A stretch of 64,000 nt of DNA, taken from the NCBI GenBank assembly GCA_016213785.1, contig JACQZQ010000053.1, positions 124,001 through 188,000 on the forward strand, read 5' to 3'. The notes beneath the pieces were generated by a model. It was not told the origin of the DNA. It saw only the letters and a program-made list of their open reading frames with translations, and did no database searches. Below, in pieces: positions 1 to 64,000 of the stretch. The DNA is from Acidobacteriota bacterium. GTDB taxonomy: Bacteria; Acidobacteriota; Blastocatellia; Chloracidobacteriales; JADJPF01. Both the position numbers and the translations under genes were made by a program. Positions within the stretch are counted from its first letter, which is position 1, and each line of letters opens with the position of its first letter.

Positions 1-359
1 CAAATTTTGGTTCAAGGATTTTTTATCTTACTTCAAAAGATGCAGGAGCAAGTTTTTCTGCTCTTAAAAGCTTTGAACCTGTTGGAGGAAACGACTTTAG
101 CCCTATTGTACTCCAAGACCTAAGAGGAGAATTGTCTATTATTTGGCAAGGTGTAAATAAAGGGGTATTAGATACTTTTTATAGCGTTTCACCTGATAGA
201 GGACAAAATTTTCCTACTCCTATTAACTTAAATAGTAATGCTGGTATTTCGATTTTTGCAGATTTATCTTTTGATAAAGACGGTAGAATACAACTTCTTT
301 CACAAGATAATACTGGAGGAAGCTTTGATATTTTCCGTACTAAACTAGGTGCAGATTAA
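1..359 (+). CDS. C-terminal fragment of an Asp-box (BNR-like) exported protein
   Basis: The reading frame is open from the left edge (first full codon at base 3) to the TAA at 357-359, so this is the last 118 or so residues of a longer protein. Two Asp-box-like motifs are visible, TSKDAGASF and SPDRGQNF, matching the S-x-D-x-G-x-x-F pattern of beta-propeller (BNR/sialidase-fold) repeats. Such repeats are typical of secreted or surface proteins, but they do not define an enzyme activity. A TTG near 132 could be read as a start, but it lies inside a continuous repeat region and has no convincing Shine-Dalgarno sequence, so I treat the gene as truncated by the window. The ligand or substrate is unknown. 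Confidence 0.6.
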   Translation, partial: NFGSRIFYLTSKDAGASFSALKSFEPVGGNDFSPIVLQDLRGELSIIWQGVNKGVLDTFYSVSPDRGQNFPTPINLNSNAGISIFADLSFDKDGRIQLLSQDNTGGSFDIFRTKLGAD

Positions 360-369
360 TAAATTTTTT

Positions 370-1152
370 ATGTTAAAAGTGATGACTTTTAATATTCTTG
401 TTGGAGGGGGCGAGCAAGAAAGATTTGAATTAATCCTTGATGTTATTTCTAAAGCTTGCCCCGATTTGCTTATCTTGCAAGAATGTATAAATTGGGAAAA
501 TTCTAAAAGATTAAATCAAGTTTCTGAGATAATGAACGCCAAGTTTTCTTACTTAGGCTTAGCTCGCCCTAGAGGAACAGGAAATTGTTATAATGTAGCT
601 ATCTCTAGCACTTTGCCTAAAGAAGAATTTACAAGTGTTAAGACTTATAATAATGCTGCTTTTCTTGGGCATTGTATTGTTGAACTTAATTTAGCTAATG
701 GCTTAAAAGTTTTTGGTACTCACTTTGATTCCCACAGTGAGAATTTGCGTTTTGTTGAAGCTCGTTATTTAAGGTCTTTAATAAATAATTTTGATAATGG
801 CTACTACTTATTAGCAGGGGACTTAAACGCTCTTTCATCTAGAGATCCTTATCCTAAAAACTTTGCTGAACTTGTTAAACAAAGTGGAAATGATAAGTAT
901 CATTTTCCACCGCGTTTTGAAGTAATACAGGAAATAGAATCTTTTGGTTGGGTAGATATGCTTTACTATATTCCAACTAAAAAACGGGACTGGATAACTG
1001 CACCTAGAATGCGTGGAGGGGTAAAAATTGACTATAGAACAGACTATATTTTTTCTTCTCCTAGATTAGCTGAAAAAGCTGAAAAAGTAGAAATTATTAA
1101 TTGTGGGAATGCTTCAGATCATTTCCCAGTAATAGCAACATTTAACATCTAA
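370..1152 (+). CDS. Endonuclease/exonuclease/phosphatase (EEP) family protein
   Basis: This is a 260-residue metal-dependent phosphoesterase of the EEP fold, which includes DNase I, exonuclease III and sphingomyelinase-like enzymes. The expected motifs occur in order: MTFNIL at the N-terminus, LILQEC with the metal-binding Glu, GTHFDSH, AGDLNALS (the GD-x-N motif), DYIF, and SDHFPV with the terminal catalytic Asp-His. There is no signal peptide, so it is probably cytoplasmic. An upstream in-frame GTG at 349 would overlap the previous gene; the ATG at 370 (or 382) places the protein start just before the conserved first strand and is preferred. The substrate (nucleic acid, phosphoinositide or other) cannot be told from the sequence. 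Confidence 0.8.
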   Translation: MLKVMTFNILVGGGEQERFELILDVISKACPDLLILQECINWENSKRLNQVSEIMNAKFSYLGLARPRGTGNCYNVAISSTLPKEEFTSVKTYNNAAFLGHCIVELNLANGLKVFGTHFDSHSENLRFVEARYLRSLINNFDNGYYLLAGDLNALSSRDPYPKNFAELVKQSGNDKYHFPPRFEVIQEIESFGWVDMLYYIPTKKRDWITAPRMRGGVKIDYRTDYIFSSPRLAEKAEKVEIINCGNASDHFPVIATFNI

Positions 1153-1182
1153 TAAATCTATAGCTTAAAAGGAATAAAAAAG

Positions 1183-1560
1183 ATGAGTAAACAATATAAT
1201 TATAATCAACATATGAATATAAAATATAACCACTTAGAAGTAATAGATGTCCCACAAATTGTAGAAGAAAATAAAGAAAAATGGTTTAACCAAACTCTAA
1301 CAAAAATAAATGATAGTGTAGCAAGAATAGGTATAGTTGAAGGAGATTATCATTGGCATAAACATGATGATGACGATGAATTCTTTTTTGTGCTAAGTGG
1401 CAAACTTTATATAGATATAGAGGGTCGGACTATAGAGTTAAACCCTAATCAAGGTGTAACAATTCCAAAAGGGGTAATGCATCGGCCTAGAGCCTTAGAA
1501 AAAACAGTGATGCTTATGGTAGAAACAAGCTCTATTGATCCAATAGGAAACTTAAGTTAA
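1183..1560 (+). CDS. Small cupin-domain protein
   Basis: This is a 125-residue single-domain cupin (cupin_2 type). Cupin motif 1 is visible as HWHKHDDDDEFFFVLSG, with two His and a Glu as likely metal ligands. Motif 2 is PKGVMHRP, with the third His. Such small cupins may be metal-dependent enzymes, isomerases or simple ligand binders, and no specific activity can be assigned. The start at 1183 follows AAAGGAATAAAAAAG at a workable spacing; an internal ATG at 1213 is an alternative. The gene follows the EEP gene by about 30 bases in the same direction, so they may be co-transcribed, and it ends just before a strong hairpin. Confidence 0.8.
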   Translation: MSKQYNYNQHMNIKYNHLEVIDVPQIVEENKEKWFNQTLTKINDSVARIGIVEGDYHWHKHDDDDEFFFVLSGKLYIDIEGRTIELNPNQGVTIPKGVMHRPRALEKTVMLMVETSSIDPIGNLS

Positions 1561-1589
1561 AGACAAAGGTTTTATTTATCTTTATATTA

Positions 1590-1626
1590 AAAAGCAGTCC
1601 AGAAGGTACTCTTCTAGACTGCTTTT
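1590..1626. terminator. Bidirectional terminator hairpin
   Basis: AAAAGCAGTC at the left pairs with GACTGCTTTT at the right, and the inner AGAAG/CTTCT extends the stem. The A-rich and T-rich flanks make it work in both directions. It sits between the convergent cupin and GAF-domain genes and overlaps the last codon of the latter. Confidence 0.8.
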
Positions 1627-2458
1627 AGGTTTTACTCATCATTAAAGAAAGATTATCTATAGAAATATAATGATTTATATCATCTCCAACTTTTGTAAAT
1701 ATCATTGAAGTAACAATGGCTGAGGCGGCATGTTCTGCCATAAGGCTAAATAATTCAAAGTCTGTTTGGGAAAAAGTTGGTTTATGTGCTAGTAAATGAT
1801 AGATAACAATTACACCAACAACTCGCCCAAAAGCCTTTAATGGAATGCAGGCTATTGGGTCTTGAGAGTTATTATCAGCCATTGATATATAAATTTCCCC
1901 ACTTTGAGCCGCTTTACTTATTACATTTTGTCCTAAAGAAAAAGTTTTTTGTTGGTTTAGAGGCTCTCCTTCGCCAGCTATCATTTGGAATTGTTTGGCT
2001 TGCTCATCTAACCAAAGGATAATAAAAGATTCCGATCCAACAAGATTAATAATTATCTCTTTAATAATTTCTATTACTTCATTAAATTGTAGTGTAGAGT
2101 GCAAGCGGGAAATTGTTACGTAAAGATTAGCTAAAGTCTCATTTTGTTCTTCTAATTCTAGATAGCGGGTATAGTAATCATGAGATTCTGTATCAGCTTT
2201 AGAGATTTCTTGTTTTATATTTTCAAGTTCTTTTTGTAAACGATTATTTTCTTTTATTGTATACTCAAAACGTTCTTCTAAAGAACCCATCATATCTTCT
2301 GGTTTAGGTCGTTCTACAGGGCTTTCTTCGCTATCGACTTTCTTTAACCAGGCAACCATTAAACGAAGACGCTCATTTTCTTTTAAGAGTTTTTGAGTAA
2401 AGACCTTTGTTTCCTCTAATACTTTAATAATTAATTCTTGTTTACTTTTATCAGCCAT
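1625..2458 (-). CDS. Coiled-coil plus GAF domain protein
   Basis: This 277-residue soluble protein has a long N-terminal Glu/Lys-rich coiled coil (about residues 1-115, with heptad-like stretches such as ENNRLQKELENIKQE). A GAF domain follows at about 110-250, ending in the typical FSQTDFELFSLMAEHAASAI helix. GAF domains bind small ligands or mediate dimerisation in signalling. There is no output domain (kinase, cyclase or HTH), so it probably acts as a sensor or adaptor working with a partner. It is downstream of, and co-directional with, a PATAN/J-domain gene (109-base gap), which suggests a functional link to that signalling family. A TATAAT-like element lies in its upstream gap, but I could not find a matching -35 box. 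Confidence 0.7.
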   Translation of the reverse strand: MADKSKQELIIKVLEETKVFTQKLLKENERLRLMVAWLKKVDSEESPVERPKPEDMMGSLEERFEYTIKENNRLQKELENIKQEISKADTESHDYYTRYLELEEQNETLANLYVTISRLHSTLQFNEVIEIIKEIIINLVGSESFIILWLDEQAKQFQMIAGEGEPLNQQKTFSLGQNVISKAAQSGEIYISMADNNSQDPIACIPLKAFGRVVGVIVIYHLLAHKPTFSQTDFELFSLMAEHAASAIVTSMIFTKVGDDINHYISIDNLSLMMSKT

Positions 2459-2567
2459 GTTTTTCCTTATAGGGCAAGTTTTTCGGCATTATAGCAAAAG
2501 CTATTAATCTTATGCGAGAAAAATTGTTTAATAGTATTAATTTTTATTTTTTAATACAATTTTTTCC

Positions 2568-4559
2568 TTATAGCTCAGATGCTTTATTCATAAAGTTTTG
2601 AGCTTCATTAGGTGGACAATACCTAGCAAGTTCTTGAATGAAAGAGCCATAAAACTGATTTGGCTCAAAATCTTGTATTACTCTAGCTTGTTCAGCATGT
2701 TTTATTGCGCTAACAACAGAAAGAAAAACTTCATTTACTGAGCGTCCTGTAAAACCTACTTTTTGTCTTGCCCAAGAAACAATAGCTTCAATTAAGTTTG
2801 TTCTCTCTATATAAATAGGCGGTCTAGTCTTAAATAACGAAGTAAGAGAATCAGCAACAACTAAGGGGGCTTTTCTATCTTCTAGATATTCAAATAAATC
2901 ATTAAGTGCACTTTCAAGATCAATTTTTCCTACTCGTGCTGCTATTGTTCCTTTTATTGAGGGTTTAGGCAGAGAGCTATTTTGATAGGCAAAGCCATCA
3001 TTTGCCCAGCTATTAGAGGGTTGGTTACTTGGTGGTGTAAATGATGGTTGTAGATAATTAGATGGCGGTGTAAATGACGGTTGTAAATAACTTGGAGGTG
3101 TAGGGCTTAGGTTTGGATTTGAATAACTACTAGAAGGCTTTGGAGCTTGATAAGTTTGTGAAGGAACTTGATATTCTGAAGCCCCTTGTGAAGGAATTTG
3201 GTAGGGTGAGGATTGCCCTGATTGATAAGATGAGGCTTGGGAAGACGCTTGCCCAGGTGATGATTGATAGGGGGGCGACTGATAGCCTTGTGGTCTAGGT
3301 ATTATAGAAGAAGCATCTGTTGAGACTCTTCTAGGTTGAGCTAAATTAGCAGAACTATTTGTTAAAGGCATTTGTGGTCTAGCTAGACTAGCAGAACTAT
3401 TTGTTAAACTAATAGCTTGGGCAAGACCTGCTCCTGGTAATTCTGTTTGTAGCTTGTTATAGAGTTTTGTCAAATTGGCAAAAATATAATCTATGTCTTC
3501 TCTTATTTGTCTAGGTGCTTGAATAAATTTATCAGGGTGAAACTTTGTAGCTAGTCTATAGTAGGCATTTTGTACTTCTTCTTGGCTAGGATCGGGACTA
3601 AGACCAAAAATTACCCTAGCATCTTGAGTTGATACACGGTCTTTAATTAGTGAAATATCACGTTTTACTCTTTCTAAATCAAGCGGAGCGGGTGTTTGAA
3701 CTTGTATGGGTGGTGCAACTGTTTCAGCTATAAGCTCTGCTGGTAGAGGCACTTGTTCAGTGTTTTTAACTGTGTACTCAGCAGGCAAAGCGCTTGCAGC
3801 TTGCTGTTGTAAAGCTTGAGGAGCAACCATTTTTCCCGTCGTTGCTGATAGTTCTGCGCTCTCTCCTTGCCTTAAAAGCCCTATTGAAAGTAGTCCATAA
3901 AGGGCTTTTAGGGTTTTTTGTGGTGTTTCGTGTATAGAAATTAAAACTTTAATTATATCTGTAGGCTGTTTAACTAGCTCTAAAATCCTTTGTTCAACAG
4001 GCTTAAGCACAATTGATTGAAGCCTTAGCAAAGGAATATTTGTAGGTACAAGTAAGCGATTAAGATCGCCTAATCCACGTCTAATAACATCATAATCTTC
4101 AACTCTCCTTACACCCTCTAAAATTACTGTTGCTGTAGAAAGTCTTAATTTTAAGTCTTCAGGAGCAAGATAATTATCACCTTCAGCAAATTCATAAGCT
4201 CCAACAGTCCAACTAAAGAGCGAGTAAATAATGTCTATTATCTGAAAATTAACAAAACTAATTAATTCACGTGGGTCAAGTGCGCCTTGTTCTACTAGAA
4301 AATTGCCTAAGTGTTGTCCTGGCGTTAAAGCTCCTAGTACTACAGTAAGCTGTTCACGTGTAAGCTTACTATGACGAACTAAAGTTTCTCCTATACGATC
4401 CTCGTTACGATTACTTGAGGCAAAAACAATTTGTCCTAACTCAAAAAATACTTGTTTACGAACATCTCCTTGAGTAAGAATAAGGGTTCCTGTGCGACGT
4501 TCTGTGTAAATAGTACGTAATAAGTCTGGTAAGCAAGCTGTTGTTAAAGTACCTCGCAT
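2568..4559 (-). CDS. DUF4388 (PATAN) and J-domain protein with long disordered linker
   Basis: This is a 663-residue protein. The N-terminal 100 or so residues form a DUF4388/PATAN domain (GTLILTQGDVRKQVFFELGQIVFASSN), followed by the helical region usual in this family (to about 250). A J-like domain at about 308-370 has an intact HPD tripeptide in ATKFHPDKF. Residues from about 385 to 545 are Ser/Pro/Gln/Tyr-rich and repetitive, clearly disordered. A helical C-terminal domain of about 110 residues follows, which I do not recognise. PATAN domains act as interaction modules in bacterial signalling, while HPD suggests contact with a DnaK chaperone; the combined role is inference. It is the simplest relative in this window of the larger PATAN-J-TPR proteins at 18.5-35.9 kb. 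Confidence 0.75.
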   Translation of the reverse strand: MRGTLTTACLPDLLRTIYTERRTGTLILTQGDVRKQVFFELGQIVFASSNRNEDRIGETLVRHSKLTREQLTVVLGALTPGQHLGNFLVEQGALDPRELISFVNFQIIDIIYSLFSWTVGAYEFAEGDNYLAPEDLKLRLSTATVILEGVRRVEDYDVIRRGLGDLNRLLVPTNIPLLRLQSIVLKPVEQRILELVKQPTDIIKVLISIHETPQKTLKALYGLLSIGLLRQGESAELSATTGKMVAPQALQQQAASALPAEYTVKNTEQVPLPAELIAETVAPPIQVQTPAPLDLERVKRDISLIKDRVSTQDARVIFGLSPDPSQEEVQNAYYRLATKFHPDKFIQAPRQIREDIDYIFANLTKLYNKLQTELPGAGLAQAISLTNSSASLARPQMPLTNSSANLAQPRRVSTDASSIIPRPQGYQSPPYQSSPGQASSQASSYQSGQSSPYQIPSQGASEYQVPSQTYQAPKPSSSYSNPNLSPTPPSYLQPSFTPPSNYLQPSFTPPSNQPSNSWANDGFAYQNSSLPKPSIKGTIAARVGKIDLESALNDLFEYLEDRKAPLVVADSLTSLFKTRPPIYIERTNLIEAIVSWARQKVGFTGRSVNEVFLSVVSAIKHAEQARVIQDFEPNQFYGSFIQELARYCPPNEAQNFMNKASEL

Positions 4560-4792
4560 TATTTTCCTCTAAAAGTTAACTTGGTTTTTGCAAAGTATGG
4601 AAAAACAAATAATTATAGCATGTAAATTACCAAGCTAAAATTAATAGTTTCTTAATAGTTGGGTAGTTTTAGTAGAGACTTATTTAAAGAAAATTTAAGT
4701 TAAAATTGTTTTAAAAATTATTATAGATGTACTGTTTTTAATACTTTTTGATATTAAAACAAGAGCTTATTTTTTCTGTAGTATTTTTTCAG

Positions 4793-4832
4793 AAAAAATA
4801 GTTAATTCTTGTTTGAAATTAACTATTTTTTT
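4793..4832 (-). terminator. Terminator hairpin downstream of the zinc-ribbon gene
   Basis: AAATAGTTAATT pairs with AATTAACTATTT around a short loop, with A and T runs on both sides. On the minus strand it follows the stop of the gene at 4837 by only a few bases and ends in a U-rich tract. Confidence 0.65.
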
Positions 4833-4836
4833 ATAT

Positions 4837-5565
4837 CTATTTTGCTTTAGAATTTTCAAAAGCATCTTGTAGTTCTACCATTGCAGTAAGGATTTCTTTA
4901 TCTGCCTGTTCTAGTTGAGTTTGGCTTGCTCGGATTTGTTGGAAATTATAAGCTGCTAATCCATTAATATAGCCTTGAACCGATCCATTATATTTTACAA
5001 TCCCTGCACTTAAATTTTCATGCTGTTTTTCAAGCTGTGCAGGAGGTGCTATTGCCCTTAAAGAACGATTTAGAGCAACAAATCTATCAGAATGTTTTTT
5101 CATTTGTTCACGGAAATTATCAATAATTTGGCGTATGGCTTTAGGGTCTTTGGTTGAATTAACCATTTTTAGAAAGTCTTTTAAGTCTAAAATTGTAGCT
5201 GACATTTCGGCTCGAACATCTGATGATATAGGCTGGACTGTGTTTACATAGTTTTCTAAAACATCCGGTTTGATTTTAGTAATTGTTAAATTAGGTGTTG
5301 GGTTAGTAGTAGCACCCGTTGAACTAGTTGAGTTAGTTGAGTTAGTTGAGTTAATTGAATTTGGTACAGGGCTAGATTGAGTGCTTACATTACTAGGCGA
5401 TGAAGTAGTTTGAAAAAGTAATATAACTATAGTCCCTAAAGCTAAAACAGCAATTGTAACAGCGGCAATCAAAGTTTTTTGCATTGTTTTTTCAGAAGAA
5501 CATCTTTTGCATAAAGTATTAATATCTTTAGCAGGTTGACCACATTTAAGACAAGGATAGCTCAT
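4837..5565 (-). CDS. Zinc-ribbon, single-pass membrane protein of unknown function
   Basis: This is a 242-residue protein. The first 25 residues hold a four-Cys zinc ribbon (CLKC and CKRC). A hydrophobic helix at about 29-51 would place the rest outside the cytoplasm. A low-complexity Ser/Asn/Thr stretch follows (repeated NST), and then a helical domain of about 140 residues rich in Gln, Glu and Lys. The NST stretch is encoded by a 9-base tandem repeat near 5320-5352 and is likely to vary in copy number between strains. The start ATG at 5565 faces the divergent sirtuin gene. No specific function is recognisable; another zinc-ribbon membrane protein of similar layout is encoded at 17593. Confidence 0.6.
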   Translation of the reverse strand: MSYPCLKCGQPAKDINTLCKRCSSEKTMQKTLIAAVTIAVLALGTIVILLFQTTSSPSNVSTQSSPVPNSINSTNSTNSTSSTGATTNPTPNLTITKIKPDVLENYVNTVQPISSDVRAEMSATILDLKDFLKMVNSTKDPKAIRQIIDNFREQMKKHSDRFVALNRSLRAIAPPAQLEKQHENLSAGIVKYNGSVQGYINGLAAYNFQQIRASQTQLEQADKEILTAMVELQDAFENSKAK

Positions 5566-5702
5566 AAATAAATTTACAATTCCTTAGATTTTAGATAAAT
5601 AAGTAAAAAAGGTTGCACTATTTATAAAGATTGTGTCAAATATTGTAGAAAATTATCAATCATTTTAATTTCCCCAAAACACCAAATTTGATAGGAAAAC
5701 TT

Positions 5703-6482
5703 ATGAAAAGTGTAGAATATAGTAGTTTAGAACAAGCAGCCGAAATTTGGCGAGCAAGTAAAGTGGCTGTAGCCCTAACTGGAGCAGGTATTTCTGTTGC
5801 TAGTGGAATACCTGATTTTCGTAGCCCTAAAGGTCTTTGGTCAGAATTTGCCCCTATGGAATATGCAACACTAGATGCTTTTATCCAAGAGCCTAATAAA
5901 GTTTGGCAAATGTTTCTTGCTGTTAATAAACTTGCTAGAGAATGTCAGGCTAATACTGCTCATACATCCTTAGCAGAACTTGAAAAAGCAGATAAGCTTA
6001 AAGCTGTAATTACTCAAAATATTGATGGACTCCATCAATTAGCAGGAAGTAAAAATGTAATAGAAATGCATGGATGTGGAAGAATACTTGCCTGCCCTGA
6101 ATGTAACTACACAGAAGCATTGCCAGAAGCAGGGCTTCAAATAGAACCCGTTCCTTGTCCTCGTGCTAGAACAATACCAGGAAGCCATCGAACTCACCGC
6201 TACTTAAAGCCTAATGTAATTTTATTTGGCGAAGACTTAAAACGCGAAGTAATACAAGACATTATCCATTGGCAAAATAGTATGGATTTATTAATAATCA
6301 TTGGCACTTCAGCAGATGTTTATCCAGCTGCTGCTCTTCCTAATGCAGTAAAAGCTTTAGGTGCAAAAATTATTGAAATAAATGTTGAACCTACTAGGGT
6401 TTCTCGTACACTTTCACCTTGCTTTCTTCAAGGAAAAGCAGAAGAAATTCTACCTCCACTTCAAAAATTAGTTTTAGCTTAA
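5703..6482 (+). CDS. cobB: NAD-dependent protein deacylase, sirtuin family
   Basis: This 259-residue sirtuin removes acyl groups from protein lysines using NAD. It shows the Rossmann motif GAGISVASGIPDFRS, the TQNIDG motif, the catalytic His in EMHG, and FGE and GTSADVYPAA near the C-terminus. The zinc module is odd: the first Cys pair (CPEC) is present, but the second pair is reduced to one Cys (PVPCPRA), followed by a His-containing insertion before LKPNVILFGE. A longer frame begins at TTG 5688, but the AGGA at 5694-5697 is well spaced for the ATG at 5703. Histone-like or metabolic-enzyme targets cannot be predicted. The gene is alone and divergent from the zinc-ribbon gene. Confidence 0.9.
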   Translation: MKSVEYSSLEQAAEIWRASKVAVALTGAGISVASGIPDFRSPKGLWSEFAPMEYATLDAFIQEPNKVWQMFLAVNKLARECQANTAHTSLAELEKADKLKAVITQNIDGLHQLAGSKNVIEMHGCGRILACPECNYTEALPEAGLQIEPVPCPRARTIPGSHRTHRYLKPNVILFGEDLKREVIQDIIHWQNSMDLLIIIGTSADVYPAAALPNAVKALGAKIIEINVEPTRVSRTLSPCFLQGKAEEILPPLQKLVLA

Positions 6483-6558
6483 ATTTTTAATTTATTTAGT
6501 CTATAAAGTTAATAGTCTAGGATATTTATTAACTTTATAGATTAACTTGCTATTTTGT

Positions 6559-7677
6559 ATGGAAAATATTACTCACTCGCTCTTTGGTTTAGCGCTTTAT
6601 CGTAGCGGATTTGAACGCTATGTTCCAAACTCTATGATGCTTTGGATAATTGGGGCTAATCTTCCTGATATTGATATTATTGCTCAGCTTTTTGGAAAAA
6701 CTGCCTATCTAGACCACCATAGAGGTTTTACTCACTCAGTCCTAGGAATAATTATTCTTTCGCTAGTACTATCTACCTTTTATTTTTTTTTCCTACAAAG
6801 ACGATATTCTAGAAATAAATTAAAAGCCCCTCCAGAGAAAAATGGAAAAAGCTCTCCTCCAATTTGGTTAAGGCTCTTTTTAGCCTCACTACTTGCTGTG
6901 GGCACACATCCATTACTTGATGCTTTAAATAATTATGGTATTAGACCTTTTCAACCTCTAAACCAAAATTGGTTTTATGGAGATTTGGTTTTTATTGTTG
7001 ATCCTTGGATTTGGTTAATTCTTGGTGGGACAATTTTTCTTTCTAGTAACCGCTCAAAAAATTTAGCTTCTTTTTGGGTTGTAGTTACTATAATTGCTTG
7101 GCAAGTGATGTTTTTTTCAGGACGTGTTGCTAATTTAGCTTTAGCTATTTGGAGTACTGGAATTCTTTTAATAACCACTTTAAGACTAAAACTAAAAGAG
7201 ACTATTTTAATTAATAGATTTTCTTTTGTTAGAGGATCCTTAATATTACTTTGTTTTTATTTGGCAGGGCTTTTTTATTTTCAAGGTCAGGCTCTTGATA
7301 AAACAGGAAAATATCTAGAAAAAGAAATCTCTGACCCTATAAGAAAATTTTCTGTTTCTCCTACTGCGGCAAACCCTTTTGGATGGGAATATTTGGCTGA
7401 GAGTCAAAATTATTTTTATTATGGAAAGCTTAATTTAATTAATGGTAATTTTTCTAGCCCAAAAAAAATTTTTATTGATAGAAATAACCCTGTTTTAGAA
7501 CAAGCCTTAAAAACTAAAGAGGGTTTAGCTATGAAGAATTTTAGCCGCTATCTTATAGCTGAACTAGAACCTACTACTAATGGAACAAATGTAACTTTAT
7601 GTGATGGTCGCTATGTAAGAGATTTTCGAGGCTCTCACCCCGAATTTGCTTGTATTAAAGTTTTAGTGTCAAAATAA
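6559..7677 (+). CDS. YdjM-like membrane-bound metal-dependent hydrolase (DUF457 family)
   Basis: This is a 372-residue integral membrane protein. The N-terminus MENITHSLFG, then ANLPDID, DHHRGFTHSVLG and GTHPLLDALNNYG are the conserved His/Asp motifs of the YdjM/LexA-regulated hydrolase family (PF04307), which are thought to bind metal. Several hydrophobic helices fill about residues 55-220. A C-terminal soluble region of about 130 residues is probably extracytoplasmic. The TTG at 6547 opens a longer frame, but the ATG at 6559 gives the canonical family N-terminus. The physiological substrate is not known for this family. It is the last gene before the replication/partition module. Confidence 0.8.
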   Translation: MENITHSLFGLALYRSGFERYVPNSMMLWIIGANLPDIDIIAQLFGKTAYLDHHRGFTHSVLGIIILSLVLSTFYFFFLQRRYSRNKLKAPPEKNGKSSPPIWLRLFLASLLAVGTHPLLDALNNYGIRPFQPLNQNWFYGDLVFIVDPWIWLILGGTIFLSSNRSKNLASFWVVVTIIAWQVMFFSGRVANLALAIWSTGILLITTLRLKLKETILINRFSFVRGSLILLCFYLAGLFYFQGQALDKTGKYLEKEISDPIRKFSVSPTAANPFGWEYLAESQNYFYYGKLNLINGNFSSPKKIFIDRNNPVLEQALKTKEGLAMKNFSRYLIAELEPTTNGTNVTLCDGRYVRDFRGSHPEFACIKVLVSK

Positions 7678-7822
7678 AATTATTATTAATGGTAAAATTT
7701 TTTCTTATAAACTTCTGCGTTCCTTGTGAAACAAAATTATTCCAGATTTGTTTAATTTTTTATTCCGTTAAAAATATTTGACAATAATTTTAAAACCTAC
7801 CTCTAACTTTCTAAAATAATTT

Positions 7823-7985
7823 GATCAAAATGATCAGAATGATCTAAGAAAAACGATCAGCTTGATCATTTTCTTGATCGATGATCAAAATGATCAGAAT
7901 GATCAAATTTGATCATTCTGATCTAAATTAAGTCTATAATTATCTGATTTTATTAAATAACAGGGTGGTAACTTACTACTTGATC
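7823..7985. repeat. GATC cluster with 32-bp perfect palindrome downstream of parB (candidate centromere)
   Basis: The gap 7678-7990 holds no gene. It contains twelve GATC tetramers between 7823 and 7985, most spaced 9-12 bases apart. An 18-base direct repeat, AAAATGATCAGAATGATC, occurs at 7827-7844 and 7887-7904. From 7892 to 7923 there is a perfect 32-bp palindrome whose left half is GATCAGAATGATCAAA. It lies about 70 bases beyond the parB stop, where plasmid centromeres are often found. It could also fold as a transcript-ending hairpin. No canonical chromosomal parS (TGTTTCACGTGAAACA) is present in the module. Confidence 0.6.
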
Positions 7986-7990
7986 AAAAA

Positions 7991-9079
7991 CTATTTATTC
8001 ATAGTTACAAACTCGACTAGTTGAGATAGCTCGCTTAATTTTTCTTTAAGCTGTTGCTGCTGCTCGTCTGAAAGGGTTTCTAGTCGTATTTTTTTAAGCT
8101 GTTTAAGGGTGTTAGCCGTTAGAGCTTGTAACTCAGGCGAAGAAACTTTTTGATTTATTTTAGGAGTTTGTTCCTCTTGAAGTTGATTTATTTTTTCTTG
8201 AATAAGTCGTCTAATAGCTCCAAGTGATAAAGATTTTATAATAGTTTGTTCTAGAATAGATTTTCTAATCTCTTTAGCTTGATTTTCAGTACAAGCTAGA
8301 GTTTGATTTGTTAAACGGCTAATTAAACGGGCTTTGGTATATTCTAATTTTCCTTCACGTAAGGCTTCTAATATATCATTTGGTAAACGTCTAAGTGGTA
8401 AGCGGTGTTGAATAAATGATAACCAATTAGTTTTTCCTATAGCGGAAAAAACAGTCTCAACAATTAAGGATAAGTTAATAACAACGTTGTTATTAACTCG
8501 GCTACGAGAAACTTTATTTTCAGAGTCTACTTTTTGTGCTGTACGATGGTTATTCATTGCAAATAGTAGCCTTAATACATCACCATAAGGGTCTTCATCA
8601 TTTGCACGAGCAAAAGATAAAAAGCCGTCTTCTCCAGTTAATTTAAGTTTAAGCAGTGCTAAATAACCTTCAGTCTCTTCTATTGGGTTTAGATCTTCAC
8701 GTTGAAGGTTTTCAATTAAAGCTAGCTGAAGGGCTTCTTCATCTGAAAGAGAACGAACAATGGTAGGAATGTCTAAGAGTCCTGCTAAACGGGCAGCTTG
8801 CCATCGGCGTTCACCTGCAACAATTTCATATCGAGCACTATTTGTTAGACTTGTTAAATTATTAGATTTTATTTCTCTAACAATAATTGGTTGTAGCACT
8901 CCACTTTGTTTAATAGACTCAACTAAAGCATTTAAGGCACTTGCATCTAATCGGCGACGAGGTTGATTAGGATTAGGAATAATTGTCTCAAGCAAAAGTC
9001 TACGTACAGCAACAGCATCAGCATCAGGTACAGCAGTAGTAGCAAATAAAGCATCTATTCCAAGTCGTTTTTTAGCCAT
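7991..9079 (-). CDS. parB: ParB-family partition protein (plasmid type)
   Basis: This is a 362-residue DNA-binding partition protein. The ParB N-terminal (CTP-binding) domain is clear: a P-N-P-N-Q-P-R-R-R segment, GERRWQAARLAGL (GERRxR box with Gln at the last position) and IENLQREDLNPIEETEGY. The next region differs from chromosomal ParB: it lacks the obvious helix-turn-helix after that box and instead has a long segment with TNWLSFIQHRLPLRRLPNDILEALREGKLEYTKA. From memory, that pattern resembles ParB-like proteins of cyanobacterial and other plasmids. The C-terminus is a Gln/Glu-rich helical tail, a probable dimerisation region. Its start overlaps the parA end by 8 bases, so the two are translationally coupled. 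Confidence 0.85.
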   Translation of the reverse strand: MAKKRLGIDALFATTAVPDADAVAVRRLLLETIIPNPNQPRRRLDASALNALVESIKQSGVLQPIIVREIKSNNLTSLTNSARYEIVAGERRWQAARLAGLLDIPTIVRSLSDEEALQLALIENLQREDLNPIEETEGYLALLKLKLTGEDGFLSFARANDEDPYGDVLRLLFAMNNHRTAQKVDSENKVSRSRVNNNVVINLSLIVETVFSAIGKTNWLSFIQHRLPLRRLPNDILEALREGKLEYTKARLISRLTNQTLACTENQAKEIRKSILEQTIIKSLSLGAIRRLIQEKINQLQEEQTPKINQKVSSPELQALTANTLKQLKKIRLETLSDEQQQQLKEKLSELSQLVEFVTMNK

Positions 9080-9824
9080 TTAATAACCCTTCCGCAAGTT
9101 TTTTAATATCACTTATTCCATCAAATCTTGGTGAATGAAGTTGTACAGGTAAAGCTCGCGCTGCGGCTTCAGCAAATGCAACTCCACGTCTGATAGGAGA
9201 AAATACTCTTAAGCGATTACCAAAACGATTTTGTATAACCTCATAAGTTTCTGTATTCAAACGAGTTCTAGCATCTAAAAGTGTAGGCAAAATACCAGCT
9301 ATTTTTAAGTTAGGGTTAAGCAATCTAACTTTTTCGATAGTATCAAATAAATGTTTAGTCCCTCTTAAGGCTTTAATTTCACATTGGACAGGGATAAGAA
9401 TTTCATCTGCTGCAACTAAAACATTAATAGATATATTGCCTAGGGAAGGAGGAGCATCAATAATAATAAAATCATAGTTATCTTTAACTGGTCTTAAGGT
9501 TTCTTTTAGGCGTAATTCGCGGCCAATTTCAGCATTAAGTAAAAAGTCTGCCGTAGCTAAATCTATTGTAGATGGAATTAAGTCCATACCATGTAAAGTG
9601 TGTATTGGTAGGCTTTCGCGGTGTATTATTGCATCAAATAAACTATGTTCTATTTGATCTGTATTTAGCCCTAAAAACTCTGTTAAAGATGCTTGAGGAT
9701 CAGCATCTACAAGAAGGACTTTTTGTTTATTTTGAGCAAGCTCATAGCCTAAGTCCCTTGTTAATGAAGACTTACCAACTCCGCCTGCTTGATTAAATAT
9801 TGCTATTGTTCGTGTTATTGCCAA
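9072..9824 (-). CDS. parA: ParA-family partition ATPase
   Basis: This 250-residue Walker-type ATPase is the motor for replicon partition. The deviant Walker A motif NQAGGVGKSSLTRDLG, the Walker A' region LLVDADPQASLTEFLGL and the Walker B region FIIIDAPPSLG are all visible. There is no N-terminal helix-turn-helix extension, so autoregulation would rely on ParB or the origin repeats. AAGGAG (complement of 9831-9836) is followed by a 6-base spacer and a TTG at 9824; the in-frame TTG at 9830 directly abuts the Shine-Dalgarno, so 9824 is preferred. Three iterons lie immediately upstream, in the promoter region. Confidence 0.92.
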   Translation of the reverse strand: MAITRTIAIFNQAGGVGKSSLTRDLGYELAQNKQKVLLVDADPQASLTEFLGLNTDQIEHSLFDAIIHRESLPIHTLHGMDLIPSTIDLATADFLLNAEIGRELRLKETLRPVKDNYDFIIIDAPPSLGNISINVLVAADEILIPVQCEIKALRGTKHLFDTIEKVRLLNPNLKIAGILPTLLDARTRLNTETYEVIQNRFGNRLRVFSPIRRGVAFAEAAARALPVQLHSPRFDGISDIKKLAEGLLNG

Positions 9825-9875
9825 AATCAACTCCTTAGTTGAAGATCAAAACTTTATTTTATTTTTGTAAAACTA

Positions 9876-9927
9876 TTAACACTTGAAATAAGTTTATTAA
9901 CAGTTGAAGTAAAACCATTAACAGTTG
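9876..9927 (+). repeat. Three iterons in the parA promoter region
   Basis: TTAACACTTG at 9876-9885 and TTAACAGTTG at 9897-9906 and 9918-9927 repeat with an exact 21-base period. They have the same core as the main origin array and lie 50-100 bases upstream of parA, so the initiator may also control partition-gene expression. Confidence 0.8.
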
Positions 9928-9943
9928 AAATAAAACCATTGGC

Positions 9944-10119
9944 TTTTCTGTAATTTGTGATAATAACTCTACTGCGGCTTTTTAAGGGTATTTATCCTGT
10001 TATTACAGAAAAATAAGACGGTTTTTGACAATTTAATATCGCATAAATTACAAATTTTGTCATTAGCACTATTACAAAATGACATATAAGCGAAATAAAC
10101 CATTTATCACAACTGTTAA
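9944..10119. promoter_or_regulatory. Inverted repeats and one inverted iteron between parA and the origin array
   Basis: An 11-base inverted repeat, TTTTCTGTAAT (9944-9954) and ATTACAGAAAA (10002-10012), is followed by a smaller TGTCATT/AATGACA dyad inside about 10058-10084. CAACTGTTAA at 10110-10119 is a single iteron in the opposite orientation. The arrangement looks like operator and promoter DNA for parAB and the origin, but I could not define a confident promoter. Confidence 0.45.
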
Positions 10120-10141
10120 TACTTAGAATTGCTATAAGGTT

Positions 10142-10270
10142 GATCGCTGCTTGATCTAGGTTGATCAAATTTGATCTAGCTTGATCTAATCTGATCTCAA
10201 AATTTGATCTAGTTTGATCTAACCCGATCTCAAAATTTGATCTAGTTTGATCGTATTAACAGTTGAGATC
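10142..10270. repeat. GATC array with roughly 10-bp period beside the iterons
   Basis: GATC occurs at 10142, 10153, 10163, 10173, 10183, 10193, 10206, 10216, 10226, 10239, 10249 and 10267, mostly as TTGATCTAG-like units spaced 10 (10-13) bases apart, about one helical turn. Within it, a perfect 27-base direct repeat occurs at 10193-10219 and 10226-10252. Such a cluster suggests phased protein binding and/or adenine-methylation control of initiation. Confidence 0.8.
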
Positions 10271-10486
10271 AAAAGTGTTAACAGTTGAAATAACCAACTA
10301 TTAACAGTTGGAAGAATTGTTATTAACACTTGTAGTTACAACTATTAACAGTTGCCATAAGAGCTATTAACAGTTGGAAGTAAAACTATTAACACTTGAA
10401 AGTAATTTTTATTAACAGTTGAGATAAAAATATATTAACAGTTGAAATAAAAGTAATAACAGTTGAAATAAAAGTAATAACAGTTG
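10256..10486 (+). repeat. Main iteron array of the replication origin (11 copies)
   Basis: Copies of TTAACAGTTG (variants TTAACACTTG and ATAACAGTTG) start at 10256, 10278, 10301, 10323, 10345, 10367, 10389, 10412, 10435, 10456 and 10477. The spacing is 21-23 bases, about two helical turns, which places all copies on one DNA face. Tandem same-face repeats upstream of a Rep gene are the hallmark of iteron plasmid origins, where the initiator binds and regulates copy number. Confidence 0.9.
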
Positions 10487-10543
10487 AAATAACAAAAAAA
10501 GCTAACGCTAATATTTACAATAAGATACTCAAGTAGTCGAGTT

Positions 10544-10610
10544 TGCTATATATATATGTTTATATTAAATATAAATGTAAATGATCAATATATATATATG
10601 TGGATAGATA
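10544..10610. other. AT-rich unwinding-type stretch with a DnaA-box-like site
   Basis: This stretch is almost only A and T, with two runs of alternating TA. At its end, TGTGGATAG (10599-10607) matches the DnaA box consensus TGTGGATAA at eight of nine positions. Lying between the iterons and the rep gene, it is the natural candidate for the duplex-unwinding element. It may also hold the rep promoter. Confidence 0.55.
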
Positions 10611-10648
10611 TTAATAGATGAGTTAAATGTATGTTGGAGGAATTAATT

Positions 10649-12346
10649 ATGGACAAACAGCCAAACCAAGAACCACGCCTTAAATATGCAAGAGCGAAGA
10701 TGCATAGTAGTGAACAAGTTGAACTAGTACGTGTTTCTTTGGATGAATTTAATTTGGCTACATTTCCTGTCTCTGTACTTGATAAAAAAGCACAACGTAG
10801 TCATGAACCACTGCAATTTCATGATGTAATTGTAGTGGGGGGACGGCAGATTGAAAGACAATGGAAAGTTTTTCCGCATGCGGAAGAAGGCTTTCCTGGC
10901 CCAGCCGATGATGATGTACTAATGGCTTTATTTGAATTAACTAGAGAACAAGGTGGAGCAAAGAAAATCTTTTTTACTCGTTATCAATTATGTAAAAAGC
11001 TGGGCTGGCCGCTTAACACTTTTTATTATAGTCGAATAGAGTCTAGTTTTCGTAAACTAGCTGGTATTCATATTGAAGCTACTAATGCTTTTGGTGATCA
11101 AGAGCGTAAAAAGTTTATCAATATGGGTTTTAGTATAATTCAAGAGTATAAACTTTTTGATGAAACTGCTGGCAGGGAAAAACTCTCTTATGTTTTATGG
11201 TCAGACCGTATAGCTGCCTCTATTAGCCAAAAGTTAACAAAATATCTTGATGCTAGCTTTTATTTTGAAGAACTAGAAACCCCTCTTGAAAAAAGATTAT
11301 TTCGCTATTTAGATAATCAATTTGAACTAGGGCAAGCTCAACTTTCTCTAGATATTCATGGGCTTTGTTATGAACATTTAGGAGTAGCTAGACGCTATCG
11401 CTACACCTCACAGCTAATGCAAAAATTAGAAGGGCCTTTGCAAAAATTAGTAGATAAAGGGTTTTTACAACGTTGGCGACTTGAGGGCGAGATTTTATGG
11501 ATAGTTCGTGCTGAAGGTTTTGCTAGCCGAGTTACCTTTTCTATTCCCTATAGTGAAATGCTTAGTGATATTTCTGCTGTAACACAATCAAACTCACAAT
11601 CAAATGCACAGCAAACAATACAATCAAACTCACAATCAAATCCACAACCAACAAACCAAAATATATCGTCTGAAAATTCTACAAATAAACGAGTTTTTAG
11701 AAAAAAAGCAGAAAGTAAAATAATTCAACAAGTTGTAGAGAAAGATGAAGCCTCGGTTTTAGTTAAAGAACTTGCCTTACGTGGTGTAGAGTTAGGAGTA
11801 GCAAAGGATATAATTTCTCGCACAGTAGGCTGTGAGGAAGAAATAATGGAAGCAATAAAATATTTTGATGCTGAATGTGCAAGAGGCAAAAAATTTGATA
11901 ACCCTGGAGGACTTTTAGTTAGTTTAATTAGAAAATGTCTTCCTGCTGAACAACTTCCTCCTTCACGAAGCCCCCAAGTAGCAAAGAAAGCTACTACAAG
12001 TCCTACAATTCCTACAAACACATCCACAAAAAAAATAGTTTATCAAAAAAATGCTTCAACTACTGATTTATTAACGGCTAGAGCAGAACTTCAGTATCAA
12101 GAATATGTTATGGAACTTGGTCGTGAAACTTATAAAAGTCTTTCTTTAGTAGAGCAAAAGAGGTTGCTTAGTAATGCCCAATCTGAGTTACAATCAGGAA
12201 TACACGCAAACAAATATAGAAGAATGTCATCAGAAAAATTTGCTGAACACTTACGTACTACTGTGGAAACACAGTTAAGTCGTCAATTGGCTTTGCCTTT
12301 TGAGGAGTGGTATCAACAATGGCTGATAAATGGAAAAAAACGCTAA
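10649..12346 (+). CDS. repA: Plasmid-type replication initiator (RepA/RPA family)
   Basis: This is a 565-residue replicon initiator. Residues from about 15 to 300 resemble the replication initiator protein A family (PF10134): PVSVLDKKAQRSHEP, DDDVLMALFELT, the RYQLCKKLGWP winged-helix segment, and the ALxW-like YVLWSDRIAASI strand. A Gln/Asn/Ser-rich linker follows at about 315-350, encoded by imperfect direct repeats, and then a helical C-terminal half of unknown role. A longer frame begins at ATG 10631, but GGAGG at 10636-10640 is correctly spaced (8 bases) for the ATG at 10649. It would bind the iterons just upstream and start replication. The gene is divergent from parAB, the usual layout of low-copy replicons. 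Confidence 0.87.
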   Translation: MDKQPNQEPRLKYARAKMHSSEQVELVRVSLDEFNLATFPVSVLDKKAQRSHEPLQFHDVIVVGGRQIERQWKVFPHAEEGFPGPADDDVLMALFELTREQGGAKKIFFTRYQLCKKLGWPLNTFYYSRIESSFRKLAGIHIEATNAFGDQERKKFINMGFSIIQEYKLFDETAGREKLSYVLWSDRIAASISQKLTKYLDASFYFEELETPLEKRLFRYLDNQFELGQAQLSLDIHGLCYEHLGVARRYRYTSQLMQKLEGPLQKLVDKGFLQRWRLEGEILWIVRAEGFASRVTFSIPYSEMLSDISAVTQSNSQSNAQQTIQSNSQSNPQPTNQNISSENSTNKRVFRKKAESKIIQQVVEKDEASVLVKELALRGVELGVAKDIISRTVGCEEEIMEAIKYFDAECARGKKFDNPGGLLVSLIRKCLPAEQLPPSRSPQVAKKATTSPTIPTNTSTKKIVYQKNASTTDLLTARAELQYQEYVMELGRETYKSLSLVEQKRLLSNAQSELQSGIHANKYRRMSSEKFAEHLRTTVETQLSRQLALPFEEWYQQWLINGKKR

Positions 12347-12386
12347 GCAAAACTCTAATTAAGTTACTAAGGAAAGGAGAAAGCTT

Positions 12387-14546
12387 GTGAAAGGCCATAT
12401 TCAAAATAAAAGATATAGCAGAGCCATTATTGCTCTGGTAATGCTATGTGCACTGATAATAAGTTGGTTTCCTATAAATTTTGTTGATGCTCAAACAAAT
12501 AATACTAATGTTACAGTAGACCTTGCTAATAATGCTGCTGCGGATTCTATTTTATTTGGTAATAGCAATTCTATGGCAGGTTCATCGATCGCAGTAGGCG
12601 ATATAAATGGAGATCAAATAGATGATTTAGTTGTTGGTGTACCTAGTAATGATGCTCCTGGAGATAGAACACGTGCAGGAGAAGTCAAAGTATTTTTTGG
12701 TGGAACAAATTTTAAGGGTAACTTTGACTTAAACTCAATGCGTGGAGATGTTCAAATATTTGGTGCTAATGCATTTGATTTATTAGGCTCAAATGTTGGT
12801 TTATTTGATGTTAACTCTGATGGAATACGCGATCTTATTATGGCTGCACCTGGTGGTGATGGAATAAATGATGCTAGAGATAATGCTGGTGAAGTTCTTG
12901 CTATATTTGGTGGTAGTAGTTTTAGAGCAGGTGTAATAGATTTAGCCGTCTCTAGACCTGGACTTATAGCCGTTGGGCCAAATATTAATTCGCAAATTGG
13001 TAGTAGTCTTGCAGGAGCAGACCTTAATGGTGATGGTAATCAAGATTTAATTATTGGTGCCCCTTCAGCAAGCCAACAAAATGCTGGTATTGTATTTGCC
13101 CTAAGAGGCGTAAGTATTACTATTGGTAGCACTCGAACAGTAGATTTAGGTGGTAGTCAAGATATAGTATTTTCAATAACAGTTAATGCCGCAAATGCAA
13201 GACTTGGTACTAATGTTGCTGCTGGTGATGTTAATGGTGATGGTAGACAAGACCTTGTATTTTCTGCTCCAGGTTTAACTAATAGTAGTGGTGCTGTAAC
13301 AGGAGGTGTATTAGTTCTTAATGGGCCTATTATGTTACAAAGACCTACAGACACTATAACCCCAAACTTTATTGGAATGGGGCCGTCTAACTCTTCTCGT
13401 TTTGGTGAGGGACTTGTAGTAGGTGATATTGATGGCGACCAAATTGATGATTTAATAGTTAGTGCTCCAGGACAATCTGCAAATGGTCGTACTAACTCTG
13501 GTCAAACCTATGTATTTTATGGTGGTGCAACTCTTTCAGGTAGCAAGGATCTTTCTAATACTACAGCAGATGCCTCATTTTCTGGCGCTAATCCTGGGGA
13601 TCAGTTAGGAAGCGCACTTTCTATTAATCCAGGAACTACAACCCCTGTATTAAGTGTTTCTCCTTTACTATTAGCTGATATTAACCGAGATGGAATGAGA
13701 GACCTTATTATTGGTGCTCCAAATTCAACAAATCCTGCTGGTCGTCCTCGTAATGGTCAAGCTTTAATTTTCCTTAAAGGCGGTAATCGCTTTGAACAAA
13801 GAGATATACAAACTAAACCAGCAGATGTAACTATTTTAGGTGCTCGTGCAGGTGATCAAATAGCTAATAGATTTGCAGTAGGTGATATTAATAGTGATAC
13901 TAAACCAGATTTAGTTATTGCTGCCCCAACTTCATCTGGGCCACAAAATCGCACCAGTGGTGGAGCAATCTTTGTAGTATCAAACTTTAATCTTAATGCT
14001 CAAGGCAATAATCAACCTCCTGTTTTAAGTGTTGTTGCTAATCAAGTTGTCCCAGAAACTGCTACAGTAATGGTTGATTTTTCTGCTCTTGATCCTGATG
14101 GTGCTATAACTTTTTCTCTTGACCGTCCTCCAACCCCAAGCTTTGTTACACTTCAAGATTTAGGTGGTGGTAGGGGTAGACTTATTATTTCTCCTCCTGC
14201 TGGTAGTAGAGGTAGTTATACTATCGCTCTTCGTGCGACTGATAACGGTAATCCTCCTTTATTTGATGCTAAAAGTTTTAGTTTAACCGTAACTCCACCA
14301 GCGCCAACAATTATGACAGCCACTTTTGATGGTAAGAACTTAACCATTATTGGTAGCCGTTTTGGAACAAGCCCAAAAGTACGTATTAATAATGTTGATC
14401 AATCGGCTAAGATCAAATCTTCTTCAGATACCTCTATTACTCTTAAAGGTAAGTCTAAGAAACTAGGACTAGTTCCAGGTGCTAATATGGTTATTGTTAC
14501 AGATTCGGCAGGAAATGCTTCACAGCCATTTGTCCTAACCCTATAA
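12387..14546 (+). CDS. Secreted FG-GAP (integrin-alpha-like) protein with TIG-like C-terminus
   Basis: This is a 719-residue exported protein. A signal peptide covers about residues 1-36 (hydrophobic core IIALVMLCALIISW, cut near VDA-Q). Seven FG-GAP-type calcium-binding motifs of the form D-x-N-x-D-x-x-D-L follow between about residues 65 and 510 (for example VGDINGDQIDDLVVG and GADLNGDGNQDLIIG), giving a likely seven-bladed propeller. A cadherin/Ig-like domain (about 540-635) and a final TIG/IPT-like domain (about 640-719) complete it. It probably acts in surface adhesion or matrix binding; no partner can be named. The GTG start is preceded by AAAGGAGA. It follows rep by 40 bases but ends in its own terminator, so co-transcription with rep may be incidental. 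Confidence 0.85.
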   Translation: MKGHIQNKRYSRAIIALVMLCALIISWFPINFVDAQTNNTNVTVDLANNAAADSILFGNSNSMAGSSIAVGDINGDQIDDLVVGVPSNDAPGDRTRAGEVKVFFGGTNFKGNFDLNSMRGDVQIFGANAFDLLGSNVGLFDVNSDGIRDLIMAAPGGDGINDARDNAGEVLAIFGGSSFRAGVIDLAVSRPGLIAVGPNINSQIGSSLAGADLNGDGNQDLIIGAPSASQQNAGIVFALRGVSITIGSTRTVDLGGSQDIVFSITVNAANARLGTNVAAGDVNGDGRQDLVFSAPGLTNSSGAVTGGVLVLNGPIMLQRPTDTITPNFIGMGPSNSSRFGEGLVVGDIDGDQIDDLIVSAPGQSANGRTNSGQTYVFYGGATLSGSKDLSNTTADASFSGANPGDQLGSALSINPGTTTPVLSVSPLLLADINRDGMRDLIIGAPNSTNPAGRPRNGQALIFLKGGNRFEQRDIQTKPADVTILGARAGDQIANRFAVGDINSDTKPDLVIAAPTSSGPQNRTSGGAIFVVSNFNLNAQGNNQPPVLSVVANQVVPETATVMVDFSALDPDGAITFSLDRPPTPSFVTLQDLGGGRGRLIISPPAGSRGSYTIALRATDNGNPPLFDAKSFSLTVTPPAPTIMTATFDGKNLTIIGSRFGTSPKVRINNVDQSAKIKSSSDTSITLKGKSKKLGLVPGANMVIVTDSAGNASQPFVLTL

Positions 14547-14571
14547 AATTTTATTACTTATGCTAAAGAGC

Positions 14572-14603
14572 AAACCCCAGTCTAAAAATGGCTGGGGTTT
14601 TTA
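14572..14603 (+). terminator. Rho-independent terminator
   Basis: AAACCCCAG pairs with CTGGGGTTT around an 11-base loop and is followed by T residues. It closes the FG-GAP gene. Confidence 0.85.
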
Positions 14604-14636
14604 CTTAAACTTAATCTTTCTAAAGAGGTTGTTTTA

Positions 14637-16172
14637 ATGACTACACCAACAATTCCTGCTTTACTTCACACTAAAGCACAAGCTAATCCAAATAAGACTT
14701 TTCTTTATTTTGAAGATCTAACTATTTCTTATCAAGAATTAGACTTAATTACTAATCAAGTAGCTAATGGCTTAGAAAAACTTGGACTAAAACCAGGTGA
14801 TAAGATTTGTATTTTGTTACCTAATTCACCTGAGTACGTTTATTTATTTTTAGGTGCACCAAAACTAGGTGTTACCGTTGTTCCAATTAATACCGCTCTT
14901 AAACAAGAAGAATGTGCCTATATTATTGATAACTCAGATGCTTGTGCTATTGTCATTTCTCCAAATTATCAAGGTTTAATAAAAAATATAAAACTTCAGT
15001 CTGATAAGCTTAGATTTATTATAGTAATAGGTGAGCAAGTTTTGTCAGATGGCTTATTAAAAGAGGGGTGGAGTAGTTTTTCTGATTTACTAAAATCTTC
15101 TAGCGATCTTATAGATTATTCTCTTCCAGAATCAATACTTTCAATAGTTTACACATCAGGGACAACGGGTAAACCTAAAGGAGTAATGCTTACACAAAGT
15201 AACTATTTTTATGATAGTGAGCAAGTTGCCTCAACCTTTGGGATGCTCGAAGAAGAAAGAGCAATGTGTATATTGCCTCTTTTTCATGTTAATGGACAAG
15301 TTGTGACAATTTTAACTCCCCTACAAGTAGGGGCAAGTTTAGTTCTTACCACAGGTTTTTCACCTAAGACATTTTTTGCCGATCTTGCTCGTTATCAAGC
15401 TACAACATTTAGTGGTGTTCCTACCATTTATTCAATTTTACTTAATTTACCTGATCGTGAAAAATATAACCTAAGTAATCTACGGCTATGTATTTGTGGG
15501 GCGGCTCCAATGCCTGTAGAGCTTTTCCATCAGTTTGAAAAAGCCTTTAATACTGTAATTATAGAAGGTTATGGGCTTTCTGAAGGTACATGCGCCTCTA
15601 CTGCAAACCCTGTTAACGGTGAGCGTAAAATAGGCTCAATAGGATTAGCGCTTTTAGGACAAGAAATAAAAATCTTTGATGATCAAGATCAAGAAGTTAG
15701 TAGCGGTGAAGTAGGTGAAATAGTCATACGTGGGTCAAATGTAATGTTAGGTTATTATAAAAATGAAGTTGCTACATCTGAGACTTTGCGTAATGGTTGG
15801 CTTCATACAGGCGATTTAGGTCATGTTGATAATGATGGGTATTTCTATATAGTTGGCCGTAAAAAAGAAATGATAATTCGAGGTGGGGAAAATATTTATC
15901 CTAAAGAAGTTGAAGAAATTCTCTATCTTCATCCGAGTGTTCAAGAGGCCGCTGTTATTGGAATTCCTGATTCTATTTGGGGTGAAGAAGTTGGAGCAGC
16001 AATTATATTAAAGGGTGGTATGGTAGCTAATAAAGATGATATTATCTCTTTTTGTAAAAAGCATTTGGCTGACTATAAATGCCCTAGAAGAGTTTTCTTT
16101 TGTTCTTCATTTCCTAAAACCGCTACTGGAAAAGTACAAAAAAATAAACTAGTAGAAGAACTTTTATCATAA
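14637..16172 (+). CDS. Acyl-CoA synthetase / AMP-dependent ligase
   Basis: This 511-residue class I adenylate-forming enzyme activates a carboxylic acid with ATP and CoA. The signature motifs are present in order: YTSGTTGKPKGVML (about residue 171), GYGLSEG, GWLHTGDLGHVDNDGYF, VGRKKEMIIRGGENIYPKEVE, and the C-terminal catalytic Lys in PKTATGKVQK. The length is normal for a medium/long-chain acyl-CoA ligase, but chain-length or aryl specificity cannot be read reliably. The ATG at 14637 follows GAGGTTGTTTTA. A second, distant AMP ligase lies at 49070-50632. The lipoprotein gene at 16203 follows closely and may share its transcript. Confidence 0.88.
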   Translation: MTTPTIPALLHTKAQANPNKTFLYFEDLTISYQELDLITNQVANGLEKLGLKPGDKICILLPNSPEYVYLFLGAPKLGVTVVPINTALKQEECAYIIDNSDACAIVISPNYQGLIKNIKLQSDKLRFIIVIGEQVLSDGLLKEGWSSFSDLLKSSSDLIDYSLPESILSIVYTSGTTGKPKGVMLTQSNYFYDSEQVASTFGMLEEERAMCILPLFHVNGQVVTILTPLQVGASLVLTTGFSPKTFFADLARYQATTFSGVPTIYSILLNLPDREKYNLSNLRLCICGAAPMPVELFHQFEKAFNTVIIEGYGLSEGTCASTANPVNGERKIGSIGLALLGQEIKIFDDQDQEVSSGEVGEIVIRGSNVMLGYYKNEVATSETLRNGWLHTGDLGHVDNDGYFYIVGRKKEMIIRGGENIYPKEVEEILYLHPSVQEAAVIGIPDSIWGEEVGAAIILKGGMVANKDDIISFCKKHLADYKCPRRVFFCSSFPKTATGKVQKNKLVEELLS

Positions 16173-16202
16173 ATCATTAATTTTTAATCTTTGGAGAAAG
16201 CA

Positions 16203-17384
16203 ATGAGTAAAATAATTAAAGTTATAGTGGTATGTTTATTAGTAAGTATGCTAGCTTGTCAAAAACCTACTGTTAATTTATTGACAGAAGAGATATTTAC
16301 TACCACTGCAAAAAAACAGGTAGAAATTGCTAAACAAAAAGCAGAAACCTTAAAACTTGCAACTACTTTTAAGAATGTTGATGCAAGTTCTATTATTTTT
16401 CCCCAAGAAGATGGTAATGCTGGAGAAATTTATTGGCAAGTCTTTAAAAAATTTGTTGGCAATCAATCAGCAGACCAACAAGCCTTGTTAGGACAAATGA
16501 GAGCCGTTGCCGAAGCTCTTGACACAGAATTTAAGGCTGCTGAAAACGCAAAAATAACTCCACAACTATTAGAATTAGTTAAAACCGAAGCTCAAAAATT
16601 ATCAGAAATTGCTGACCTAGCTGAATTAGAAAAAGGTGCTAAGCGTAAAACAATGGTTTTAGTTGGGGAATCTATTGCTATTAGTGAAAATCCCCGTTCT
16701 ATTAAACCTCTTTCTCCTGAAGTTATAAGAGGTTATGCAATAGCTTTAATTTGTAAAGGATTACTTAAGGAATCTGCTGGTGATAAAGCTGCGGCTGAGA
16801 CTGCCCTTCAAACAGCAGTTGCACTTGGTCAGCATTTTGCACAAGATGCTAACTATTTCCATTATCTTAATGGTATGGGAGTAATGCTATCTAGTTCTCT
16901 AACTATAAAACAGTTTTATGAACGTTCAGGTAATAAAGAAAAACAATCTGCGGCTGAAAAAATCGAAAAAGAAACTAATGAACAGTTAACACAAGTCTAT
17001 CAACTAGGTGCGGTTGATTCTGATAAACAAGCTTTTAACATTTTAGATGGGCTAGGTTTTTTAGATGATGGAGTTGCTACACTTGCTAGTTTTGCTAGTA
17101 GTGAAACAGTACCAGCAGGACTACGAGCCAAAGCTGTAGAGAGTCTATTTTCTGGCTATGTTTTTCGATATTTAATGGCTGCTAGGTCTGGAAAACCTGC
17201 TGAAACTACAGAATATGCTCCTCCTTCAGATGCTAGAATTCAAGCTTTAGCTCAGGTAGCTTCATCTAGTAATAAAGCCTTAGCTCAGATGGGAAGTAAT
17301 ACTAAACAAATACTTGAGAAAATGAAAGGTCAAACTAGCGCAGAACGTGCTAATTATTGGAAAGGAATTTCTGAGAAAAGTTAA
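16203..17384 (+). CDS. Lipoprotein of unknown function
   Basis: This is a 393-residue predicted lipoprotein: a Lys-containing N-terminus, the hydrophobic core VIVVCLLVSMLA and a lipobox Cys (LVSMLAC). The mature part is almost entirely helical and rich in Ala, Glu and Lys, with repeated AE/AETAL segments suggestive of helical hairpins or TPR-like repeats, but I cannot name a family. An upstream TTG at 16191 opens a longer frame; GGAG at 16193-16196 is placed for the ATG at 16203. It follows the acyl-CoA synthetase gene by 30 bases and ends before a strong terminator. Confidence 0.7.
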   Translation: MSKIIKVIVVCLLVSMLACQKPTVNLLTEEIFTTTAKKQVEIAKQKAETLKLATTFKNVDASSIIFPQEDGNAGEIYWQVFKKFVGNQSADQQALLGQMRAVAEALDTEFKAAENAKITPQLLELVKTEAQKLSEIADLAELEKGAKRKTMVLVGESIAISENPRSIKPLSPEVIRGYAIALICKGLLKESAGDKAAAETALQTAVALGQHFAQDANYFHYLNGMGVMLSSSLTIKQFYERSGNKEKQSAAEKIEKETNEQLTQVYQLGAVDSDKQAFNILDGLGFLDDGVATLASFASSETVPAGLRAKAVESLFSGYVFRYLMAARSGKPAETTEYAPPSDARIQALAQVASSSNKALAQMGSNTKQILEKMKGQTSAERANYWKGISEKS

Positions 17385-17417
17385 TAGTTTATTCTAAAAA
17401 TACTTATAAACCCTTAT

Positions 17418-17449
17418 AAAAGCACAACTAGCTTTTAGTTGTGCTTTTT
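17418..17449 (+). terminator. Rho-independent terminator
   Basis: AAAAGCACAACTA pairs with TAGTTGTGCTTTT and is followed by T residues, closing the acyl-CoA synthetase/lipoprotein unit. Confidence 0.88.
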
Positions 17450-17592
17450 ATTATTAGGGCTAAACCTATTAGTTTTATATTAAGGCTTAGGTATTTACTA
17501 TAGAAAATTTTTTTAAACCAAGATAATCTATTTTTCCTAAAGCGTTTTCTTTTGATAATAAATAGCTAATAACTTTTTAGTGAGGCTCTAAC

Positions 17593-18264
17593 ATGGCTTT
17601 ATGTCCCAACTGTCAACAAGAATTAGATGCTAAAATGGAGTGTCCAAAATGTAAATTAGATATTATAGCTAGCTTACCTAATAATAAACTAAGCAGTAAA
17701 TTAGGTGTTAAGTCTACAGGTAAACTAAGCAGTAAATTAAGAGTAAGTAAGCTTAATTCAAGAGTTAGAAGTAGAAAATGGCTTCCAACTTTTTTAGCTA
17801 AGAGTCCTTTAGCTAAAATAAATGTGCATCCTGTTTTAGCCGCATTCTTAGTTTTATTACTTCCGCTTTCAGCCTTTTTATTTTATTTCATTTCTATAGA
17901 AGGAATTTGCTTTAACTGTCTTCAAATAGCGGGAAGTTATATAGCAGTTATAGAAAATAATGATCAAGCAGCAGATTTAGAAATAAATTTTTTTCAACAA
18001 GGTAGATATATAGTTGGAAACATAAGGATAAGATCTAAAGTATCACCAGAAAAACCTATTACTCGCCATTCTTCATTTTCGCTAAACTCCATTGTTGCTG
18101 ATAAAGAAGCACTTTCTTTTCAAGGTTTTTCTACTAAAGACAAATCTATTTGGATTAAATTTAATGGTAATCTAAAAGATAATTCTATAATAGGAAAACT
18201 ATCAACAAATATACCTGAGTTAGCTAGTATTAATAATAGTAATATTTTAGCTAAAAAATTTTAA
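17593..18264 (+). CDS. Zinc-ribbon membrane protein of unknown function
   Basis: This 223-residue protein has a four-Cys zinc ribbon at the N-terminus (CPNC and CPKC within 20 residues). A Ser/Lys/Leu-rich basic stretch follows, with the internally repeated motif KLSSKL. One transmembrane helix lies at about 80-103 (PVLAAFLVLLLPLSAFLFYF). An extracytoplasmic domain of about 115 residues completes it (Ile, Ser and Lys rich, probably beta). The layout resembles the protein encoded at 4837-5565. No function can be assigned. It stands just upstream of the PATAN/kinase block, separated from it by 264 bases. Confidence 0.55.
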   Translation: MALCPNCQQELDAKMECPKCKLDIIASLPNNKLSSKLGVKSTGKLSSKLRVSKLNSRVRSRKWLPTFLAKSPLAKINVHPVLAAFLVLLLPLSAFLFYFISIEGICFNCLQIAGSYIAVIENNDQAADLEINFFQQGRYIVGNIRIRSKVSPEKPITRHSSFSLNSIVADKEALSFQGFSTKDKSIWIKFNGNLKDNSIIGKLSTNIPELASINNSNILAKKF

Positions 18265-18528
18265 CTAATAGCTTTATCTTGCCTAAAGTACTTATTACAA
18301 ATAAAACCTAATATTGAGTAGCCTTCTTATAACAATAGTTGTAAAATGAAAACCTCTTTACTAACTAGGTTTTGTAGTCTTAAGCTATATGTAGCAGTAT
18401 TTATAGCAATCACTAAATTAATCTAATAGAAACACTATACTAGTAAATAAAATATGTAATAGTTGTATTAGATTAGGATAAAAAACTAATGAAAAAGTAT
18501 TTATTTATTTTTGAGGTTTATTAGATTT

Positions 18529-20838
18529 ATGTCAACGGTAGTTGAAAAATATGTCCCCACCATAATAGGAAAGCGTTATGTTAGTTGTTCTACGGGTATT
18601 CTTACCTTAAAACATAATACAATAATTAAAACAATACATTTTGATACTGGTGAAATAGTATTTGCCACTAGTAACTTAAAGGAAGAGCGTTTAGGGGAAT
18701 GGTTGATAGAAAAAGGGGTTTTAACCTTAGAACAACTTAGTATTGGTACTGAATTAATGGATCAATACCAAACACGTTTAGATCAGATTTTAGTAAAAAT
18801 GAATTTTGTTTCAGATATAGAATTTAGAAACCTTTTTGCTCAACATATTTCAGAAATTATCTCTTCTGCTTTTACTTGGCAGAATTTTACTTATGAGTTT
18901 AAACATAATCGTTTACCAGACTATGAATTTAAAACCTCTCTTTGCTCTCTACAAGTTTTATTAAATGGAATACGAGTAATAGAAGATCTTTCCTTAGTTA
19001 AAGAGCTAATATACTCTTTAGACTCACCATTTTATTTTGTTGAAGAACCAAAAATATTACTTCAAACACTTTCTCTTTTACCTCAAGAAGTCAAAATAAT
19101 TTCTTACTTAGAACAAAATACTTCTTCTACAGTTCGCAAATTACTAGAAATTAATGTAGCCCCAGAAACAGTAATTATTAAAACCTTAGCTACATTACTT
19201 CAGTCAGGCGTTATAGTTATTGGTAATGCAAGAAGAGAGAATTTTAATGCTGGTTTTGATACTAAATCTGTTATAGATTTTTGTTATTTAGTAGAAACAA
19301 AAGTAGAAACAATTAAATCAAATGCTTCGAAATATGATTTGCTAGAAATTAGCACCAATGCAACAGCCGTAGAAATAATAGATGGCTATACAAAGTTAGT
19401 AAAAAAGTTTCATCCAGATAGCCAAGCACAACTTAATGAATATAACTTAAACTTACGCTCAGAGTTAGAATTAATTTTTAGTGAGTTAACACAAGCGGTT
19501 CAACTACTTTCTAATCCTCAAACCAAAGAGACTTATGACCATAAATTAGGATTAAACTTAAAACAAACTACTAGACAAATTCCTACGATTAATAGTATTA
19601 GTAATATATCTAGCAATACCTTAAATACTTCTTCAAGTAATAAAAAGCAAGAAACTGCTATGCAGTTTTTCTATGACCTAGAAAGTAAGCTTAATGCAAT
19701 AAGACAGGGTGCTACTTACTATCAGATTTTAGAAGTAGATTGGAATGTTTCTACAGAGGTGGTGCTAGATTCATACCGTCGTTTATCAGAAAGGTTTAAC
19801 TTAAAGAAACAAGATGATTTAGCTAATTTTGGAATAGATGTTCGACCACAAATTATCGAAGTAGCAGCAGCTATGCGTAAAGCCGCAGAAGTGCTTAGTA
19901 ATAGTAGAGAAAAGGCAAATTATAACCAAGAGTTAGGTTTTCAACTACGCCGGCAAGTTAATAGTTCTAGCCCAGGTAATAGCTCAAATAATTTATCTTC
20001 TAATCCTACCCATAGCTCAAATAACCCAAATAGAGGGATAAACCAACCGACCCCACAAAATTTCTCTACAGGAAGTTACCCTTTACCAAAAAATATTAAT
20101 CCAAACTCAACAAAACCCATAGGTGATAACTTACCTGCAAATACTAATGCAAATACTAATGCAAATACTAATGCAAGCGCTAATACAAGTTATCGTAGTG
20201 CACCTGTTCCAAATCAGCACATAAGCAATACTACAAATTCTTATAGTAAGAATGCTAGCTTGCCTACAGCTAATTCAGATTTATTAAAAAAAGAGCTAAA
20301 CCTAAATTTACCTAAGAGTAGACAAGAGGTTAATGAGCAAAAGCTAAATACTAATGAGTCAGTAAAATATCAGCTTCCAAAAAGCAATGCACCAATAACT
20401 ACCTCTGCTAATCGTGTGCCTACTGCAATAGATTTTTATATGAGAGGTATAGAGTTTTATGGGAAGAAGCAATATGAACAGGCTATAACTGTTTTAAGAA
20501 AAGCTGTAGCGCTTGCTCCAGATGATGCAGAATATTGGGTACAACTAGGAAGGGCATATAGCAAAATACCTGATAATGAAAGACAAGCAGAAAGTGCCTA
20601 TCAAGAAGCCCTAGAATTATCTCCTAGTAACTGTGACTATATAGCAGAGTTAGGCTTATTTTATCAAAGTTTAGGTTTGCTTGAGCAAGCAGAAGAACAA
20701 TTTAGAATTGCTTTAGAACTTAATCCAATGCATTCTGGTGCAAAAAAAGCTCTATCCAACTTGCCTAGAAATGAAAGTAAGGGTAAAAGCGGTTTATTAA
20801 AATTTATCTCTAAGGTAATTAACATTGATGAAAAATAG
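18529..20838 (+). CDS. PATAN (DUF4388)-J-J-TPR protein, first copy
   Basis: This is a 769-residue multidomain protein. An N-terminal DUF4388/PATAN domain (about 1-105, GILTLKH...IHFDTGEIVFATSN) is followed by the family helical region (to about 240). A J-like domain at about 252-340 has HPD (KKFHPDS). A second J-like domain at about 380-468 has lost it (RFNLKKQ at that place). An Asn/Ser/Thr-rich linker follows (about 475-630), and then three TPR-like units (634-750, for example KAVALAPDDAEYWVQLGRAY). A TTG at 18511 opens a longer frame, but the paralogue's N-terminus supports the ATG at 18529. It is 62 bases upstream of the double-kinase gene, and the pair is repeated at 29.8-35.9 kb. I infer a scaffold in kinase signalling. 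Confidence 0.75.
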   Translation: MSTVVEKYVPTIIGKRYVSCSTGILTLKHNTIIKTIHFDTGEIVFATSNLKEERLGEWLIEKGVLTLEQLSIGTELMDQYQTRLDQILVKMNFVSDIEFRNLFAQHISEIISSAFTWQNFTYEFKHNRLPDYEFKTSLCSLQVLLNGIRVIEDLSLVKELIYSLDSPFYFVEEPKILLQTLSLLPQEVKIISYLEQNTSSTVRKLLEINVAPETVIIKTLATLLQSGVIVIGNARRENFNAGFDTKSVIDFCYLVETKVETIKSNASKYDLLEISTNATAVEIIDGYTKLVKKFHPDSQAQLNEYNLNLRSELELIFSELTQAVQLLSNPQTKETYDHKLGLNLKQTTRQIPTINSISNISSNTLNTSSSNKKQETAMQFFYDLESKLNAIRQGATYYQILEVDWNVSTEVVLDSYRRLSERFNLKKQDDLANFGIDVRPQIIEVAAAMRKAAEVLSNSREKANYNQELGFQLRRQVNSSSPGNSSNNLSSNPTHSSNNPNRGINQPTPQNFSTGSYPLPKNINPNSTKPIGDNLPANTNANTNANTNASANTSYRSAPVPNQHISNTTNSYSKNASLPTANSDLLKKELNLNLPKSRQEVNEQKLNTNESVKYQLPKSNAPITTSANRVPTAIDFYMRGIEFYGKKQYEQAITVLRKAVALAPDDAEYWVQLGRAYSKIPDNERQAESAYQEALELSPSNCDYIAELGLFYQSLGLLEQAEEQFRIALELNPMHSGAKKALSNLPRNESKGKSGLLKFISKVINIDEK
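20137..20184 (+). repeat. 12-base in-frame tandem repeat
   Basis: GCAAATACTAAT occurs three times in perfect tandem (20137-20172), followed by a variant unit, GCAAGCGCTAAT. It encodes the Asn/Thr/Ala part of the PATAN-J-J-TPR linker. Copy number could change by slippage without a frameshift. Confidence 0.85.
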
Positions 20839-20900
20839 TTTTGATTAAAAATCAATGTAATTGAAAAATAAAACTTAAAAACCTAATAAAAAGTAAAGCT

Positions 20901-23900
20901 ATGAGCGATAACCAAGATAAAGATGTAGAAAGTGTAAGTTCTCCGGCCAAAACTAAACCGACAGATTCTTTAGTAGGTACACTTTTTGATGGAAAATATC
21001 GAATAGAAGAAAAAATTGGGCAAGGTGGAATGGCAGTAGTTTACCGAGCTACTCACATTTTTATGGAGAGGTTAGTAGCAATAAAATTTTTACGCGGAGA
21101 TTATCTTAATAAAGATGTAATTATTGAAAGGTTTAAGCAAGAAGCCCGTGCCGCAGGCCGCATTCAACATCCTAATGCTGTAGCCATAATTGACTTTGGT
21201 GTTACTAGTGATAATACTTTTTATTTGGTAATGGAATATTTAGAAGGCGCTACTCTGCGTCGCTATATCCGTAACGAAGGGCCTTTACCAGCCGATGATA
21301 CAATAAATATTTTATCTCAAGTTTCTGATGCAATAGAAGCAGCACACAAGGTTGGTGTAGTTCATCGAGATCTTAAACCAGATAATATTTTTCTTCAGAT
21401 TAAAGACCAAACAGAAATAGTTAAAGTATTAGATTTTGGAATTGCTAAAATTATTCAATCTGATCCAAATACGGGCTTAACTGGAACGGGCATGGTTATG
21501 GGGACTCCACAATATATGTCTCCAGAACAATGTGAGGGTAAAGCACCTACTCCAGCCACAGATATATATAGCTTAGGGATAATTGCTTTTGAAATGTTAG
21601 TAGGAATTCCCCCATTTTCAGGAGACTCTGCTTTAGTAATAGCGATAAAACACTTAAATGAGCATCCTCCTAGTTTATGCGAGTTTCGACCAGATTTGCC
21701 TGAGCCTGTAGAGACTGTAGTTTTACGTGCTTTATCTAAAGACCCTCAAAAAAGACCTAAATCTGCCCAACTTTTTACTAAAGAACTTAGACAAGCTTTA
21801 GGTATGGCTAATACACCTATTATGGGTGTGCCTGCGGCTAGTTGTGCTAACCCACGTTGTAATAATTCTAGACCAGGAAAAACAGGACGTTGTATTACTT
21901 GTAGTGCTTTATTAGTAGATATATTAATACGTAATCGATATAGGATAAAAAAAGTAGTAGGCAAAGGTGGGTTTGGAATTACTTATTTAGTAAAAGACCA
22001 GGATTGTTTTAATGAATCCAGGATACTAAAAGAATTAAGATATCATAAGCATAAAGAAGAGGGTGAGAGTTTTAGTATAGGTATTAGTAGTCGAAGTGAA
22101 AACTCACAAGATAGTCTAAGTGCTACAAGTCAACCAGAAAGCGGACAAGGTATTAATGAGCAAGCAGAACGCCTATTTGAGCGTGAAGCCAAAGTACTTT
22201 TAGACTTACAACACTCAGGTATCCCTAAACTACATGCATATTTTGTTGAGGGAGGGTGCTCTTACTTAGTACAAGATTTTATTCCTGGAGAAACTTTACT
22301 AAAAGAAATTAGGGAACGTAAAAGAGTTTTTAGTGAACAAGAAGCACGTTTAGCGCTTTTTGAAATGGCAGATATTCTAGAGTATTTGCATACACGAATA
22401 CCTCCTGTAGTACATCGCGATATAAAGCCACAAAACCTAATGCGTCATTCTGATGGAAGACTTATGTTGATAGACTTTGGTGCTGTTTGCCAAGCCGTGA
22501 GTGACCCTACCTCTAGACGTACTTTAATTGGTTCTCCTGGTTATGCTCCACCAGAACAGATAATTGGGCAGCCTGTTACCCAAAGCGATCTTTATGCTAC
22601 TGGTGCAACAATAGTATATCTAGTTAGTGGTGTTCACCCAAGTCAATATTTTAATATTCAAACACAGCAACTAGATTGGGAATCGCGTATTAGTCTAAGC
22701 CCACAGTTTACAGTTTTGTTAAAAGATTTATTAGCAGAAGATGTTAAGAAACGAATTAGTAGTGCTACTGAACTTAAACAAAGATTGCAGTCCATAACCA
22801 CAGAACCACTAAGTGATAATGTACCATCATTAAATACAGAACAATTTGCTCGGTTATTTGGAACAGAGTCCTTAAGGTTTCAGAGTCTAGGAGTACAAAA
22901 ATCGCCTCAAATATCTGTTGTTATAGAAGAACCAACAGGTCAGAATTTTGCAGAAACTATAGAAGAAACAGGAGACTTAGCTCAAGTTCCTATTTTTGTT
23001 CTATTAAAAAGATTTGCAGAAAAATCTTTAACAGGATTACTTACCTGTATGAACGATAATGCAGTTAAAACAATATTTTTTGATAAAGGAGTAATAGTGT
23101 TTGCAAGTAGCACACTTCTTTTAGATAGATTAGGTGAAATGCTACTACGTATTGGTCGAATAAATAGCTCAGAGTTTGAGCAGGCTACAGCCATTATGCA
23201 GAGCCGAGGAATAGCCTTTGGAGCAGCTTTAATTGATATAGGGAGTATTAAAGCAGAAGAACTTAGCTCTTTAATTGCTATTCAAGTTTCCAACATTGTT
23301 TATTCGCTCTTTGATTGGTCTAATGGACAATATGAAATTCGTAACTCACTGTCTAAATTCCCAATAAAACTTTCTCTTATTACTAGAGAAGTAATAGTTG
23401 AAGGTTTAAGAAGAATGAAAAATATTGATATTTTGCGAAAATGGTTTGGTCAAGTAAATAGGGAATTTACTTTAGTAAAAGAAATATCTTGGATTGAACA
23501 AAATTACCGTATTAATCAAAAAGAAATAAATATTACCCTACAAATCAATAATGCAAAATCCCTAGAAGAACTCCTAGCACTTAATATTGCTTCAGAGGCA
23601 GAAACCCTTAAAACTCTTTCTAGTTTGTTTATGATCGGTGTTCTAGATTGGTTAAAAAGCTCTAACTCTATTAAAGAAAGTAATCAAGCTTTAAGAAGTA
23701 CACTTAGTTCTAATTATAATCAAAAAGTGCAAAATATAGAGAAAAGTCTTAGCCTGCCATCAGCTAATACTCAACAAAGTTTTGATTTCCAAGCAGCCGC
23801 ACAATTTTGTCATGAAGTGGAAAGTAAACTAAGCACATTTCAAGGAGCTAATCACTATACTATTTTGGGAGTAAAACAAATAGCTAGCCCAGAAGATATA

Positions 23901-24506
23901 CGTAAGGCATATATAGAATTTTCAGACCGCTTTCAACCAGATAAGCATAAAGAGCTTACTAAACATAATCAAAATCTTTCTAAAGATTTAGAAAAAATTT
24001 TTGCACGAGTCTCAGAAGCTTATAGAGTACTTTGTAATTCTAGTACACGTATTGAATATGATCAGAGTTTGCGCGCAAGCACTATTACTAGCAGCAATGC
24101 ATTTAGATTACCTACCACAGTTTTACAAAAACAAGTAGAGAAAATATCTTCTCAAGAGCTTTTTCAAAAGGGATTAAACCATTATAAAGAACAAGCCTTT
24201 GATAAAGCTTGTAGGTTATTTAGATTAGCTGCTGTAAATGAGCCAAAAGAAGTAGATTATCGCATTCATTTAGCTAGGGTTTTGCTTATGCAAGGCTACC
24301 TTCAAGAAGCAGAGCAAGAATTTTATAAAGCTATTGATTTATCTCCTAAGGTAATAGATTACTATATAGAGCTAGGGCTACTTTACCAAAAAATGAAAGC
24401 TTTTCAGCAAGCTTTTGATATTTTTGAAAAAGCATTAAAGCTTGCACCTAACAATCCTTTAGTCTTGCGAGCTATTAATCAAATTAGTCAAATTCAGAGA
24501 AAGTAA
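20901..24506 (+). CDS. Double Ser/Thr kinase-PATAN-J-TPR protein, first copy
   Basis: This is a 1201-residue signalling protein. Kinase 1 (about 32-295) is intact: GQGGMAVVY, VAIKFL, VVHRDLKPDN, DFGIAK and MSPEQ. A zinc ribbon (CANPRCN...CITC) lies near 315-335. Kinase 2 (about 350-625) is also intact: GKGGFGITY, KEL, VVHRDIKPQN, IDFGAV and YAPPEQ. A PATAN/DUF4388 region (about 690-900), a J-like domain (about 968-1055, QPD in place of HPD) and TPR-like repeats (about 1083-1195) follow. It has no transmembrane helix, so it is cytoplasmic. Tandem kinase domains in one chain suggest one may phosphorylate or gate the other. It overlaps functionally with the paralogue at 32210 and lies immediately before the histidine kinase gene (5 bases). 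Confidence 0.88.
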   Translation: MSDNQDKDVESVSSPAKTKPTDSLVGTLFDGKYRIEEKIGQGGMAVVYRATHIFMERLVAIKFLRGDYLNKDVIIERFKQEARAAGRIQHPNAVAIIDFGVTSDNTFYLVMEYLEGATLRRYIRNEGPLPADDTINILSQVSDAIEAAHKVGVVHRDLKPDNIFLQIKDQTEIVKVLDFGIAKIIQSDPNTGLTGTGMVMGTPQYMSPEQCEGKAPTPATDIYSLGIIAFEMLVGIPPFSGDSALVIAIKHLNEHPPSLCEFRPDLPEPVETVVLRALSKDPQKRPKSAQLFTKELRQALGMANTPIMGVPAASCANPRCNNSRPGKTGRCITCSALLVDILIRNRYRIKKVVGKGGFGITYLVKDQDCFNESRILKELRYHKHKEEGESFSIGISSRSENSQDSLSATSQPESGQGINEQAERLFEREAKVLLDLQHSGIPKLHAYFVEGGCSYLVQDFIPGETLLKEIRERKRVFSEQEARLALFEMADILEYLHTRIPPVVHRDIKPQNLMRHSDGRLMLIDFGAVCQAVSDPTSRRTLIGSPGYAPPEQIIGQPVTQSDLYATGATIVYLVSGVHPSQYFNIQTQQLDWESRISLSPQFTVLLKDLLAEDVKKRISSATELKQRLQSITTEPLSDNVPSLNTEQFARLFGTESLRFQSLGVQKSPQISVVIEEPTGQNFAETIEETGDLAQVPIFVLLKRFAEKSLTGLLTCMNDNAVKTIFFDKGVIVFASSTLLLDRLGEMLLRIGRINSSEFEQATAIMQSRGIAFGAALIDIGSIKAEELSSLIAIQVSNIVYSLFDWSNGQYEIRNSLSKFPIKLSLITREVIVEGLRRMKNIDILRKWFGQVNREFTLVKEISWIEQNYRINQKEINITLQINNAKSLEELLALNIASEAETLKTLSSLFMIGVLDWLKSSNSIKESNQALRSTLSSNYNQKVQNIEKSLSLPSANTQQSFDFQAAAQFCHEVESKLSTFQGANHYTILGVKQIASPEDIRKAYIEFSDRFQPDKHKELTKHNQNLSKDLEKIFARVSEAYRVLCNSSTRIEYDQSLRASTITSSNAFRLPTTVLQKQVEKISSQELFQKGLNHYKEQAFDKACRLFRLAAVNEPKEVDYRIHLARVLLMQGYLQEAEQEFYKAIDLSPKVIDYYIELGLLYQKMKAFQQAFDIFEKALKLAPNNPLVLRAINQISQIQRK

Positions 24507-24511
24507 TTTAA

Positions 24512-26218
24512 GTGTCTCCTAAGAAAAAAACATTAAAAACCCAAGAACTAACTAGTAATCATGCCCAAGAGCTTTTTTTAATTAATAAGAAATTATGTAC
24601 AGAAATAGCAGAGCGTAAGCAAGCTGAACTTAGGCTTTTTACTCAATATAGCATTGCGCGAATATTAGGCAATTCAACTAGTTTATTTCAAGCAACCCCT
24701 GCAATACTTGAGGCAATTTGTAAAAACTTAGAATGGATATTAGGTGAATTGTGGTATGTAGAACGTACTAGTAATTTACTACGCTATATTGCTGGATGGT
24801 ATAGCTCAGAATTAAATGCTGAAGAGCTAGAGACAACAACTCGGCAATATGCTTTTCCTATAGGTGCTGGTTTGCCTGGTTATATTTGGGAGAAAAAAAA
24901 ACCTATTTGGGTTAGTGATATTTCTAAAAAGAAACATTTTTCTCACTCTACAGTAGTTTCTGAACAAGGCTTACAGGCTGCTGTAGGTTTTCCTATTTTG
25001 CTTGGAGAAGGTGTTTTAGGTGTTATGCTGTTTTTTAGTCCTAATGTAAAACCATTAGATCGTAACTTATTACATATGATGGCTACTATTGGTGGACATA
25101 TAGGTCAATTTATAGAACGTAAACAAGCTGAAGAAAATCAAGCTCAACTTCAAGCTTCAATACAAAAATCTGCATTAGAATGGCAAGAAACTTTTGATAT
25201 TATTGATTCATTAGTTTTAATTTTAGGTGTAGATGGTGAAATAAAAAAACTAAACTGGGCTGCTCGTCAGCTTTGTGGAAAGTCTTATAAGAAGCTTATT
25301 GGTCAATCTATTTTTAATATAGCTTTAGGCCAGCCTTGGCAAAGAATTGCAGAACTTGTAAGAAAACTCTCTGAACATCACACTCAAACATCACACTTAA
25401 TTCAAGATATTTCTCAAGATAAAAGCTGGAGTATTTCAGCTTTTTTCCTAAATCAATCTGAACTTGAAGACCAAAGAATTATTGTTGTAGCTCGTGATAT
25501 TACTAAAGTAATTGAGTTGGAAGAAGCCTTACGTCGCAATGAAACTATGGCTGCAATGGGAACTTTAATTGCTGGGGTTGCTCATGAGGTAAGAAACCCG
25601 CTTTTTAGTATGACTGCTACTATGGATGCTTTTGAAAAAGAGTTTAATGAACGTCAGGAGTATAAAGATTACTTTAGGGTGCTAAGAAATAGCTTAAATC
25701 GGCTTACTAATTTAATGAAAGAATTATTAGAGTATGGTAAACCTGCTAACTATGAATTTGCTAATAATTCTCTTTCAGAAATACTTACTCAATCTATCTT
25801 ATCTTGCCAAAGTCTGGCTGAAGAACTTAAAGTAGAAATAAAAGACTCTTTTATTGGGAAAATTTTTCCTCCAGTTTTTTGTGATAGAATGCGGCTACTC
25901 CAGGTTTTTCAAAATATTTTAGAAAATGCTATTCAACATTCTCCAGCTTATAAAACTGTTAGTATCGATGTTAATTTAGTTATAACAAATAACCAGAATT
26001 GGTTAGAATGCCTAATAAAAGATTTAGGCCCAGGATTTTTAGAAAATGATATAGCAAAGGTCTTTGATCCTTTTTTTACTCGCCGTTTAGGAGGGATAGG
26101 CTTAGGTCTTTCTATTGTAGAGCGTATTGTAGAAAAACATCGAGGCAAGGTTACAATACTAAACCATAAAGAAGGAGGGGCGATGGTTATAGTACGACTA
26201 CCAATACCTCAAAATTAA
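24512..26218 (+). CDS. GAF-PAS sensor histidine kinase
   Basis: This 568-residue soluble histidine kinase has a short coiled-coil start, a GAF domain (about 45-195), a PAS-like domain (about 220-325), a DHp domain with the phospho-accepting His near residue 358 (VAHEVRNP), and a HATPase domain (N box RLLQVFQNILENAI, G boxes DLGPGF and GIGLGLSI). It has no membrane segment, so it senses a cytoplasmic signal. The GTG start comes 5 bases after the kinase gene stop, and the gene is followed by a response regulator (44-base gap). The three are likely to be co-transcribed, which links His-Asp and Ser/Thr phosphorylation in one operon. Confidence 0.88.
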   Translation: MSPKKKTLKTQELTSNHAQELFLINKKLCTEIAERKQAELRLFTQYSIARILGNSTSLFQATPAILEAICKNLEWILGELWYVERTSNLLRYIAGWYSSELNAEELETTTRQYAFPIGAGLPGYIWEKKKPIWVSDISKKKHFSHSTVVSEQGLQAAVGFPILLGEGVLGVMLFFSPNVKPLDRNLLHMMATIGGHIGQFIERKQAEENQAQLQASIQKSALEWQETFDIIDSLVLILGVDGEIKKLNWAARQLCGKSYKKLIGQSIFNIALGQPWQRIAELVRKLSEHHTQTSHLIQDISQDKSWSISAFFLNQSELEDQRIIVVARDITKVIELEEALRRNETMAAMGTLIAGVAHEVRNPLFSMTATMDAFEKEFNERQEYKDYFRVLRNSLNRLTNLMKELLEYGKPANYEFANNSLSEILTQSILSCQSLAEELKVEIKDSFIGKIFPPVFCDRMRLLQVFQNILENAIQHSPAYKTVSIDVNLVITNNQNWLECLIKDLGPGFLENDIAKVFDPFFTRRLGGIGLGLSIVERIVEKHRGKVTILNHKEGGAMVIVRLPIPQN

Positions 26219-26262
26219 GCCACTAGTTTTTACAAGTAATCAAATTTTAACTATAGAGGTTT

Positions 26263-27609
26263 ATGCCAAAAAACAGAGTTTTAATTATTGATGATGAAGA
26301 AGGAATACGTTTTGGTATTCGTAGATTTTTACAATCAGAAGGTTATGAAGTACTTGAAGCAGATAGCTGTAGAGTTGCACAAGAGGTTTTTCAAAATGCT
26401 AAACCAGATGTTGTTATTATTGATTATAAACTTCCAGATGGGGATGCTTTAACTCTTCTACCCATATTTAAGAAAATTGATTCAGAAATACCTCTAATAA
26501 TTTTAACAGCACATGGATCTATAGATTTAGCTGTAAGAGCCATTAAAGAAGGAGCAGAACAGTTTTTTACTAAACCTATAGAACTACCAACACTATTAGT
26601 AATATTAAACCGTGTGCTTGAAAATCAACGTAATAGACGAAAAAATATTGTTGATAATACAAAACAAGCCCGCAAAGAGCTAGAACCTTTCCTGGGTACA
26701 AGTGGAGCAATCCAAGAATTAGCTGAACTTGCCTATAGAGTATTACAAGCTGAACGACCTGTTTTAATATGTGGGGAAACAGGTGTGGGTAAAGGGGTTT
26801 TAGCCAAATGGTTACATAGTAATGGCAATAGAAAAGATGAAGTTTTTCTAGATCTTAATTGTGCAGGATTATCACATGAACTTTTAGAGACAGAACTTTT
26901 TGGACACCAAAAAGGTGCTTTTACCAGTGCTACTACAAATAAAATTGGACTTTTTGAAATTGCCCACCGAGGAACGGTTTTTCTAGATGAAATAGGAGAT
27001 ATGGACATCCAAATCCAACCTAAACTACTAAAAGTCCTAGAAGAACAGAAATTTAGACGTATAGGTGATGTTTATGATAGACAAGTGGATATTAGATTAA
27101 TTGCAGCAACCAACCAAGAACTTAATCAACTTGTTAAAGAAAAACGATTTCGTAATGATTTACTTTTCCGTATTAACACTATTTCTATTAATATACCTCC
27201 TTTAAGACAAAGGGTGGAAGATATACCTGTAATTGCTAATAAACTTGTAAAACATATCTCTAGTCAATTAGGACGTTGTAGCGTAGAACTATCTCAAGAT
27301 TCATTAAAGGCATTAAAATCTTATTCTTGGCCTGGTAATATTAGAGAACTAAAAAATACTTTAGAGCGTGCTGTTTTACTTAGTGAAAGTAATATAATTA
27401 GAGCAAAAGACCTACAGCTTAACAACCTTTTAAGTACTTCTATTGATATAGATGATCTAAATATGACTCTAGCACAATATGAACAACTATATATTAAAAA
27501 GGTTTTAGAAAGTGAAAACGGAAATATTGAACGTTCTGCAAAAAGGCTAGGTATTTCTAGAAGTTCCCTCTACCAAAAAATTAAAAACCTAAATTACCCA
27601 TTAAGCTAA
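26263..27609 (+). CDS. NtrC-family sigma-54-dependent response regulator
   Basis: This 448-residue activator has a receiver domain (1-120; acidic pocket IIDDEE, phospho-acceptor Asp54 in VIIDYKLPDG, Lys in FFTKP). An AAA+ domain follows (about 140-375) with Walker A GETGVGKG, the sigma-54 contact loop GAFTSA in place of the usual GAFTGA, and Walker B VFLDEIGDM. A Fis-type helix-turn-helix lies at the C-terminus (SAKRLGISRSSLYQKI). It pairs with the adjacent histidine kinase. The nearest likely target is the sigma-54 promoter at 27743-27759, just downstream. The Ser in the contact loop may alter sigma-54 engagement. Confidence 0.92.
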   Translation: MPKNRVLIIDDEEGIRFGIRRFLQSEGYEVLEADSCRVAQEVFQNAKPDVVIIDYKLPDGDALTLLPIFKKIDSEIPLIILTAHGSIDLAVRAIKEGAEQFFTKPIELPTLLVILNRVLENQRNRRKNIVDNTKQARKELEPFLGTSGAIQELAELAYRVLQAERPVLICGETGVGKGVLAKWLHSNGNRKDEVFLDLNCAGLSHELLETELFGHQKGAFTSATTNKIGLFEIAHRGTVFLDEIGDMDIQIQPKLLKVLEEQKFRRIGDVYDRQVDIRLIAATNQELNQLVKEKRFRNDLLFRINTISINIPPLRQRVEDIPVIANKLVKHISSQLGRCSVELSQDSLKALKSYSWPGNIRELKNTLERAVLLSESNIIRAKDLQLNNLLSTSIDIDDLNMTLAQYEQLYIKKVLESENGNIERSAKRLGISRSSLYQKIKNLNYPLS

Positions 27610-27624
27610 AAATTCGAACTCTGG

Positions 27625-27676
27625 ATTTTTCCAAAATATAGAATCTGTGTCCAATTTTTGGAAAAAAGTTTTTTTT
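27625..27676 (+). terminator. Probable terminator after the response regulator gene
   Basis: ATTTTTCCAAAA pairs with the TTTTTGGAAAAA segment further on, and a run of eight T residues follows at 27669-27676. The loop is long, so confidence is moderate. Confidence 0.5.
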
Positions 27677-27742
27677 CTTATCACTAATTTTCTAACTAAT
27701 ATATTTATCAATAAGTTATATATTTTTTCTTGATTATTTTTT

Positions 27743-27759
27743 TTGGTATAAAAGTTGCC
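27743..27759 (+). promoter_or_regulatory. Sigma-54 (-24/-12) promoter
   Basis: TTGGTATAAAAGTTGCC has the -24 GG (27745-27746) and -12 GC (27757-27758) separated by exactly ten bases, with TTGC at -12. It matches the core of the consensus YTGGCACG-N4-TTGCW. Transcription would begin near 27770, giving a leader of about 38 bases before the ATG at 27808. Confidence 0.72.
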
Positions 27760-27807
27760 TTTGCATAGAAGCGACCTACTTATCATTTCTAAAACGAGGT
27801 TAGACTA

Positions 27808-29517
27808 ATGCAAACAATTATTAAAACTCTTGCTGCCTCTATTTTAGGCAAATGCTATCAAGAAAAATATACTGGAGTAGTCCAATTCAGTAATTTACCA
27901 ACAGTTAAATCTATAGATTTTATTGATGGAAATATAAGTTTTGCTAGTAGCAATTTGCTAGAAGATGGACTAGAAAAAAGACTTATTGATTGGAATATCT
28001 TATCTGAAGAAGTACTTTTTCAAGTAAAACGCCTAGCAGAAAAAATTCGTATCTCTACCATAGAAATGTTAGTAGAAATGAGATATTTGGGACAAGAAGA
28101 ATTAAATCAACTACTTACTTTTCATATTACCGAGATAATATACCCTATTTTTACTTGGGAGAGCTTAGACGTTAAATTTATTAATAAAAAGATAAACTCT
28201 TATAACTGTATTTCTGTTTTAACTCCAGAAGTGATTCTAGAAGGTATCTACCGATTACAAAATATAGAGCCTATTGAGGAAATATTAAGGAATTTAACTG
28301 GGGTATTAAAAATTATTTCTAGTGAACATATTAAACAAAATCGTAAGTTAAAATATCAGATATTAAATATACTTAATTATATAAAGTCTAAGCCTTGTAC
28401 TTTAGACTCTTTAATAGCAGCAGGCATAACATCTAAAGTCTTAACTCTAAAAAATATTTATGCATTAGTTTGTATGGGGATATTAACTGTAGATAAAGTT
28501 TTGCATAAAGATAAGGTTTTACATAATGAGAAAGTAAGTGATGATGAGGATAGTTTATTAGTTAATACAAATGCTGTTATGAAGTTTTGTTATGACGTAG
28601 AATCAAAAGTTAGGCAAATAAATTCAGATGCCTCATTTTATGAGATACTAGAAGTTAATCACCGTGCTTTAATTGATGAGTTAAACCAAGCTTATGCTAA
28701 ACTTGCTCGCTATTTTCACCCCAATAGACAAAAACAGCTTGTTATTTATAAACTTGACCTACATAGAGAACTAGAGCTTATATTTAATAAACTTTCTCAA
28801 TCTATTTATACACTGACTAACCCTCTAGAAAAACAAGCTTATGATTATAAATTAAGCCAAAAACTAAAACGTGTTACAGGATACCTTCAAATACCTAGCG
28901 AATTACAAATAGACAATTCTACTAGAGTACCTCTTAAGCAAGTACTGTCTGCTCTAACGCCAGAAACTAAAGAAACTAAAGAAACTAAAGAAACTAAAGA
29001 AACTAAAGAAACTAAAGAAACTAAAGAAACTAAAGACATTGATGCTCAATTCTTAAAAGCGGTAAATTCAACAGAAGTTAATAACTCTCAACCTAATGGT
29101 GAAAATCTTAAATCGTCATTATTAGCGGAAATAAATCAGTCTAATCAAAGTAAATCTATGACGGCAATAGATTTCTACCTCCATAGTGTAGAGTACTATG
29201 AAAAGAAACAATATGATAAAGCTGAAACAGCTTTACGTAAAGCTTTAGAACTTTCTCCTAAGGACTCAGATTATTGGGCACATTTAGGGCGAGTTTATAA
29301 TAGAATGCCTAATCAAAAGCATGCAGCAATAATGGCCTATCAAAAAGCTATTAATTTTAATCCTAAAATGGAAAATTACTATATTGAATTAGGCTTACTT
29401 TATCAGCATTCTGGAATGCGTGGTAAAGCAAAGGAACTTTTTGAAAAGGCTTTAGCTATAAATCCTGATAGCATAAAGATTATTCGTAATTTAGTAAAAG
29501 ATTATTTACTTAAGTAG
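27808..29517 (+). CDS. PATAN (DUF4388)-J-TPR protein with sigma-54 promoter
   Basis: This is a 569-residue protein: PATAN domain (about 1-105, GVVQFSN...SIDFIDGNISFASSN), helical family region (to 230), one J-like domain (about 260-350, HPN in place of HPD in YFHPNRQ), a repetitive Glu-Thr-Lys linker (about 386-410), and TPR-like repeats at about 452-565 (KALELSPKDSDYWAHLGRVY). It is shorter than its neighbours because it has only one J-like domain. It follows GAGG at a good spacing. It has its own sigma-54 promoter directly after the response regulator gene, so it is the best candidate for an output of that two-component pair. Function is inferred only from domains. Confidence 0.78.
   Translation: MQTIIKTLAASILGKCYQEKYTGVVQFSNLPTVKSIDFIDGNISFASSNLLEDGLEKRLIDWNILSEEVLFQVKRLAEKIRISTIEMLVEMRYLGQEELNQLLTFHITEIIYPIFTWESLDVKFINKKINSYNCISVLTPEVILEGIYRLQNIEPIEEILRNLTGVLKIISSEHIKQNRKLKYQILNILNYIKSKPCTLDSLIAAGITSKVLTLKNIYALVCMGILTVDKVLHKDKVLHNEKVSDDEDSLLVNTNAVMKFCYDVESKVRQINSDASFYEILEVNHRALIDELNQAYAKLARYFHPNRQKQLVIYKLDLHRELELIFNKLSQSIYTLTNPLEKQAYDYKLSQKLKRVTGYLQIPSELQIDNSTRVPLKQVLSALTPETKETKETKETKETKETKETKETKDIDAQFLKAVNSTEVNNSQPNGENLKSSLLAEINQSNQSKSMTAIDFYLHSVEYYEKKQYDKAETALRKALELSPKDSDYWAHLGRVYNRMPNQKHAAIMAYQKAINFNPKMENYYIELGLLYQHSGMRGKAKELFEKALAINPDSIKIIRNLVKDYLLK
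28963..29034 (+). repeat. 9-base tandem repeat, eight copies
   Basis: GAAACTAAA is repeated eight times without error, encoding Glu-Thr-Lys repeats in the linker of the PATAN-J-TPR protein. The perfection implies recent expansion or ongoing slippage; changes in copy number would keep the frame. Confidence 0.95.
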
Positions 29518-29830
29518 CTAAAAATAAAATACATTTTCAAATTTTTAATAACCTTGTAAATCTATTAAGTAAAATCTATGAGTTCTTTCCTTTGTGAGAA
29601 TAGTATAAGTACTTTGAAGTATTTTTCCTCTAAAGAATTATCAAAGGAAGAGAAAACTTTTTAGCAAATAATCTTGACAAATTGATAGAAAATACTCATA
29701 AGTTAGTAAAACTTTTTCTATTAAACTTACAAAAGCAATTAATGTTAATTAATATATTTTATATGTTTATATTGGTGTATAAAACATAGCTATATAACCA
29801 TATAAAGCAAAGCCAGAAGGATTTATTCTT
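29518..29830. other. Intergenic region without a recognisable gene
   Basis: This is 313 AT-rich bases between two PATAN-family genes. TTGACA at 29674-29679 could be a -35 box, but no good -10 follows at the right distance. An 8-base inverted repeat, TTCCTTTG (29587-29594) and CAAAGGAA (29642-29649), is present. No GG-N10-GC sigma-54 site was found here, unlike the region before 27808. Confidence 0.4.
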
Positions 29831-32170
29831 ATGATGAATAAAGAAAAGTTTTTTCCTCAATTGCTTGGACAATGTTACAAAAGTTGCCGTAGCGGTATTC
29901 TTACTATAAAATTAGCCTCTACCATTAAAACAATACACTTTGATATAGGTGATATAGTTTATGCTACTAGTAATATTGCTGGCGAACGCTTAGCTGATAA
30001 CTTGTTGGAAAAAGGAATATTAACCACTGAAAGCTTAAAACAAGCAACTGAATTATCAGAACAATATCAAATGAGGCTTGTAGAGATTTTAATAAAAATG
30101 AATTTTGTGCCTGAAAGTACCCTAAGAGAAATTGCTAGGCAACAGGTAGTAGAAATAGTCTATAATACTTTTTCTTGGGTAGATTTTACAGCAGAATTTG
30201 ATTATTGTCGTCCTAGTCATTACGATTTTAATTTTGCACTTCCTACCCCTCAAATAATTTTAGAAGGTATCAAACAGCTTAATAATTTACCCTTAATTAA
30301 ACAACTTATAGAAGACTTAAACTCCCCTCTACAATTTATTGATGATCCTCAACTACTCCCACACATATTAGCTTTACAACCAGAAGAGAATAAAATTATT
30401 TCTTATTTAAAATCAGGCTATACTACTACTCAATTGATTGATAATAAATTGATGGCAGAAGAAACTCTAGTAAAAATAATAGCAGCACTACTTATAAGTG
30501 GGATACTTAAGTTAGGTAAAGAGCAAATCAACCCGCTATATTTTTCTAATACAGAAAAGTTAGTAGATACTAAATCTGTAATAGAATTTTGTTATGAAGT
30601 AGAATCAAAAATTAATGCTATAAAAAAAGGAGCATCCCACTATGAAATTCTAGAAACTAAAGCTAATGCTTCATCTACAGAACTAATTATGGCCTATACA
30701 GAATTAATTAAGCGCTTTCACCCTGATCATCAAGTAACTTTATCAAGTTATGGGTTAAATATAAGAAATGAGCTAGAGTTTATATTTAATAAGCTTACAG
30801 AAACAGTTCAAGTTATGGTGGAGAATAAACCCCTAGAAAAACAACCTAGCTTAACCAATAAGCCAAGTATAAATAGTACTTCACCTAATAAATTTTCTAC
30901 TAGTGAAAATAATTATACTCAAATAATGGAGTTTTGCTATAAAGTGGAAAATAAACTTAGTTCTATTAGAAAGGGTGATAGTTACTATCAAATTTTGGAG
31001 TTAGATAGAGATGCTACTACAGAGGCAATAATAGAAGCCTATCATTGTTTATCAGATTATTTTAGTAGTAAAAAACAAGATGAGCTAGCTAAGTATAGTA
31101 TTAATATGCGAGATGAATTAAATAAAATAGCCTCATCTTTAACTAAGGCTTTTGATGTACTGAAGAATTCTTATCAAAGACAATCATACAATCAACAACT
31201 TGGAAAACACTTGGTTCGTCATGCTGTTACACAACAAGCTTTTAATCCATCAAATATAGAAAATCAAACTCAATTTTCAGATAAAAAGAATTTTTTGCAA
31301 CCCTCAAAATCATCTTCTAATCTTCAAACTTCCTCACAATTTAATAGTAATTTACCTAAACAACCTCTTAATACATCTTCTGGTATAACCCAATCTTTTG
31401 AAGCAGAAAATAAACACTCTGGCATTAATCGTTCTGAATTTCTATCATCAACCGCTATTGATAATACTTTAGGAAAAAAGCCAAATACACCACAAGCTAA
31501 TACTCGACCAAATCCCCCCCTATCTGCCTCTATTTATGCTCCTCAATCTCAAATGACTTCTAGAACTAGTAATAGTCAATTAAAGGCTACACCACCAACA
31601 GCTAACCCTCTTTCCACTAACCTTTCTAGAACGGTTGAGCCTCCTCCAGGTAATCCAAACTATATACAACAAAAAAATCTAAAAATGATGGAAGATGAAT
31701 CTGTAAAATATCAACTTCCTAAAGCTAGCCATTCTAGTGCTTTAGTAGATCCAAATAGAGCACCAACAGCGGTTGATTTTTATGTTCGTGGAACACAATT
31801 TTATAATGAACGGCAATATGATAAGGCTGTTACTTTTTTACGTAAGGCAGTTGCTTTGTCTCCAGATAGTGGAGAATATTGGTTACAATTAGGTAAAGTT
31901 TATAGCAAAATGTCAGGCTATGAAAAACAAGCAGAGGCTGCTTATTTAGAGGCTGCTGACCTTATTCCAGACGATGTTGAGACAAGAATAAGTTTAGGCA
32001 TCCTTTACCAAAAATGTGGTTTACCAGAAAGTGCTACAGAAATGTTTGAGTCTGTTCTAGAAATAGATCCTAATAACATTGTCGCAAAACAAGCTTTATC
32101 AAATGTTCCACAATCAGAGAGAAAACTTTTTAACTTTTTAGCAAAAATTGGTTTGGTAAACCCTAAGTAA
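29831..32170 (+). CDS. PATAN (DUF4388)-J-J-TPR protein, second copy
   Basis: This 779-residue paralogue of the protein at 18529 shares its whole domain order: PATAN (about 1-105, GILTIKL...IHFDIGDIVYATSN), helical region, J-like 1 with HPD (about 253-340, KRFHPDHQ), J-like 2 without HPD (about 365-455, SSKKQDEL), a Ser/Asn/Pro/Gln-rich linker (about 460-640), and TPR-like units (about 643-760). The same pattern of one intact and one eroded J-like domain in both copies implies that the loss came before the duplication. Two adjacent ATGs (29831 and 29834) follow AAGGA. It is 39 bases upstream of the second double-kinase gene. Confidence 0.78.
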   Translation: MMNKEKFFPQLLGQCYKSCRSGILTIKLASTIKTIHFDIGDIVYATSNIAGERLADNLLEKGILTTESLKQATELSEQYQMRLVEILIKMNFVPESTLREIARQQVVEIVYNTFSWVDFTAEFDYCRPSHYDFNFALPTPQIILEGIKQLNNLPLIKQLIEDLNSPLQFIDDPQLLPHILALQPEENKIISYLKSGYTTTQLIDNKLMAEETLVKIIAALLISGILKLGKEQINPLYFSNTEKLVDTKSVIEFCYEVESKINAIKKGASHYEILETKANASSTELIMAYTELIKRFHPDHQVTLSSYGLNIRNELEFIFNKLTETVQVMVENKPLEKQPSLTNKPSINSTSPNKFSTSENNYTQIMEFCYKVENKLSSIRKGDSYYQILELDRDATTEAIIEAYHCLSDYFSSKKQDELAKYSINMRDELNKIASSLTKAFDVLKNSYQRQSYNQQLGKHLVRHAVTQQAFNPSNIENQTQFSDKKNFLQPSKSSSNLQTSSQFNSNLPKQPLNTSSGITQSFEAENKHSGINRSEFLSSTAIDNTLGKKPNTPQANTRPNPPLSASIYAPQSQMTSRTSNSQLKATPPTANPLSTNLSRTVEPPPGNPNYIQQKNLKMMEDESVKYQLPKASHSSALVDPNRAPTAVDFYVRGTQFYNERQYDKAVTFLRKAVALSPDSGEYWLQLGKVYSKMSGYEKQAEAAYLEAADLIPDDVETRISLGILYQKCGLPESATEMFESVLEIDPNNIVAKQALSNVPQSERKLFNFLAKIGLVNPK

Positions 32171-32209
32171 ATAGATAAAATACCTTAGACTATTCTGTGG
32201 AGGCATATT

Positions 32210-35200
32210 TTGGCAGAAAAAGTTAAAGAAACTAATATAATCCTTGACTCAATAAGTACTGAATCTGTAGCGGCAATCTCAGATAAATTTATAGGAACTG
32301 TTTTTGATGGTAGGTATAAAATAGAGTCAAAACTTGGCTATGGGGGTATGGCAGTTGTTTATAAAGCTACACATCTTTTTATGGAGCGCCTAGTAGCTAT
32401 TAAATTGCTACATAGTGAAAATGTTGCAGATGTTGGCTATATAGAACGTTTTAAGCAAGAAGCACGTGCTGCGGGCCGTATTCAACACCCCAATGCTGTG
32501 GGAATCTCAGATTTTGGTGTTACTAATGATAATATATTTTATCTAGTAATGGAGTACTTAGAGGGCTATTCTCTACGAACTAGACTACAAAAAGAAGAAC
32601 CATTGCCTCTAAAAGAAGTGACTAGTATTATTACTCAAATATGTAATGCTGTGGAATTTGCACATAAAAATAATGTAATTCATAGAGATCTTAAACCCGA
32701 TAATGTTTTTGTACATATTAAAGATGATGTTGAAACCATTAAAGTATTAGATTTTGGAATTGCTAAAATACTTCAATCAAGCACTTATAACACTAGGCTT
32801 ACAGCAACAGGCGCTATTATAGGCACTCCTCAGTATATGTCGCCTGAACAATGCCAAGGAGATACAGTTGATCACCTAACAGATATTTATAGCCTTGGAA
32901 TCATAGCTTATGAATTATTAACTGGAACCCTACCCTTTAATAGCGAAAACCCACTTTCTATTGCTCTAAAACAACTTAATGAACCTCCTCCAAATCCGTG
33001 CCTTTTGCGACCAGATCTTTCTGAAGCTGTTGATACAGTAATAAAACAAGCTTTAGCTAAAAATCGGAAACAACGTATTCAATCAGCTAGCACTTTTGCT
33101 AGTGAGCTATCTCAAGCTCTTAACTGCGCTAATAAAATAGCTCCAGTTATTATTACAGGAAATCTTAGTAATAATAATGAAATAAAATATAAAGAAAAGC
33201 TTCCTACAATTAACTTAATAACAACAGATAAAATTTGCTCTAATCCAGATTGTAAAACTCCTAAACCAGATTTTGCAGGGTATTGTGGGTCTTGCAAATG
33301 TCTGCTAGTTGGTAAGATAATGCGAGACCGCTATGAAATAGAACAGCTTATAAGTAAAAGTAGCTCTAATTTTACTTACCTAGTTAAAGATAGAGATTGT
33401 TTTGAACAAATATTAGTTCTTAAAGAAATACGTCATAAAGTCCCTAAAAATGAGGAAAGTCATAACTTATACCAGCAAATAAAAACAACATTTGAAACAA
33501 GTGCCCGCTCTTTACTTCGCTTTAACCATAAAGGTTTACCTAAATTTTATGCTTACTTTATGGAAGGAAATAATTCTTACTTAGTACAAGACTATATCTT
33601 AGGTAATACCCTGGCCCAAGAGGTTAAAGCTTCAGGCCCATTGAATTCTGAAACCTGTTTTAACCTATTACTAGAACTTGCCGATATTCTAGATTATCTT
33701 CATAACCAAGACCCTTCTATTGTTCATTGTGGAATAAAACCTCAAAACTTAATTATTACTTCTAAAGGATTAATATTAGTAGATTTTTCAGATTTTTGTA
33801 AGGCTCTGTCTGATAAGTCTAAAAGTTCTCAGCTTACTAACTCTCGTGGTTATGTAGCTCCTGAACAAATCTTTGGCCGCTCCGTCCCCCAAAGCGATCT
33901 ATTTTCTGCTGGAGCAACTATTATTTATCTTTTAAGCGGTTTTCATCCTAATTTACTCTACGACGATAATTCTCAAGTAGAATTCCATACAACAATTGAG
34001 GTTAGTAGAGATTTTCTTAATGTACTAAAAGAATTATTAATACAAAATTTTAATCAACGACTTGCCACCGCTAAATTACTTAAAGAAAAGCTAGAGAGCT
34101 TAAAACTTTCTGAAAATACTTCTGGTACAACAACTTTAACCATCAATAAATTATTTCAGATCTTTAAGGACCCTATTAGTCTTCTTCAAGATGAACTTCA
34201 AGAAAATATTAAAAAAACAATAAATCTAGAACCTAATCTAGAACCATTAACAAAAGCTCAATCTATTGAAAATAACACTACTTCTTTAACAGACTCTCAA
34301 GTTGTTTTTACTAAACCTCCTGATGAATCTGGAGATATGAGCCAAATACATATTGCATTTCTATTAACAAGATTTTTATCAGATAATCGTAGTGGGTTAC
34401 TTACCTGTATTAATGAATTTGGAGTTAGAACTATTTATTTTGAAAAAGGCACTGTAGCCTTTGCTAATAGCACTTCTGCTACCGATCGATTAGGAGAAAT
34501 TCTAGTAAGAATAGGCCGTATTACTGCAAGTGAATATGAGCAGGCTTTAACAATAGTAAATTTTAAAAAAATTTTCTTTGATAAAGCCTTAATAGAAATA
34601 GGTATTGTTAAACCAGAACAAATAAAATCACTTATTACTATTCAAATCTCTCATATTATTTACTCTCTATTTGAATGGACTAAAGGAAAATATGAAATTC
34701 GCTATGATTTACAGCTTAATGAACCAACTATTTTATCTTTGTCTATACCTAAAATACTTTTTGATGGCCTATATTATCTTAGTAATTTCGATATGGTGAA
34801 AAACTGGCTAGGCGATTTTACTCGGAAGTTTGCTTTAACTGTAGATCCTATTTTGTTAAGAGAGCTTAAAAATCTAGGTAAGAATGAAACTTTAATAATC
34901 AGTAAAATTACTTCTACTACTTCTGTAAAAGAATTATTAGAACTAAACTTTTTACCAGAATTAGAAATTATTAGCTCAATATATGGATTATTTGCTTTAG
35001 GCATATTGTCTTGGTCAAATAACATAGGTAAACAAGCTAGCTATATTAGTGAAAATAGCGTTGAAGAGAAAAATTATGACTCTATAGAAAGTGCTAAATT
35101 TGATCTTCAGACAGTAGCTTTATTTTGTCATGAAGTAGAAAATCAATTACAAATCACAGAAAAATTAAACTACTATGGCATACTTGGTTTAGAACGCAAC

Positions 35201-35917
35201 GCTAAAGAACAAGATATTGAAGTTGCTTATAAAAATTTAGCAGAAAAATTTCACCCTGATAAGCATATCAAACTATTAGGTTTTAACCAAAACCTACGGC
35301 TAGATTTAGAGAAACTATTCTCAAGAATTTTACAAGCTTATAATAGCTTAGGTAATGTATTGAGCCGTAATGAGTATGATACTAAATTAAAAAATGATAG
35401 CAGAAATATAAACCGAAATCCTATTAATAGCTTAGAATCCAATATTAAGGTTAATACCCCTAAATTGGCTCCTCTTTTAGAAAAATCTTTTAATTCTTCA
35501 AATTCTTCAAATTCTTCAAATTCTTTAACCCAAAAAAACACATACGATTTATCTTTAAGAAAAATTTCAACCATCCTACCTTTGCCAGCAGAAACTTGGT
35601 TTAGAAAAGGGGTAGATTATTATGAAACTAAACAATTTGAAAAAGCTAGCCGAGCTTTTCGAGCTGCAATTGTTAATGATAGCTATGAACCAAAATACTA
35701 TTTATTTTTAGCCCGTAGCCTTGCTTTACAAGGGTATGTAAAAGAAGCCGAAATGGTCTTTTTACGAGTTATTGATCTAGTTCCTAAAAATATTGATTAC
35801 CAGATTGAGTTAGGGCTTTTTTATAAAAAAAATAATCTTTTGGAAAAAGCAAAAATAACTTTTGAAAAAACCTTAAAATACTCTTCTAATAATTTTATTG
35901 TTAATGCTTTAAGCTAA
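32210..35917 (+). CDS. Kinase-pseudokinase-PATAN-J-TPR protein, second copy
   Basis: This 1235-residue paralogue of the protein at 20901 has the same domain order. Kinase 1 (about 32-296) is intact (GYGGMAVVY, VAIKLL, VIHRDLKPDN, DFGIAK, MSPEQ). The zinc ribbon (CSNPDCK...CGSC) lies near 342-365. Kinase 2 (about 373-625) is degenerate: the Gly-rich loop reads SKSSSNFTYL, HRD has become HCG (VHCGIKPQN), and DFG has become DFS. The Lys in VLKEI and the overall fold motifs remain, so it is a likely pseudokinase rather than a damaged gene. PATAN (about 707-910), a J-like domain with HPD (about 971-1060) and TPR-like repeats (from about 1127) follow. The TTG start is preceded by GGAGG. An NSS repeat (near 35490-35521) lies in the linker. 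Confidence 0.87.
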   Translation: MAEKVKETNIILDSISTESVAAISDKFIGTVFDGRYKIESKLGYGGMAVVYKATHLFMERLVAIKLLHSENVADVGYIERFKQEARAAGRIQHPNAVGISDFGVTNDNIFYLVMEYLEGYSLRTRLQKEEPLPLKEVTSIITQICNAVEFAHKNNVIHRDLKPDNVFVHIKDDVETIKVLDFGIAKILQSSTYNTRLTATGAIIGTPQYMSPEQCQGDTVDHLTDIYSLGIIAYELLTGTLPFNSENPLSIALKQLNEPPPNPCLLRPDLSEAVDTVIKQALAKNRKQRIQSASTFASELSQALNCANKIAPVIITGNLSNNNEIKYKEKLPTINLITTDKICSNPDCKTPKPDFAGYCGSCKCLLVGKIMRDRYEIEQLISKSSSNFTYLVKDRDCFEQILVLKEIRHKVPKNEESHNLYQQIKTTFETSARSLLRFNHKGLPKFYAYFMEGNNSYLVQDYILGNTLAQEVKASGPLNSETCFNLLLELADILDYLHNQDPSIVHCGIKPQNLIITSKGLILVDFSDFCKALSDKSKSSQLTNSRGYVAPEQIFGRSVPQSDLFSAGATIIYLLSGFHPNLLYDDNSQVEFHTTIEVSRDFLNVLKELLIQNFNQRLATAKLLKEKLESLKLSENTSGTTTLTINKLFQIFKDPISLLQDELQENIKKTINLEPNLEPLTKAQSIENNTTSLTDSQVVFTKPPDESGDMSQIHIAFLLTRFLSDNRSGLLTCINEFGVRTIYFEKGTVAFANSTSATDRLGEILVRIGRITASEYEQALTIVNFKKIFFDKALIEIGIVKPEQIKSLITIQISHIIYSLFEWTKGKYEIRYDLQLNEPTILSLSIPKILFDGLYYLSNFDMVKNWLGDFTRKFALTVDPILLRELKNLGKNETLIISKITSTTSVKELLELNFLPELEIISSIYGLFALGILSWSNNIGKQASYISENSVEEKNYDSIESAKFDLQTVALFCHEVENQLQITEKLNYYGILGLERNAKEQDIEVAYKNLAEKFHPDKHIKLLGFNQNLRLDLEKLFSRILQAYNSLGNVLSRNEYDTKLKNDSRNINRNPINSLESNIKVNTPKLAPLLEKSFNSSNSSNSSNSLTQKNTYDLSLRKISTILPLPAETWFRKGVDYYETKQFEKASRAFRAAIVNDSYEPKYYLFLARSLALQGYVKEAEMVFLRVIDLVPKNIDYQIELGLFYKKNNLLEKAKITFEKTLKYSSNNFIVNALS

Positions 35918-35946
35918 AGTATTTAGTGCTTTATATTGGATATTTG

Positions 35947-36951
35947 CTAAACAGAATATGTCTCTATGATTTTACTTAATCTAGGTATATCTATATTTCT
36001 ACCTGTTACTACAACTCCAATATTTTTATATTTGTCTAAGTCGATAGCGTTTGCTAGAAGCCCTGCGGCGGCTACTGCTGCTGAACCTTCTACTACCATA
36101 TGATCATAGTAAAGAAAATTATATATTGTTTGCTCAATTTCTTTTTCTGTAACAGTAACAATGTCTTTAACATATTTTTTTACTAAGGAAAAAGTACAGG
36201 TATTTTCTTCTAAATTTCCTGAGAGTCCATCAGCATAAGTAGGGGATTCTTCAACCACAACAATTTCACCAGCACGAAAAGAGCTTTGCATTGCTGTAGA
36301 ATTTTTTGGCTGTACTCCTATAACATCAATAGGTTTTTCAGGATTAAAATAAGTTGCTGCTATTGCTAAACCAGAAAGCAAGCCACCACCGCCTACAGGA
36401 GCAATTATTAAATCTAGAGCTTGTTGTTTTAACATCTCAATTGCAATAGTTCCTTGTCCCATAACTACATCCTCATCATTATAAGGAGATACAAACTCAA
36501 CTTGGCGTTCTTTAGCTAATTTACGAGCAAATAATTCTGCTTCATCATAACTATCCCCATAAATAATTAATTCTGCTCCAAATCCACTAATTGCTTTCAT
36601 TTTAGTTCTAGCTGCATTTTTAGGCACAACAATACTTGCTTGCATTGATAATTTTTTAGATGCATAAGCTACCCCAATACCATGATTACCTGCTGAAACA
36701 GCTAAAACCTTATCTATTCCCCTTTTTTTAAGTCTTAGTATTTTACTTAGTGCTCCACGTGGCTTAAATGAACCTGTTAATTGTAAGTTTTCCCACTTTA
36801 CCCAAATTTCTTTTTTTGACAAAGGTAAAGAACTTGGTTTATTAACTACATCTGATAACCAATCATTTTGTAGAAAAGGCGTAGGTAGCAGATAAGGGGA
36901 AATTAGGCTAGATGTTTGGTTAATTTCTATAATACTTATGTCATTTGTCAT
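35947..36951 (-). CDS. PLP-dependent threonine/serine dehydratase
   Basis: This 334-residue fold-type II PLP enzyme deaminates threonine or serine (or racemises serine). The PLP Lys is in LTGSFKPRGAL. The SAGNHGIGVAYAS segment binds the substrate carboxylate, and the Gly-rich phosphate loop is PVGGGGLLSG. Its length matches the catalytic domain alone, without the regulatory ACT-like domain of biosynthetic IlvA, so a catabolic or racemase role is more likely. It is convergent with the kinase gene and stands alone. Which amino acid it uses cannot be decided from the sequence. Confidence 0.85.
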   Translation of the reverse strand: MTNDISIIEINQTSSLISPYLLPTPFLQNDWLSDVVNKPSSLPLSKKEIWVKWENLQLTGSFKPRGALSKILRLKKRGIDKVLAVSAGNHGIGVAYASKKLSMQASIVVPKNAARTKMKAISGFGAELIIYGDSYDEAELFARKLAKERQVEFVSPYNDEDVVMGQGTIAIEMLKQQALDLIIAPVGGGGLLSGLAIAATYFNPEKPIDVIGVQPKNSTAMQSSFRAGEIVVVEESPTYADGLSGNLEENTCTFSLVKKYVKDIVTVTEKEIEQTIYNFLYYDHMVVEGSAAVAAAGLLANAIDLDKYKNIGVVVTGRNIDIPRLSKIIETYSV

Positions 36952-37144
36952 AAGATAAGTTTCGCTTTCTTAGATTTTTATTAAATTTTATTAAACTCTT
37001 TTGCTGGTTAGTTTGCTATTTAGTATAGGAGTTACACGAAATAGTTTAAGACAAAAGAATTTTGTAAAAGGTTATGGACGAAAAAATGCTTATTTAGCAA
37101 TAAAATAACTTTTTTATAAACATTTCATAAACATGGCATAGCTT

Positions 37145-37174
37145 TTGTGTAAGCGTTTCCTAAAATTTTATAAT
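37145..37174 (+). promoter_or_regulatory. Sigma-70-type promoter for the small membrane peptide gene
   Basis: TTGTGT (37145-37150) and TATAAT (37169-37174) are separated by 18 bases. Transcription would start near 37181, about 23 bases before the ATG of the small gene at 37204. Confidence 0.6.
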
Positions 37175-37203
37175 CAATTTTAAGCTTTTGAGGTCAAAGA
37201 GTC

Positions 37204-37293
37204 ATGATCAACACATCAACATCAATGAAAAATTTTGGCGTATTTATAGCATTTATTTTATTTTGGTTAGCTATAGCTTTCTTGCTTCAGTAA
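37204..37293 (+). CDS. 29-residue single-pass membrane peptide
   Basis: The frame ATG 37204 to TAA 37291-37293 encodes 29 residues: a short polar start (MINTSTSMKN) and then one hydrophobic helix (GVFIAFILFWLAIAFLLQ). An upstream GAGG (near 37190-37193) and a sigma-70-type promoter support expression. It lies in the gap between the dehydratase and zinc-finger genes, both on the other strand, so it is not a leader of a larger gene. I recognise no family. Small single-helix proteins often modulate membrane complexes, but that is only an analogy. Confidence 0.45.
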   Translation: MINTSTSMKNFGVFIAFILFWLAIAFLLQ

Positions 37294-37336
37294 GTTCTTT
37301 AGTTTTCTAGACACTTTGTTGTAAGCCTTTTATTTA

Positions 37337-37681
37337 TCAATCTTTATCCTTTAGTTTTTCTAGTTGTTTTTTAATTTCTTCTACTTTGTTTGGCGTAGTC
37401 TTACCATTAGTACACCAGGGACAAGGAATTTTTCTTTCTCTTGGAGCACTTAAATTATTAGTTTGAGGTTTACTAACTTGCATTTGACCATTGGAATCAA
37501 GTGATGCTTGTGGCCCGAACTCAATTTTTACTCCACCTTTTAAGGCTGGTTCTTTAGTTATAATTTGTCCTGAACCTTCACAAACTGGACAATCAGCCGT
37601 TGGTAGATTAGGAGCTATAACATAGGTATAAAGTCCATATATTCCTGCTACAAGCAGCGCAATAGTTATAAGCTTTTTCAT
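37337..37681 (-). CDS. Small membrane-anchored DnaJ-type zinc-finger protein
   Basis: This 114-residue protein has a hydrophobic N-terminal helix (about 4-23), an anchor or signal sequence. It then has two Cys pairs of the DnaJ central zinc-finger type: CPVCEGSGQI and CPWCTNGKT, separated by a 40-residue insertion. This gives a single two-pair zinc site. It has no J-domain. It may bind unfolded or thiol-containing partners on the outer face of the membrane, but there is no direct evidence. It is divergent from tgt (173-base gap). Confidence 0.65.
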   Translation of the reverse strand: MKKLITIALLVAGIYGLYTYVIAPNLPTADCPVCEGSGQIITKEPALKGGVKIEFGPQASLDSNGQMQVSKPQTNNLSAPRERKIPCPWCTNGKTTPNKVEEIKKQLEKLKDKD

Positions 37682-37854
37682 AAACTTCCCTTTATTTTCT
37701 GCTTAATTTTTTACTTAAAATCAATAAATATTTTAATTTACATAATATTTCTTCTAGTTTGATTTTCCAAAAGATTTTTACCCTACTACAATAACATCTT
37801 TTATTTTTATAAGTATCGTTACAAACCTTTCCAAAAATTTTTTAAGGGAAATAT

Positions 37855-38985
37855 ATGAAATTTGAGCTATTAAAAGAAGATAATGGTGCACGACTAGGAA
37901 AATTAGAAACAGCACATGGAATAATTGAGACTCCTATTTTTATGCCGGTTGGTACAGCAGGCACGGTTAAAGCTTTAACTCAAAATATGTTAGAAGAACT
38001 AGAGGCACAAATTATTTTAGGTAACACCTATCATCTTTATTTAAGACCAGGACATAAATTAATTGGCTCACTAGGAGGATTACATAAGTTTATTAGTTGG
38101 CCTCGTCCAATACTTACTGATAGCGGGGGTTTTCAAGTTTTTAGCCTTTCAGAAATCCGCAAAACTACTGAAGAAGGGGTTACTTTTAAGTCACATCTTG
38201 ATGGGTCAAAACATTTACTTAGCCCAGAAAAATCTATAGAAATTCAACTTGCTTTGGGTTCAGATATAATTATGGTTTTTGATGAATGTACCCCCTATCC
38301 TGCTACACCTAAACAAGTTGCAGACTCGCTAGCTTTAACTGCTCGTTGGGCTAGACGTTCTTTAGAAGAATTTAATCGTAGAACAGGCTCAGTAAAAGGA
38401 GAATCGGAAAGATCAGCCCTATTTGGTATTATTCAGGGAGGAGTTTACCTAGAGATGCGCAAGCAAAGCGCTGAAACACTACTAGAGCTAGATTTACCTG
38501 GTTATGCTATTGGAGGGCTTTCTGTTGGTGAGGAAAAAGGCTATACCTATGATGTGACAGAATATCTTGCTCCTTTAATGCCAAAGAATAAACCCCGTTA
38601 TTTAATGGGTGTTGGAACACCTGAAGATCTTATAGAATGTGTAGCACATGGCGTAGATATGTTTGATTGTGTTATGCCTAGCCGTAATGCTCGTAATGGA
38701 CAGTTGTTTACTAGTAAAGGAAAAATCAATATTAAAAATCTTAAATATGCTAAAGAAGATCGCCCTCTAGATGAGGATTGTAGCTGTCAAACCTGTAAGC
38801 GTTACTCTAGGGCTTATCTACGGCATTTATACCACTCTAAAGAGATTCTTTCCTCTATACTCTGTACTCAGCATAATATCCACTTCTACCTTGACACTAT
38901 GAAAAAAATCAGGCAAGCTATCCGTCTTGGTCTATTTAAGGAATTTCGCCAACAATACCTAGATAATCTTAAAGTAGAAAATTAA
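37855..38985 (+). CDS. tgt: tRNA-guanine transglycosylase
   Basis: This 376-residue enzyme exchanges guanine-34 for preQ1 in tRNAs with GUN anticodons, in the queuosine pathway. The motifs are clear: LTDSGGFQVFSL, QGGVY, GGLSVGE, the GVDMFDCVMPSRNARNG region with the nucleophilic Asp, and the zinc site CSCQTCKRYSRAYLRH. The length is typical of bacterial Tgt. It lies directly upstream of yajC-secD-secF, a widely conserved order, so they probably form one operon. The ATG at 37855 follows AAGGGAAAT. Confidence 0.96.
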   Translation: MKFELLKEDNGARLGKLETAHGIIETPIFMPVGTAGTVKALTQNMLEELEAQIILGNTYHLYLRPGHKLIGSLGGLHKFISWPRPILTDSGGFQVFSLSEIRKTTEEGVTFKSHLDGSKHLLSPEKSIEIQLALGSDIIMVFDECTPYPATPKQVADSLALTARWARRSLEEFNRRTGSVKGESERSALFGIIQGGVYLEMRKQSAETLLELDLPGYAIGGLSVGEEKGYTYDVTEYLAPLMPKNKPRYLMGVGTPEDLIECVAHGVDMFDCVMPSRNARNGQLFTSKGKINIKNLKYAKEDRPLDEDCSCQTCKRYSRAYLRHLYHSKEILSSILCTQHNIHFYLDTMKKIRQAIRLGLFKEFRQQYLDNLKVEN

Positions 38986-39063
38986 AATTTTCAAAAGATT
39001 AACCTTAGGTATAAAAGATTAATTCTTAAATAATAAAACTCTGAAAGTACTGAAGTAGATTTA

Positions 39064-39411
39064 ATGATGAATTGTTTTCTAGTATTTTTCCTTCAAGGTG
39101 CTCAAGGGGGCATTGGCTCAACATTAGTGTTGTTAATGCCTATGGTTTTTATCGTTATACTGTACCAATTTATGATTGCTAAACCACAACGTGAACAACG
39201 CCGAGTTCATGAAGAAATGCTTAAAAATCTAAAAGCAGGTGATAAGGTTATTACAAATAGCGGAATTTATGGCACAGTAACAGAACTTAATGAAAAAGAC
39301 CCAGAAGTGGTTCAACTACGCATTGCAGAAGCAGTAAAAATTAATATTGCTCGCAATGCTATTTCGGCTTTACAAGAAGCAAAAACAGCTAAGGAAAGTG
39401 AAAAGAAGTAA
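39064..39411 (+). CDS. yajC: Preprotein translocase subunit YajC
   Basis: This 115-residue protein has a hydrophobic N-terminal helix (about 18-40, LVLLMPMVFIVILYQFMI). The diagnostic KPQREQRRVHEEMLKNLKAGDKVITNSGIYGTV follows in order (conserved motif MLKNLKAGDKV). It associates with SecDF and the SecYEG translocon at the inner membrane. It sits between tgt and secD, the usual order. ATGs at 39064 and 39067 are both possible starts. Confidence 0.95.
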   Translation: MMNCFLVFFLQGAQGGIGSTLVLLMPMVFIVILYQFMIAKPQREQRRVHEEMLKNLKAGDKVITNSGIYGTVTELNEKDPEVVQLRIAEAVKINIARNAISALQEAKTAKESEKK

Positions 39412-39413
39412 AA

Positions 39414-41093
39414 ATGCGTAAGAGTGATTTAAGATCTAGAGTATTTGTTATTGCTATTATTACCTTAATCAGTTTGTTACTTATTTTTTATCCACGTACT
39501 ACTGATGAACAAGGGCGCAAACGAACTGGTCAAGAAATGTTAAAAGATTTTACATCTTTAACAGCTATTAAAGCTAACATGCAGAGTCATATTAAGCTTG
39601 GCTTGGATCTAAAGGGTGGTTCTCACTTAGTGATGCAAGTGCAAACAGATGAAGTTATTAAGCAACTTACAGATAATAGTACTAACCAAGCTGGAGAAGC
39701 ATTAAAAAAAGCTAATATCCCTCTAAAAGCTGTAACTAGTCCTGCTCCTGGACAAATAAATGTTGAGTTAAATGATGCAGGTCGTTTTGATGAGGCAAAA
39801 ACTAAAATACAAAACGAGCTTGGCCCAGAGTGGCAATTTAGTAAAACAGGGGCTACAACATTAAGCTATACATTACCCAGTATAGCTGCTGATGAACGGC
39901 GTGCACAAGCTTTTCGCCAAGCAATGGAAATTATTGAAAACCGTGTTAATGCCTTTGGTGTAGCTGAACCTACTATTCAAAGTCATGGCCCGGAAAAAGC
40001 CTATCAGATACTATTGCAACTCCCAGGTGTAGATGACCCAGAACGTGTTAAAGATTTGATTAGAACTGAGTCGCGATTAGAATTAAAAGCCGTTGTAGGC
40101 CAGCCACAAACTCATCAAACAAAAGAACAAGCCTTACAAGCTGCTGCTAGTAGCGGAACACCTGTTTCTAACATTGAAGCCCTACCTGTAGCACCAGAGC
40201 CAAATAGTGGAACTACTGAGGGTGGTTTTATTGCAGTAGAAAAAACTGCTGTTATAACAGGTATTGATCTACGTGACGCTTCAGCTGTTCCTTCCCGCTA
40301 TAATGTACAAGATTACGAAATACACTTTACGCTAAATCAAGCAGGTGCAGAACGATTTGGAACTTGGACAGGTGCAAATATTGGAAAATATCTAGCTGTT
40401 GTTCTTAATGGTCAAGTTAAAACTTTCCCAAGAATAAATGATCGTATTACTGATAGAGGCCAAATTACAGGAGATTTTACTAAAGAAACAGGAGAAGATT
40501 TAGCTCTAGTCTTACGTTCAGGCGCTTTACCTGCAAAAATAGTCTACTTAGAAGAGCGAACCGTAGGCCCTTCCCTAGGTGCTGATTCCATTCAACAAGG
40601 TGTTCTTGCTTCAGTTGTAGGGCTACTTCTAGTAATGGTTTTTATGCTATTTTACTATCGCCTTTCAGGATTAAACGCAATTATTGCTTTAATCTTAAAC
40701 TTAATTTTTCTTATAGCAGGTCTAGCTTTATGTAAAGCTACATTAACCTTACCAGGTATTGCAGGAATAATTCTTTTAATAGGTATGGCAGTAGATTCTA
40801 ATGTGTTAATTTTTGAGCGCATTAGAGAAGAATTAAGATTAGGTAAAATAGTTCCTTCTGCTGTGGATAGTGGTTTTAATAAAGCCTTCCTTACAATTAT
40901 TGATACTCACGTAACAACTATTGTTTCCGCTTTTTTCCTTTTTATCTTTGGCACAGGCCCTATTAGAGGTTTTGCTGTGACTTTGATTATAGGTCTACTT
41001 GCTAATCTATTTACTTCTGTTTATGTTTCTAGGTCAATGTTTATTTATTGGCTTGCTCGGGGTGGGCCAAAGGTCGATAAAATAAGCATTTAA
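39414..41093 (+). CDS. secD: Protein translocase subunit SecD
   Basis: This is a 559-residue membrane protein. It has an N-terminal helix (about 8-25), a long periplasmic domain with GLDLKGGSHLVMQV near its start, and six C-terminal helices with GMAVDSNVLIFERIREEL, the conserved segment of the proton-driven RND-like domain. With SecF it drives late steps of protein export using the proton gradient. The ATG begins 3 bases after the yajC stop, so the genes are translationally coupled. The length is normal for bacteria with separate SecD and SecF. Confidence 0.96.
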   Translation: MRKSDLRSRVFVIAIITLISLLLIFYPRTTDEQGRKRTGQEMLKDFTSLTAIKANMQSHIKLGLDLKGGSHLVMQVQTDEVIKQLTDNSTNQAGEALKKANIPLKAVTSPAPGQINVELNDAGRFDEAKTKIQNELGPEWQFSKTGATTLSYTLPSIAADERRAQAFRQAMEIIENRVNAFGVAEPTIQSHGPEKAYQILLQLPGVDDPERVKDLIRTESRLELKAVVGQPQTHQTKEQALQAAASSGTPVSNIEALPVAPEPNSGTTEGGFIAVEKTAVITGIDLRDASAVPSRYNVQDYEIHFTLNQAGAERFGTWTGANIGKYLAVVLNGQVKTFPRINDRITDRGQITGDFTKETGEDLALVLRSGALPAKIVYLEERTVGPSLGADSIQQGVLASVVGLLLVMVFMLFYYRLSGLNAIIALILNLIFLIAGLALCKATLTLPGIAGIILLIGMAVDSNVLIFERIREELRLGKIVPSAVDSGFNKAFLTIIDTHVTTIVSAFFLFIFGTGPIRGFAVTLIIGLLANLFTSVYVSRSMFIYWLARGGPKVDKISI

Positions 41094-41159
41094 TTAAATA
41101 TAGTTAAACGCTTTAACAATTTTGGCTCCTTTTATAGATTAAAATTTTGGATATAGGTT

Positions 41160-42434
41160 ATGATAGAAATTTTTAAGCATGCTAACTACGATTTCATAGG
41201 TAAAAAGAATATTTTAATTTCTATTACTGTTATTATCTCTTTACTAGGAATCATTTCCTTTTTTGTTAAAGGATTTAACTTAGGTATAGATTTTTCTGGT
41301 GGAACATTAGTTACTGTAAGATTTAAGAAAGCCCATGATGATACTAGGTTGCGTACAGCTTTAGCTAAACAAAATATAGACGCTACAAAAGTAATTATTC
41401 AGCCCATAAGTCAGATTGGCGAATCAAGTAAAAATGATGTTTTAATTCGTCTTCCTCAAACCCTAGCTGATGAAAAATCAGGAGGCGGGATAGATGCTGA
41501 TAAAAAGCGAATAATAGAGGCATTAAATAGTCATTACACAGAAATTTCTCAAGAAACGCGAACCGGAAAAGTTGATGTTAATAATAGCGGTACAGAAACT
41601 ATTAAAAATGCTTTGATTGCTAAAGCCCCTTTAGGTGGAGAGGCTGGTGCAGAAGAAGAATATGCAAAACTTGCTTCTTCCATTACTAAATTCCGTGACT
41701 CACAACGAGGTGGACTTATAAGTGATATTAGTGAAATTCCTAGCACAGGTCTTGATGCTAAACTAACAGGAGCATTAAAAGATGTTTTTTATGCAGGGGA
41801 TTTTAATATTGTTGATGCTTCAGTTGTTGGCCCACAAGTAGGAAATGAGCTACGTAATCGTGCTATTTATGTAACACTTGCATCTTTAGTAGGGATGCTT
41901 ATTTATATTGCTTTCCGATTTGAGCTTATTTATGGAGTAGGCGCAGTAGTAGCCACAATCCATGATGTTATTGTAACTTTAGCCTTTTTCTCTATTTTCC
42001 AATGGGAAATAAGCCTTAATGTAATAGCTGCTTTACTTACCTTAATTGGCTATTCAATGAATGACACAATTGTAATATTTGACCGTATTCGTGAAACTCT
42101 TAGGATTAAACGCCGAGATGATTTAGACTCATTATCAAATGAGGCTATTAACCAAACACTTTCAAGAACAATTATTATATCAGGTTTAACCTTTTTATCA
42201 GTTTGTGCTTTAGTGCTTTTTGGTGGGCCGGTTTTAAGAGGCTTTTCTCTAACTTTATTTATAGGTATTCTTGTAGGAACCTATTCTTCAATAGCTATAG
42301 CTACACCTATTATGCTTTGGTGGAAACATATTACTATTGATAGAGTAAAATTAGCTGAACAGGCTAAAAAGGCTTCTAAATCAGCAGATGAGCCTAAGTT
42401 TAGTAAAACAGAGAAAAAATCAGAGAAAAATTAA
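41160..42434 (+). CDS. secF: Protein translocase subunit SecF
   Basis: This 424-residue partner of SecD shows GIDFSGGTLVTVRF in the periplasmic part and IGYSMNDTIVIFDRIRE in the membrane domain. It is longer than the usual 300-320 residues because of an insertion of about 70 residues in the periplasmic region (about residues 100-200, including SGGGIDADKKR and GGEAGAEEEYAKLASS). It ends in a Lys-rich cytoplasmic tail. It follows secD by 66 bases and is closed by a strong terminator. Confidence 0.94.
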   Translation: MIEIFKHANYDFIGKKNILISITVIISLLGIISFFVKGFNLGIDFSGGTLVTVRFKKAHDDTRLRTALAKQNIDATKVIIQPISQIGESSKNDVLIRLPQTLADEKSGGGIDADKKRIIEALNSHYTEISQETRTGKVDVNNSGTETIKNALIAKAPLGGEAGAEEEYAKLASSITKFRDSQRGGLISDISEIPSTGLDAKLTGALKDVFYAGDFNIVDASVVGPQVGNELRNRAIYVTLASLVGMLIYIAFRFELIYGVGAVVATIHDVIVTLAFFSIFQWEISLNVIAALLTLIGYSMNDTIVIFDRIRETLRIKRRDDLDSLSNEAINQTLSRTIIISGLTFLSVCALVLFGGPVLRGFSLTLFIGILVGTYSSIAIATPIMLWWKHITIDRVKLAEQAKKASKSADEPKFSKTEKKSEKN

Positions 42435-42469
42435 ACTAATTAGTTTTTAATAGATATATTTCCTAGGAA

Positions 42470-42505
42470 AATAAAGCTCAGAAAACTTTCTGAGCTTTAT
42501 TTTTT
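42470..42505 (+). terminator. Rho-independent terminator after secF
   Basis: AATAAAGCTCAGAAA pairs with TTCTGAGCTTTATT, followed by T residues. It closes the tgt-yajC-secD-secF unit. Confidence 0.9.
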
Positions 42506-42611
42506 GTCTCTTAAAGCTAATTTAACCTATTCTAATTTAAGGGTTTATGTAATATTATTGACCCATAGAGGCTTTTTTAGAATATTTTGGTAGGTAAAGC
42601 AAGAAAAACTC

Positions 42612-42640
42612 TTGACTAGGATAATTATGAATAGTAAAAT
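42612..42640 (+). promoter_or_regulatory. Sigma-70-type promoter upstream of tonB
   Basis: TTGACT (42612-42617) and TAAAAT (42635-42640) are separated by 17 bases. This gives a leader of about 235 bases before the tonB-like gene. The rest of the 447-base gap 42435-42881 shows only the secF terminator and a hairpin next to the ribosome binding site. Confidence 0.55.
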
Positions 42641-42841
42641 TTTTTCGTTGCTGGCCTACAAATATTCAATATAAACGATACGGACTATCCAAAAATGTAA
42701 CAACTCTATTTTCTAAAAATTAGAAACATATTCTTTATTTTTAGCAGAAATATTAGTTTTTTGTTAGTCTTATCTTGTTTTATTCTTTCATGCACGTCCT
42801 AAAAATCGAAAATCTTTATTCTTAAATCCTAAAGAAGAAAA

Positions 42842-42869
42842 CCTTCGGCCCATCGGTACCGAAGGGAGG
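42842..42869 (+). promoter_or_regulatory. Leader hairpin overlapping the tonB Shine-Dalgarno
   Basis: CCTTCGG (42842-42848) pairs with CCGAAGG (42859-42865) and runs straight into GGGAGG (42864-42869), 13 bases before the ATG at 42882. The stem could limit or protect ribosome access. Confidence 0.5.
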
Positions 42870-42881
42870 TTTAGCCCAACT

Positions 42882-43670
42882 ATGTTTGAATCAACCCTAG
42901 TAGAATCAACTCAAGGGAAGCGTGACAGCAGAACGGCTTTTTTCTTTGTTGCTACTTCCACTATTTGGACTTTGTCTTTAATTGGGGCTATTGTTGGTGG
43001 TATTTTATTTTATGATGCTAAGCTAGATGAGCAAATGCAAATGCTTACAATGCTAGCACCACCACCACCACCACCACCACCACCACCACCAGCATCTTCA
43101 GCCCCTAAGGTGACTCCAAAAACAGCACCAACACTCTCTATTAATATGGCTGTAAAAGAGCCACCAAAAGAAATTCCTAAACCTACACAGCTAGCAAAAG
43201 TCGAAACCAACACAGGTAACTTAGATGTTGGCGTAGAAGGTGGCGTAGAAGGTGGTGTAGCAGGTGGCGTAGCAGGCGGTGTAGTAGGCGGTGTTATTGG
43301 AGGAACTGGCCCAGCTGCAGAACCACCACCACCACCACCAGAACCTGTACCAGACCCACCTAAAGCAGAACCACCACCACCTTCTATTGTACGACGTAGT
43401 GAAGGCGTTATTCGTGGTAATGCTTTAGATAAACCTTCTCCTGATTATCCACCATTAGCTAAAACTGCTCATGTGGAAGGGGATGTAGTAGTTGAAATAA
43501 CTATTGGTGAAGATGGTAGTGTTTCTAATGCTAGAGTAATTAGTGGACACCCACTATTACAAGCATCAGCCCTATCTGCTGCAAAACGTTGGAAATTTAA
43601 GCCTACTCTGCTTAATAATACAGCAGTAAAGGTTTCTGGCGTACTTACTTTTCGTTTCAAACTCTCATAA
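42882..43670 (+). CDS. tonB: TonB-family energy transducer
   Basis: This 262-residue periplasm-spanning protein has a cytoplasmic start and one membrane helix (about 27-47, IWTLSLIGAIVGGILFYDA). A run of Pro follows immediately, then Lys/Pro-rich and Gly/Val/Glu-rich repeats (VEGGVAGGV). The TonB C-terminal domain lies at about 185-262 (DYPPLAKTAHVEGDVVVEI, ISGHPLLQASALSAAKRWKF). It would couple ExbB/ExbD proton flow to outer-membrane transporters. No Fur-like site is visible upstream. The exbB, exbD and exbD-like genes follow directly, forming a normal four-gene TonB system. Confidence 0.9.
   Translation: MFESTLVESTQGKRDSRTAFFFVATSTIWTLSLIGAIVGGILFYDAKLDEQMQMLTMLAPPPPPPPPPPPASSAPKVTPKTAPTLSINMAVKEPPKEIPKPTQLAKVETNTGNLDVGVEGGVEGGVAGGVAGGVVGGVIGGTGPAAEPPPPPPEPVPDPPKAEPPPPSIVRRSEGVIRGNALDKPSPDYPPLAKTAHVEGDVVVEITIGEDGSVSNARVISGHPLLQASALSAAKRWKFKPTLLNNTAVKVSGVLTFRFKLS
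43058..43090 (+). repeat. ACC trinucleotide run encoding polyproline
   Basis: Eleven consecutive ACC units encode the proline run directly after the TonB membrane helix. Polyproline translation would need EF-P, and copy number may vary between strains. Confidence 0.9.
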
Positions 43671-43703
43671 ACTTATAAAATACTTTTGGAGGTTATAGCT
43701 CAG

Positions 43704-44444
43704 ATGCTTTTCACTAAACTTACATTAATTAGTTATCAAGTAGCCTTTTTCTTACAAGAGGCTAGTCAAACAGAAGACTTCACTATGTGGGGTATGATTC
43801 AAAAAATGGGTTGGACTGCTCGCGCTGTTGCAATCATCCTTGCCTTTATGTCTATGTATTCAATAGCGGTTATGATTGAGCGCTTTCTTACTTACAAAGC
43901 CGCTCGTGATCAATCTAGAGAATTTGCTCCTAGAGTAGCTCAAGCCCTTAAAGATAATCGTATTGAAGAAGCTATTAATATTTCTGACCGTCATCGTAAG
44001 AGCCACTTAGCTATAGTTGTTAATGCTGGTTTACAAGAATTCCAAGCTCATCAAATGAGTAATGAAATCTCTGGTGATATAATTGACGCTTCTAAACGCG
44101 CTCTACAACGCGCTACAGCCGTTAAATCTGCTGAGTTTAAGCGTGGCCTATCAGCTCTTGCTACTATTGGTTCAACCGCTCCATTTGTAGGATTATTTGG
44201 AACTGTAGTAGGTATTATTAATGCGTTCACTGGTATGAAAGCTGCTGAATCTGCTGGTATTTCTGCTGTAGCAGGTGGTATCTCTGAAGCTCTAGTAGAA
44301 ACAGCATTTGGTTTAATCGTGGCTATTCCTGCTGTATGGATGTATAACTATTTCCAAGGTAAAGTGGATTCTTTCCAAGTTGAAATGGAAAATTCTTCTA
44401 GCGAACTAATTGATTACTTCTTAAAGAGAAGAGGAGCTAGATAA
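43704..44444 (+). CDS. exbB: ExbB/TolQ-family proton channel subunit
   Basis: This 246-residue inner-membrane protein of the MotA/TolQ/ExbB family has three hydrophobic helices. The conserved LATIGSTAPFVGLFGTVVGI segment lies in the second helix region and ISEALVETAFGLIVAIPAV in the third. With ExbD it uses the proton gradient to energise TonB. A TTG at 43686 opens a longer frame, but GGAGG at 43688-43692 serves the ATG at 43704. It follows tonB by 33 bases and precedes exbD by 2 bases. Confidence 0.93.
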   Translation: MLFTKLTLISYQVAFFLQEASQTEDFTMWGMIQKMGWTARAVAIILAFMSMYSIAVMIERFLTYKAARDQSREFAPRVAQALKDNRIEEAINISDRHRKSHLAIVVNAGLQEFQAHQMSNEISGDIIDASKRALQRATAVKSAEFKRGLSALATIGSTAPFVGLFGTVVGIINAFTGMKAAESAGISAVAGGISEALVETAFGLIVAIPAVWMYNYFQGKVDSFQVEMENSSSELIDYFLKRRGAR

Positions 44445-44446
44445 AT

Positions 44447-44881
44447 ATGAGTATGTCAACAGGCGGTAGTGGCGGTTTTACCTCAGAAATAAATGTTACC
44501 CCAATGGTTGACGTTATGCTGGTATTACTTATTATCTTTATGGTAGTAACCCCAATGTTACAATCTGGTGTTAGCGTAGTAATGCCAAAAACTAAAAACT
44601 CGGAAGAAGACCAAAATATCAACAAAGAAACAGCTGTTGTTATTGCTATACCAACGGATGGACAATTTTATGTTGGTAAAGAAGTTATTACTAAAGAAAG
44701 ACTGACAGAAAAAGTAAAAGCTATGATGGAGAATCGTAAAATTGAAGACCGCGTTGTTTATATAAAAGGCGGAGCAATGGTTAGTTATGGTTCAATAGTT
44801 GATACTATTTCTTCAATTCGTGAGTCTGGTATAGACCGCATTGGTTTGGTAACAGAAAAAGATAAAGACGTAAAGAAATAA
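44447..44881 (+). CDS. exbD: ExbD/TolR-family protein, first copy
   Basis: This 144-residue protein has one N-terminal membrane helix. The characteristic EINVTPMVDVMLVLLIIFMV contains the proton-relaying Asp. A periplasmic domain completes it. The start ATG is 2 bases past the exbB stop, so the two are coupled. It works with ExbB; two ExbD-type genes in tandem are common in this kind of cluster. Confidence 0.93.
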   Translation: MSMSTGGSGGFTSEINVTPMVDVMLVLLIIFMVVTPMLQSGVSVVMPKTKNSEEDQNINKETAVVIAIPTDGQFYVGKEVITKERLTEKVKAMMENRKIEDRVVYIKGGAMVSYGSIVDTISSIRESGIDRIGLVTEKDKDVKK

Positions 44882-44929
44882 GCAGTCTAAAAATAAAGCT
44901 AATTACTGCTTGAGAGGAGTAAGAAACTT

Positions 44930-45367
44930 ATGAGTATGTCAGCCGGTGGCGGGGGTGCAGCAAAACCAGATATTAACGTTACCCCTTTAATAGATGTTTT
45001 GTTAGTGCTTTTAATTATCTTTATGGTAATTACCCCATTAAAACCACATAAGTTTGAAACTAAGGTGCCTGAGAAACCACCTGAAGATATCGACCCTAAT
45101 ATTCAACCTGATCCTAGTTTACTAGTAGTAACTATTAGTAAAGATCGTAAACTAGACCTTAATAGCCAGGAACTTGATGAGGTTGGTTTAGGTGAGAGAT
45201 TAGCAAAAGAACTAAGTGAGCGTCCAACAGATAAAAAGACGCTTTTTATTAAAGCTCCAAAAACAATAAACTATGGCTATGTAGTGCAAATAATAGATAT
45301 AGTTAAAGGTGCAGGAGCACAGCCAATAGGGTTACAAATAGATTATCTTGATGAAGTACCATCATAA
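44930..45367 (+). CDS. exbD2: ExbD/TolR-family protein, second copy
   Basis: This 145-residue paralogue of the preceding gene has the same motif (DINVTPLIDVLLVLLIIFMV) and a diverged periplasmic part rich in Pro (KVPEKPPEDIDPNIQPDP). A good Shine-Dalgarno (GAGAGGAG) lies before the ATG. The two copies may form heteromers with ExbB or serve different TonB proteins; this cannot be decided here. Confidence 0.92.
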   Translation: MSMSAGGGGAAKPDINVTPLIDVLLVLLIIFMVITPLKPHKFETKVPEKPPEDIDPNIQPDPSLLVVTISKDRKLDLNSQELDEVGLGERLAKELSERPTDKKTLFIKAPKTINYGYVVQIIDIVKGAGAQPIGLQIDYLDEVPS

Positions 45368-45572
45368 GTTACTAAAATTTAATCTATTTTTGTGACATTT
45401 AGAGAAGCCTATATAGTTGATGCGGCGGGATCTCTATTAATTGCTAAAATTAGACAGCCAGACCGCACTCCTGACTGTCTCAATATCTTATAATCTTATA
45501 CTTAATATTTTGAAGGAGGTAGTGCTTACTTTTTAATTTATTTATTAAAAAGCTTTGCACTAAATAATCGGG

Positions 45573-46370
45573 ATGAAAATGGTTTTGCGCTTAGCAATAA
45601 TTCTTATATTTGCCATTTCCCTAACAGGCTGTGGTAAGCTCATAGCTAAGGACAGATTAAATGAGGGCACCCGCGCTTATAATAAAGGAAATTACTTACA
45701 AGCAGAAAAACTTTTTGAAGAATCTATAAGTTATAATCCTGATTTCCCTTTAGCAAGACTTTATTATGCTTCTGCCCTTCGTGCCCAATATGCCCCAGGC
45801 GGTGATTCTATTGAAAATAAAACATTAGGCGAAAAAGCGATAAAAGCTTATCAAGAAGTCATTAAATCCAGTACTAAAGCACAAGATGTAGATGCTGCAC
45901 ATGCTTTTATTGCCGACCTTTATAAAGGCTTAGACCAAAAGGAAGAAAACCGTAATTGGGTATTAAAAAGAATTAATCTTCCTAATCAACAAGATGATAT
46001 TCGTGCCCAATCTTACTACACTTTAGCTGTAGGTTACTGGGAAGATGCTTATAAAACTACCCAAAAATATGTTATTCCTCGTACTCAACCCACACAGTAT
46101 AAGCCTGTCAAAGAATGGGATGCTGGCGATGAAGAGCAAGTTAAGGCTTTAATTACTAAAGGCTTAGGGTATATGGAGGATTCTCTTAAGATTGATCCTA
46201 AGTATGCTAATTGCTATAGCTATCGAAGCTTACTCTATCGTGAACAAGTAAAAATAGAAGTTGATCCCCAATTAAAAGAAGAATTAACAGAAAAAGCTAA
46301 TAGAGATATAGAGGAATTTCAAAAACTTAATCGTGAAGCGGCTGCTGTTCAACAACAACCAGCTAGCTAG
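45573..46370 (+). CDS. TPR-type lipoprotein
   Basis: This is a 265-residue predicted lipoprotein (signal ILIFAISLTGC with a lipobox). The mature part contains TPR-like helical pairs (AYNKGNYLQAEKLFEESISYNPDFPLARLYYASAL and a second copy near residue 190-230, for example YMEDSLKIDPKYANCYSYRSLLY). It probably sits on the inner face of the outer membrane and supports a protein complex. It follows the TonB cluster by about 205 bases, so membership in that operon is possible but unproven. It is closed by a clear terminator. Confidence 0.75.
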   Translation: MKMVLRLAIILIFAISLTGCGKLIAKDRLNEGTRAYNKGNYLQAEKLFEESISYNPDFPLARLYYASALRAQYAPGGDSIENKTLGEKAIKAYQEVIKSSTKAQDVDAAHAFIADLYKGLDQKEENRNWVLKRINLPNQQDDIRAQSYYTLAVGYWEDAYKTTQKYVIPRTQPTQYKPVKEWDAGDEEQVKALITKGLGYMEDSLKIDPKYANCYSYRSLLYREQVKIEVDPQLKEELTEKANRDIEEFQKLNREAAAVQQQPAS

Positions 46371-46398
46371 TTAAACTAAGATTTATTCCTTAATTAGG

Positions 46399-46430
46399 AA
46401 GAAGCCGCAGGTCGGCTTCTTTCTTTTTTT
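46399..46430 (+). terminator. Rho-independent terminator
   Basis: AAGAAGCCG pairs with CGGCTTCTT around a 5-base loop, followed by a T-rich run. It closes the TPR lipoprotein gene. Confidence 0.9.
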
Positions 46431-46522
46431 GTCATATTTTTTTGCAGTTTTAAATAGTTGTTTGCTAAGCTTAAAATATTTTTCATTGTAGTTTATTTTA
46501 AGTAATTTATAATCTAATTCCT

Positions 46523-48688
46523 ATGATTCGTTTTGAAGACATATTAAACAAAGTTGAAGCTTACTATAAGGTAGAAGATATAAATCTACTACGTGCTGCC
46601 TATCTTTTCTCTGCAATGGTACATAAAGGGCAATTGCGTAAATCAGGCGAGCCTTATCTTGCTCACCCTATGGAAGTTGCTAATATACTGGCAGAACTAC
46701 ATTTAGATGCTATTTGTGTTGCTACTGGATTTCTTCATGATGTAGTAGAAGATACTAGTGCTACTTTAGAAGAAATAGAGCAAAGATTTGGTAAAGAAAT
46801 TGCTCATCTAGTAGATGGTTTAACAAAAATTTCTCAAATTGGTTATGCATCCCGCGAAGAAAGCCAAGCTGAAACCGTCCGTAAAATGCTTCTTGCAATG
46901 GTTGATGATATTAGAGTCGTAATAGTAAAACTAGCCGATAGACTCCATAATATGCGCACTCTAGATTATTTACCTGCCGAAAAGCGTCGCCGAAAAGCAG
47001 AAGAAACCTTAGATATATATGCTCCTATTGCTCATCGTCTTGGAATGGGAAAAATCCGTAGCGAACTTGAAGATTTAGCCTTTAAGCATCTTTACTCTTC
47101 TGATTACACTAACATGCATTTAATTATTGAGAAACGAAGACCTGAATTAGAAAAGCATGTTGAAGAAATAAAAAATCTTGTTAATGAAAAAATGGTAGAA
47201 GCTGGAGTCCCTTTAGTACGTATAGAAACAAGAATTAAAAGGCTTTATAGTATTTTCCTAAAACTTAAACGCCAAAGAATTACTATTGATCAAGTCTATG
47301 ATTTAATGGCAATTAGACTAATTACTAGAAATGTTCGTGATTGCTATGGTGCTCTAGGTGTTATTCATAATATGTGGAAACCTATTCCAGGTCGTTTTAA
47401 GGATTGGATTGCGATTCCTAGAGATAACCTATATCAGTCCTTACACACTTCTGTAGTTACTGAGTCAGGGCAAGCCTTTGAAGTACAAATACGTACTGAA
47501 GAAATGCATCATATTGCTGAAGAAGGAATTGCTGCTCACTGGAAATACAAAGAGAAAAAACTAGGTAAACAAGGAGATGATGAAACTTTTGTTTGGCTAA
47601 AACGCTTAGTTGAGTGGCAACAAGAGGTTCCAGACTCAAGAGAGTTTATTGATGGACTAAAACTAGATCTTTACCCACAAGATGTTTATGCATTTACTCC
47701 AAAAGGTAAAGTTATTGAACTTCCAAGAGGTGCAACACCTGTAGATTTTGCTTATGCAATCCATACAGATGTAGGTTCACACTGTACAGGCGCAAAAGTA
47801 AATGGTCGGATAGTTTCCCTACGCTATCAGCTTAAGAATGGCGATGTAGTCGAAATCATAACCCAGTCAAATGCACATCCTTCTAGAGATTGGCTTAAGT
47901 TTGTAGTTACTGGAAGAGCACGAAATAAAATAAAGAAATATATTACTGAAAATGAGCGAGAACGTGCCTTAGAAATAGGTAAAAAGCTTTTTGAAAAAGA
48001 AGCAGATCGTTTTCGCCTAAGTATGAAAAAACTAATTAATGAAGGAGATTTGCAGAAAGTTGCCCCAGAATATGGCTTGCAACGGGCAGAAGATTTAATA
48101 GTTGCAATGGGTTATGGAAAAGTTTCTGCTAAAGGTGTTATTGCTAAGTTGCTTTCTCCAGAAGAGTTTGAGCGCTTAGACCAAGTTAAGGAAACAAAAC
48201 TTGGGCAGGTAATTAAAAAAGTATTTCGTATTGGTGGCGATAGAATAAAAGTTCAAGGTATAGATGATCTACTTATTTATCGTGCAAGATGCTGTAACCC
48301 AATACGAGGTGAAAAAATAATAGGCTATATTACTCGCGGAAAAGGTGTAGCTGTTCATAGTAGCAATTGTCCTAATGCTAAAAATCTGATGGTGAATAAG
48401 GAAAGAACAATTGATGTTGATTGGCTATCAGAAGATAATCAATCATCTTACTTAGTTACTATTTCTGTTTTAACAGAAAATCGACAAGGTTTATTAGCTG
48501 ATGTGACAGCGGCAATTTCTAATATTAAAACAGATATTCGAGATGCTCATGCTGCTTTATCATCTGATGGACATGGCGTAATAGATCTTACTACTGAAGT
48601 TTATGATGTAAAACATTTAGAAAGAGTAATTAAGGCTGTTAAAGCTGTTCATGGAGTTTTAGAAGTTGAAAGAGCAACACATCATTAG
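46523..48688 (+). CDS. rel: Bifunctional (p)ppGpp synthetase/hydrolase
   Basis: This 721-residue stringent-response enzyme has an HD hydrolase domain with FLHDVVEDT and a synthetase domain ending in EVQIRTEEMHHIAEEGIAAHWKYK. RFKD is the charge pattern of bifunctional Rel/SpoT rather than synthetase-only RelA. A TGS domain (YAFTPKGKVIELPRGATPVDFAY), a Cys-containing zinc-finger-like domain (RCCNPIRGEKIIGYITRGKG) and a C-terminal ACT domain follow. The length and order are standard. It appears to be the only Rel-type gene in the window and is followed by ridA after 17 bases. Confidence 0.95.
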   Translation: MIRFEDILNKVEAYYKVEDINLLRAAYLFSAMVHKGQLRKSGEPYLAHPMEVANILAELHLDAICVATGFLHDVVEDTSATLEEIEQRFGKEIAHLVDGLTKISQIGYASREESQAETVRKMLLAMVDDIRVVIVKLADRLHNMRTLDYLPAEKRRRKAEETLDIYAPIAHRLGMGKIRSELEDLAFKHLYSSDYTNMHLIIEKRRPELEKHVEEIKNLVNEKMVEAGVPLVRIETRIKRLYSIFLKLKRQRITIDQVYDLMAIRLITRNVRDCYGALGVIHNMWKPIPGRFKDWIAIPRDNLYQSLHTSVVTESGQAFEVQIRTEEMHHIAEEGIAAHWKYKEKKLGKQGDDETFVWLKRLVEWQQEVPDSREFIDGLKLDLYPQDVYAFTPKGKVIELPRGATPVDFAYAIHTDVGSHCTGAKVNGRIVSLRYQLKNGDVVEIITQSNAHPSRDWLKFVVTGRARNKIKKYITENERERALEIGKKLFEKEADRFRLSMKKLINEGDLQKVAPEYGLQRAEDLIVAMGYGKVSAKGVIAKLLSPEEFERLDQVKETKLGQVIKKVFRIGGDRIKVQGIDDLLIYRARCCNPIRGEKIIGYITRGKGVAVHSSNCPNAKNLMVNKERTIDVDWLSEDNQSSYLVTISVLTENRQGLLADVTAAISNIKTDIRDAHAALSSDGHGVIDLTTEVYDVKHLERVIKAVKAVHGVLEVERATHH

Positions 48689-48705
48689 ATAAGAAGAGGT
48701 AAAAA

Positions 48706-49086
48706 ATGGAAAAACAAGCAGTTAAGACAGATAAAGCCCCTCAAGCTATTGGGCCATATTCTCAAGCAATAAAACTTAATAATTTAGTTTTTCTTTCTGG
48801 GCAAGTTCATTTAGATCCTGCTACAGGTTATTTAGTAGAAGGTGATATAACTGTTCAAACAGAAAGAGTTATGGAAAATTTACATGCTGTTTTAACAGCA
48901 GCAGGAAGTAGTTTTGAAAAAGTTGTTAAATCTACGATTTATTTAGCTGATATGGGTGATTTTGCTAAAGTTAATGAGGTTTATGGAAAATATTTTCCTT
49001 CTCCTCAACCTGCTCGCTCAACTGTTGCCGTAGCAAGACTGCCTAAGGATGCTAGAGTAGAAATAGACGTTATTGCTTATTGTTAA
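48706..49086 (+). CDS. ridA: RidA-family enamine/imine deaminase
   Basis: This 126-residue trimeric protein of the RidA/YjgF family hydrolyses reactive enamines formed by PLP enzymes. The family sequence is clear: [21 protein letters not shown], and the C-terminal [24 protein letters not shown] with the substrate-binding Arg. It follows rel closely, with GAAGAGG before the ATG. Its 3' end overlaps the convergent AMP ligase gene by 17 bases. The threonine/serine dehydratase at 35947 is a possible source of its substrate. Confidence 0.93.
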
Positions 49087-50632
49087 GCTCTATAATAAGT
49101 TCTCTTAGTTTATTACGCTCTAATTTACCCATAATATTTCTTGGTAGCATATTTATAAAACAGTATTCTTTTGGTCGTTTATAAGGGGCTAGTTCGTGTT
49201 GACAAAGTGTTTTTAGGGCTAGCTCTAGTTCTACCAAGTTAGTATTTGGTTTTGCTACTATACAAGCAACAATTTTTTCCCCTAAATCTAGGTCTGAGAG
49301 GCTAGTAACAGCACATTCTAAAATCCCAGGTATTTTCTCTAGAATTTTTTCTATTTCTCCAGGTGTAACATTTGTTCCACCAACAATAATTAGCTCTTTT
49401 ATTCTACCAACTATTGATAAATAGCCGTCTTGATCAAACTTTCCTAAATCTCCTGTACGAAACCAACCATTATAAAATACTACTTTAGTGTTTTCTTCAT
49501 CTTGCCAATAGCCAGGAAAAACATTTGCTCCTTTTATCCAAATTTCTCCTACATTGCCTATATCAACAGAAGTAAGTGTTTCTAGGTCAGTAATTTGGAT
49601 TTCTACTCCCTTTACTGTCAAGCCAACACTTCCAGCTTTACGCAGTCCATTTAGAGGGTTAGAGGCATTAAAAAGAGTTTCAGTTAAACCATAGCGTTCT
49701 AAAATAGTTAGACCAAATCTTTTATTAAACTGCTCAAATGTCTCGCTTGAAAGTGGTGCTGAACCAGAAATAAATAGCCTTATTGAAGTAACATCAAAAT
49801 CGCCCTCTATATTTAACATTCTATGATAAAGGGTTGGAACTCCCATAAAAACAGTAATTTGATGGTTTTTAATGGCCTGAAGTGTTACAAAAGGGTCAAA
49901 TTTTTCTAATAAAAATACAGCATTTCCTACTAGCAAACTCCCATAAATACCTAGCCCTAATCCATGTATATGGTGAGGTGGAAGAACGTGTAATAGTTTA
50001 TCTCTTTTACTAAAGCCCCAAGTGTCTATTAATAGGGTTGTGAGATTTGTAAAAAGGTTTTGATGAGTTAATCCTACACCTTTGGGTAGTCCAGTAGTCC
50101 CACTAGTAAAAACTATTAAGGCTATATCATTTTTATCTACTTCAACTATATCAATAGTTTCTAGATCCGATACTAAAACACTACTTAATATATCTATCAA
50201 GTTAAAAATATTTTCTAGATTATTAGATTCTAGATCTTCAACCCAGCAAGAGCCATCAATATAGTTGGTTAATTTAGGGTTTTTGGATAGAAAATTACTA
50301 GTAATAATAGCTAAGCTAGGTTTAGCTTTAATTAGAATTTTTTCAAGTTCTATAGTGCTTAAGCTAGGATTAAGTGGAACTACTACTCCGCCGCTAGCAA
50401 GAATTGAAATATGTGCAGCAACTAAAGATGTTGATTTAGTTAAAGAAAGTGCTACTCTATCACCTTTTTTAATACCATAATTTTTTAATGCTCTTAAGTA
50501 AGAATATGTTTCTTTAAGAATTTCTTTTTTAGTACTTTGCCAAAGGATTTCTCCTTTTGTTGAAAGGCCAAAGAGGATAGTTTTATTTTCGTCATTCTCT
50601 AAATTTTTAATAAAAATATTAGCTAAATTCAT
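49070..50632 (-). CDS. AMP-dependent acyl-CoA synthetase-like ligase
   Basis: This 520-residue adenylate-forming enzyme shows [61 protein letters not shown] and a C-terminal Lys in [10 protein letters not shown]. It is a full-length ANL-superfamily enzyme, similar in length to malonyl-CoA and medium-chain ligases. [10 protein letters not shown] with Thr-Asn in place of the usual GGENIYP resembles malonyl-CoA-synthetase-type sequences, but substrate choice is uncertain. It is distinct from the enzyme at 14637 and lies tail-to-tail with ridA. Confidence 0.85.
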
Positions 50633-50807
50633 AGTTTAAAAAATTCTAATGAGTAATTTTTAGCATTTTGCGAAATATTACACTTAGTTTGCGTAAAGTT
50701 CCATGCTTAAAGACAAAAAGAGCTAGAAAATAGGCTAAAATTTTAATAAAAATATTTATAGTGGTTTGCTAATTTGTAGTGAATAAAAAAGTTATCTTAT
50801 ATTTAAG

Positions 50808-50855
50808 TTGGCATTTTTCTAGCTAGAAGGATACTAATTTGGCATATAGTTTGCC
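50808..50855 (+). promoter_or_regulatory. Two tandem sigma-54-like promoters before hsp20
   Basis: TTGGCATATAGTTTGCC (50839-50855) has -24 GG and -12 GC separated by ten bases and fits the consensus well; a start near 50866 would give a 32-base leader. TTGGCATTTTTCTAGCT (50808-50824) has the same GG-N10-GC spacing 31 bases upstream but a weaker -12 half. No CIRCE-type inverted repeat was found. Confidence 0.7.
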
Positions 50856-50897
50856 AATATTAAAGGTGCCAAATCGCTTTAGAAAGGAGGTAAAGTT

Positions 50898-51458
50898 ATG
50901 GACAAACCAATGGAAAAAACCACAAAAGAAGAACCCAAAGCGATTAACCGTAGAAGTTTATTTACTCCAGGGTTTTTTATGTCTCCATTCTTTAATGCAG
51001 ATCCTTTTGATCTAATGAGAGAATTTGCTAAAGAAATGGAACTTTCTTTTGAAAACCTTGGCTTCCCGAAATTTGAAGCTAAAGAATTTGACTGGAAACC
51101 TGCTATTGATGTCTTTACTAAAGAAGGAAAATTCTTTGTTCATGCAGAATTACCAGGAATGACTAAAGAAGATGTAAAAGTAGAGTTGGAAGAAAATAGG
51201 TTAATTGTCAGAGGCGAACGTAGGAAAGAAACCAAAGAAGAGAAAAAAGACTTTTATAGGTCTGAACTAAACTATGGCTCTTTCTATCGTGCAATTCCTT
51301 TACCTAAGGAGGTAGACTTAGAGAAAATAGAAGCTAAGTTCTGTAATGGAATACTAGAAGTTACTATGCCTGTTGCCGTAAAAGTAGAAGAAAATAAAAA
51401 AGAAATTCCTATTGGTGAAATACCTAAAGTAGAAGAAACAAAAACAGCAAAGGCATAG
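50898..51458 (+). CDS. hsp20: Hsp20-family small heat-shock protein
   Basis: This is a 186-residue holdase chaperone. An N-terminal Phe/Met/Pro-rich region (about 20-65) is followed by the alpha-crystallin domain (about 68-165): WKPAIDVF, FVHAELPGMTKEDVKVE, LIVRGER, and GSFYRAIPLP. A C-terminal tail carries the I-x-I-type motif EIPIGEIP needed for oligomer assembly. A strong Shine-Dalgarno (AAAGGAGG) lies at the start. The gene is monocistronic, between its own sigma-54-like promoters and a long hairpin. It would prevent aggregation of unfolding proteins. Confidence 0.94.
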   Translation: MDKPMEKTTKEEPKAINRRSLFTPGFFMSPFFNADPFDLMREFAKEMELSFENLGFPKFEAKEFDWKPAIDVFTKEGKFFVHAELPGMTKEDVKVELEENRLIVRGERRKETKEEKKDFYRSELNYGSFYRAIPLPKEVDLEKIEAKFCNGILEVTMPVAVKVEENKKEIPIGEIPKVEETKTAKA

Positions 51459-51533
51459 TTTTTAGCAAAGGTTTTTGATTTTTTAATCCTAAGGTGAATT
51501 GTTAAATAGAGTGTCTAAATTGTAGGTGAAACT

Positions 51534-51579
51534 GTTGCCCGCTACTTAAACCAGGAGGTTAAAAAAAGTAGTGGGCAAC
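51534..51579. terminator. Long hairpin between hsp20 and the membrane-protein gene
   Basis: GTTGCCCGCTACTT (51534-51547) pairs with AAGTAGTGGGCAAC (51566-51579), with one G-T pair. It lies between convergent genes and can end transcription from either side, although no long U tract follows on the plus strand. Confidence 0.7.
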
Positions 51580-51585
51580 GCTATT

Positions 51586-52176
51586 TTAACTATTATTAGT
51601 TTTTTTAGCTGGTCGCCACATATCAATTAATGGTACTACTACCATAATTATTACAGTTAGTCCCATTAAAATAGCTCCAATATAAAGCAAATTACTTAAG
51701 CTAGTTGAAAGGTAGCGAACTAACCAAGGTGTAGCTAGAAAAGCAACACAGCCTCCAAAACTACCCGCATAAGTTATAAGCTTAAAGAATTCAGGGGCAC
51801 GGGTGCGCATTAGAAAATGTGCTAGCACAAAGAGCACTAAGGGGATTTCAAAAACATGTGGATGAGTAATATCTAGTAAAGTACTAAATGTATTCATTCT
51901 AGCTACAAGCTCACCTTCTAGAGGAAGAGGTGTATTTTCTTCTGTTGGAGCTAAATTAGAGGGTAGACTAGGTTCTGGAGATTGTAAGTTATTTTCAGGA
52001 GAGGTGGTTAGCTCTGGGTCTGGCCCGTAACGTAGCGCTACACCATTTTTAATTTTGCCTACTTTGTCATAAACGTTTAATTCTGCTACACCAAAAGAGA
52101 CTAGCATTACTAAAAGAAAAATAGTTATTAAGATTTTTGTGTTCCAATCACTACGAGAAAGAGGAAAAGGTGTCAT
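51586..52176 (-). CDS. Inner-membrane protein, last gene of the Fur-box operon
   Basis: This 196-residue protein has about four hydrophobic helices: one near residues 13-32 and three after residue 108. A Pro/Glu/Asn-rich external loop lies between. The segment THPHVFEIPLVLFVLAHFLM places three His residues at and just inside a membrane helix, which could hold a haem or iron. I do not recognise a named family. It ends an operon of electron-transfer genes, and its ATG is 10 bases from the ApbE stop. It may pass electrons from the quinone pool or bind iron; this is inference. Confidence 0.6.
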   Translation of the reverse strand: MTPFPLSRSDWNTKILITIFLLVMLVSFGVAELNVYDKVGKIKNGVALRYGPDPELTTSPENNLQSPEPSLPSNLAPTEENTPLPLEGELVARMNTFSTLLDITHPHVFEIPLVLFVLAHFLMRTRAPEFFKLITYAGSFGGCVAFLATPWLVRYLSTSLSNLLYIGAILMGLTVIIMVVVPLIDMWRPAKKTNNS

Positions 52177-52186
52177 AAAATACCTT

Positions 52187-53134
52187 TCAAAATATTATTG
52201 GTAAGTTTTCTGTGTAAGATAAATGAGTATTATTATTTTCATCTAATTTTTGTATTAAAAGACTATCTACTGCTAAATCATTTTTTTCACAGCAATCAAG
52301 GGTTTCTTCTTGTCCTAAAAATAAGAGCATTTTAGAAATTACTTCGGCCTCAAGCGCTGATTTAGAAAGCACTGTAGCACTAACTAAACCCGTTAGAGGA
52401 TAACTTGTTTGTGGGTTTAATAAATTAGAAAATCTTAAATTTTCAATAATAAAAAACTTTTCATTAGTTCCTGAAGTAGAAATAGCAGTATTAGTTAAAT
52501 TAAGTATTGCTATAATACTGTTATTTTGTAAGTGATTGATTGCTAAAGGCCAATAGTTACTATTTGGATTTTCTCCCCAAGTAACAATGCTACTATTGCC
52601 TGCATTTATTAATCCAGAAAAGACTCCTATTTTAACAAGCATATTTTTAACACAATCCACAGCATAGCCTTTTACAAAACCGCTTAAATCTAAGGACATA
52701 CCTTTTTTTTGAAAAAAAATAGTTTGAGTAACAGAATTTAATTTTAGTAGGTTAGAGTTAGTTAATTTTTGTTTGTTTTTAATAGTTTTTGGGCTAGGGA
52801 GTTTATTTGTTTTTTCTGCTCTATGCCAAGATTTCATAAGAGGAGATAGCATAATAGAAAATGTATTTTTAGATAAGGAAGAATACTTTATTGCTAAGGA
52901 AATTACATTAAATAGTTCTTGAGAGACTTTTATAGGCTGATTGTTTGCTTGCAAATTTAGCCTATAAAGCTCACTAGTAGGATCAAAGTAGCTAAAGATT
53001 TTTTCTATTCTATTAAATTCAGCAAGAACTTTTTCTATTATTAATGCAGTACTAAGTGTAGAGCTATCTAGATAGAGAATAATTTCTACTATAGTTCCCA
53101 TTAAGTAATAGGCTTGTTTTATTTCATCCAGCAT
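52187..53134 (-). CDS. apbE: ApbE-like FAD:protein FMN transferase (divergent)
   Basis: This 315-residue protein would attach FMN covalently to a Thr/Ser of an extracytoplasmic partner. Family landmarks are YLMGTIVEI, FDPTSELYRLN, SLDLSGFVKGYAVD, INAGNSS, and ISTSGTNEKF. Later motifs are altered: the usual HIIDP is NLLNP, and the Asp of the conserved metal-binding ADA is Glu (ALEAEVISK). No signal peptide is obvious, which is unusual. A GTG at 53173 opens a longer frame that overlaps the upstream gene by 50 bases; the ATG at 53134 overlaps by only 11. It follows its likely substrate gene (53124-53684). Confidence 0.78.
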   Translation of the reverse strand: MLDEIKQAYYLMGTIVEIILYLDSSTLSTALIIEKVLAEFNRIEKIFSYFDPTSELYRLNLQANNQPIKVSQELFNVISLAIKYSSLSKNTFSIMLSPLMKSWHRAEKTNKLPSPKTIKNKQKLTNSNLLKLNSVTQTIFFQKKGMSLDLSGFVKGYAVDCVKNMLVKIGVFSGLINAGNSSIVTWGENPNSNYWPLAINHLQNNSIIAILNLTNTAISTSGTNEKFFIIENLRFSNLLNPQTSYPLTGLVSATVLSKSALEAEVISKMLLFLGQEETLDCCEKNDLAVDSLLIQKLDENNNTHLSYTENLPIIF

Positions 53135-53684
53135 AAACAGTTTCACATAAAACAAGGGCTTTTTTTGTTCCACGACAAAAAGCCCGAGCCGAAAGTGTTG
53201 CTCCAGTAATTCCTACAATATCAGCACCAATTAATAAACGGTCTTTACTAGATTTATTCTTAAATTGGTTACAAAATCTAGCGTCTTGAACTTCCCAACC
53301 GCGAGTTTCTCTAAAAACCATTAATGCAACTCGTGAAACCTTAAAATCAGGGTTTAGACCTACTATAAAAGTTATATACTGGTCTTTACCTATTTCATTA
53401 ACAATCATTGCATAACCATCTGTAGCACCTACTGTTGTAGCATGAAAGAACACCTGTTCTTTATTTACTTGGGTTTTTAAGATATTTGCTACTTTTTTGA
53501 TTTGCTCATCAGATAGTTGTTTTTGTTCAATAGAAATTTTTTCTGACTTAGGAAAAATTAGTTTTAATGCTTGTTCTGAAGTCAGATAGGTTTTTTCTTG
53601 TGCCCAAACAGCTAAAGGGCTAGAAGCAAGAGTTATAGCTCCTGCTCCTAGTATAGTTTTTGTAATAAATTCGCGTCTTTTCAT
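53124..53684 (-). CDS. Exported FMN-binding domain protein
   Basis: This is a 186-residue exported protein. The N-terminus MKRREFITKTILGAG...AVWAQ looks like a Tat-type (RR-x-F) signal. The C-terminal FMN-binding motif is VGITGATLSARAF, where the Ser of TGATLS would be the residue flavinylated by ApbE. The middle region shows DGYAMIVNEIGKDQYITFIVGLNPDF, typical of this fold. It probably shuttles electrons in the periplasm between the membrane and the di-haem protein. It sits between those two genes in the operon; ApbE overlaps its end. Confidence 0.85.
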   Translation of the reverse strand: MKRREFITKTILGAGAITLASSPLAVWAQEKTYLTSEQALKLIFPKSEKISIEQKQLSDEQIKKVANILKTQVNKEQVFFHATTVGATDGYAMIVNEIGKDQYITFIVGLNPDFKVSRVALMVFRETRGWEVQDARFCNQFKNKSSKDRLLIGADIVGITGATLSARAFCRGTKKALVLCETVYAG

Positions 53685-53692
53685 CTTGTTTA

Positions 53693-54919
53693 TTATAAAG
53701 AGCTTAAAAATGTTAGCACTTGTTGTTTTTGTTTTTTGCTTAAAGCACGATATTTATCAATTACAAACGAAGCTTCGCCAGCATGACGCAAAATAGCTTC
53801 ATTAACGGTTAAAGATAGCCCATCGTGCATAAATCTATTTCTAGTGCGAAGACCCCAAAGTGGAACAGTGCGGATTTTATTTCTAGTTTCTTGTCCTGCA
53901 TTTTGAACAATTCCATCACCTGTCCCTATATCGTGTAGCAGAAAGTCGCTATAAGGATGAATGATTTTATCTCCTATTGCAGGAGGGATAGTAAAAGTCC
54001 CACCATTAATCTTAAATGCTGCTGGTAGGGTCTTAAATGTAGAGACATGGCATATTACACAGCCCATATTATTAAAAAGTCCTTCTCCTGCTTGAGCGCT
54101 ACTAGTACGGGCTAATTGCATATCACGCGAAGGAGCTTTAGTTGCACGCATAAACTCAGTAAATATTTCAATATCATCATTATCGCCTTCATCAGGGTCT
54201 GGTAGCGGATCAAATTTACTAATAGATTTTCCATTAGATGTATTTTCTATAGGAAAAAGTGGTGTAGTAATTCCCATTTCATTAGTGTAAGCATCACCAG
54301 AAAATGAAAGCAGGCTAGCTTGTTGAGATTTCCAACCAAAACGCCCAATACGCATTACACCTGGGGCTTCTTCAACTGGCACCCAAAGAGCTTGACCATT
54401 GATTTTTCCACCAGAAAGATTAGGTTGTTGTTTAGCAATATCAAGTAAAACAGAATCATCAATTGCTTCAATATAACCATCCCCTAAAATACTTAATGAG
54501 AGTCTTAGTGTGCGTACTTCATTGCCATCTAAGACTTTTTCTACAATGGATGGGTCAATTGCACGGCTTTGAATAAGAGAGCCACCAGGATGGTCTATAA
54601 ACTTTTGTCCATCAAAATGGCCTGCACGGAGTTCTGTTATTTGACTACTTCCGCCTATTACAGGATTAGAATGACATTCTCCACAAGAAAAAGAGTTAAA
54701 TACTGGGCCAACACCATCTTTTATGCCTTCAGTTTCGGCAAAAGCATCAAGATTTTCCCTATGGGTAGATGCATCAGTAAAACCATTACTTTGGTCATCA
54801 AAACCTGTTAAAGCTTCTGTAACAGATTGTTGAGCAGTTATTGTTGGCTCATTACTAAAAACAAAAAGAAAAGAGAAAATAATAAAAACAGCAAGAATTA
54901 TTTGTTTTAAACGGTTCAT
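53693..54919 (-). CDS. Di-haem cytochrome (DUF1111-type), exported
   Basis: This is a 408-residue secreted cytochrome. It has a signal peptide (about 1-29, LAVFIIFSFLFVFSNEP) and two haem-c motifs, CGECH (near residue 78) and CVICH (near residue 287). GLRTRNRFMHDGLSL and the ending VNEAILRHAGEA match the DUF1111/di-haem oxidoreductase family, which is related to cytochrome c peroxidases and often occurs in iron-regulated gene clusters. It may reduce iron or act as an electron-transfer hub outside the cytoplasm. It follows the porin gene by 115 bases and precedes the flavoprotein by 8. Confidence 0.85.
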   Translation of the reverse strand: MNRLKQIILAVFIIFSFLFVFSNEPTITAQQSVTEALTGFDDQSNGFTDASTHRENLDAFAETEGIKDGVGPVFNSFSCGECHSNPVIGGSSQITELRAGHFDGQKFIDHPGGSLIQSRAIDPSIVEKVLDGNEVRTLRLSLSILGDGYIEAIDDSVLLDIAKQQPNLSGGKINGQALWVPVEEAPGVMRIGRFGWKSQQASLLSFSGDAYTNEMGITTPLFPIENTSNGKSISKFDPLPDPDEGDNDDIEIFTEFMRATKAPSRDMQLARTSSAQAGEGLFNNMGCVICHVSTFKTLPAAFKINGGTFTIPPAIGDKIIHPYSDFLLHDIGTGDGIVQNAGQETRNKIRTVPLWGLRTRNRFMHDGLSLTVNEAILRHAGEASFVIDKYRALSKKQKQQVLTFLSSL

Positions 54920-55034
54920 TTTAGTGGGTTTCCTCCAGTAGTCTTAAAAAAAGAATAAACTCAGATCCTAAAAAGGATCTGAGCATATCGAGTTAAATTT
55001 CTAAAAAGTCTAAAAAGACTAAAATTTAATATTT

Positions 55035-57044
55035 TTAGAACGCTACAGCCATTCCAAATGTAAAAGTATTTACTCCTTGATTAGTAAAATATGGTGGGAA
55101 TGGTCGTCCATCGGGTAAGCGTAAGAATAAGTCTGGCTTACGGTTAAAACTGTAAGTTGCATTAAAAGTAGTTGCTTCAGTAGGTCTAATTGATATACCT
55201 ACGCTATAACGACGGCGGTTAAGTGGAAAACTAAAATCTTTGTATGAACGGTCAAGATTGATTTGATCAAATCTAAATACAGGAGCAATAGAGCCTTCTT
55301 CGGTTGTGCGATCTGTAAACCATTTTGGACGAAAGCGATAACGTGCTTCAAAATAAAGTCCATCCATCGAACGAGCTGATGTATCAAAAATAGGCTCATT
55401 GATATTTGAATCTAGAAAATCAAAAGTATTTACATAATCACCCTTAGGTAAAGATTGAAGGAAAGCTTTTGCAGCAAGCTCCTCGTCACTCTCAGGTGCT
55501 CTTTCTATAGCAGCACGAGCATATTCGCCAATAATTTGAAAATTACCTTTTGCAAATTTCCAATCATAAGAAAAAATTGAAAGGTCATATAAGCCTTTAT
55601 TATCATGTTTACCGCGATAGCCTGATGTACCTAGTTCTAATCCGATTATAGGGCTAAACATTAAACGGCCTACAATAGACTTTTGAGGATTATTATCAAA
55701 GAAACGATTATTTTCTAAAGTTTCTGCAAGTCCTGCTTCACGAGCAAATTCCCCACCTTCATCGCTACGTATACCATTGACTACATAACCTTCATAAGTT
55801 AACTTAGAGCGTTTACCAATATTAAACTCACCTAAGAAACCTGCTCCAGCATCTTTATAGGTCGATGGAATGATAAAAGTGCTAGCTAAAGGTCTACTTG
55901 CAATATCTTGTAAATTATCGTCATGAAAGAGGTTAAAACGACCTAGAGGAGGAACTACTACACCACCTCTAAACTTAAACTTATCGCTAAATTGATATTC
56001 TAAGTAAGCTTGCTCAATAGAAATTTCTTTACCCGCAAACTCAACTTCATATTCACTATTAAAGACTAGTTTTGGGGCTATATTAGCAGCAATACCTAGC
56101 ACTAAACGAGTGGTAACAAACCCAGAGCGCTTAAAGTTAGTATTATCTGTCATTCCAGCATTTTCTTCATCAACGTTTTCTTCAATTTCTACACCATCAT
56201 CAATTCCACGAGTCTGATAACGAAAACCAAAATAACCACCTATTTTTACGCGATCAGTTTTAATTAAACCTTCAGCCCCAGAGAATTGTCCACCTTCTAG
56301 TTTAGGTTTGACAAGTTTATCTATAGTAGCTTGGTCTGATTGTGCATCTCCTTGATCTTTAGCGCTACGTTTAAGGCTACCAAAGATTCCACCTGTTTTG
56401 CCTGGAGCATTACTAGGAGTTGCACTAGAGTTAGCAACACTATTAGAAACATTAGCAGCATCAGGTCTAGCTTCGGTTTTTAATTTAGCCTCTAGTTCTT
56501 GAACTAGTGCTACTAGTTTTTCTACTTGTTGATTAGTTTGATTAAGTTGCTGGGTGGTTTGTGACAATTGCTGACGCAACTGTTCTACTTCAGCAGCACT
56601 AGCAGCATTTGTATTGTTTGAAGGTAATTTTTTATCAGCTAGTGGTGTTAGAGTTAAAGCAAGCTCTTCATTTAGAGGTAAAGAAATATTTTGAATAACA
56701 GGCATAAAACCTGTTGCTGTAACAATAAGTTTGTAGTTTCCTTCAGGTAAATTCTTAAGTAAAAAACTTCCTTGTTCGTTTGAAACTATATTTTGTTCAT
56801 TATTAAATGTCTGTGATTGTAAGAGGATGTTTGCTCCGCTAATAGGATTACCTATTTGATCAATTGTACGACCAGAGAAGCTAACTAAATTGGCTGCAAG
56901 GCTAACACTTGCTAGTACTAATGCCAATATAAATGAGGCTAAGCTTTTTGTAGGGTGTTTACAAAAAATAAATAGACTAGAAAATTTAAGTAAAAAATTA
57001 CTTATTTTCTTATCTTGCTTGAAGATAGTAACTGTGTTACACAT
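55035..57044 (-). CDS. Outer-membrane porin-like barrel with carboxypeptidase-regulatory-like domain
   Basis: This is a 669-residue protein. A hydrophobic export segment at about 35-50 is followed by a carboxypeptidase-regulatory-like domain (about 51-135: GRTIDQIGNPISGANILL and GNYKLIVTATGF). A coiled coil (about 147-190, Gln-rich heptads) and a barrel of about 430 residues complete it. The barrel has alternating aromatic strands and a terminal Phe (FGMAVAF), as in phosphate-selective-type porins. The coiled coil may anchor it in a trimer or to the wall. A 25-bp Fur-like palindrome lies upstream, so it heads an iron-regulated operon. The transported solute is unknown. Confidence 0.8.
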   Translation of the reverse strand: MCNTVTIFKQDKKISNFLLKFSSLFIFCKHPTKSLASFILALVLASVSLAANLVSFSGRTIDQIGNPISGANILLQSQTFNNEQNIVSNEQGSFLLKNLPEGNYKLIVTATGFMPVIQNISLPLNEELALTLTPLADKKLPSNNTNAASAAEVEQLRQQLSQTTQQLNQTNQQVEKLVALVQELEAKLKTEARPDAANVSNSVANSSATPSNAPGKTGGIFGSLKRSAKDQGDAQSDQATIDKLVKPKLEGGQFSGAEGLIKTDRVKIGGYFGFRYQTRGIDDGVEIEENVDEENAGMTDNTNFKRSGFVTTRLVLGIAANIAPKLVFNSEYEVEFAGKEISIEQAYLEYQFSDKFKFRGGVVVPPLGRFNLFHDDNLQDIASRPLASTFIIPSTYKDAGAGFLGEFNIGKRSKLTYEGYVVNGIRSDEGGEFAREAGLAETLENNRFFDNNPQKSIVGRLMFSPIIGLELGTSGYRGKHDNKGLYDLSIFSYDWKFAKGNFQIIGEYARAAIERAPESDEELAAKAFLQSLPKGDYVNTFDFLDSNINEPIFDTSARSMDGLYFEARYRFRPKWFTDRTTEEGSIAPVFRFDQINLDRSYKDFSFPLNRRRYSVGISIRPTEATTFNATYSFNRKPDLFLRLPDGRPFPPYFTNQGVNTFTFGMAVAF

Positions 57045-57076
57045 TTAGAAAGATCCTTTCTAGTAAAGGGCTAAAT

Positions 57077-57116
57077 TCCTCCAAATCAGGTGTTGGCGCA
57101 CTAGGGATTTGGAGGA
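57077..57116 (-). promoter_or_regulatory. Stable hairpin in the leader of the Fur-box operon
   Basis: TCCTCCAAATC (57077-57087) and GATTTGGAGGA (57106-57116) form a perfect 11-bp stem with an 18-base loop, 32 bases before the start codon. It is not followed by a U run on the minus strand, so it is more likely a leader structure (stability or translational control) than a terminator. Confidence 0.6.
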
Positions 57117-57174
57117 TTATTTTTGCTCAATTTTAAGAGTCTTGATTTATAAAATAATGTTAGTAAATTTTATT

Positions 57175-57199
57175 AAAAATGAAAATGATTTTCATTTTT
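57175..57199. promoter_or_regulatory. Fur-box-like palindrome
   Basis: The 12-base half AAAAATGAAAAT, a central G and the exact reverse complement ATTTTCATTTTT make a perfect 25-bp palindrome centred at 57187. It contains GAAAATGATTTTC, close to the Fur consensus GATAATGATAATC. It lies 131 bases upstream of the porin gene and should repress the operon when iron is plentiful. Confidence 0.85.
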
Positions 57200-57288
57200 G
57201 AACTATGATAATACTAAGCTTAGATATATTTTTTTGTCAAGCTATAGAGGGAGTAAAGTTAGTTAATCCAAAGTTAGAAAACATTTTC

Positions 57289-57425
57289 TTGACAAAAAAA
57301 AGAGAACTAGTTATTTTAGAAAAACAACTTAATTTGTGGCGATTTAAAGCAAATTGCTCCACGTTAAAAACTGCTAAATAGCTGGGAGATTTTTTAAACC
57401 CTGTGCATTTAGCACAGGGTTTTTA
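57289..57425 (+). ncRNA. Candidate small RNA with promoter and terminator
   Basis: TTGACA (57289-57294) and TATTTT (57312-57317), spaced by 17 bases, form a good promoter, predicting a transcript from about 57324. It would end at a strong terminator: AAACCCTGTGC (57396-57406), a 5-base loop, and GCACAGGGTTT (57412-57422), followed by T residues. This gives an RNA of about 100 bases with no reading frame of note. It could also be a terminated leader of the DinB gene 55 bases further on. The gap 57045-57479 is otherwise taken by the Fur-like box and hairpin. Confidence 0.4.
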
Positions 57426-57479
57426 GCTTTTAAAGTCTTTCAGTTGTAAGCTGTTCTTAAAAACAGCAAGGAGGACAAA

Positions 57480-58007
57480 TTGAATAATTCATCATCTATA
57501 GCGCTCTTAGGACAAGAGAATAACGAAACTTCTATATCAGACTGTATAAACAAGCTAAAAGCCTCTCGTAGCCAACTTATTCCCCTTATAGAAAACCTTC
57601 CCTCACAAGCTTTTATTTGGCAACCAATACTTACAACCCAAAGCATAGGTGCTCAACTACTTCATATAGCTTATACAGAAGCTTTTTGGCTTAATGAAGC
57701 CCTACCTCAAGATGCTAAAGACTATCTTTGGGATGATTATAAAATAGAATCTTTTTTATCTGCCCCAAATAAACCACTTAGATGGTACTTAGATTTACTT
57801 GCTTCTACTCGTTATGGTGCAATAGAGAAAGTAAAACGTTTTTCTCAAGATGGCTATATTTCTTTAAGGCTTGATAACAATAGAATAGAAAAACACTCAC
57901 TTAGTTATGTAGTCTGGCGTTTAATTGAGCATGAAGCACATCATAGAGGCCAAATTACTTTACTTAAGAATTGGTATCAAAAAGCTTATACTCCAGTTTA
58001 TGCTTAG
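57480..58007 (+). CDS. DinB-family protein
   Basis: This 175-residue four-helix-bundle protein of the DinB/DUF664 type has the family metal site: LLHIAYTEAFWL in the second helix and IEHEAHHRGQITLLKNW in the third give three His ligands. Members include thiol transferases and proteins of unknown role. The TTG start is supported by AAGGAGG (57468-57474) at a 5-base spacing. It stands alone downstream of a terminator-like hairpin and before a non-coding repeat region. Confidence 0.75.
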   Translation: MNNSSSIALLGQENNETSISDCINKLKASRSQLIPLIENLPSQAFIWQPILTTQSIGAQLLHIAYTEAFWLNEALPQDAKDYLWDDYKIESFLSAPNKPLRWYLDLLASTRYGAIEKVKRFSQDGYISLRLDNNRIEKHSLSYVVWRLIEHEAHHRGQITLLKNWYQKAYTPVYA

Positions 58008-58111
58008 TACATTGTAAACTAAATAAGATTAAATTCTTATTTCCTAAGCCCTAGCGAAATAATTGTAGCCAATGGTGTAAACCCTTGGAATAGAATGAAT
58101 TAACAGAAAAA

Positions 58112-58226
58112 GCCGCAAAGCGGCGAAAGAATGGTTTAATATGTCGCCCTGCTGGGGCTAGAAGAGCTAACTAACTGAAAACCCAGTGCTTATGCACTGG
58201 GCTACAATTATATCGCCCCTCAGGGC
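58112..58226. repeat. Dispersed palindromic (REP-like) element
   Basis: This compound element in the 403-base gap 58008-58410 is much richer in G+C than its surroundings. It holds GCCGC-AAA-GCGGC (58112-58124), GCCC-TGCTG-GGGC (near 58146-58158), CCCAGTGC-TTAT-GCACTGGG (58182-58201) and GCCC-CTCA-GGGC (58215-58226). The AACCCAGTGCTTATGCACTGG core resembles dispersed palindromic repeats I recall from Acidobacteriota, Planctomycetota and cyanobacteria. No coding sequence is present in it. Confidence 0.6.
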
Positions 58227-58410
58227 TTAAGATTCAAACATATAACATTACTTAATTTACAGAGTACTTAGTAGATAAATCTTAAAATATAGTAAGTAAG
58301 ATTTAATAAAGGGCTAAAAGTTTTAAGAGAAATAGACAAAACAAGTTTGCTTGTTCTAAAAAATAAGTCTATCCTCTTAAAACACTATAAAGCTTTTTAG
58401 GGGATTTTCT

Positions 58411-59310
58411 TTGTCTAACGGAGATTTATTTTCAAAACGCAATAAATTTTTTGTTATAACAGGTTTTATTGGGTTTAGTATACTAATTATTTTGCTTGGA
58501 CGTTTTGTATTACGTAGTCAAGCACCTTCGGTCTTAAAAGAAACTAAACCTGAAATTAGTACTTCAAGGCCAAATTTTAAATCTGATCTTAAAATGTTTG
58601 GCGAACTTTACGGAATAGAAAAGGATAAATTACTTTTACCAGAATTTGTTGATTTGCCTCAAGGAAAGTTCTTAATGGGTAGCTCGACTGGCGCAATAAC
58701 CGAACAACCCCAACATGAGGTTATAGTAGATGCTTTTTCAATAACTCGTACTGAAGTTACTAATACACAATATTTAGCTTTTTGTGAGATTACAAAACGT
58801 AATTTGCCACAAGACCCTCGTTGGCAAGGTCTTTATATGCGTGACTATCCTAATCACCCTATAGTAGGCGTGTCTTGGCAAGATGCAATGGACTATGCAG
58901 CATGGTTAGGTACTATTCTTGGTAAAGAAGTCCGTTTACCTACCGAAGCAGAATGGGAATATGCTGCTCAAGGTGCTCAGCCAGGAACTACATTAGAATT
59001 TGCTGCTAGAGAATTATTACCTACTACTAAAGTTGCTAGCTATCCGCCAAATCCATCAGGGTTATTTGATATGTTAGGCAATGTTTGGGAATGGTGTTTA
59101 GACTGGCATACTCCACAATACTATACAGAAAGCCCAAAAGAAAACCCAACAGGCCCAACAGAAGGAGAATTTAAGGTTATTAGAGGTGGTTCTTGGGCAG
59201 AAAGCATTAATGTTAGCCGAATATCTCACCGTAATCGTGCTTTGCCTAAAGGCGGTAGCCCTACGATAGGTTTTCGTGTAGTCATTAGCCAAAAGCCTAT
59301 TAACAAATAG
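58411..59310 (+). CDS. Formylglycine-generating enzyme (SUMF1)-like protein, membrane-anchored
   Basis: This 299-residue protein has an N-terminal membrane anchor (about 13-33, FFVITGFIGFSILIILLG) and an FGE-sulfatase domain from about residue 75 to 295. Motifs are PQGKFLMGSS, PQHEVIVDAFSITRTEVTN, VGVSWQDAMDYAAWLG, RLPTEAEWEYAA, GNVWEWCLDW and RGGSW...IGFRVV. True sulfatase activation requires two Cys in the active site, and only one Cys (WEWCLDW) is obvious near the end, so a binding or non-sulfatase role is more likely. The TTG start follows AGGGGATTTTC. It lies on the outside of the cytoplasmic membrane. Confidence 0.8.
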   Translation: MSNGDLFSKRNKFFVITGFIGFSILIILLGRFVLRSQAPSVLKETKPEISTSRPNFKSDLKMFGELYGIEKDKLLLPEFVDLPQGKFLMGSSTGAITEQPQHEVIVDAFSITRTEVTNTQYLAFCEITKRNLPQDPRWQGLYMRDYPNHPIVGVSWQDAMDYAAWLGTILGKEVRLPTEAEWEYAAQGAQPGTTLEFAARELLPTTKVASYPPNPSGLFDMLGNVWEWCLDWHTPQYYTESPKENPTGPTEGEFKVIRGGSWAESINVSRISHRNRALPKGGSPTIGFRVVISQKPINK

Positions 59311-59322
59311 AAAATAAATAAT

Positions 59323-59571
59323 TTAGAGAGTGCCAACTTCGCCTGTTCCTTGATAGCTCCAATCAATTAGCATACGAATCTGGTTAACTTGATTAGAAAG
59401 ACCAACAAACTTTATTTGGCAATTAGGACAAACACTTTCTTGGCCGCTTTCAGGGACTCTAAATTTAGTAGAAGTAGGGATAAAGTTTTGAGCCTTAAAT
59501 TCTATTTTATCCTCAGGCCCTTTATAGTTATAAACATGTGCATTGCAATAAGTACAAAAAACAGGTTTCAT
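59323..59571 (-). CDS. Small zinc-ribbon protein
   Basis: This 82-residue protein has two Cys pairs, CTYC near the start and CPNC near residue 50, which could form one zinc ribbon. It has no signal or membrane segment. I do not recognise a family. It is the last gene of a minus-strand group: PBP gene, exported protein gene (4-base overlap) and this gene (4-base gap). The three are probably one transcript, so the protein may support envelope biogenesis, but that is only guilt by association. Confidence 0.5.
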   Translation of the reverse strand: MKPVFCTYCNAHVYNYKGPEDKIEFKAQNFIPTSTKFRVPESGQESVCPNCQIKFVGLSNQVNQIRMLIDWSYQGTGEVGTL

Positions 59572-59575
59572 AGTT

Positions 59576-60067
59576 TTATTTACTTTCTACTTGAAGTTTT
59601 TTATCTACACTACTTAGCAAAAAGTCTCTTGGTTCCATATATAGATTTTTTCCTTCTAAGTTCATTGAAACACCACGACCATTTTTAGGGTCAAAGTTTT
59701 TTTCTGGTTTTCTTTGAAAAACAATTGTCCAACCTTCTCCACTACGGCGTTTTCTAATTACTCCATAGGCTTTAGGCTCTAGGCTATTATGTCTTAGTTT
59801 CATTACTGTTTCAGGTGATACTAATTTATCTAGCAGTTCAGGAGTAATTTCTTTTCCTGGAGCTAAGTTTGTATATCCATTTTTTATTATAAACTCTTCA
59901 GCTAAAGAAATAGCCTTTTCTTCTGTAATATTTTCTTGAGCATTATGTAAATTTCTGAATACAAAAGCATTAGCTAAGTTGCCAGAATTTAGAAAAAGGC
60001 CAAATACAAAGAAAATACTTAAGAATATAAAAAAGATGTTATTTATTTTTATCACTGGTTTTATCAC
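59576..60067 (-). CDS. Exported or membrane-anchored protein of unknown function
   Basis: This 163-residue protein has an N-terminal hydrophobic helix (about 9-28, IFFIFLSIFFVFGLFLNSG) and a mature domain of about 125 residues. The pattern EEKAISLAEEFIIKNGYTN and YGVIRKRRSGEGWTIVFQRKP resembles small exported domains of the PepSY/NTF2-like type, but I cannot name a family. The start overlaps the PBP gene stop by 4 bases, a typical coupled operon junction, so it may function with the peptidoglycan synthase in the periplasm. Confidence 0.55.
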   Translation of the reverse strand: MIKPVIKINNIFFIFLSIFFVFGLFLNSGNLANAFVFRNLHNAQENITEEKAISLAEEFIIKNGYTNLAPGKEITPELLDKLVSPETVMKLRHNSLEPKAYGVIRKRRSGEGWTIVFQRKPEKNFDPKNGRGVSMNLEGKNLYMEPRDFLLSSVDKKLQVESK

Positions 60068-62529
60068 TGGTTTTTAAAGATTTTGCTAAATATTTTCATA
60101 GCCCTTGCTCGACGAGCACGAGTGTCATCATTTGGTTGCTCATCACTTTCTTGATTAGGTGCAAAACCTTCTTCTCCATCATTAGGAGGTGAAAAAGAGT
60201 CTGAAGAACAATTTTCTGTAGGTTCGGTTCCTGTTATAAAGTATTCTTCGTAAGATTCTCCTGAACATTCTGGGCTAAAAAGTAGACCTGATCTAGAATC
60301 AATAGCCACTTTAGTTAAGCCTGTTTTAGGTGAAGGAAAACCATCTCCGCCAAGGTCTGGCCGTTTTGCTAAAGCTTTTTTCATAAATTCAGTCCAAATA
60401 GGCAAAGCCGATTTTGAGCCTTCTAAACCTAGCTGAGAATTATCATCAAAACCAACATAAACTACACAAACTAAATTAGGTGTAAAACCTGCAAACCAAC
60501 CATCTCGACTTGTACCGGTTTTTCCAGCAGCTAAAGCATTAAAACCCATTGAGCGAGATTTAGCCGCAGTCCCTTTATTCATAACATCTTGCATAATAGA
60601 TGTAATAATAAAAGCTACTTGAGGTGATATGCTTTGTTGGGTTTTAACAGTTCCTTGATAAATAGTTTTACTCTCAGAGTTGACTACACGGTTAATAGCA
60701 TAGGGTTCAACTCTTGATCCTAAATTAGGGTAAGTTGTATAGGCTCGTGCTATTTCAAATGGTGTTGCTTCAGCAGTTCCTAATGCCAATGATGGAAAAG
60801 GCTGAGGTTTAGGTAAACCAAGCCTTTCAGCCATTTTTGCAACTTTTGTATATCCTGTTTTTTCAGCTATACGTACTGTTACTACATTAAGGGATTTGGT
60901 AAGAGCATAGCGTAGGGTAACATTCTGATCTGTATAATTTTCTCCATAATTATCAGGTTCATAAGTTTTGCCATCACTAAAATTAAAAGTAGTTTTTTGA
61001 TCTAAAAACTGTGATGCTGCTGTAATTATTTTGTCATCTTTTTCTTCATAAGCGCTATTAAGTGCAGCGGTATAAACAATTGGCTTAAAAACTGAACCAG
61101 GTTGGCGATGAGCATCAATAGCACGATTAAGTTGACTTGTACTATAGTCACGACCTCCAACCATAGCTAAAATTTCTCCTGTTTTAGCATTTAGAGCAAT
61201 TAAAGCTGCTTGCAGTGAGCCAGGCTTAAGACGTTTACTATAGTCTTTTTCTAGCTGTGTTAAACCATTACGCAAGGCTTGATCCGCCGCTCGTTGTAAG
61301 TCCATATCTATAGTAGAATAAATACGGTAAGATTGTTCTGCAAAAATCTGGTCTCCTAATTCTTCATTTACTTTGGTTTGTAGGAAATCAAGAAAATAAG
61401 GTGCTTCAGCATTACTACTGGATGATTTAGGACGAACTTGCAAATTAGCTTTTTTAATTTCTTCTGCTTTATTTGGGTCTATAAAGGTAGCAACTGTCAT
61501 TGAATCAAGCACTTGGTTACGACGCTGAATTGCTCTTTCAGGATGTTGGAAAGGTGAATAATAACCAGGCCCTCGGATTATGCCAGCTAAAAATGCTGAC
61601 TCAGATAAATCTAAGCGGTTTACATCTTTATTAAAGTAAAATTTTGCTGCTTCTCCAAAACCATTAATTGAGTAGCTTCCATCTTGACCTAAGTAAATTT
61701 CATTGCAATACATCTGAAAAATCTGTTCTTTAGTAAGTCTAGTTTCTAGGAGTACAGAAATAAAAGCTTCAGAAAATTTACGCTTAAAAGTTCTTTCAGA
61801 AGTAAGAAAGAAATTTTTTACCAGTTGTTGAGTAACTGTTGAGCCGCCTTGTTGAAGTTCTCCTTCAGAAAAATTACGCCAAATTGCACGAGCAAGACCA
61901 CGAAAATCAATTCCTGGATGATCAAAAAAACGTCTATCTTCAATGGCTACAATCGCATTGACTAGATCTTTAGGTAAATCTTTATATTCAACATTTTTAC
62001 GTTTTTCTTTATCGCTATTTATTGATGTAAGTAGTTCAGGCTCAATTACAGATTCGTTTAGGTCTTTTTTTTGCTCTAGGTCATAAATTGAAGCTATGTT
62101 TTTACCATCATTAGAATACTTAATTTGTAGATGAGGAAAAAAGACTTGATTATCTACATTAGTATTATCACTAGGCTCAATTTCTACTATATTACCCTTA
62201 ACTGTGTAAAAACCTCTTGCAGGATCTCGTTGTTTTTCGTCATTTATATAGCCAATATGGTCTAAATAGCTGGTTAGCTCACCTTTTTTCGTATAAGCAC
62301 CTAATCTAATTTTTACAGGTGAAGTATAAATTCCAGTAGCACGAACAAAGATTGCTCCTTGGAGTTTAGCATCAATCATTTCAGAATAAATAACGTAGAA
62401 GTAAGCAAACACTCCTGTTAGAGCAAGTACTAAAATACCTAACAAAAAGACTAAACGAGGGGTAAAAATCCTTCTCCATAAACTCTTTCTTCTAGGGGTG
62501 ACTCTCTGATTTGAAGGTCTTTCTGCCAT
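60064..62529 (-). CDS. mrcB: Class A penicillin-binding protein (PBP1-type)
   Basis: This 821-residue bifunctional peptidoglycan synthase has a basic cytoplasmic tail and a membrane helix (about 28-50). A PBP1B-like UB2H-type domain (about 60-115) is followed by a GT51 glycosyltransferase (about 185-350; EDRRFFDHPGID, QGGSTVTQQLVKN). A transpeptidase with SVFK as SxxK (RQPGSVFKP), SLN and KTGTSRDGWFAG, and an acidic C-terminal tail, complete it. It polymerises and cross-links glycan strands in the periplasm. The UB2H-type domain favours PBP1B over PBP1A, with moderate certainty. It heads a three-gene unit with two small genes. Confidence 0.92.
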   Translation of the reverse strand: MAERPSNQRVTPRRKSLWRRIFTPRLVFLLGILVLALTGVFAYFYVIYSEMIDAKLQGAIFVRATGIYTSPVKIRLGAYTKKGELTSYLDHIGYINDEKQRDPARGFYTVKGNIVEIEPSDNTNVDNQVFFPHLQIKYSNDGKNIASIYDLEQKKDLNESVIEPELLTSINSDKEKRKNVEYKDLPKDLVNAIVAIEDRRFFDHPGIDFRGLARAIWRNFSEGELQQGGSTVTQQLVKNFFLTSERTFKRKFSEAFISVLLETRLTKEQIFQMYCNEIYLGQDGSYSINGFGEAAKFYFNKDVNRLDLSESAFLAGIIRGPGYYSPFQHPERAIQRRNQVLDSMTVATFIDPNKAEEIKKANLQVRPKSSSSNAEAPYFLDFLQTKVNEELGDQIFAEQSYRIYSTIDMDLQRAADQALRNGLTQLEKDYSKRLKPGSLQAALIALNAKTGEILAMVGGRDYSTSQLNRAIDAHRQPGSVFKPIVYTAALNSAYEEKDDKIITAASQFLDQKTTFNFSDGKTYEPDNYGENYTDQNVTLRYALTKSLNVVTVRIAEKTGYTKVAKMAERLGLPKPQPFPSLALGTAEATPFEIARAYTTYPNLGSRVEPYAINRVVNSESKTIYQGTVKTQQSISPQVAFIITSIMQDVMNKGTAAKSRSMGFNALAAGKTGTSRDGWFAGFTPNLVCVVYVGFDDNSQLGLEGSKSALPIWTEFMKKALAKRPDLGGDGFPSPKTGLTKVAIDSRSGLLFSPECSGESYEEYFITGTEPTENCSSDSFSPPNDGEEGFAPNQESDEQPNDDTRARRARAMKIFSKIFKNQ

Positions 62530-62864
62530 ATTGGTTATCCTTAATTTGATTAAAAATATTTCTAAAAATTAGAAGGGATATCTTCCTATTTCTACAACTA
62601 AACTCTAGGAATGATTAAAAATATTAGGTGTTAAGTAATCCTAAGAGTTTTTTTATAGTTGGTTTAGAAAAACAATACGTTGTAAAGCTTTTTCGGTTTC
62701 GCAGAAATTTTTTCAATTATATCAGCTTAGCTAGTCAATTCTATAGAGTTAATTCTATGTAAAAGGAGTGAGTCTTCTTAGATTAAGAAATTATACTAAT
62801 AAGTGAGTAGACTCTAAGACTTTTTACTTCTTTTAAGTCTATCGTTTAAGCATAAAGTTTTTAA
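62530..62864. other. Intergenic region without a recognisable gene
   Basis: This is 335 AT-rich bases upstream of the PBP gene and downstream of the kinase gene, both on the minus strand. An imperfect inverted repeat, AGTCTTCTTAGA (near 62771) with TCTAAGACT (near 62813), is visible. I see no confident promoter, RNA gene or conserved element. Confidence 0.4.
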
Positions 62865-64000
62865 TTAACGGCTATTAAGCATTTTGTTATAAAAACGGCT
62901 ATTACTACGCATTTTTAATTGCCATTTACTACGAGGGCTATCTTCTCCAAATTGCCCTAAGGCTTCTTTAAGGGTTTCCCCACCAGCTTGTCTTAACTTA
63001 AAGTAAAGTAGTGCAATACTTATAGAGAGTATTGGGGTAATTAAAATTACTCCAAGTAAACTTAAAATGGGAGGGCTGAGAAACTTTAAGTTTATATTTA
63101 TCTCACCATCGGAAAGGTTTTTAGATACAGAAGCAAAGTTAATAAACATTAATGAGGCTATAAGAAATTTTACTGCTATTACTTTTAATGTAACCATTGG
63201 TAATCTATTTACTAAAGCTCTAGATCTAAGAAGCGCAGCACGGTTTTTTAAGCCTTCCATCATTATTACAGGCTTAAATAAAACATAGCTTACCAATGCT
63301 TTTAACCCTGGAAGAATCAATAGCATAGACCAAAGACATATATATATTTCAAAAACAAGGTTAGTTGTAAGTATAGGAACAATTTTTTTCTTTAACTCAG
63401 AAAAAATCTGACTTACTGATAATGACTTAAAAGGTGTAATCAGTACTTGTGCAACGGCTGGAACAAAGGCTGCGTGGACTACTGCTTCAGTAAATAAACA
63501 GCTTATGATTAGAAAAGTCCCAATAAGCAAATAAATAATAAAAGACGCTTTATCAGTTATCATACTAGACACAAAATCTGTATGTAACCGCATTAGTAAG
63601 GAAAAGAAAATAACAGGCATATAACCTATTGCAGAGATTTGAAGAAAAGTAGGAAAGTTATTGTTATAAAGAGAAACTGCTTGTCTTAAAACCGTTGAAG
63701 CACCTTCGCTACGTGCTCTTAAGGCATTTGAAAAAGCTACTGCTGTAGCAGGGCGTTCAGCAGGATTTTTAGCTAATGTAGACATTATTAATGATGCTAC
63801 TGACTTAGGTATATCGCCTCGTAAATTACGTAGATGTTCTGGAGATGTTTGTATATGGTGTGTAATAAGGGTTTTAGTGTCTCCACTAAAAGGGGTTTGA
63901 CCAACAAGCATTTGATAAGCAATAATGCCTAGGCTATAAATATCAGAGCGAGTATCAAGGCTTTCCCCTCTACATTGTTCTGGAGACATATAAATAGGAG
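62865..64000 (-). CDS. Ser/Thr protein kinase fused to a membrane domain (5' part outside window)
   Basis: The frame runs off the right edge. The visible part begins at P-I-Y-MSPEQCRGE, the activation-segment end of a Ser/Thr kinase, and includes RSDIYSLGIIAYQMLVGQTPF and the kinase C-lobe (to about residue 95 of the visible part). It then has a region of about 280 residues with five to six hydrophobic helices. The catalytic HRD and DFG motifs lie outside the window. An internal ATG at 63989 is not the start. A kinase directly followed by several membrane helices would couple cytoplasmic phosphorylation to the envelope; the signal is unknown. It is upstream of, and co-directional with, the PBP gene. 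Confidence 0.82.
   Translation of the reverse strand, partial: PIYMSPEQCRGESLDTRSDIYSLGIIAYQMLVGQTPFSGDTKTLITHHIQTSPEHLRNLRGDIPKSVASLIMSTLAKNPAERPATAVAFSNALRARSEGASTVLRQAVSLYNNNFPTFLQISAIGYMPVIFFSLLMRLHTDFVSSMITDKASFIIYLLIGTFLIISCLFTEAVVHAAFVPAVAQVLITPFKSLSVSQIFSELKKKIVPILTTNLVFEIYICLWSMLLILPGLKALVSYVLFKPVIMMEGLKNRAALLRSRALVNRLPMVTLKVIAVKFLIASLMFINFASVSKNLSDGEININLKFLSPPILSLLGVILITPILSISIALLYFKLRQAGGETLKEALGQFGEDSPRSKWQLKMRSNSRFYNKMLNSR

Follow-up and report, generated by a model that had tools for sequence, protein, structure and literature searches.

Once-per-cycle control of replication by GATC methylation is known from Gammaproteobacteria with SeqA, and plasmid P1 oriR carries a block of GATC repeats (heptamers) beside its iterons. 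In Vibrio cholerae ori2, GATC-bearing 12-mers are spaced at 10-11 bp and are bound by RctB in a methylation-dependent manner (PMC6090056, PMC2865523). Escherichia coli oriC contains 11 GATC, and efficient binding of SeqA in vitro is seen with a pair of GATC phased two to three helical turns apart (PMC5145175).

The stretch of DNA analysed here (the window, 64 kb on contig C31) was taken from the 6.4-Mb draft genome of an Acidobacteriota bacterium (Blastocatellia; G000) and was compared with a second species of the same genus (G001), another genus of the same family (G002) and a third genus of that family (G003). Its parA-rpa intergenic region resembles V. cholerae ori2 as a secondary-replicon iteron-type origin with GATC at 10-11-bp steps and with Dam present (PMC6090056, PMC2865523). 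In ori2, however, GATC lies inside the initiator sites and SeqA exists, whereas here a separate GATC block stands beside GATC-free iterons, the initiator is of the RPA type, SeqA was not detected and the host belongs to another phylum. High GATC density at the origin is shared with sequestration at E. coli oriC and the dnaA promoter, and candidate DnaA boxes between dnaA and dnaN overlap GATC here; in contrast to E. coli, the clusters are denser, occur on many replicons as well as at a distance of 13-32 kb from dnaA, lie partly in coding genes, and are not accompanied by a detectable SeqA. Plasmid P1 oriR differs in initiator family, host phylum, and number and spacing of GATC. The first-pass annotation of this DNA knew of no such design beside RPA-type initiators; V. 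cholerae ori2 and plasmid P1 oriR are nevertheless precedents. Alphaproteobacterial CcrM-GANTC control (repABC replicons) is similar in its stand-alone adenine methylase, origin-rich motif and lack of SeqA (PMC6090056), but uses GANTC and CcrM instead of GATC and a Dam-family enzyme. The best reading is a functional likeness to E. coli oriC and V. cholerae ori2, in which the clusters would be a Dam-dependent, initiator-independent origin mark acting as a remethylation timer or by sequestration.

The GATC array of the RPA-type origin

The locus comprises, in order, a left iteron block (9869..9933, plus strand; three copies of TATTAACAnTTGAAATAA type at 21-bp steps, repeat family D1) with a single inverted iteron CAACTGTTAATA (10109..10121, minus strand; inverted repeats I4-I10), the GATC array (10142..10270), a right iteron block (10254..10492, plus strand; about 11 copies of ATTAACAGTTG type at about 22-bp steps), an AT-rich stretch that is a candidate unwinding element (10543..10606), and the gene for an RPA-family replication initiator (10631..12346, plus strand; match to Pfam PF10134). 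Genes matching ParA ATPase (9072..9830) and the ParB partition protein (7991..9079) are located on the minus strand. The PF10134 initiator, the iterons and ParA together with ParB are those of an RPA-type plasmid/chromid replicon. RPA relatives sit on a contig of about 1.0 Mb in two-contig genomes of the same order; this contig is presumably a second chromosome, as in Chloracidobacterium. The named relatives are MAGs labelled Blastocatellia bacterium. A second cassette, made up of parA and Rep_O and with its own GATC clusters, lies some 15 kb away from that of RPA (C31:115.7-118.5 kb; stretch L048, 7669-10467), and the presence of both cassettes on C31 suggests two origins on one replicon.

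The array consists of 12 GATC in 129 bp, starting at 10142, 10153, 10163, 10173, 10183, 10193, 10206, 10216, 10226, 10239, 10249 and 10267 (steps of 11, 10, 10, 10, 10, 13, 10, 10, 13, 10 and 18 bp). In window positions 7001-13000, the densest 132 bp held 12 GATC, a count that never exceeded 5 in 500 shuffles preserving dinucleotides, and a local 201-bp segment held 12 against a maximum of 5 in 1000 shuffles. The array is partly generated by a 33-bp tandem unit, AAATTTGATCTAGnTTGATCTAAnCnGATCTCA (10167..10259, plus strand; repeat family D3), with starts at 10167 and 10200 and a partial third copy at 10233; the perfect 27-mer shared by the copies at 10200 and 10233 is part of this unit, to which the earlier relative at 10167 is 91% identical. 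A 10.5-bp phase was found for the sites (R=0.79, p about 0.001 versus random steps of 6-14). The 12 sites, the spacing of mostly 10 bases and the perfect 27-base repeat described in the first-pass annotation all hold.

A second array, missed in that annotation, lies behind parB (7823..7985); its first 11 sites, about 9 bp apart, extend to 7923 and are followed by one more at 7982; helical phase at 10.5 bp was absent from 7823-7923 (R=0.16). The orthologous G001 array has 8 sites and is phased (R=0.88 at 10.5 bp), whereas all seven other clusters tested lacked this phase. Helical phasing as a general rule was therefore rejected. The emphasis formerly placed on phasing holds for the RPA-origin array and its G001 orthologue, to which phasing is specific; the property shared by the clusters is GATC density.

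The phased position of the array among iterons, in both species, could also mean that GATC is part of initiator recognition, RPA itself binding the 10-bp array as RctB does in V. cholerae, where the ori2-min region has six 12-mers, each with GATC, 10 or 11 bp apart (PMC6090056). In the window, the TTAACAGTTG-type iterons of the right block contain no GATC and the GATC block is separate from them; thus the helical 10-11-bp phase of ori2 is found here, but not its placement of GATC within the initiator binding sites, as far as the iterons are concerned. Moreover, clusters accompany three unrelated initiator families, each of which has separate repeats of its own sequence, and in G002 the RPA origin has iterons and no GATC array at that place. 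Recognition by the initiator is for these reasons distinctly unlikely.

GATC clusters at initiator genes

The whole G000 genome was searched for three GATC at 8-12-bp steps; genome-wide statements rest on such pattern searches together with about 0.9 Mb of sequence. Such triples occurred at 57 places, compared with about 2 expected (a hand estimate from GATC frequency), and were concentrated on contigs C31 and C75. Among the 50 listed of these 57, 16 flanked the sole full-length dnaA (C75:54.5 kb), the RPA cassette held 10, and Rep_O-type initiators accounted for most of the others. On C75, valS contains a cluster of 24 GATC at 41 kb, one of 16 lies between genes at 66 kb, and an amidohydrolase gene has one of 20 in its N-terminal part at 87 kb; those at 41 and 87 kb are 13-32 kb from dnaA, and their origin-linked status was assigned post hoc. 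All four Rep_O (phage-O-like) initiator genes detected in G000 had dense clusters, in or beside genes neighbouring parA (C31:116-118 kb, C91, C112 and C117). Clusters were thus present at every initiator class detected, DnaA, RPA and Rep_O, and the earlier view of the design as one tied to RPA-type initiators was too narrow. Within 897 kb of contigs, chosen partly for pattern hits, a density of at least 6 GATC per 120 bp was reached by 12 clusters, 11 of them at initiator-linked loci, and 4-mers of similar or lower abundance gave at most 5 clusters each.

Because of this choice of contigs, more weight was given to the converse test, in which initiator loci were collected without regard to GATC. 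Of the four family genomes searched with the HMM for Phage_rep_O, three (G000-G002) had matches, at 12 loci in all. Within about 1.5 kb of the gene, ten had 7-12 GATC per 120 bp, and the other two (G001 C822 and G002 C128) reached only 4 and 5 GATC per 120 bp; among the six loci not previously seen, four were positive (at least 7 GATC per 120 bp). As a control, 222 non-origin 3.2-kb tiles of G000 were scanned, and a single tile, that of a DUF1015/HARE-HTH locus, reached 6 GATC per 120 bp.

This tie to initiators weighs against a neutral or selfish expansion, by which slippage would enlarge GATC repeats in an AT-rich genome without function. Such an expansion would account for the visible 33-bp tandem duplication, the copy number varying by species (12 versus 8) and the invasion of coding linkers by clusters, but not for the GATC core being kept while spacing and flanks vary, nor for the failure of similarly abundant 4-mers to cluster in this way. 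We regard it as very improbable.

What the clusters have in common is GATC itself. The direct repeats within Rep_O genes differ from gene to gene, and RPA uses iterons of its own. The flanking bases change between species, so that a longer operator including GATC is unsupported. In the dnaA-dnaN gap of both species, GGATCCACA motifs that are candidate DnaA boxes overlap GATC (L091, 7463-7771; L145, 9730-10057). Steps between sites in coding regions favour multiples of three (47/77 in G000 and 56/82 in G001), and in-gene clusters encode polar linkers rich in Asp, Gln and Arg (stretches L049, 10945-13662; L051, 5520-7067; L168, 807-1254); in valyl-tRNA synthetase, the cluster encodes an insertion that is absent from the closest solved structure of this enzyme, 1gax. 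The in-gene clusters thus appear to reflect DNA-level selection that is tolerated by the proteins.

Clusters in related genomes and the question of segregation

In G001, clusters were found at the orthologous RPA origin, behind parB, at a second RPA gene (C470) and in Rep_O genes, with 11 GATC in 328 bp of the dnaA-dnaN gap and 37 GATC in 448 bp of a valS fragment. No parA was found on the contig of the second RPA gene, nor near another G001 initiator with a GATC cluster (C105; rep plus AAA). In G002, a 502-bp segment behind gyrB holds 32 GATC; it lies at the amidohydrolase gene that also carries a cluster in G000. An additional cluster was found on the dnaA contig of G002. No clusters were present in the 60 kb read around dnaA of G003, though gyrB and the amidohydrolase gene are located there and Dam is encoded in the genome; Dam alone therefore does not require clusters. 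The dnaA regions of five more distant genomes had at most 4 GATC per 120 bp.

These relatives also bear on a role in segregation or in organisation of the origin domain, with a GATC-binding centromere-like or condensing factor acting together with ParA/ParB. In the window, parAB is flanked by the arrays, parA occurs without an evident parB in several Rep_O cassettes, and C75 has parS-like sites to either side of the valS cluster as well as at other places, all of which would suit such a role. The chromosome, however, already has canonical parS sites, and the clusters at initiators without ParA found nearby (C470 and C105 of G001) favour initiation over segregation. A segregation role is accordingly judged unlikely. 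The parS-like sites beside the valS cluster are at 10972 and 12370 of stretch L049, and further parS sites on C75 were located at 3960, 97211 and 97262.

The Dam methylase, a possible reader and the proposed timer

The first-pass annotation had pointed to Dam-type control of origins as a parallel and suggested a genome search for a Dam-type methyltransferase and a SeqA-like or other GATC-binding protein. A Dam-family methylase was found in G000 (TIGR00571, 309 bits versus a cut-off of 114.85), and Dam is present in all four family genomes (84, 62 and 58% identity) with conserved neighbours (synteny). SeqA (PF03925) gave no match over the cut-off in G000-G003, whereas the E. coli control was detected, and a SeqA homologue was accordingly rejected. 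The parallel is strengthened by the methylase and by the GATC clusters at origins genome-wide, but not as regards SeqA; over-representation of GATC at the origin, as in sequestration of the Dam/SeqA type, is present.

Dam-family genes are often part of restriction systems, and two further D12-class methylases are encoded in G000, so that GATC could serve restriction-modification or mismatch repair unrelated to initiation. No restriction gene was evident beside Dam in the four family genomes, as judged from neighbouring ORFs, its neighbours are conserved, and neither use predicts clustering at origins. To this explanation we attach hardly any credence.

A mark shared by origins whose initiators are unrelated, an apparently solitary methylase in the matching specificity class, and conservation of density and not of phase fit a timer based on methylation state. 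The dense GATC clusters are probably a genus-wide origin module that provides, through the conserved and apparently solitary Dam, either a methylation timer or a docking site for a reader. Dam would methylate the clusters at DnaA, RPA and Rep_O origins, and after replication both sister copies of a cluster would be hemimethylated. With their many sites, the clusters might then act as the timer itself, or as the landing strip for a protein reading the hemi- or fully methylated state, and a freshly copied origin would not be fired again until it had been remethylated. The clusters, their association with origins and the Dam gene were observed, and SeqA was not detected; methylation of the GATC sites, a protein that reads them and control of initiation as the outcome are inferred.

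A broader proposal, put forward tentatively as somewhat less probable than not, is that a SeqA-independent and initiator-independent replication checkpoint evolved in Blastocatellia, in which an orphan Dam and a putative GATC reader would provide one remethylation clock for the chromosome, the second replicon and phage-O-type replicons, and selection would push clusters into coding linkers near the origin (valS). If so, this control logic would have arisen again, with another reader, in a separate lineage that has Dam and extreme GATC clusters at nearly all origins. GATC clusters also offer a simple search handle for origins in such genomes and for the reader. Literature searches, confined to open-licence papers, gave no earlier report of such clusters or such control.

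Among the conserved GATC clusters, a single one is not located at an initiator; it lies between DUF1015 and the gene for a HARE-HTH protein (L056, 5470-5519 and 5925-6569, on C92 of G000; L170, 2420-2509, on C586 of G001) and counts against the reading of the clusters as an origin mark. Strong full-length matches to the HARE-HTH protein were found only within this family. With a GATC cluster upstream of its gene, the protein could be a weak candidate for the reader. It is rated no higher, since G003 has the protein without clusters and HARE-HTH more likely senses cytosine modification according to a paper on adenine-methylation sensors (PMC11037411).

In G017, a GC-rich relative with no match to the G000 Dam, 98 GATC triples were counted, and a 19-bp tandem repeat containing GATC is present on one contig (stretch L074, 15594-15692).
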